From IMG/VR virus record IMGVR_UViG_3300020477_000150, positions 1 through 22,102 of that record: DNA of 22,102 nt; one strand, 5' to 3'. Numbering within the stretch: the stretch's first letter is position 1; each line of letters begins with the position of its first letter. Below are positions 1-22,102 of this stretch, one piece after another. Source of the DNA: a virus. The translations under genes were made by a program, and so were the position numbers. A model generated the notes under the pieces. The model saw only the letters and a list, made by a program, of their open reading frames with translations, did not search any database and was not told the origin of the DNA.

Positions 1-217
1 CCTATCAAGCGGTGACCTTAGTTTGGGTAGTCTGGCCGAATCGGCTTCAACTGCCGCTAATTTTTTAGGCGAGAACGTAGTGGGAGTCTGGACAATCAAT
101 AGACCAGTTATCGCTTCCGCTGATTTTGGGAATTTTAGCTATACCTCTAACGAGGTTTCTATGATCAAGTTAACAGTAAATTACAACAATTTTAAGTACG
201 AAAAAAGTGCTGTTTAG
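1..217 (+). CDS. Tail tube protein, C-terminal part (T4 gp19-like), partial
   Basis: The reading frame is already open at base 2 and runs to a TAG at 215-217, so the gene starts before the window. An internal TTG at 23 is not needed as a start. The visible 71 residues end in alternating hydrophobic/polar beta-strand sequence (MIKLTVNYNNFKYEKSAV), the kind of C-terminus seen in T4 gp19-type tube subunits, which stack as hexamers inside the contractile sheath. Position supports the call: tube genes commonly sit just before the tail chaperone and the tape measure, which is what follows here. The identification rests on a short fragment plus context; a second tube-like or tube-terminator protein is possible. 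Confidence 0.5.
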   Translation, partial: LSSGDLSLGSLAESASTAANFLGENVVGVWTINRPVIASADFGNFSYTSNEVSMIKLTVNYNNFKYEKSAV

Positions 218-240
218 ATAAATAAAAAAAAGAGGTAAAT

Positions 241-1053
241 ATGAGACAGAACGATGAAAGGATTGGGACACCCCAACCCTCGCCGGTTCCACAAACTAGT
301 GTGGGCGGTTTAAACTATGTGATTCCAACGGAAATAGTAGAATTGCCAAGTAAGGGAGTGTTATACCCACCAGAACATCCATTATATGGCAAAGAATATG
401 TTGAAATCAAACAAATGACTGCCAAAGAAGAGGATATTCTAACTTCAGCCACGCTGATTGAAAAGGGGCTTGTTTTAGATCATTTGATTCAAAGTCTGTT
501 ATTAGATAAGAATGTAAGTGCAAAAACTTTATTTAGTGGCGATAAAAATGCAATTTTATTAAATGCAAGAATCAATGCATATGGAAATGAGTATAAAGCA
601 TCTTCTCTCTGTAATGAATGTGGTAGCTCTAGTGAGGTTACATTTGATCTGTTGGGGGTTAAGAATAAAGAAATAGATTATGAAGATGTTCATCTTCACC
701 TTGATCTACCAAAAACAAAGTTCAAGGCGGCGATTAAATTTTTAAACTCTCATCAAGAAGATCTTCTTATAAAGGAGATAGAAAAAAAGAAAAACTTGGG
801 CATTGGTGATAATACTGTAACTACGTTTTTAAAGTTTGTAATTATTTCGATTAATGGACTTAGCTCGGCTGAAAGTGATGTAAATCATTTTATTGATAAT
901 ATGCCGTCGTCAGACGCAAGCTATATTAAAAATCAATATGCGAAAATGAAACCAGATGTCGATTTTTCTTTTGAAGTGGAATGTTTCTCATGTTTAAATG
1001 TGGAAAGGAGAGAAGTGCCAATTACGGCACAATTTTTTTGGCCTAACCCATGA
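241..1053 (+). CDS. gp26/gp51-family baseplate hub assembly chaperone-like protein
   Basis: This 270-residue protein resembles the T4 baseplate gp26/gp51 family common in marine T4-like phages. The family hallmark is a segment like VELPSKGVLYPPEHPL (about residues 34-49) followed by a stretch around MTAKEEDILTS (about residues 60-70) and a DKNAILLNARI-type helix (about 101-111). Two CxxC pairs, C124/C127 and C248/C251, could bind one zinc. T4 gp26 and gp51 act in hub assembly and are not abundant virion parts. The start ATG at 241 follows an AGAGGT ribosome site. The gene lies between tube and tape measure, the usual place of tail assembly chaperones, and its last codons contain a run of seven T next to an overlapping frame (see 1033-1039). 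Confidence 0.75.
   Translation: MRQNDERIGTPQPSPVPQTSVGGLNYVIPTEIVELPSKGVLYPPEHPLYGKEYVEIKQMTAKEEDILTSATLIEKGLVLDHLIQSLLLDKNVSAKTLFSGDKNAILLNARINAYGNEYKASSLCNECGSSSEVTFDLLGVKNKEIDYEDVHLHLDLPKTKFKAAIKFLNSHQEDLLIKEIEKKKNLGIGDNTVTTFLKFVIISINGLSSAESDVNHFIDNMPSSDASYIKNQYAKMKPDVDFSFEVECFSCLNVERREVPITAQFFWPNP
1033..1039 (+). other. Candidate frameshift site (seven-T run) joining two chaperone frames
   Basis: The gp26-like frame reads CAA TTT TTT TGG near its end. A +1 shift after the second TTT lets the Phe tRNA re-pair perfectly on TTT and continue GGC CTA ACC into the frame of the small downstream gene. That frame is open from at least base 998 to 1219. The product would be about 325 residues. The small frame's own best ATG (1058) has no ribosome site in front of it. 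This is inference: a homopolymer sequencing error or simple translational coupling would look the same. Confidence 0.35.
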
Positions 1054-1057
1054 CTAC

Positions 1058-1219
1058 ATGAAAGACGTGTATAGACTATTTATTACTTTTAAAAATCACT
1101 CTAATTGGTCTTTTCTTGAATTATATAATTTGCCTGTTGCACTCCGGACTTGGTTAATCGAAGAGTTTATTAAACAAAAAGCTGATGAAACAGAAGCCAA
1201 ACAAAATAACCAACGTTAA
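1058..1219 (+). CDS. Small conserved tail-region protein, possibly a frameshift extension
   Basis: If started at ATG 1058 this encodes 53 residues (MKDVYRLFITF onward), with a central LYNLPVALRTWLIEEF motif and a charged Lys/Glu tail. Small proteins with a 'LP..R.WLIE' core are familiar next to baseplate and tail chaperone genes of myoviruses, but I cannot name this one. The start is uncertain: ATG 1058 lacks a Shine-Dalgarno sequence, it lies 5 bases after the preceding stop, and the frame extends upstream to ATG 998 inside the previous gene. It could be translated by coupling or as the C-terminal part of a +1 or -2 frameshift fusion with the gp26-like protein, in the manner of lambda gpG-T. 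It is followed by the tape-measure gene. Confidence 0.6.
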   Translation: MKDVYRLFITFKNHSNWSFLELYNLPVALRTWLIEEFIKQKADETEAKQNNQR

Positions 1220-1246
1220 ACTAATTAATAAAAGAGGTAGTAAAAC

Positions 1247-3073
1247 ATGGCCACACCGTTGGAAGAACTAAAAGGAGTTCTTGGTAATCTTAAAACAGCG
1301 CTTGAAACTCAAGGCGCCGTCATGCAAAAAATCATGGGGCGCCTTGAAAGTCTTGAAAAGGGTCCCAAAAAGCCTTCCGGCGGTTATAAACCCGGCGCTG
1401 GTTCAGCTGACACCCCGGACCCAGACGTTGAAAAAACTGGCGGAGCAAAAGAGGCAGACAAATTCTTTGATGGGGCGTTTAGAGACGCATTTACAAAAAG
1501 CTTTCAGAACATAATGATCGCCTCGCTACAGGGGTTCAAAGCAGAGTGGATAAAAACTCTCGGAGTTGGTGCCACGAAAGACATCGCCGGTTATATGAAA
1601 GGCTTAACATTCGGAGAAAAAGGTCCTGCAGGCGCTTTCCCCGGAATGCAAGAAAATATCAAAGCCCAGTCGGAAGCTCTTGGTATGGCCAAAGTTAGGG
1701 TCCAAGAGCTTATTCAAGCCTATCGAGTTACTGAAAAAACTTTAAGTCCATTAAGCATTAAATTAAATGAATTAAAAGAGATTTATCCTTCGTTATCAGG
1801 TGTTGGGCAAATTTTTAGTAAGTTGCAGACCAAAACCGGCAAAGGCGCAGAACTTTTAAAACAAAAAATTGCTGCTATGGCATTAATCTTTAAAAAAGCA
1901 GGGGTTCCTGCGAAAGATTTCAACGAAAGGTTGTTAACTGTAAGTGCTAATATGGGCAAAAACTCTCTTTCGACCAAAGAAGTAGAAGCTGCAATGCAAA
2001 CTCTTGCTAATAGAACGTTTAGTGTAGCCAATAGTCTGGGGACAAATTTGGCAAATGCAATGGACATCACAGCAAAAAAATATGCACCGCTCATCACCCT
2101 TGGAAACACTTATAATAGTAATATTGATCGACTAGCTTCAGCAGCTCACATTGCGAGTGTTGAAATGCAATCCTTTATTAATGTTAGCAATCAGTTTGAT
2201 ACCATTGAGAACGCCGCGAACACAGTTGGTGACCTAAACGCCGTTTTGAGGGGTACAAATTTAAGCATAAATGAAATGGTTGCTGCTGATCCCGCAGACC
2301 GAGTTAAGGCTGTGTTTGGCGAAATTCAAAAAGCCATTTCTGAGGGAAGGGTGCATATCGCGGAAGGCGGCCAACAGAGACGATTTATGATTAAGGCACT
2401 TGCCGATGCCGCAAAGATTGATGATATAGAAATGGATCGCTTGCTTAGAAACGATATGACCGTTGACGAAATGTTCAAAAATAGAGTAAAAAATGCCACC
2501 CAAGGCTATAAAAAAATACGAAATCAGGCAAAAGAAAATTTAACGGTTCAAGATAGAGTACAGCGTGCGCAAACTACTGCAGGCAATCAGATGGCCATAC
2601 AGGGCGAAAATTTTAAAAAATATATGACCGGCCTTGACGCGGTTATCGCCCCTGCAACTGAAAAAATGGCAGCTTTTGGTCGCTCCATGTCGGCCACTGC
2701 CGCCAGCATTACAGCAATTTTAGAAGGGCGCAAAGCCTATATGTTAGAAGGTGGAGACAAGGGCCAAGGGCTTCTGGGTCAGCTTTTTTTTGGGAGTGAG
2801 GGATCAACGACAGCGCAAATTGAGAGTCTTAATCAGGGGATGAAAGATCTTCTGTCAGAATCAAACAAGCTTTCGGATAAACTTAGGGAAGCGGTTAAGA
2901 ATCAAAACGAACTAAGAAAACAAAACAAAGAAGAAACCAAGCCAAAACCCGGAGAAGGGGACCAAAGCTCTCTTATACTAAAGGGAAAAGTCAATAAAGG
3001 CAAGCAAGTGGTAGAATTAAGAGCGGAAATAGATATTAAAGAATTACAGGGAGCGATGGGAGTACCAGCGTAA
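1247..3073 (+). CDS. Probable tail tape measure protein
   Basis: 608 residues, almost entirely predicted alpha-helical, rich in Ala, Lys, Glu and Gln, with no enzyme motif. The N-terminus (about 1-35) is heptad-like and is followed by a Gly/Pro/Lys-rich linker (about 40-70). Long amphipathic helices follow, then an Ala/Met-rich hydrophobic stretch near 460-490 and a Lys/Glu-rich C-terminal region (about 535-580). Tape measures set tail length by spanning the tube lumen and are usually the long helical product after the chaperone pair, as here. T4 gp29 is of similar size (590 residues), which would fit a tail of roughly T4 length. An AGAGGT ribosome site precedes ATG 1247. The call rests on composition, size and order, not on a recognised sequence motif. 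Confidence 0.65.
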   Translation: MATPLEELKGVLGNLKTALETQGAVMQKIMGRLESLEKGPKKPSGGYKPGAGSADTPDPDVEKTGGAKEADKFFDGAFRDAFTKSFQNIMIASLQGFKAEWIKTLGVGATKDIAGYMKGLTFGEKGPAGAFPGMQENIKAQSEALGMAKVRVQELIQAYRVTEKTLSPLSIKLNELKEIYPSLSGVGQIFSKLQTKTGKGAELLKQKIAAMALIFKKAGVPAKDFNERLLTVSANMGKNSLSTKEVEAAMQTLANRTFSVANSLGTNLANAMDITAKKYAPLITLGNTYNSNIDRLASAAHIASVEMQSFINVSNQFDTIENAANTVGDLNAVLRGTNLSINEMVAADPADRVKAVFGEIQKAISEGRVHIAEGGQQRRFMIKALADAAKIDDIEMDRLLRNDMTVDEMFKNRVKNATQGYKKIRNQAKENLTVQDRVQRAQTTAGNQMAIQGENFKKYMTGLDAVIAPATEKMAAFGRSMSATAASITAILEGRKAYMLEGGDKGQGLLGQLFFGSEGSTTAQIESLNQGMKDLLSESNKLSDKLREAVKNQNELRKQNKEETKPKPGEGDQSSLILKGKVNKGKQVVELRAEIDIKELQGAMGVPA

Positions 3074-3096
3074 ATGTCAGAAGGAGACCATGAAAA

Positions 3097-3963
3097 TTGG
3101 TAGATTTAGGAAAATTAGGTAAAAAAATTAAAAAAGTTTCATCGCTTTTTACTGGCGGCACCGTTAAAGGGCCAATAGACGAAAATGTCGAACTACTTGA
3201 AATTGAACCAATTCATGCTAAAATTAACGGCGAAAGCATAATTGTCTTAATTGAACCAACGGACCTTGTAATCAGCAATACTGTTTCGCCTCAAATGAGC
3301 GACCAAGGTGGGTTCTACGGGCGAGCAGAAGGTCTTGCGAGATACACTGGTACTCGAAGAAACATAACCATTCGTTTTAATATGGTCAAGAGTCATATCT
3401 TAAATGGCGCCGATTCCGTATCAAGCAACGCCATGACAGCAAATTTATTGCAACAACTAGTTTATCCTGCATATACCAACACTGGTTTACAAAGTACAAG
3501 TGTTATTAAAACTCCTCCTTATTTTAGAATCCTATACGGTGATATAATTGGTGACTTCAGCGGAGGTCAAAGAAAGGGTCTTTCGGGATACATAGGAAGT
3601 TTGTCCGTTGACATCGGAGGACCCGGCAGCTCAATAGGGGAAAATTTAACTTATGGACTTAGCGATACAAATATACCAGCTTCATATGCGGTTGATATAG
3701 GGTTCACTGTTATTCATGATCATGTTGTGGGTTGGTATGATGGTAAATTTGCTGGCGACGGAAGAACAAATTGGCCTTTAAATACAGGCATAGTTATTGA
3801 CCAGACAGCAGACGGTCCCGGAGGCACCGGCGGTCAAATTCTTGACACTGCTGCAACACTGACACCGGGACCGACCAAGCTTATAACATCTGCCGCTACA
3901 AGTGGCAAAGCAAAACTGGCTACAAAAAGTAGTGATAACGCAGTCAAGAAAGGAAAATCATAA
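3097..3963 (+). CDS. Tail tube/baseplate adapter-like protein (contractile injection system tube-type)
   Basis: 288 residues. The start is taken as TTG 3097, 10-11 bases after AAGGAG (3081-3086). ATG 3074 and ATG 3090 open only short frames of 10-11 codons. Residues about 35-110 give a beta-rich pattern with an I-E-P-T-D-L-V-I-S segment, then G-x-Y-x-G and a TRRNITIRFNM strand. This recalls the 'NP..L..S....G...R.l.F...F' layout of adapter/tube proteins of contractile injection systems (Afp7/Pvc7 type) and may play the part of T4 gp48/gp54 at the tube-baseplate junction. The C-terminal 60 residues are Gly/Thr/Lys-rich and probably flexible. The next gene, a LysM protein, overlaps by one base, as expected if this protein and the LysM module act together. 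The family resemblance is by eye. Confidence 0.5.
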   Translation: MVDLGKLGKKIKKVSSLFTGGTVKGPIDENVELLEIEPIHAKINGESIIVLIEPTDLVISNTVSPQMSDQGGFYGRAEGLARYTGTRRNITIRFNMVKSHILNGADSVSSNAMTANLLQQLVYPAYTNTGLQSTSVIKTPPYFRILYGDIIGDFSGGQRKGLSGYIGSLSVDIGGPGSSIGENLTYGLSDTNIPASYAVDIGFTVIHDHVVGWYDGKFAGDGRTNWPLNTGIVIDQTADGPGGTGGQILDTAATLTPGPTKLITSAATSGKAKLATKSSDNAVKKGKS

Positions 3964-4304
3964 TGGCCTCACGTTTCAGGGATAGAGTCATCTTTACTAA
4001 TCAAGATGATAGATACGCAGAACAACTAAAGAAAAGAAAGGTTAATTTTATAAAACACTTTTCAACTCCTGAATTTCATTACCCAGAGCCCGATGACTTG
4101 GACGGGATTACAGTGAATGTAGAAGTTTATAAAACAGGGGATCGATTTTACAAATATTCTCAAAAATACTATGGTGATCCAACATACTGGTGGGTTATAG
4201 CTCAATTTAATCAGAAACCAATGGAAAATTTAGTAAATTTAGGAGACACTATTTATATTCCGACTCCTTTATCAAGGGTTTTAGAAATTTTTGAGGGGGA
4301 ATAA
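3963..4304 (+). CDS. LysM-domain baseplate wedge protein (T4 gp53-like)
   Basis: 113 residues. Residues about 53-103 form one LysM-like unit: Y56-KTGDRFYKYS, then YYGDPTYWWVIAQFN (69-83), then a loop leading to LGDTIYIPTP near 93-102. In phage baseplates this module (T4 gp53 and its kin, and the LysM ends of other contractile systems) helps hold wedges together and is not necessarily a peptidoglycan binder. The N-terminal 45 residues are charged and hold an FxxPEFHYPEPDD segment. The start codon shares one A with the stop of the gene before, and AAAGGA lies upstream. The next gene begins directly after this stop. The call is firm for the domain and fair for the wedge role. Confidence 0.8.
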   Translation: MASRFRDRVIFTNQDDRYAEQLKKRKVNFIKHFSTPEFHYPEPDDLDGITVNVEVYKTGDRFYKYSQKYYGDPTYWWVIAQFNQKPMENLVNLGDTIYIPTPLSRVLEIFEGE

Positions 4305-6776
4305 ATGGCGTTACCTTCTATATCAGATTACATTGTCACCCTTGGGTCATCTGCAAAAAACCATCAAAAGCTTTTGGGATATTATGGCGAGATCTACGAC
4401 TTTTATAACGATAAGCGCCCAGATAACAAATATATTTATTACCTTGATGAAAATCCTTATCTTGCCCCCGCAAAAACAACCCCTGCTGAAACTTTAAGAT
4501 TCTTTGCCGCAACACCGCTACAATTAAATCTTCTTACACCCGTTGTAAGAATTTTTAAGGTGTTCCAAAATGGCTCAAAGGAGAAAAAGATTGAGTTTCC
4601 CTTTGACAACAAAATGGATTTTTCTAGCTTCGAAGATCCGGTTAAATACATTGGAAATGATCCGCCATTCATAACTGATAGGTTCATGGGGCCAGTTGTT
4701 GGTCTGAAAAGTGTTAAAATTATTTACCGTGGCGTCGGCGGTAAAAAAGTTACTCCGGCGACTATGAACGCAATTAGTGTGAATCTATCGATGGAACTTC
4801 AAGACCCAAAAATGCTCTTTAAAGACTTACATGAAACCGAGGACATCCAATACAAAGATTTAATTGCTTCTCCGATTAAGGGTGCTTATAAAATTATCAT
4901 GGAAGTAGGCTATGGAATACCAGATAATGCGGGTCTGGGCCTCGAAGGGATTGCAACAAAAAAACTAATGCTCGATGTTATGCCGAACGCGGGTAAAACA
5001 AATGTCAGCTATAACGAAGATGGGACCATGAGTATTAGTACCACTTTGGAAGGTCGTTCTGAGATCTTGAGCGAAGACATAAATTTATTAGATCCAAAAT
5101 ACTATAAAACGATTCGACAAGGCGCAAACATGCTTGTCGTCGATAATGAAAGCGAATATTCCTCCGAGGAGCTTAAGAAAAAGATTTCTGATCTAGATAA
5201 GCTAATGGCCAAAAACCAAGTTGACAAGAACAAGCAACAAAAAAATTCTTCTGATAAGACACAAAAGCCAAGCTCTGCAAATTCTGCTGGTGAAATTAAA
5301 AAACTTGAAAAAGAGATAGATGTTCTTCAAAGGAAAGCTCAGCTTGCGAGCCAGTTACGATCCGTGCCTCCTGTTTTTTCTTTTATTTCAGCTCTTTACG
5401 AACTTGGAAAGATATATTATCTTGAAATGAACAATGAACAATATAAAAGATATATTAAAAAAATAGCCCAAGATGAGTTTGTTGACCTATCAAAACTTAA
5501 TATTGTGCCAAAAGAGAAGAAGTCCCAAAAGTTGCCACCAGAGGATGTCCTCGATAAAACAAATGAAGTGGTCTTCTCTGGTGGAAATTTTAGAATACGA
5601 AAATTTAAGGGCGACAAAAGTGACACAAAATCGAAATTTGAAAAAATAAAATTTTTCTACTTTGGGGATCTCTTAAACGTTATTTTAAATAACAAGACTG
5701 GTGGAGGAATTGGCCAAGACTTAGATTTTTTAGGCGAAGACGCCTTTAGCTTGCTGTTAGGCCCAACGGTCTTTATAAAAAATAAGGATAACAAAAAGAT
5801 TTATAACATAGTTAATACACCAATATCCATGGATATGTTCTTATTTGAGCTTAACAAAATGATTCACGAAAGGAATTTGAAGGTGATGAATCTAAGATAT
5901 TTCTTGGGTGATTTTATGAAAAGATTTTTTGATTTCAAAGTACTCAGTGGGGAAAAAGAAAAGACAGGCAGAGATGTTCAATATTATGTTGGTAACCAAG
6001 CTTATACCCTTGATGAAGATACGATTGACAAAAATACCAAAATAATTAAAAATTTTGCAGAGCATATGGGTTCCGAAGATACTAGAAAAGTTAAGGATTT
6101 CATCATGATTAAGAATGTTTTATATGATAGAAACATGACGAAGAAGGCACGTGATAAATTGAACATTCCTACAATCTATTTGGGTGGCCCAGATAAAGGC
6201 CCATTAAAGACAATATCCTATCGACCAGTAAGAACAGGCCGCCTAGCAGAATTGGAACTTGCTAAACAGTACAACCTTCCAAGAGGAACCAAAGATTCGA
6301 TCGGGGAAGATGATTCTATTATGGTTACGTCTAAAATGGCTGTTAACTTGGAATTGGTCGGAAACCCTTTTTTAAATTTGAGTGATGAAATCAATGTTGA
6401 TTCTCGTTTTGTAGACGGTGGTTTTTTCCAACAAAAAAATAATTTGTTGTTCTTTTCTGGTCAATATTATATTCACAAGCTTGAACACAGCATCGATGGC
6501 AACACATGGACAACGAATTATGATGCGATGTCCTTTGGGGATCTAAATAGTAAGACATACAAAACATCGATCACGGAGACACCGCCACCAGCAGACGCTG
6601 CTTTGGCATCGGAAGCAAAAAACAATGCCGCAGGCGCCCCCAATAAAGATGCAAAACCCGCTGATGCTGAGAAAACAAAACCAGACAAAAAGAAAGGGGA
6701 AGGAACGACCTCGACCCCAAAGAAGAGCAAAAAGCAACCGGAGGCGCCAACCGGTAAAGAAGCGACAAAAAAATAA
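4305..6776 (+). CDS. Large baseplate/hub structural protein candidate
   Basis: 823 residues with no recognised enzymatic motif. It starts at ATG 4305, immediately after the LysM gene stop and behind a GAGGGGGA ribosome site. Residues 1-280 look beta-rich (for example MNAISVNLSMELQDP and GTMSISTTLEGRSE), and a strongly charged helical insert lies at about 285-350, probably a coiled coil. A second folded region follows to about 750, and then a Pro/Ala/Lys/Glu tail of about 70 residues ends in EATKK. Its place after the adapter and LysM genes is where hub proteins (gp27-like) are often encoded. The low-complexity tail is unusual for a hub protein and may be an exposed or DNA/protein-binding end. 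Function is inferred from position only. Confidence 0.5.
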   Translation: MALPSISDYIVTLGSSAKNHQKLLGYYGEIYDFYNDKRPDNKYIYYLDENPYLAPAKTTPAETLRFFAATPLQLNLLTPVVRIFKVFQNGSKEKKIEFPFDNKMDFSSFEDPVKYIGNDPPFITDRFMGPVVGLKSVKIIYRGVGGKKVTPATMNAISVNLSMELQDPKMLFKDLHETEDIQYKDLIASPIKGAYKIIMEVGYGIPDNAGLGLEGIATKKLMLDVMPNAGKTNVSYNEDGTMSISTTLEGRSEILSEDINLLDPKYYKTIRQGANMLVVDNESEYSSEELKKKISDLDKLMAKNQVDKNKQQKNSSDKTQKPSSANSAGEIKKLEKEIDVLQRKAQLASQLRSVPPVFSFISALYELGKIYYLEMNNEQYKRYIKKIAQDEFVDLSKLNIVPKEKKSQKLPPEDVLDKTNEVVFSGGNFRIRKFKGDKSDTKSKFEKIKFFYFGDLLNVILNNKTGGGIGQDLDFLGEDAFSLLLGPTVFIKNKDNKKIYNIVNTPISMDMFLFELNKMIHERNLKVMNLRYFLGDFMKRFFDFKVLSGEKEKTGRDVQYYVGNQAYTLDEDTIDKNTKIIKNFAEHMGSEDTRKVKDFIMIKNVLYDRNMTKKARDKLNIPTIYLGGPDKGPLKTISYRPVRTGRLAELELAKQYNLPRGTKDSIGEDDSIMVTSKMAVNLELVGNPFLNLSDEINVDSRFVDGGFFQQKNNLLFFSGQYYIHKLEHSIDGNTWTTNYDAMSFGDLNSKTYKTSITETPPPADAALASEAKNNAAGAPNKDAKPADAEKTKPDKKKGEGTTSTPKKSKKQPEAPTGKEATKK

Positions 6777-6797
6777 CCAAGGAATTCTATATATAAT

Positions 6798-8006
6798 ATG
6801 TTCAGCAATAATTCTTCCACACCATCAGAGTTCTTCAGTAGCAAAAAAGAGTATGATAAAATCTTTCCAGTTGCTCCAGAAAACAGAATTTATGATATTT
6901 GGTACAAAAGACCTTATTTTGGCAAAATAGACACAAAGGGTATCGCTGTATATCCAAAAGAAGAGTTTCTTGCCCCTCTGGATGTGAAAAAACAGTTTAA
7001 GGCTTTGAACTTTGTTGCCGAGGCGTTTTCTGATTTGCAAACATTTATACAAAGAGCAAAAGATAGAAATACATTCCCAACTGACTTCTTAGATGATTTT
7101 TCTCCCAAAAGAGCGTGGAAGTCGCTACCAGTGGAATATGACAATTATTTTGAAGATTACATTTTTAATCCTTTTTTAAATGAATACTTAGTAGGCAAAA
7201 AGATTGATTCGTTCGCAACATTCACTAGAGAGTATTTGAGGTTTGTCAGAACCGTAGCTCCTGATATTTCCATCACCCAAAATGAGTTTATAGTCAGTAG
7301 TGATTGTACCAATAAGATTTCAGGGCTTGTCATCGATCTGGTTGCCGACGATCATGGGGATAATAACCATAAAGTTAAAAAATATTTAGAAAAGTTTGAG
7401 TACTTGAACTTCATTGGCTCCTGCCGTCGTTTTGGTTTTAGACTAAATAAGCACGCCCCATGGCAACTTATTGCAGATTTAACAACCTTGAAACTTCCAA
7501 GCGGTGACGCAAACCCAATGCTGGATTATGCCAAAAAACACGAGGTCTATCTTGAAGAGAATCACTTGTTTGACAAATGTTATTACGCTGCCTCCCACGT
7601 TGATTATGAGAACTTTAAAAGATATCTCTATATTCTCTATACGAGCCACTATTCAGTAAACTCAACATATGACAAAATAAGCGTTCGCCTAAAGTCGGTA
7701 AAATATGGCTCCCCAATTTTTTCAGATTATGAAACAAAACTTATTAAAGAACAGCCTGTGGAGGTAGTACCAAAAACTTATCAGGAGTTTGAAGCTAGAT
7801 ACGGGGAAGCGTATTTTTTAAAGTTGTATTTCCGTGTGAGATTGATAGAAAACGAGAAAGAAGAGAGGTACAGCGACCTTGTTAAAAACGTCGTTGACTA
7901 CTATGGTTTGAAGGACAAAGAACATGCTTTAAAATATATTGATTTAAAGCTAATCAATTCAAAGATATACAAAAAAGATAGTGAAGAGATTTCTTTTTTT
8001 CCTTGA
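6798..8006 (+). CDS. Unknown protein at the end of the tail block, probable virion component
   Basis: 402 residues, rich in aromatic residues (Tyr, Phe) and Lys/Asp, with no signal peptide or membrane span and no motif I recognise. It opens MFSNNSSTPSEFF, a polar N-terminus often seen in baseplate and connector proteins of T4-like phages. The repeated aromatic segments (FEDYIFNPFLNEYL, KRYLYILYTSHYS) suggest a compact alpha/beta fold. The start is ATG 6798, with AAGGA at 6780-6784 a long 13 bases upstream. It is the last gene before the replication block, and a promoter overlaps its stop. A structural role (baseplate or tail sheath accessory) is inferred from placement and the lack of enzyme motifs. 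Confidence 0.55.
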   Translation: MFSNNSSTPSEFFSSKKEYDKIFPVAPENRIYDIWYKRPYFGKIDTKGIAVYPKEEFLAPLDVKKQFKALNFVAEAFSDLQTFIQRAKDRNTFPTDFLDDFSPKRAWKSLPVEYDNYFEDYIFNPFLNEYLVGKKIDSFATFTREYLRFVRTVAPDISITQNEFIVSSDCTNKISGLVIDLVADDHGDNNHKVKKYLEKFEYLNFIGSCRRFGFRLNKHAPWQLIADLTTLKLPSGDANPMLDYAKKHEVYLEENHLFDKCYYAASHVDYENFKRYLYILYTSHYSVNSTYDKISVRLKSVKYGSPIFSDYETKLIKEQPVEVVPKTYQEFEARYGEAYFLKLYFRVRLIENEKEERYSDLVKNVVDYYGLKDKEHALKYIDLKLINSKIYKKDSEEISFFP

Positions 8007-8030
8007 TTAAGAAATAAATTTATATATAAT
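8003..8030 (+). promoter_or_regulatory. Sigma70-type promoter opening the replication block
   Basis: TTGATT at 8003-8008, a 16-base spacer and TATAAT at 8025-8030. Expected transcription start is about 8036-8038, on or next to the ATG at 8038, and no ribosome site lies between. The downstream mRNA may therefore be leaderless. The spacer shares AAGAAATAA and the -10 flank shares ACTTAC with the promoter at 15127-15155. Confidence 0.6.
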
Positions 8031-8037
8031 ACTTACG

Positions 8038-9219
8038 ATGCTATTTCAAACGTTTGACGAGAAAAAAGACTGTTTTATGGTTTTTAGAGATGAGAGATTC
8101 TCTAAACACATAACATCGGAATGTACCAAAACATGGTCATATGCGACTTATCTAAAGGAGCAGGACATAGACTATGCGAATCTTTTTAATTCCGGTAAAT
8201 CCCTAGAAGAAGCTTGTTCCGATGACCAAAAAAGGGAGTTAGAACAGGCCCAAGCAAGAATCAAAGCGGTGTTAAAATCTGCCGCATCAAGTGGCTTGGA
8301 CCTAAAAGATGTATGCATGTATGACTTGATCCCAGAACACATGCTGAGAACTTGGGCACAAGTTAAAAATAATATTTGTAATTATGTTTTCGAGAACAAC
8401 CCCAAACCAGAAAACTACGACCTCCTATTAAAAGTGGAGAAGATGATCACGGAGATCAAGTTCCAGCCTTTAGAAATTGACCCTGAAGAAATTGTTATAA
8501 CCAATGTACAAGACAAAAATACATACGAAACATTGGAACAATGCGATCGATTTATTTCATATGACCAATTCAAAACGAAGACGGGTCGCCTGAGCACAAA
8601 GAAAAATTCATTTCCAGTCATGACTCTGGCCAAGAAATACCGTAATGTTCTAAAGCCTGATAATGATTGGCTTTTTGAAATAGATTTCAATGCTTGCGAA
8701 CTAAGAGTGGCCTTAGCCCTCCTTGGAGAAGCTCAACCAGAAGAAGACCTTCATGACTGGAACCTTCATAACGTATTTGTTAGGTCAAAAGATCGCGAAA
8801 ATGCTAAAAAAAGGATATTCTCTTGGCTCTATAACCCAAAAAGCAGTGAGGACAGGGTTGGGAAGATTTACGACCGAGATAAGCTCAAAACTTTGCATTT
8901 TATGAAAGATAGAGTAAAAACTGTTTTTGGTAGAGAAATTCAGTGCGACGAAGACCATGCGGTAAGCTATATTATTCAGTCTACCGCCGCTGATCTGCTC
9001 TTTGAACAGATGTACAAAGTTTGGGAAATGCTAGATGGTAGCAAAAGCTTTATTAAATTCTGTAATCATGACTCTGTTATAATAGATTTTTCAGAAAAAG
9101 ATCAATTCATGATAAATGACATAAAACATGCGTTTAGTCAAACCCGCTTTGGCAAATTTAAAGTAAACTGCAGTGCCGGTCGAAATTGGCTTGACATGCA
9201 AAAGGCTTTTATAAACTAA
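8038..9219 (+). CDS. Compact family A (Pol I-type) DNA polymerase domain
   Basis: 393 residues carrying the polymerase landmarks of family A in the right order and spacing. TGRLS is at 182-186 (Taq/Klenow thumb-palm motif). Motif A is D216-FNAC-E221-L-R223. The O-helix pattern R253-x3-K257-x3-F261-x3-Y265 has Asn in place of the usual Gly after Tyr. A QSTAADLL palm helix follows, and motif C is N343-H344-D345-S346, with Ser where most members have Glu. Both metal-binding Asp residues (D216, D345) are kept. There is no 3'-5' exonuclease domain, and the stretch between the O-helix and the QSTAAD helix is much shorter than in Klenow. The first 170 residues must serve as a reduced thumb. A separate 5'-3' exonuclease lies at 13403-14377 and a DnaE polymerase at 20671, so a gap-filling or primer-replacement role is plausible. 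Start ATG 8038 has no ribosome site. Confidence 0.82.
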   Translation: MLFQTFDEKKDCFMVFRDERFSKHITSECTKTWSYATYLKEQDIDYANLFNSGKSLEEACSDDQKRELEQAQARIKAVLKSAASSGLDLKDVCMYDLIPEHMLRTWAQVKNNICNYVFENNPKPENYDLLLKVEKMITEIKFQPLEIDPEEIVITNVQDKNTYETLEQCDRFISYDQFKTKTGRLSTKKNSFPVMTLAKKYRNVLKPDNDWLFEIDFNACELRVALALLGEAQPEEDLHDWNLHNVFVRSKDRENAKKRIFSWLYNPKSSEDRVGKIYDRDKLKTLHFMKDRVKTVFGREIQCDEDHAVSYIIQSTAADLLFEQMYKVWEMLDGSKSFIKFCNHDSVIIDFSEKDQFMINDIKHAFSQTRFGKFKVNCSAGRNWLDMQKAFIN

Positions 9220-10064
9220 TGCAGACTATAATTGGACTAGGCAAAGCAGGGTGTAACATCGCGGACTGTTTCAAATTATACCCAGAGTACGATGTCTTAA
9301 AAATTGATGTTGGACTTAAGAAAACTAAAAAAACTTTAGGCTTGAAAGAACAGCCAACACCGGAACTTTATGAAGAAAAGATTCCGAGAACGCTGAATAA
9401 GTTTCTAGAAAACGTTAATGAAGAAACGTTATTTATTACAAGCTGTGGTTCGGTTTCAAGTGCCTCTTTGAGAATTCTTGAAAAAATCAAGGATAAAACA
9501 AAAATCACTGTGATGTATATTATCCCCAGTCAGGAGGGGTTGTCAGATATTCAAAAATTGCAAAACAATACTTTATTCAACGTACTTCAGCAGTTTGCAA
9601 GGTCAACGCTTTTTGAAAAAATTATTTTGCTTGACAATAGTAAGATATCTGATATAATAGGCCCTGTTCCAATATTAAACTATTGGGAAAGTATAAATCA
9701 GATGATTGCTTCAACTTATCACATGATCAATGTTTTTGAACACAGTATGCCTGTTTTTACGACGTTTACAAAGCGCGTCAAGACAGCACGCATGTGTACA
9801 ATTGGATTTGATAAATTTGACGAGGAGGAAGAAAAAAGCTTTTTTTCCCTTGACATTCCAAGAGAAAAAAGGTATTATTATGCAATACCTCATAGTGTTC
9901 TGGAACAGGATTCTATGTTGATGAATAAAATTAAAGGACAGGTTAGGGACTCGATAGAACATGATAGGATGAAAGTGGGATACGCAGTGTACCCCACAGA
10001 ATACGATCAAACATATATCTATTGGGAAAGTAACAGTTCGTTAATACAAAAATTAGTATCTTAA
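9219..10064 (+). CDS. Divergent FtsZ/tubulin-superfamily protein
   Basis: 281 residues; the ATG shares one base with the preceding polymerase stop. Landmarks of the tubulin/FtsZ fold appear in order. The first strand and loop are IIGLGKAGCNIADCF (4-18), like the G-x-G-x-A-G-x-N of FtsZ/CetZ. A strand TLFITSCG (70-77) leads into SVSSAS, where FtsZ has GGGTGTG. Next come a strand VMYIIPS, then IILLDNSKI (135-143), matching the 'vIPND+L' ribose/base-contact strand. A helix with MIASTYHMINVF and a strand MPVFTTF match the FtsZ 'GLINVDFAD' region. ARMCTIGFDKF (190-200) matches 'amiGiG'. The glycine-rich phosphate loop is degraded, so GTP binding or hydrolysis may be altered or absent. Known relatives position phage DNA (PhuZ), segregate plasmids (TubZ) or divide cells (FtsZ); the role here is unknown. 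The assignment is by motif order only. Confidence 0.68.
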   Translation: MQTIIGLGKAGCNIADCFKLYPEYDVLKIDVGLKKTKKTLGLKEQPTPELYEEKIPRTLNKFLENVNEETLFITSCGSVSSASLRILEKIKDKTKITVMYIIPSQEGLSDIQKLQNNTLFNVLQQFARSTLFEKIILLDNSKISDIIGPVPILNYWESINQMIASTYHMINVFEHSMPVFTTFTKRVKTARMCTIGFDKFDEEEEKSFFSLDIPREKRYYYAIPHSVLEQDSMLMNKIKGQVRDSIEHDRMKVGYAVYPTEYDQTYIYWESNSSLIQKLVS

Positions 10065-10105
10065 GAGATTTATTAAGGTAGCTTTAACAAAAGGAGAAAT
10101 TATTT

Positions 10106-10849
10106 ATGGCTATTGATATGGAAAAAATGCGAGCCCGACAAGTGGCATTGAAAAACAACGGAAATGGCGGCTCTAACCGCTTTTGGCGTCCTCAAGACGG
10201 AGAACAAACGATTCGTATTGTATGTTCTTCTGATGGAGACCCCTTCCGTGATTATTGGTTCCACTACAATGTTGGTGACCAACCCGGCTTTCTGAGCCCC
10301 AAGCGTAATTTTGGAGAGGATTGTCCTCTTGATAATTATGTGAAACAGCTCTGGAAGGAGGGTAGTGAAGAGTCCAAGCGAGTTGCGAAGAAGCTTGGTG
10401 CTCGGCAACGCTTTTTTGCTCCCGTAATTGTACGAGGAGAAGAGAGCGAAGGAGTAAAGGTTTGGGGGTTCGGTAAGCGAACTTACGAAACGCTTTTGGG
10501 GCTTGTTTTGAATCCAGAGTATGGCGACATTACAGATCCAGAAACGGGCACGGATTTGGTTATTGGCTACGGAAAGCCTGCTGGCGCTTCCTTTCCGGAA
10601 ACCAAGATTACCCCTCGCCGCAAGTCGTCACCTCTTCACAAGGATGCCGAACGGGTACTTGAGTTGATGGAAGATGTTCCAGATTTTGAAGAGGTCTTTG
10701 AATCTGGACGCAAGACGGTCCAAGAGGTTGAGGATATTCTCGCTGCATACCTAAATAGCGAAGAACCGTCAGAGGAAGTAACCACAAGTTCCACTGGCAA
10801 TGTAAACGGAAATAGCGTAGACAAGGCTTTTAATGAGCTTCTAGGTTAG
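10106..10849 (+). CDS. gp32: T4 gp32-like single-stranded DNA-binding protein
   Basis: 247 residues. The N-terminus carries a basic stretch (MRARQVALKNN), comparable to the cooperativity region of gp32. An OB-fold core follows: NRFWRPQDGEQTIRIV, then WFHYNVGD, FLSPKRNFGEDCP, RQRFFAPVIVRG and VKVWGFGKRTYETLL. The C-terminus is acidic (EEPSEE) and ends VDKAFNELLG, the kind of tail gp32 uses to contact polymerase, helicase loader and recombinase. T4 gp32 binds zinc through one His and three Cys; only one Cys (in GEDCP) is present in the matching region, so the zinc site appears lost. AAGGAG at 10091-10096 is a strong ribosome site, and a hairpin terminator closes the unit, in keeping with high expression. 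The gene follows the tubulin-like gene by 41 bases. Confidence 0.85.
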   Translation: MAIDMEKMRARQVALKNNGNGGSNRFWRPQDGEQTIRIVCSSDGDPFRDYWFHYNVGDQPGFLSPKRNFGEDCPLDNYVKQLWKEGSEESKRVAKKLGARQRFFAPVIVRGEESEGVKVWGFGKRTYETLLGLVLNPEYGDITDPETGTDLVIGYGKPAGASFPETKITPRRKSSPLHKDAERVLELMEDVPDFEEVFESGRKTVQEVEDILAAYLNSEEPSEEVTTSSTGNVNGNSVDKAFNELLG

Positions 10850-10860
10850 TTTTGACCGCA

Positions 10861-10894
10861 GGGGGGCATGGGTTTACAGATGCCCCATTTTCAT
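10861..10894 (+). terminator. Rho-independent terminator after the gp32-like gene
   Basis: GGGGCAT (10863-10869) pairs with ATGCCCC (10880-10886) around a 10-base loop, followed by ATTTT. It lies 11 bases after the gp32-like stop. The U-tract is short, so termination may be partial, letting some reading into the zinc-ribbon gene. Confidence 0.7.
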
Positions 10895-10911
10895 AAAAAA
10901 AGGAAAAGAAA

Positions 10912-11190
10912 TTGTTAATAAAAGCAGTTGAGTGTAAAGATTGTGGCGACATTGTTTACTCAAGAGCTGATGAGGATTTTCGAAAGTGTTCCTGCGGCGC
11001 CGTGGAAGTAACTGGTGGTTATACATATTTTAAACATTTTACAATCCCCGGCGCAAATTACGAAATTAAAAAAATAGATATCAACATTTCTCTTGACAAG
11101 TTATATGATGATTGGTATGATATGGAAGATAACTTTGGTCTCATAAGACCTGATAGGAGTGAAAATGGCACAATCCAAGAAAGTATATAA
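10912..11190 (+). CDS. Small zinc-ribbon protein
   Basis: 92 residues starting at TTG 10912, behind AAGGAAAAG. Four cysteines, C8-x2-C11 and C26-x-C28, in VECKDCGDIVYSRA...FRKCSCGAVEVTGG make a treble-clef or ribbon-like zinc site. A small family of phage proteins with this 'CxxCG...F..CsCG...vDGG' pattern is widespread in T4-like and other phages, with no known function. The second half is charged with Tyr/Trp-rich segments. It sits between the gp32-like gene and uvsX, and the next gene begins 26 bases before its stop. A nucleic-acid or protein-adapter role is a guess. Confidence 0.7.
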   Translation: MLIKAVECKDCGDIVYSRADEDFRKCSCGAVEVTGGYTYFKHFTIPGANYEIKKIDINISLDKLYDDWYDMEDNFGLIRPDRSENGTIQESI

Positions 11191-11470
11191 GAAAAGCGAT
11201 GCAGATTTTAATAAAAAAATTAATGAAATCGCGAAGAGGTTCAAGGGTAAAGGTGGAGGCCCCGAAAGTGAAACTGCCATCAATGCGTTCAAACAAGACA
11301 TGGGCGATGGATTTGTAACCTTCTGCTCCGACAACAGTGACATAACAAATCTTTTAACAAGAAGTAAAGGATACGTCTTGGAGGTCACTGACTTTGGAGA
11401 GAATGTTATAATCAAACTTGACAGAAAAGGTTTCCGTAGCTGCTTTCATGCATTTAAAATTTCAAAATAG
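11165..11470 (+). CDS. Small basic protein of unknown function between ssb and uvsX
   Basis: 101 residues from ATG 11165, which has TAGGAG five bases upstream; an in-frame GTG at 11159 lies inside the ribosome site and is less likely. The N-terminal 40 residues are Lys-rich (KKVYKKSDADFNKKINEIAKR, cut here, then a KGKGGG turn). The rest is a mixed alpha/beta stretch ending in a strand FRSCFHAFKISK. I do not recognise a family. It overlaps the zinc-ribbon gene and is followed 11 bases later by uvsX, so it is probably co-expressed with recombination genes. A DNA-binding accessory role fits the basic N-terminus but is not shown. Confidence 0.55.
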   Translation: MAQSKKVYKKSDADFNKKINEIAKRFKGKGGGPESETAINAFKQDMGDGFVTFCSDNSDITNLLTRSKGYVLEVTDFGENVIIKLDRKGFRSCFHAFKISK

Positions 11471-11481
11471 GGAGAAATTCA

Positions 11482-12594
11482 ATGGCTCGTAGAAAAGAAG
11501 TAAAAGCTGGCAAACTCAGTATAGAACAGATGCGACAGCTTATCAATAAAAAGGCTGGCATGCAGGTTGCTCATGACCTCAATGATGAAAATAATCCAAC
11601 TAATGTAACCGATTGGATCCCAACAGGATCTCGCTGGCTGGATAGTATTATTTGTCGCGGCAAGTTGTCTGGAATACCCGTAGGAAAGATAACAGAAATT
11701 GCAGGACTTGAGTCTAGTGGCAAATCATACATGGCGGCTCAAATTGCTGCAAATGCTCAAAAGAAAGGTATTGATGTTGTTTACTTTGACTCTGAGTCCG
11801 CATTGGATAATTCTTTCTTAGAGCGCTCCGGATGTGACGCAAGTAGAATTCTTTATGTTCAGGCAACCAATGTCGAATTTGTGTTAGAAACTATTGAAGA
11901 ATTATTAAAGTCAAATGACAATAGAATGCTATTCATTTGGGATAGTCTAGCCCTAACTCCATCAATTTCAGATGTCGAGGGGGATTTTAACCCACAGTCA
12001 ACAATGGCAGTTAAAGCGCGCATTTTGTCAAAAGGTATGTCCAAACTACTTGTTTCCATCGCAAATACACAATCAACGTTGCTAGTTTTAAACCAGCTGA
12101 AAGCGAATATCACTCGCTCCCCCTCTGAGGCCCTTACGACACCGTATATGACACCGGGCGGTAAAACTCTTATTTACTCGTATTCATTGCGCATTTGGTT
12201 AACCAGACCAAAAGCAAAGGCATCTTACGTTTATGACGATAAAGATTATCGTATTGGGAACACCGTAAAAGTAAAACTTGAAAAATCACGTTTTGGTTCA
12301 CAAGGCCGCCAATGTCAATTCAAAATTCTTTGGGGTGACAAGGTTGGAGTTCAAGACGAAGAAAGCTGGTTTGACGCAATTCAGAGTTCGGATTCATTAA
12401 AGCGCTCAGGTGCATGGTATGAATTAGTTTTTGAAGACGGAACAACGGAAAAGTTCCAGTCTGCCAGATGGATGGAGAAGCTCGAAGACTCCAAGTTTAA
12501 AGGAAGAATCCTTCAGATCATGGATGAGGAAATCATTAGAAAGTTTGACGAGCGTACTGGAAACGCTGCAGATTTTTACGATAAAGAAGAATAA
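11482..12594 (+). CDS. uvsX: UvsX/RecA-type recombinase
   Basis: 370 residues. Walker A is G75-LESSGKS (75-82) and Walker B is MLFIWDS with D154. The segment LLVLNQLKANI plus the following SPSEALTTPYMTPGGKTL is the L2/DNA-binding region, where strand ATPases of the RecA/UvsX group keep an NQ.....PGG pattern. UvsX forms filaments on ssDNA, pairs homologous DNA and drives recombination-dependent replication, working with gp32 and the helicase also present here. The N-terminal 50 residues form the oligomerisation region, including DWIPTGSRWLD ahead of the ATPase core. The length is near that of T4 UvsX (391). GGGAGA precedes the ATG. The stop overlaps an ATG at 12594 that I do not take as the next gene's start. 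Confidence 0.93.
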   Translation: MARRKEVKAGKLSIEQMRQLINKKAGMQVAHDLNDENNPTNVTDWIPTGSRWLDSIICRGKLSGIPVGKITEIAGLESSGKSYMAAQIAANAQKKGIDVVYFDSESALDNSFLERSGCDASRILYVQATNVEFVLETIEELLKSNDNRMLFIWDSLALTPSISDVEGDFNPQSTMAVKARILSKGMSKLLVSIANTQSTLLVLNQLKANITRSPSEALTTPYMTPGGKTLIYSYSLRIWLTRPKAKASYVYDDKDYRIGNTVKVKLEKSRFGSQGRQCQFKILWGDKVGVQDEESWFDAIQSSDSLKRSGAWYELVFEDGTTEKFQSARWMEKLEDSKFKGRILQIMDEEIIRKFDERTGNAADFYDKEE

Positions 12595-12659
12595 TGGTCC
12601 TTAAAAAGCATTTATATAGTGAAATGACTATTTATAATGTAATTTGCAGGAGTCTTTTT

Positions 12660-13349
12660 ATGAAAATCACAGCGTCACGAGTTAAAGAGCTTATTAAAGA
12701 AGAAATTGAGAAGTTTTTACTAGAAGAGAAATTTGACTTTTCTGGTCAAAGTTATAAGTCTGTAGCCAAAGCAACGCGGTCTGCACTACGCAAGAAAGGC
12801 ATCAAAGGTGGCTCAGTTCTGTCTGGACTAAAAAAGCTATCTTACAATGATCCTCTTCGTAAAGCCTATCGCAAGTGGTATAGCGATAGAGGCAAGACAC
12901 CAACCGTGACAGATCCAAAAACAAAGAAAAGAGCTAAAGTTGAAAAGGTTCCCACGCCACGGGCCACAACAGCTGCCCAGAGGGCTGCCGCTAAGAAAAA
13001 GAAGGATGCTGCCAAAAAGAAGGGAGACAAGAGAATCGCAGGTTACAAGGCCGACAAAGCAGCCGCAGAAAAGCCCCAAAACCTTGGCACCGGAGTGGCA
13101 AAAAAGCCACGCAAAGTTGAAAAGGTTCCCACGCCACGGGCCACAACAGCTGCCCAGAGGGCTGCCGCTAAGAAAAAGAAGGATGCTGACAAAGAAAAGT
13201 CCGACGCGCGCATTGCAAAATTTAAAGCGGATAAAGCTGCCGCCGAGAAAGCCGCAGCCGCTAATAAAAAGAAGGATGACAAGGCGGTGACTAATCTTGA
13301 AAGCCTTCAGAAAAAAATTGAGGCTCTTGTAAGAGAAGCTTTAAAATAA
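12660..13349 (+). CDS. Lys/Ala-rich basic protein with internal 59-residue repeat
   Basis: 229 residues from ATG 12660, which has AGGAG at 12648-12652. The frame also opens upstream at ATG 12594, but that 22-codon extension has no ribosome site and looks non-coding. The first 20 residues (MKITASRVKELIKEEIEKFL) match a leader common in marine phage proteins, a short amphipathic helix with a 'LK..I.EEI...L' pattern. Residues about 35-75 are a small folded part. The remainder is a repeated Lys/Ala/Arg tract, KVEKVPTPRATTAAQRAAA followed by KKKKDA, occurring twice 59 codons apart and resembling histone H1-like tails. The end is an amphipathic helix (LQKKIEALVREAL). A role in binding DNA or RNA is inferred from charge; a scaffolding or packaging protein is an alternative. 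Confidence 0.65.
   Translation: MKITASRVKELIKEEIEKFLLEEKFDFSGQSYKSVAKATRSALRKKGIKGGSVLSGLKKLSYNDPLRKAYRKWYSDRGKTPTVTDPKTKKRAKVEKVPTPRATTAAQRAAAKKKKDAAKKKGDKRIAGYKADKAAAEKPQNLGTGVAKKPRKVEKVPTPRATTAAQRAAAKKKKDADKEKSDARIAKFKADKAAAEKAAAANKKKDDKAVTNLESLQKKIEALVREALK
12936..13011 (+). repeat. Perfect 76-base direct repeat, copy 1
   Basis: Identical base for base to 13113-13188, lying 177 bases (59 codons) upstream in the same gene and frame. It encodes KVEKVPTPRATTAAQRAAA plus KKKKDA. The remaining 101 bases of each 177-base unit have diverged. Confidence 0.9.
13113..13188 (+). repeat. Perfect 76-base direct repeat, copy 2
   Basis: Second copy of the 12936-13011 repeat. Synonymous sites are also identical, so the duplication or a conversion event is recent. 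Recombination between the copies would delete 59 residues without breaking the frame. Confidence 0.9.
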
Positions 13350-13367
13350 AATTCTTAAACATTTCCC

Positions 13368-13396
13368 TTGACAAATATATTATTTTTTCATAAAAT
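13368..13396 (+). promoter_or_regulatory. Strong sigma70-type promoter before the 5'-3' exonuclease gene
   Basis: TTGACA at 13368-13373, a 17-base spacer and TAAAAT at 13391-13396. Expected transcription start is about 13402-13404, at the GTG start codon (13403). This implies a leaderless or nearly leaderless message unless ATG 13430 is used. Confidence 0.75.
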
Positions 13397-13402
13397 ACCT
13401 AT

Positions 13403-14377
13403 GTGAAAAACTTATCAAACAAAAGAGTAATGATCATAGATTCACTGAACTTGTTTCTAAGATCATATATCGTCAATCCTACAATGTCAAAAGATGGTAA
13501 TCCGATCGGAGGCACTGCAGGATTTCTTAAATCCCTACAAAAACTTTCCCGCGAAATCAAGCCTGATGCAATTATTATGTGTTGGGACGGTAGAGGCGGG
13601 AGCAGAAAAAGAAAACAAGTAAATAAAAATTACAAGGAAGGCCGAGCGCCAATCCGCTTGAATAGAAATATCAAGGTTCTCAATGAACAACAAGAACAAG
13701 AGAATAGAATTTGGCAAATGCACAGAACATTTGAGTACCTTAATAACTTTCCTGTGATTCAATTAGTCGCAGACGAAGTGGAGGCAGATGATTTGATTTC
13801 ATATATCACTAGATACTCATGTTTTAAAACTTCTCAAAAAGTAATCGTATCTAGCGATAAAGATTTCTACCAGCTCCTCGACGACAAGACAATTCTTCAC
13901 AGACCAATTCAAAAGAAATTTTTAAATAAATTTAATATCGTTGAAGAACATGGGATTCATCCTACAAATTTTGCTTTGGCACGCGCCATTGCTGGAGACA
14001 AATCCGATAATCTTGAAGGAGTTCCGGGAGTTGGGCTGAAAACTGTATCCAAGAGGCTTCCGTTCTTTGAGGAGGAGAGAGACATCTCCCTGCCAGAACT
14101 AATTGAGTTTTGTTCCAATCAGGAGAGTAAAATTAAAGCCTACCAGTCCATTGTAGACAACCAAGAACTAATTAAAGAGAACTATAGTCTTATGCAGCTC
14201 TATAGTCCAAGTCTGTCTATTCAGGCGAAACAAAGCGTAGACTGGACTATCGATGAGTTCGAATATAGTTTTAATAAGACTGAAACTGATCTCATGATGC
14301 TTGAAGATGGAATCAGTGAAATTTACTGGTCAGACTTATTTCAGGACTTTAAGCGTTTATGCAGGGATAACAAATAA
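13403..14377 (+). CDS. 5'-3' exonuclease / flap endonuclease (Pol I N-domain, T4 RNase H type)
   Basis: 324 residues. Metal-site carboxylates of the FEN family are visible in order: D13 in MIIDSLNLF, E127 with D129 and D130 in VEADDLI, D152 and D154 in SSDKDFYQ, then D199 and D202 in AGDKSDNLEGVPGVG. The last motif leads into the helix-hairpin-helix that grips duplex DNA. Such enzymes remove RNA primers and flaps during lagging-strand maturation; T4 RNase H and T5 D15 are examples. GTG 13403 is used if the message is leaderless from the promoter at 13368-13396. ATG 13430 (residue 10) is the alternative, with a weak AAAGAG in front. Together with the separate polymerase domain at 8038 this looks like a split Pol I. 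Confidence 0.9.
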   Translation: MKNLSNKRVMIIDSLNLFLRSYIVNPTMSKDGNPIGGTAGFLKSLQKLSREIKPDAIIMCWDGRGGSRKRKQVNKNYKEGRAPIRLNRNIKVLNEQQEQENRIWQMHRTFEYLNNFPVIQLVADEVEADDLISYITRYSCFKTSQKVIVSSDKDFYQLLDDKTILHRPIQKKFLNKFNIVEEHGIHPTNFALARAIAGDKSDNLEGVPGVGLKTVSKRLPFFEEERDISLPELIEFCSNQESKIKAYQSIVDNQELIKENYSLMQLYSPSLSIQAKQSVDWTIDEFEYSFNKTETDLMMLEDGISEIYWSDLFQDFKRLCRDNK

Positions 14378-14460
14378 TGATTTTTATTGAATTGATAGCC
14401 GCAGGTTTCGCACTCACCATGATGGTCGGATGTGCTGTAACCATGAAAAATAATAAATAA
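14377..14460 (+). CDS. Single-span membrane peptide
   Basis: 27 residues beginning at an ATG that shares one base with the exonuclease stop. Residues about 2-22 (FIELIAAGFALTMMVGCAV region) are one hydrophobic span, followed by a short basic end, MKNNK. No ribosome site of its own is obvious, so translation is probably by coupling. Too small to classify; the first of three envelope-directed genes in a row. Confidence 0.45.
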   Translation: MIFIELIAAGFALTMMVGCAVTMKNNK

Positions 14461-14474
14461 TCCAAGAGGAAGAT

Positions 14475-14828
14475 ATGTACAAATTAAAGCCATTTATTTT
14501 TGAAAATAGCCGAGTACCCGGTTTGCTGTCTAAAATTTCGCCATTAAATATCCACGCAGTTAGTTTTGCTTGGTTTGTATGGTGCCGAGGCAAAATTACT
14601 GATCGTTTACGTCGTCATGAAACGATCCACTTTTACCAACAAGTAGAGTTACTTTTTTTGGTTCAATGGCTCCTTTATGGTATATTCTATGTGATTGGTC
14701 GCTTTAAGCATGGCTCATGGGCAGGAGCTTATTATAACAATCCGTTTGAGAAAGAGGCATACGACAACCAATATAACGAAAATTATTTTAATGAGCGCAA
14801 ATACTGTGCGTGGACTAAATATCTTTAG
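14475..14828 (+). CDS. Membrane-associated HExxH protein, possible zinc metallopeptidase
   Basis: 117 residues with an AAGAGGAAG ribosome site. H48-E49-T50-I51-H52 is a zinc-peptidase type HExxH motif. It is followed by a hydrophobic helix, about residues 59-75 (LLFLVQWLLYGIFYVIG), and then N89-PFEKEAY, where E92 or E94 could be the third zinc ligand as in gluzincin-like minimal proteases. A second hydrophobic patch lies at 28-37. The layout (HExxH, membrane helix, P-x-E-x-EAY) resembles small uncharacterised proteins of phages and bacteria. It could cleave a membrane or cell-wall target or simply be a structural zinc protein. It lies between a membrane peptide and a secreted protein, suggesting a cell-envelope theme. 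Confidence 0.6.
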   Translation: MYKLKPFIFENSRVPGLLSKISPLNIHAVSFAWFVWCRGKITDRLRRHETIHFYQQVELLFLVQWLLYGIFYVIGRFKHGSWAGAYYNNPFEKEAYDNQYNENYFNERKYCAWTKYL

Positions 14829-14841
14829 GAGGGCAAGATGA

Positions 14842-15087
14842 TTGAAAAAACTTATTTTAATATTAATGATGATGACGATGTTTACCTACCCTTCCTTTGC
14901 CAGCGCGCCACCACAAAAACAAAAATTCTATGATTTTGGTGAGCAATTGATTAATGGCGAAATCAGGAAGCCAACAGCGATATACATGGATGTCAGAAGA
15001 AGGGCAAAATTCAATAGACTTCTTAAACTCAAGAAGAGTTTTCTTCCAAGATTGTTTGATACAGCAAAGAATAAAATTTTTAAGTAA
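14842..15087 (+). CDS. Small exported protein with signal peptide
   Basis: 81 residues from TTG 14842; TAGGAGGG ends about nine bases upstream. Residues 1-21 (MKKLILILMMMTMFTYPSFAS) form a clear signal peptide with a likely cut after Ala/Ser near 20-22, leaving about 60 residues in the periplasm or outside. The mature part, YDFGEQLINGEIRKPTAIY then RAKFNRLLKLKKSFLP, is basic and matches a small family conserved in many T4-like phages that has no known function. ATG 14838 opens a competing 31-codon frame with no signal peptide, which I reject. Exclusion of other phages or altering the envelope are possible roles but unproven. Confidence 0.7.
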   Translation: MKKLILILMMMTMFTYPSFASAPPQKQKFYDFGEQLINGEIRKPTAIYMDVRRRAKFNRLLKLKKSFLPRLFDTAKNKIFK

Positions 15088-15126
15088 AACTTTTTTTCTA
15101 ATCCTTTTAATGACTTATAAAATAGC

Positions 15127-15155
15127 TTGACTTCTTTAATAAGAAATAATATACT
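15127..15155 (+). promoter_or_regulatory. Sigma70-type promoter before the helicase/RNR operon
   Basis: TTGACT at 15127-15132, a 17-base spacer and TATACT at 15150-15155. The start would fall near 15162, leaving a leader of about 18 bases containing GAGGTG (15171-15176) before ATG 15180. The upstream 92-base gap holds no other feature I can see. Confidence 0.7.
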
Positions 15156-15179
15156 TACTTTACATTTTAACGAGGTGAC

Positions 15180-16544
15180 ATGGAAAATCTAGGCGTCTTT
15201 GGTAAAAATTTCCAAGAAAATTTATGTAAATTACTGGTGCAGGATCGGGCATTTTGCGACCAGATGCAAGAAGTTTTGGACACTGGCTTCTTCGAACTAA
15301 AATATCTTCAAGTGTTCGCAAAAAAACTCTTTGACTACAAGGACAAGTATAAAACCCACCCAGCGAATGGAACGTTAAATTCCATATTCAATACAGAGCT
15401 GGAACTTGAGAACGATGTCATTCAGAAACAAGTGAAAGACTTTTTTGTTCGAGTTCAAGCGGCATCGGAACTTAGAGATGTCGAGTACATCAAATCGACC
15501 AGTTTAGACTTCTGTAAGAAACAGGTTTTGAAAGACGCAATGATGAAGTCTGTACCGCTCTTAAACCAGTGTTCTTTTGAAGAAATCGAAAAGTTAATTA
15601 CGAAAGCTTTACGATCTGGTATGGATAATGATTTTGGATATGACTATATAAAAGACTTTGAAGAGCGTTTTAAATTCAAAGCACGTCATCCAGTTGGAAC
15701 CGGCTGGGACAAAATAGATAATCTAACGAAAGGCGGCCTCGGTGCAGGCGAATTAACAGTTGTTATAGCACCAACAGGCGCAGGAAAATCACATGTGCTT
15801 GTTCACTTGGGCTCCGAAGCATTAAAGCAGGGTAAAAACGTTGTACATTATACACTAGAATTGTCCGATACTGCAGTTGCCCGACGATATGACGCCTGCC
15901 TCACCGGGCACAACCTAGACGAGCTTCTAGAACAAAAAGATTCCATTTTTGATAAGATTAAAGATGTCGATGGACAGCTCATAATTAAAGAGTACCCAAC
16001 AAAATCTGCAACGACAGTTACGATTAAAAATCATTTGGAAAAAGTTCGACAAAACCAAATGGAAGTTGATATGGTTATTGTGGATTATGGCGATCTTTTA
16101 CGAGGGACTTATAGAACAGCGGAGAAGCGCCACGAGCTAGAATCAATTTATGAGGAGCTGAGAGGAATCGCACAAGAATTCAATTGTCCCCTCGTCACAG
16201 CCTCACAAACAAACCGCAAGGGACTAAGCGAAGAGGTAATCACCATGGAGTCGATCTCAGAAGCATTTAATAAATGTTTTGTTGCAGACTTCATTATCAG
16301 TCTATCAAGGACAATCAAAGATAAAAATAGCAACATTGGAAGAATATTTGTTGCAAAGAACAGAAATGGCCCAGACGGAATTATCTTTTCCATTTTTATG
16401 GATACTGGTTCTGTTTCTATAAAAGTTTTGGAACAAGACGATGTTTGTCAAATCCAACGGGACGAACAAAGGAATAGAAACCAGCGAGATTTAGATACCG
16501 CCAAGAGAATCTACAAGCAGATGTTAAAACAGAAGGAGAAATGA
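15180..16544 (+). CDS. gp41: DnaB-family replicative helicase (T4 gp41-like)
   Basis: 454 residues. An N-terminal helical domain (about 1-150) has DnaB-like FQENLCKLLV and FFELKYLQVF segments. The RecA-type motor follows: GTGWDKIDNLTKGGLGAGEL leads into Walker A APTGAGKS (197-204), Walker B is MVIVDYGDLL with D302, and a TASQTN sensor segment and an arginine-finger region (FVAKNRNGP) follow. It should form a hexamer on the lagging strand and unwind 5'-3' ahead of the polymerase. No primase or gp59-type loader is in this window. It heads an operon with the ribonucleotide reductase starting one base after its stop region. Confidence 0.9.
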   Translation: MENLGVFGKNFQENLCKLLVQDRAFCDQMQEVLDTGFFELKYLQVFAKKLFDYKDKYKTHPANGTLNSIFNTELELENDVIQKQVKDFFVRVQAASELRDVEYIKSTSLDFCKKQVLKDAMMKSVPLLNQCSFEEIEKLITKALRSGMDNDFGYDYIKDFEERFKFKARHPVGTGWDKIDNLTKGGLGAGELTVVIAPTGAGKSHVLVHLGSEALKQGKNVVHYTLELSDTAVARRYDACLTGHNLDELLEQKDSIFDKIKDVDGQLIIKEYPTKSATTVTIKNHLEKVRQNQMEVDMVIVDYGDLLRGTYRTAEKRHELESIYEELRGIAQEFNCPLVTASQTNRKGLSEEVITMESISEAFNKCFVADFIISLSRTIKDKNSNIGRIFVAKNRNGPDGIIFSIFMDTGSVSIKVLEQDDVCQIQRDEQRNRNQRDLDTAKRIYKQMLKQKEK

Positions 16545-16545
16545 T

Positions 16546-18414
16546 ATGGAAGAGAACATTGCTAATGAAATATTGTCAGATATCACGGTACACATGAAAT
16601 ATGCGCGTTATTTGCCAAAGAAAGAGCGCCGAGAATCATGGAAAGAGTTAGTTACAAGAAATAAAAAAATGCACCTCAAGAAGTTTCCAGAACTGAAAGA
16701 GGAGATCAACGAAGCGTATAAATATGTTTATGAAAAAAAAGTTCTTCCTTCTATGCGTTCGATGCAATTTGGCGGCAAACCGATTGAGGTAGCTCCAAAC
16801 AGAATTTTTAATTGTGCATATCTTCCCATTGATGACTGGCGAGCCTTTAGTGAAACAATGTTCCTTCTTCTTGGTGGTACTGGTGTTGGATTCAGCGTTC
16901 AGAAACATCACACTGAAAAACTTCCAGAAATTCAAAAACCTTCAGAAAAGAGAACACGCAGGTTCCTTGTCAATGATTCCATTGAAGGTTGGGCAGATGC
17001 CGTAAAGGCATTGATGAGAAGTTATTTTAAGGGTGGTTCCAAGGTTAGATTTGATTACAGCGATATTCGACCGAAAGGCGCCAAACTTTTGACCTCTGGA
17101 GGCACCGCTCCGGGACCACAGCCTCTCAAAGAGTGCTTGGTAAAAATTGATGGCATCTTGCGAGAGAAAGAATCAGGAGATAAGTTATCCACCATTGAAG
17201 TTCATGACATTATCTGTTATGTTGCAGATGCAGTCCTTGCTGGTGGCATCCGCCGAGCGGCGTTGATTTCCCTATTCAGCGCAGACGATAAGGAAATGCT
17301 TGCTGCCAAGAGTGGCAACTGGTGGGAAAAGAATCCGCAGAGAGGTCGAGCAAACAACTCAGTTGTATTAATGAGACATTTGATCACCAAGGGATATTTT
17401 AAAGACCTTTGGCAGAGAGTACAAGCTTCAGGTTGTGGAGAACCGGGATTTTATTTTTCCAACGACAAAGACTGGGGTACCAACCCCTGTTGTGAAATCG
17501 CTCTGAGACCCTACCAGTTCTGCAATTTAGTGGAAGTAAATGCAAGTGATTTATCGTCCCAAAAGGATTATGAAGAGAGAGTCAGAGCTGCAACGTTTAT
17601 TGCCACTTTACAAGCGTCCTACACTGATTTTCATTATTTGCGTGAAGTGTGGAGAAGAAATACGGAAAAAGATGCTTTGATCGGAGTTAGTATGACCGGG
17701 ATAGCTTCTGGTAAAGTTTTAAAACTTGATATGCAAAAAGCAGTCAAGACCGTTCTTGAAGAAAATAAAAGAGTTGCGGAGAAGATTAATATTAACCCAG
17801 CTGCTAGAACAACGTGCGTTAAGCCAGCTGGAACGACCTCTCTAACCTTGGGAACTTCTAGTGGGGTTCATGCATGGCATGATAAATATTATATTCGACG
17901 TATTCGCGTGGGGAAGAATGAGGCTATCTACACTCATCTAATAAGAAGGCATCCGGAGTTGGTCGAAGATGAATACTTTAGACCACACGATACCGCTGTG
18001 ATTTCCGTTCCTCAAAAGGCACCGCATGGGTCAATTCTGAGATCAGAAAGTGCTTTAAATATGTTGGAGCGCGTTAAAGAAATTAGTACTGATTGGACCA
18101 AAGAAGGACACATCAAGGGACAAAACACCCACAACGTCTCAGCAACTGTTAGCATCAAAGACAAAGAGTGGGATGACGTTGGTGCATGGATGTGGGAAAA
18201 TCGGAACAGCTACAATGGTTTGAGTGTCTTACCGTTTGACGATAAAGAGCACACTTACGTGCAGGCACCGTTTGAAAGCTGTACAAAAGAGCGATATGAA
18301 ACTTTGTTAAAAACTCTTAAAAAGGTTGACTTAACAAAAGTTTTAGAGTATGATGATAATACAAATTTAACTGGCGAGCTTGCATGCGCAGGCGGTCAGT
18401 GTGAAATAAAATAG
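16546..18414 (+). CDS. nrdJ: Class II (adenosylcobalamin-dependent) ribonucleotide reductase, monomeric type
   Basis: 622 residues. Key residues match the single-chain Lactobacillus-type enzyme. The first redox Cys is C90 in FNCAYL. N313-P-C315-C-E317 carries the radical Cys and substrate-contact Asn/Glu, and C326, exactly 11 residues after C315, is the partner redox Cys. A C-terminal shuttle pair C614/C619 sits in CAGGQC. GGTGVGFSVQ and VKPAGTTSLTLG are family signatures. It makes deoxynucleoside triphosphates using a B12-derived radical, needing neither oxygen nor an NrdB subunit. It is shorter than the about 739-residue reference. AAGGAG lies just upstream. A host with cobalamin supply or uptake is implied. 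Confidence 0.93.
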   Translation: MEENIANEILSDITVHMKYARYLPKKERRESWKELVTRNKKMHLKKFPELKEEINEAYKYVYEKKVLPSMRSMQFGGKPIEVAPNRIFNCAYLPIDDWRAFSETMFLLLGGTGVGFSVQKHHTEKLPEIQKPSEKRTRRFLVNDSIEGWADAVKALMRSYFKGGSKVRFDYSDIRPKGAKLLTSGGTAPGPQPLKECLVKIDGILREKESGDKLSTIEVHDIICYVADAVLAGGIRRAALISLFSADDKEMLAAKSGNWWEKNPQRGRANNSVVLMRHLITKGYFKDLWQRVQASGCGEPGFYFSNDKDWGTNPCCEIALRPYQFCNLVEVNASDLSSQKDYEERVRAATFIATLQASYTDFHYLREVWRRNTEKDALIGVSMTGIASGKVLKLDMQKAVKTVLEENKRVAEKININPAARTTCVKPAGTTSLTLGTSSGVHAWHDKYYIRRIRVGKNEAIYTHLIRRHPELVEDEYFRPHDTAVISVPQKAPHGSILRSESALNMLERVKEISTDWTKEGHIKGQNTHNVSATVSIKDKEWDDVGAWMWENRNSYNGLSVLPFDDKEHTYVQAPFESCTKERYETLLKTLKKVDLTKVLEYDDNTNLTGELACAGGQCEIK

Positions 18415-18422
18415 GAGAAATT

Positions 18423-18713
18423 ATGAGACTTGTTACGCAGAAAAAAGAACTTATTGAAGAGGAATTTTCGAAAGAACAACTTGTTGTGAATTACATCAAG
18501 TCTATGCTTGCATTGGAACAAGCTATGGAACCCTTCAAGGAGCAGAAGAAAGAGCTAAGAAGTGAGTATATTGAGCAGGGCTGGTTAACTAAAGATGAGA
18601 TTTGGTCTGCCGTAAAAGCCTACCGCCTTTATGAAAAGGGTGCCGATATGGACGATCTAAATGATATGTTCGAAGCAGTCGAAAAACAGTTCGGAGTGAA
18701 AAATGAACTTTAA
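18423..18713 (+). CDS. Small helical, charged protein of unknown function
   Basis: 96 residues with AGGAG five bases before the ATG. It is nearly all helix and rich in Glu and Lys: LVVNYIKSMLALEQAMEPF, then KEQKKELRSEYIEQGWLTK, then DEIWSAVKAYRLY, ending in an acidic-helical tail. The pattern 'I..le......k.e....y.e.g.....i..a.r..r' is loosely like the DUF2312/GapR group of small DNA-binding proteins, but that is weak. The last 11 bases overlap the co-chaperonin gene. Conserved in the helicase/RNR operon by position only. Confidence 0.55.
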   Translation: MRLVTQKKELIEEEFSKEQLVVNYIKSMLALEQAMEPFKEQKKELRSEYIEQGWLTKDEIWSAVKAYRLYEKGADMDDLNDMFEAVEKQFGVKNEL

Positions 18714-18987
18714 TCCTTATAACCGTCATGTGTTGTTGAGGAAGACAGAAAAAACACCAGAAGAAAAAAAATCAACAGTTCTGGTTCCGGAGTCCTTCAA
18801 GACAAGTTTTAGACCCTATGACGCCTATGAGGTTGTTGATGTGGCAAAAGATTGCGAGAAAGTTAATTCCAAACATATTAAAAAACGAGTTGTCGTCAAC
18901 AACAGCATGGTTGAAAAGATTATGATTGATGGACGTGAGATTCTTCTGGTTTTAGAGAATCATATCTATGGTGTGATTGAAAAATAA
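18703..18987 (+). CDS. gp31/GroES-like co-chaperonin
   Basis: 94 residues. It starts FNPYNRHVLLRK, then VLVPESFKT and YEVVDVAKDCEKV, and ends ILLVLENHIYGVIEK. These match the beta-barrel pattern of phage GroES replacements (T4 gp31 type), in which the chain begins 'P.n..vLl' and closes with a 'i..i...vygvi'-like strand. T4 gp31 replaces GroES so that GroEL can fold the large major capsid protein. The mobile loop between the first strands is longer and Lys-rich here. ATG 18703 follows GGAGTG and overlaps the previous stop. The call is by pattern, not by high identity. Confidence 0.65.
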   Translation: MNFNPYNRHVLLRKTEKTPEEKKSTVLVPESFKTSFRPYDAYEVVDVAKDCEKVNSKHIKKRVVVNNSMVEKIMIDGREILLVLENHIYGVIEK

Positions 18988-19130
18988 TGAATAAACTTTC
19001 TTTAGTTCATATACTGTTGATGTTGATAGGATTTTTGCCCCTAGTTGTATTTGCCATGCAGTTTGTATTTGTGTTCTTGTCGCTTTTCACCTGCGCAGCA
19101 ATGGTGGTAGCGGATAAAATTTTGGCTTGA
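18987..19130 (+). CDS. Two-span membrane peptide
   Basis: 47 residues; the ATG shares one base with the preceding stop. Two hydrophobic stretches, about 8-23 and 26-42, are joined by a short Met-Gln turn, with a Lys near each end. There is no own ribosome site, so coupling is likely. No family is recognised. It could be a lysis or envelope factor; nothing nearby decides it. Confidence 0.5.
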   Translation: MNKLSLVHILLMLIGFLPLVVFAMQFVFVFLSLFTCAAMVVADKILA

Positions 19131-19810
19131 ATGAAGAATACACATACGGAAGCTCCCTACAGGCTCTGCAACACGCTGAACAAAATAATACTAAGTTAGT
19201 GATTGGTGATTTAAAATTTGTAAAAGATTTTGAACCACATTACCTCAAAGAAGCGTGGGGATTAATTTATTCCAAATTGATGTTGGCAGGGCGTATCTTT
19301 GGCGGTGATTCCGTTAAAAATGCGAGAGTGAACGAGGACGAAATAACGGTAGTCTGTCAGGGTAATGTGGTCAGAACAGCCAAATTCGATAAGCTTTTTG
19401 TATTCAGTGATAAAAATATAACTGGTCTGCCACCAACTATAAAAAGAAATAATCTCTATGAAGTGGTTGACTGTATGGTTCCCAACTCTCTCGTCGCAGA
19501 TAAAGAGGTGGTTATCTCCACAGAAGACAATTTTGTTTCAAAGCTGTATCTGAAAAAAAAGCATAAGAATTCCCCAATAAAGCTCTACGCGGTCTCTAAT
19601 TTACATGAAAAACAACTGTACAGCTTTGACTATTCAGACACTATGGCAAAGTTTAAGAGCGAGCATCTGTTGGGTGAAAGTTCTTTTTTAGGCTCCCACT
19701 CTGGAGGTAAAAGGCTTAAGATATCCTTAGAGGTCACAGAGAGACAAATAAACAAAAAAATGGATACCTACGAAAATACGGAAAAAATAAAATTTGTTTA
19801 TGGAAGTTAA
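19127..19810 (+). CDS. Conserved T4-like phage protein of unknown function
   Basis: 227 residues from TTG 19127, a TTGA stop-start overlap with the membrane peptide. Segments such as KLFVFSDKNITGLPP, YEVVDCMV, YLKKKHKN and LYSFDYSDTMAKFKSEHL recur, by memory, in uncharacterised proteins of marine T4-like phages, with a pattern 'fsD.nitglP...y.v.d....s.....e.....d.fv.k.y.....' and a final basic helical part. No catalytic motif is clear. Pairing with the nucleotidyltransferase-like gene, which starts inside its last 11 bases, suggests a shared pathway. Confidence 0.6.
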   Translation: MNEEYTYGSSLQALQHAEQNNTKLVIGDLKFVKDFEPHYLKEAWGLIYSKLMLAGRIFGGDSVKNARVNEDEITVVCQGNVVRTAKFDKLFVFSDKNITGLPPTIKRNNLYEVVDCMVPNSLVADKEVVISTEDNFVSKLYLKKKHKNSPIKLYAVSNLHEKQLYSFDYSDTMAKFKSEHLLGESSFLGSHSGGKRLKISLEVTERQINKKMDTYENTEKIKFVYGS

Positions 19811-20684
19811 CCCAGTAAACAAAACAAGATTTAATCTTGCTGGCGTCATACCAATCGACGGCCAACCTTTGGATTTTGATTTTCCTTGGCACGATAGTTT
19901 AATATCGATTGGCCACAATTACTTAGCAGCAGAAAAAGCAGTTTTTGATTGTGCAATGGCGGGGTGTGACACGATATGGCTTGTATGCCCAAAAAATATG
20001 CAACCTCTTATAAGACATCGACTGGGTGACTATGTTGTTGATCCCTACAAATATTACAAGACTGCAAAGTTTGCTAACTATCCGGAAATAAAAGAAATTC
20101 CAATATATTATGTTCCATCCCACCCAAGAGACGTGGACCGCCGCACTTCTCTTTCTTGGAGTATCATCACTGGCGCTCACAATGCATGGCGTGTTGGAAG
20201 GAAGATAAGCAAGTGGACAACACCAGATAAATATTTTGTTTCTTTTCCGTATGGGATGTTTACACCATACTATATGGGTGAACATAGAACAAAAATAAGA
20301 AGTGAACAGCCTTTTTGTCTGTCTTATGAGGGAAAAAATTATAAAAATGGTCTGTATCTACCCTTTACTTTTGGTAGTGCAGATTATTTAAATGTGAGAA
20401 GAAAATTTAGAAGTTGCGAGGTGAGGGGAAGTGACAAAGATATGAATTATATTAAAAGAAAAGATGCCTATACTGGTAGATTTTTTACTCATGACTCTGT
20501 TTTTTCTGACGTTTTCGATGAAGGAGTTCACAACGTAGATATACCTTGGTACTATGATGTATCAAGTTGGGATGGTCTAAAAAAATGGCTATCTTCAAAC
20601 AATTCACTTGACAGACCAAAAGATTTTATATTATCATATAGCGAGTTTAATTTACTGGGGAGAGAACTTAATGAAGAAGAGTAG
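19800..20684 (+). CDS. Nucleotidyltransferase/glycosyltransferase-A-like protein
   Basis: 294 residues from ATG 19800 (an in-frame TTG at 19794 is possible). The opening FNLAGVIPIDGQPLDFDFPWHD, then ISIGHNYLAAEKAV, then AGCDTIWLVCPKNMQPLIRHRLGDYV recalls sugar nucleotidyltransferases: an N-terminal strand plus loop, a P-I-x-x-x-P-L element, and a later 'aG...I.lV....' strand. The usual G-x-G-T-R nucleotide loop is not present in standard form. The middle has a Pro-rich YYVPSHPRDVDRRTS and the end is Tyr/Trp-rich. It may build a modified nucleotide or sugar for DNA or virion, but the substrate cannot be read from sequence. It overlaps the DNA polymerase gene by 14 bases. Confidence 0.5.
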   Translation: MEVNPVNKTRFNLAGVIPIDGQPLDFDFPWHDSLISIGHNYLAAEKAVFDCAMAGCDTIWLVCPKNMQPLIRHRLGDYVVDPYKYYKTAKFANYPEIKEIPIYYVPSHPRDVDRRTSLSWSIITGAHNAWRVGRKISKWTTPDKYFVSFPYGMFTPYYMGEHRTKIRSEQPFCLSYEGKNYKNGLYLPFTFGSADYLNVRRKFRSCEVRGSDKDMNYIKRKDAYTGRFFTHDSVFSDVFDEGVHNVDIPWYYDVSSWDGLKKWLSSNNSLDRPKDFILSYSEFNLLGRELNEEE

Positions 20685-22102
20685 TGTGCCATTTGTTGGG
20701 CTTCATGCACATAGTGGCGTCGGTTCGCCATTCGACGGACTAGGGTATCCAGCGGAGCATATGGACTTTGCTTTTGAGAATGGTAATAATTCTCTAGCCT
20801 TAACCGATCATGGAAATATGAATGGGTTGGCATACCAGATTCAGCATGCTCAAGAGATGCACAAGCAAGGAAAGGACTTTAAGCCTATTTTTGGAGTAGA
20901 AGCCTATTTTTTACCAAGCCTTTCCAAATGGAAAGAGGAACTTGAGAGAGTCAGACAAGATAAGAAAGCTAAAAGACAGATTGACACTTCCAAGTCAGGT
21001 ACAACAATAGAAGACGAAAGTACGAAATCTGCCAGTAAAAACATATTAAATCGTAGAAGACATTTAATTCTCTTAGCGCAAAACCAAACTGGGTTGAATA
21101 ATATTTTCTCTTTAGTTTCCAAATCATTCCAGTCCGACAGCTTTTATCGATTTCCAAGAATGGATTATAAAATGCTTGCCAAACACAGTGAGGGAGTGAT
21201 TGCCACAAGCGCATGTCTCGGCGGTGTATATGCTGGTAATTATTGGGAAAACAGAGAACAAGGTTCCGACGCCGTTATAGAAGCGATGAGAAAATCAACA
21301 GAAAAGATGCTTTCAATCTTTGGAGACCGTTGGTACGGCGAGTTACAATGGAATAACATTGCTGAGCAACACGAGCTTAACAAATATATTATTCAGATTA
21401 GTAAAGAGTATGGCATTGAATTGATCTCGACAGCGGATAGTCACTATCCGACGAGGGATGCTTGGAAAGATCGCGAGCTGTACAAGAGGCTTGGGTTCTT
21501 GGGGAAGGGCAAGTTTCCAGAATGGCTGCCTACAGAACTACCGGCAGGCGTCGAGGAAGTTGGTTATGAAGCCTATCCGAAGAACGGTGATGATATGTGG
21601 TCATCATATAAACACTATTCAGACAAGGTTGGAGCTTCTTATAACGACGACCTTATACGAGAGAGTATTGAGAAAACATATAAGATTGCCCATGAGGATA
21701 TAGATTCTTTCATGCCAGACAACTCGGTGCAACTTCCCAGCTTTGTCGTACCAGCCGGAATGACCGCCGATCATGCACTGGTCGCTGCATGTGTTGATGG
21801 AATGCGTTCAATGAATCTGCAGGACAACAAAGAATATTTGAGTAGAATGAAAGAGGAACTCTATACGATTAGTGACAGAGGGTTCAGCAAATATTTTTTA
21901 ACAATGAAGGCAATCACAGACAGAGCCTCCGAGCTACAGCTAACCGGCGCTGGCCGAGGTTCTGCTGCCGGAAGTTTGGTCGCGTATGCACTGGGCATTA
22001 CCCAAGTTGATCCCATCAAATACAGCCTTCTCTTCTCTAGATTTTTGAGGAAAGATGCGAAAGATTATCCAGATATCGACTATGATGTTAGTGACCCAAT
22101 GG
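20671..22102 (+). CDS. dnaE: DNA polymerase III alpha subunit (DnaE type), N-terminal part
   Basis: 477 residues are in the window; the frame is open at the right end. ATG 20671 lies 8 bases after GGGGAG. The PHP domain shows H12-A-H14, D46-H47 in LTDHGNMNG, E77 in GVEAYF, C182 in TSACLGG, and D256/H258 in TADSHY. Its metal ligands look intact, so Mn/Zn-dependent proofreading is possible. The palm begins with GAGRGSAAGSLVAY (about 426-439) and reaches PDIDYD, with D468 and D470 as the first catalytic aspartates. A Lys/Ser-rich insert lies near 90-130. This is the bacterial replicative polymerase family, unlike the family B gp43 of T4. The C-terminal fingers, the beta-clamp motif and OB domain lie beyond the window. 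Confidence 0.92.
   Translation, partial: MKKSSVPFVGLHAHSGVGSPFDGLGYPAEHMDFAFENGNNSLALTDHGNMNGLAYQIQHAQEMHKQGKDFKPIFGVEAYFLPSLSKWKEELERVRQDKKAKRQIDTSKSGTTIEDESTKSASKNILNRRRHLILLAQNQTGLNNIFSLVSKSFQSDSFYRFPRMDYKMLAKHSEGVIATSACLGGVYAGNYWENREQGSDAVIEAMRKSTEKMLSIFGDRWYGELQWNNIAEQHELNKYIIQISKEYGIELISTADSHYPTRDAWKDRELYKRLGFLGKGKFPEWLPTELPAGVEEVGYEAYPKNGDDMWSSYKHYSDKVGASYNDDLIRESIEKTYKIAHEDIDSFMPDNSVQLPSFVVPAGMTADHALVAACVDGMRSMNLQDNKEYLSRMKEELYTISDRGFSKYFLTMKAITDRASELQLTGAGRGSAAGSLVAYALGITQVDPIKYSLLFSRFLRKDAKDYPDIDYDVSDPM

Follow-up and report, generated by a model that had tools for sequence, protein, structure and literature searches.

Most of what is known about phage tubulins comes from giant phages that form a nucleus and from TubZ partition systems, in which DNA is moved by filaments driven by GTP. 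The present locus, in a 22,102-nucleotide stretch of viral DNA (IMG/VR record IMGVR_UViG_3300020477_000150; hereafter the window), raises the question of what a protein with this fold might do when it is encoded among the replication genes of a T4-type phage and its GTPase site has degenerated. The gene occupies 9219..10064 on the plus strand, starts with ATG and encodes 281 residues. Its start codon overlaps the TAA stop of the preceding family A DNA polymerase gene by one base (TAATG); a preliminary description of this DNA had reported both the reading frame and the overlap, and the coordinates bear them out. One-base stop/start overlaps of this kind are usually taken as translational coupling. 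The frame is a real gene under strong constraint: against two relatives, both 87% identical (L002 and L003), its dN/dS is 0.057 and 0.067, near that of the gp32 gene. Searches of IMG/VR recovered 223-347 relatives of the protein, the upper figure being a minimum; together with the low dN/dS and a set of invariant glycines (see below), these numbers mean that the likeness within the family is not due to chance.

The fold and the sequence profiles agree, and we accordingly consider homology to FtsZ, beyond a mere likeness, to be supported. An AlphaFold2 model from an alignment of 37 family members (pLDDT 93.3, pTM 0.91) gave 684 Foldseek matches in the PDB with E < 0.001, of which the best 50 are TubZ or FtsZ without exception (E-values starting at 3e-13; query-based TM-scores of 0.66-0.74), with Bacillus TubZ at the top (E = 3.2e-13). 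Among predicted viral structures, a phage FtsZ ranks first (A0A6J5RW92 in BFVD, annotated as 'FtsZ Cell division GTPase', from an uncultured Caudovirales phage; TM-score on the query 0.80); it has 452 residues as against 281 and is followed by entries named 'cell division protein' and 'tubulin'. When 99 non-redundant family members were compared with 22 FtsZ sequences in hhalign, residues 3-182 aligned at E = 1.5e-4 (probability 51%), with T1, T4, T6, H7 and T7 all in register, whereas the controls run against the family profile gave 0.21 for UvsX, 0.47 for gp32, 0.48 for a neighboring 402-residue protein and 0.084 for the polymerase. As a single-sequence query, phiKZ gp39 aligned with the family profile only over residues 157-246 (E = 0.041).

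The preliminary description had proposed a tubulin/FtsZ-like identity from a series of short strings, and had looked to a predicted structure and to profile searches for confirmation. The identity is upheld by the structure search, and all the strings quoted (GLGKAGCN, TLFITSCG, SVSSAS, ILLDNSK, INVF, MPVFTTF, MCTIGF) are present, those within the FtsZ alignment at the positions given to them; MCTIGF is indeed a strand in the model (E192-199) but falls outside that alignment. The profile searches were divided: the profile-profile comparison is significant and keeps the loops in register, but the window protein scores 16.3 bits with PF00091 (E = 0.012) as against a curated gathering cut-off of 33. 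The best PF00091 value among family members (E = 1.9e-4) likewise does not reach the cut-off, and this Pfam model by itself is insufficient to reveal the homology. More generally, no family member passes a curated Pfam cut-off, NCBIfam returns only ftsZ for one member (E = 0.063), and sequence searches of the PDB give no useful match. In PHROG, the window protein has no match better than E = 0.1, and 37 members show weak matches spread over unnamed families (at best E = 2.7e-4, in 6/37). The model and its structural matches point to the usual architecture of an N-terminal Rossmann domain, H7 and an activation domain. However, H8 and H9, the helices that in FtsZ lie between T7 and strand S7 and between S7 and S8, have no counterpart in the model, and its last strand (E266-273) is followed by no helix, linker, conserved peptide or tail. 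The predicted protein is thus compact, with a nucleotide-binding domain, H7 and a trimmed activation domain that lacks H8, H9 and the tail.

The alignments also outline a nucleotide pocket. The FtsZ profile places the T1 loop, GLGKAGCN, at residues 6-13 (9234..9257, plus strand), with G6, G8 and G11 invariant in 99 non-redundant relatives (less than 80% identical to each other), on which all the conservation counts are based. Two asparagines, which from tubulin and FtsZ structures we take to be the guanine contacts (beta-tubulin N206 and N228), are each found in 95/99: N140 in T6 (9636..9638, plus strand), where LLDN aligns with VIPN of FtsZ, and N160 in helix H7 (9696..9698, plus strand), which aligns with the H7 Asn of FtsZ and is lost only along with N140. 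At the position of the phosphate-binding T4 loop, the window protein has SCGSVS (residues 75-80; 9441..9458, plus strand), and hhalign sets SCGSVSSAS onto GGGTGTGAS of FtsZ; the signature GGGTG(S/T)G occurs in 0/99 relatives. The usual form in the family is GGSGx[IV]SGASL, while the clade of the window has SCGx[IV]SGASL, one residue shorter, through a single event that the tree assigns to a 27-member clade (support 0.996). The T7 position, HMINVFEHSM (residues 168-177; 9720..9749, plus strand), lacks the Asp of the FtsZ motif N-x-D-F-A-D, with MINV-FEHS aligned onto FVNRDFADL, and the family has no conserved acid at positions 170-179 to match the catalytic acid of NxDxxD/E. T3 is shortened relative to FtsZ. 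The degraded phosphate loop that had been noticed at the outset is real, and the catalytic acid of T7 is missing as well in every member. To judge from these motifs, the base-binding end of the pocket is kept, while the phosphate-loop signature and the residues for splitting GTP are lost.

The exceptions to this conservation bear on whether the pocket is used. N140 and N160 are both absent in the same four relatives (L226, L197, L204 and L232), which represent two events on the tree. The remaining 95 relatives have 63 conserved positions, and of these all four have changed at A10 (to S/T, in T1), G77 (to E/D, in T4), L108, N140 (T6) and N160 (H7). In FtsZ, these sequence-distant residues of T1, T4, T6 and H7 converge around the nucleotide. 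The p-values for the joint loss (2.7e-7 and 1.3e-6) ignore relatedness, and two events are the honest count. The pattern is a concerted loss of a single pocket. As residues so distant went together, the pocket is probably in use in the other 95 relatives, and we read this as evidence that it binds something in them. At the same time, since two lineages did without it, nucleotide binding is dispensable for the role of the protein.

The gene is embedded in a replication module with a stereotyped order. Upstream lie a conserved 402-residue protein (6798..8006, plus strand) and a short family A polymerase (PolA) of 393 residues with motifs A, B and C and no exonuclease domain (8038..9219, plus strand); downstream are a gp32-like single-strand DNA-binding protein (10106..10849, plus strand) and a UvsX/RecA-like recombinase (11482..12594, plus strand). 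UvsX had been placed two genes away from the tubulin-like gene; in fact, three frames intervene, namely gp32 and two of 92 and 103 residues. Beyond UvsX follow a 5'-3' exonuclease, a DnaB-type helicase and a ribonucleotide reductase, the latter two identified from their own sequence in the window, which ends at the start of a DnaE-type polymerase. The loci include those of a search seeded with PolA, in which presence of the tubulin-like gene was no criterion. Over all loci together, it follows the polymerase in 216/216; 215 of these have the gene, and in the remaining one (L202) the gene's beginning is seen before the contig end cuts it. Where contigs are long enough, the tubulin-like gene follows PolA in 154/154, gp32 follows it in 153/153 and UvsX follows gp32 in 130/130; these loci partly overlap and many were retrieved via the tubulin-like gene itself, and the same order holds in 56/56 non-redundant loci with room for it. 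The 402-residue gene is directly 5' of PolA in every testable locus (133/133 in one count, 151/151 in another), and the model of its product (pLDDT 89.6) has strong matches only to three unnamed viral proteins. A search for a Rosetta-stone fusion of the polymerase with the tubulin-like gene found none, and the long contigs contain no further tubulin above threshold.

Several features of these loci are recorded here in their own right. At some of them (L193, L218, L233 and L207), a small frame lies between PolA and the tubulin-like gene; it begins YNKLVRD(R/K)IP and resembles MazG-type pyrophosphohydrolases. The window frame at 12594-13349 encodes a protein rich in lysine and alanine with a repeated block, KVEKVPTPRATTAAQRAAAKKKKDA, and contains internally a basic peptide, MK[IL]T[KR]xxLKxLIKEE, that in similar form opens otherwise unlike frames (L023:5754, L017:3981, L234:3018, L067:2572, L033:3351 and L304:13425). 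These peptides might have a common targeting role, for instance in capsid packaging. The short, exonuclease-less PolA also coexists with a DnaE-type polymerase in the same phages.

The carriers are uncultivated T4-type phages from marine and freshwater sources, with IMG/VR contigs of up to 187 kb. This assignment comes from long contigs of the relatives, as the window ends before gp23: the T4-type gp23 major capsid protein and a terminase are each present in 12/12 long contigs tested, a DnaE homologue in 10/12 (frames of 979-1160 residues) and a family B polymerase in none of the 12. On one 185-kb contig (L241; G001:C1:140411-141883), unlike the others, the DnaE match crosses one TAG and one TAA, possibly an interruption or an assembly error. 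Annotated isolate phages yielded no relatives of the tubulin-like protein, and one relative used as a query (L011) matched only itself. In the species-level prokaryote genome set a single relative was found, in a WOR-3 metagenome-assembled genome (L251, CP070664.1); no other cellular genome has the module, and here UvsX is cut and followed by genes on the opposite strand, so that the copy may be a chimera of the assembly or an insertion in decay. As the sole cellular match, with its truncated UvsX, may be chimeric, we do not claim WOR-3 as a host and assign none.

The terminase of one long contig is closest to that of Flavobacterium phage immuto (45% identity), and the Immutovirus isolates, sisters of the carriers, have the module without the tubulin-like gene. 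In immuto it comprises PolA, two small unrelated frames, gp32, RecA, an exonuclease and DnaB, and its first 50 kb gave no match to tubulin; the idea that the two small frames are a reduced tubulin finds no support. A short polymerase lies near gp32-uvsX in immuto, Mel-JY01 and LR756508, and none of the genes between matches the tubulin profile; immuto and LR756508 keep short PolA, gp32 and UvsX with no intervening tubulin-like gene. As the sisters have the module minus this gene, their polymerase does not need it, which weakens the notion of a polymerase dependent on the tubulin-like protein. The link to PolA, as seen in gene order, is one of position and no proof of interaction. Being fixed in the carriers and absent from the immuto module, the gene is best described as a clade-specific core gene. 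The polymerase itself, of about 395 residues in the window and its relatives, has DFNACELR in motif A and HDSV in motif C, beside motif B; in the homologues of immuto, Mel-JY01 and LR756508, these are altered to DFDGYHLR and YDAF.

What, then, might the protein do? We posit, with about equal weight for and against, that it is a pseudo-tubulin that binds guanine nucleotide without hydrolyzing it and serves phage replication. The genes of short PolA, the tubulin-like protein, gp32 and UvsX are arranged as one operon, and their products would form a replication apparatus of which the tubulin-like protein would be a nucleotide-gated or purely structural accessory, binding guanine nucleotide with no tubulin hydrolysis cycle. 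The role in replication is suggested by the location in the module and the gp32-like constraint, although operon position by itself is no demonstration of function. The T7 loop of FtsZ and TubZ reaches the nucleotide held by the neighboring subunit, for which it provides the catalytic acid (PMC3678025, PMC10333351); as this acid is missing, the protein would not make dynamic head-to-tail filaments. From the sequences, absence of hydrolysis is well supported, and absence of polymerization is something we infer, since filaments can arise without hydrolysis. The narrower proposal, that the tubulin fold here lies outside the cytoskeleton as a guanine-nucleotide-gated, non-polymerizing subunit of a viral replisome with short family A polymerase and gp32, we put forward only tentatively.

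The main rival holds that the protein is a poison or decoy of host FtsZ, which would use a single retained FtsZ-like interface to cap the host protein or assemble together with it, and so stop division during infection. Its fold and N-terminal domain are like those of FtsZ, loss of T7 and H8 would yield a capping subunit, and unrelated phage proteins such as Kil, Icd and Gp0.4 act on FtsZ (PMC3961180, PMC11897509, PMC13423816). However, typical host-takeover genes are variable, whereas this one is core, syntenic, constrained like gp32 and located inside the replication module, and we regard the decoy as unlikely. Retention of T1 and the guanine contacts, in a fold that TubZ and PhuZ use for DNA-organizing filaments, would also suit filaments, static or capped by a partner, that place or organize phage DNA and owe any dynamics to a partner rather than to their own GTPase. 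This is quite unlikely, given that the T7 Asp, H8 and the C-terminal H11 and tail of PhuZ/TubZ assembly (PMC3678025) are missing in the model and the alignment, and that the carriers are T4-type by gp23, UvsX and gp32, not phiKZ-like. The concerted conservation of the pocket and the adjacent MazG-like gene of some relatives might instead bespeak a small-molecule or nucleotide-pool function, in which the Rossmann domain would sense guanine nucleotides, or bind them as an enzyme, outside both cytoskeleton and replisome; but no constellation of catalytic residues was identified outside the pocket and the MazG-like insert is limited to some loci, making this improbable. Hardly credible is a different Rossmann-like protein with convergent loops: the sub-threshold PF00091 score and the absence of a good PHROG match for the window protein would fit it, but it is refuted by the structure search, with TubZ/FtsZ matches spanning the whole chain, and by the in-register FtsZ profile alignment in which the controls fail.

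Several features set the family apart from the closest known systems. With FtsZ it shares the fold, the T1 loop, the T6 Asn, H7 and the order of elements; in contrast to FtsZ, it lacks GGGTGTG, the T7 Asp, H8, H9 and the C-terminal linker and tail, and has a shorter T3. With TubZ of Bacillus plasmids and a Clostridium phage and PhuZ of phiKZ-like phages it has in common a tubulin fold on a mobile element. However, PhuZ and TubZ have the catalytic T7 Asp, H11 and an assembly tail (PMC3678025), all of which are missing here from the model and the alignment, and the carriers belong to another phage lineage with another gene context. FtsZl1 and FtsZl2, divergent families of the FtsZ superfamily found by distant-similarity methods (Makarova and Koonin 2010, PMC2875224), kept GGGTG(S/T)G, and this loop helped to find one of them; as the present family lacks it, motif searches miss it. 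Among the open-license papers on PhuZ/TubZ and FtsZl1/FtsZl2 (PMC2875224, PMC7824862, PMC10299810) we found no description of this previously unnamed family, which has several hundred homologues and is core to one clade. Its members form a natural series, with a GGSG pocket, a shortened SCG pocket or no pocket, in which the need for each part of the fold could be tested. In this large family, fold and base-binding half of the pocket are kept and the parts for hydrolysis and assembly discarded, and it would show that the tubulin fold is able to serve without the GTPase cycle.
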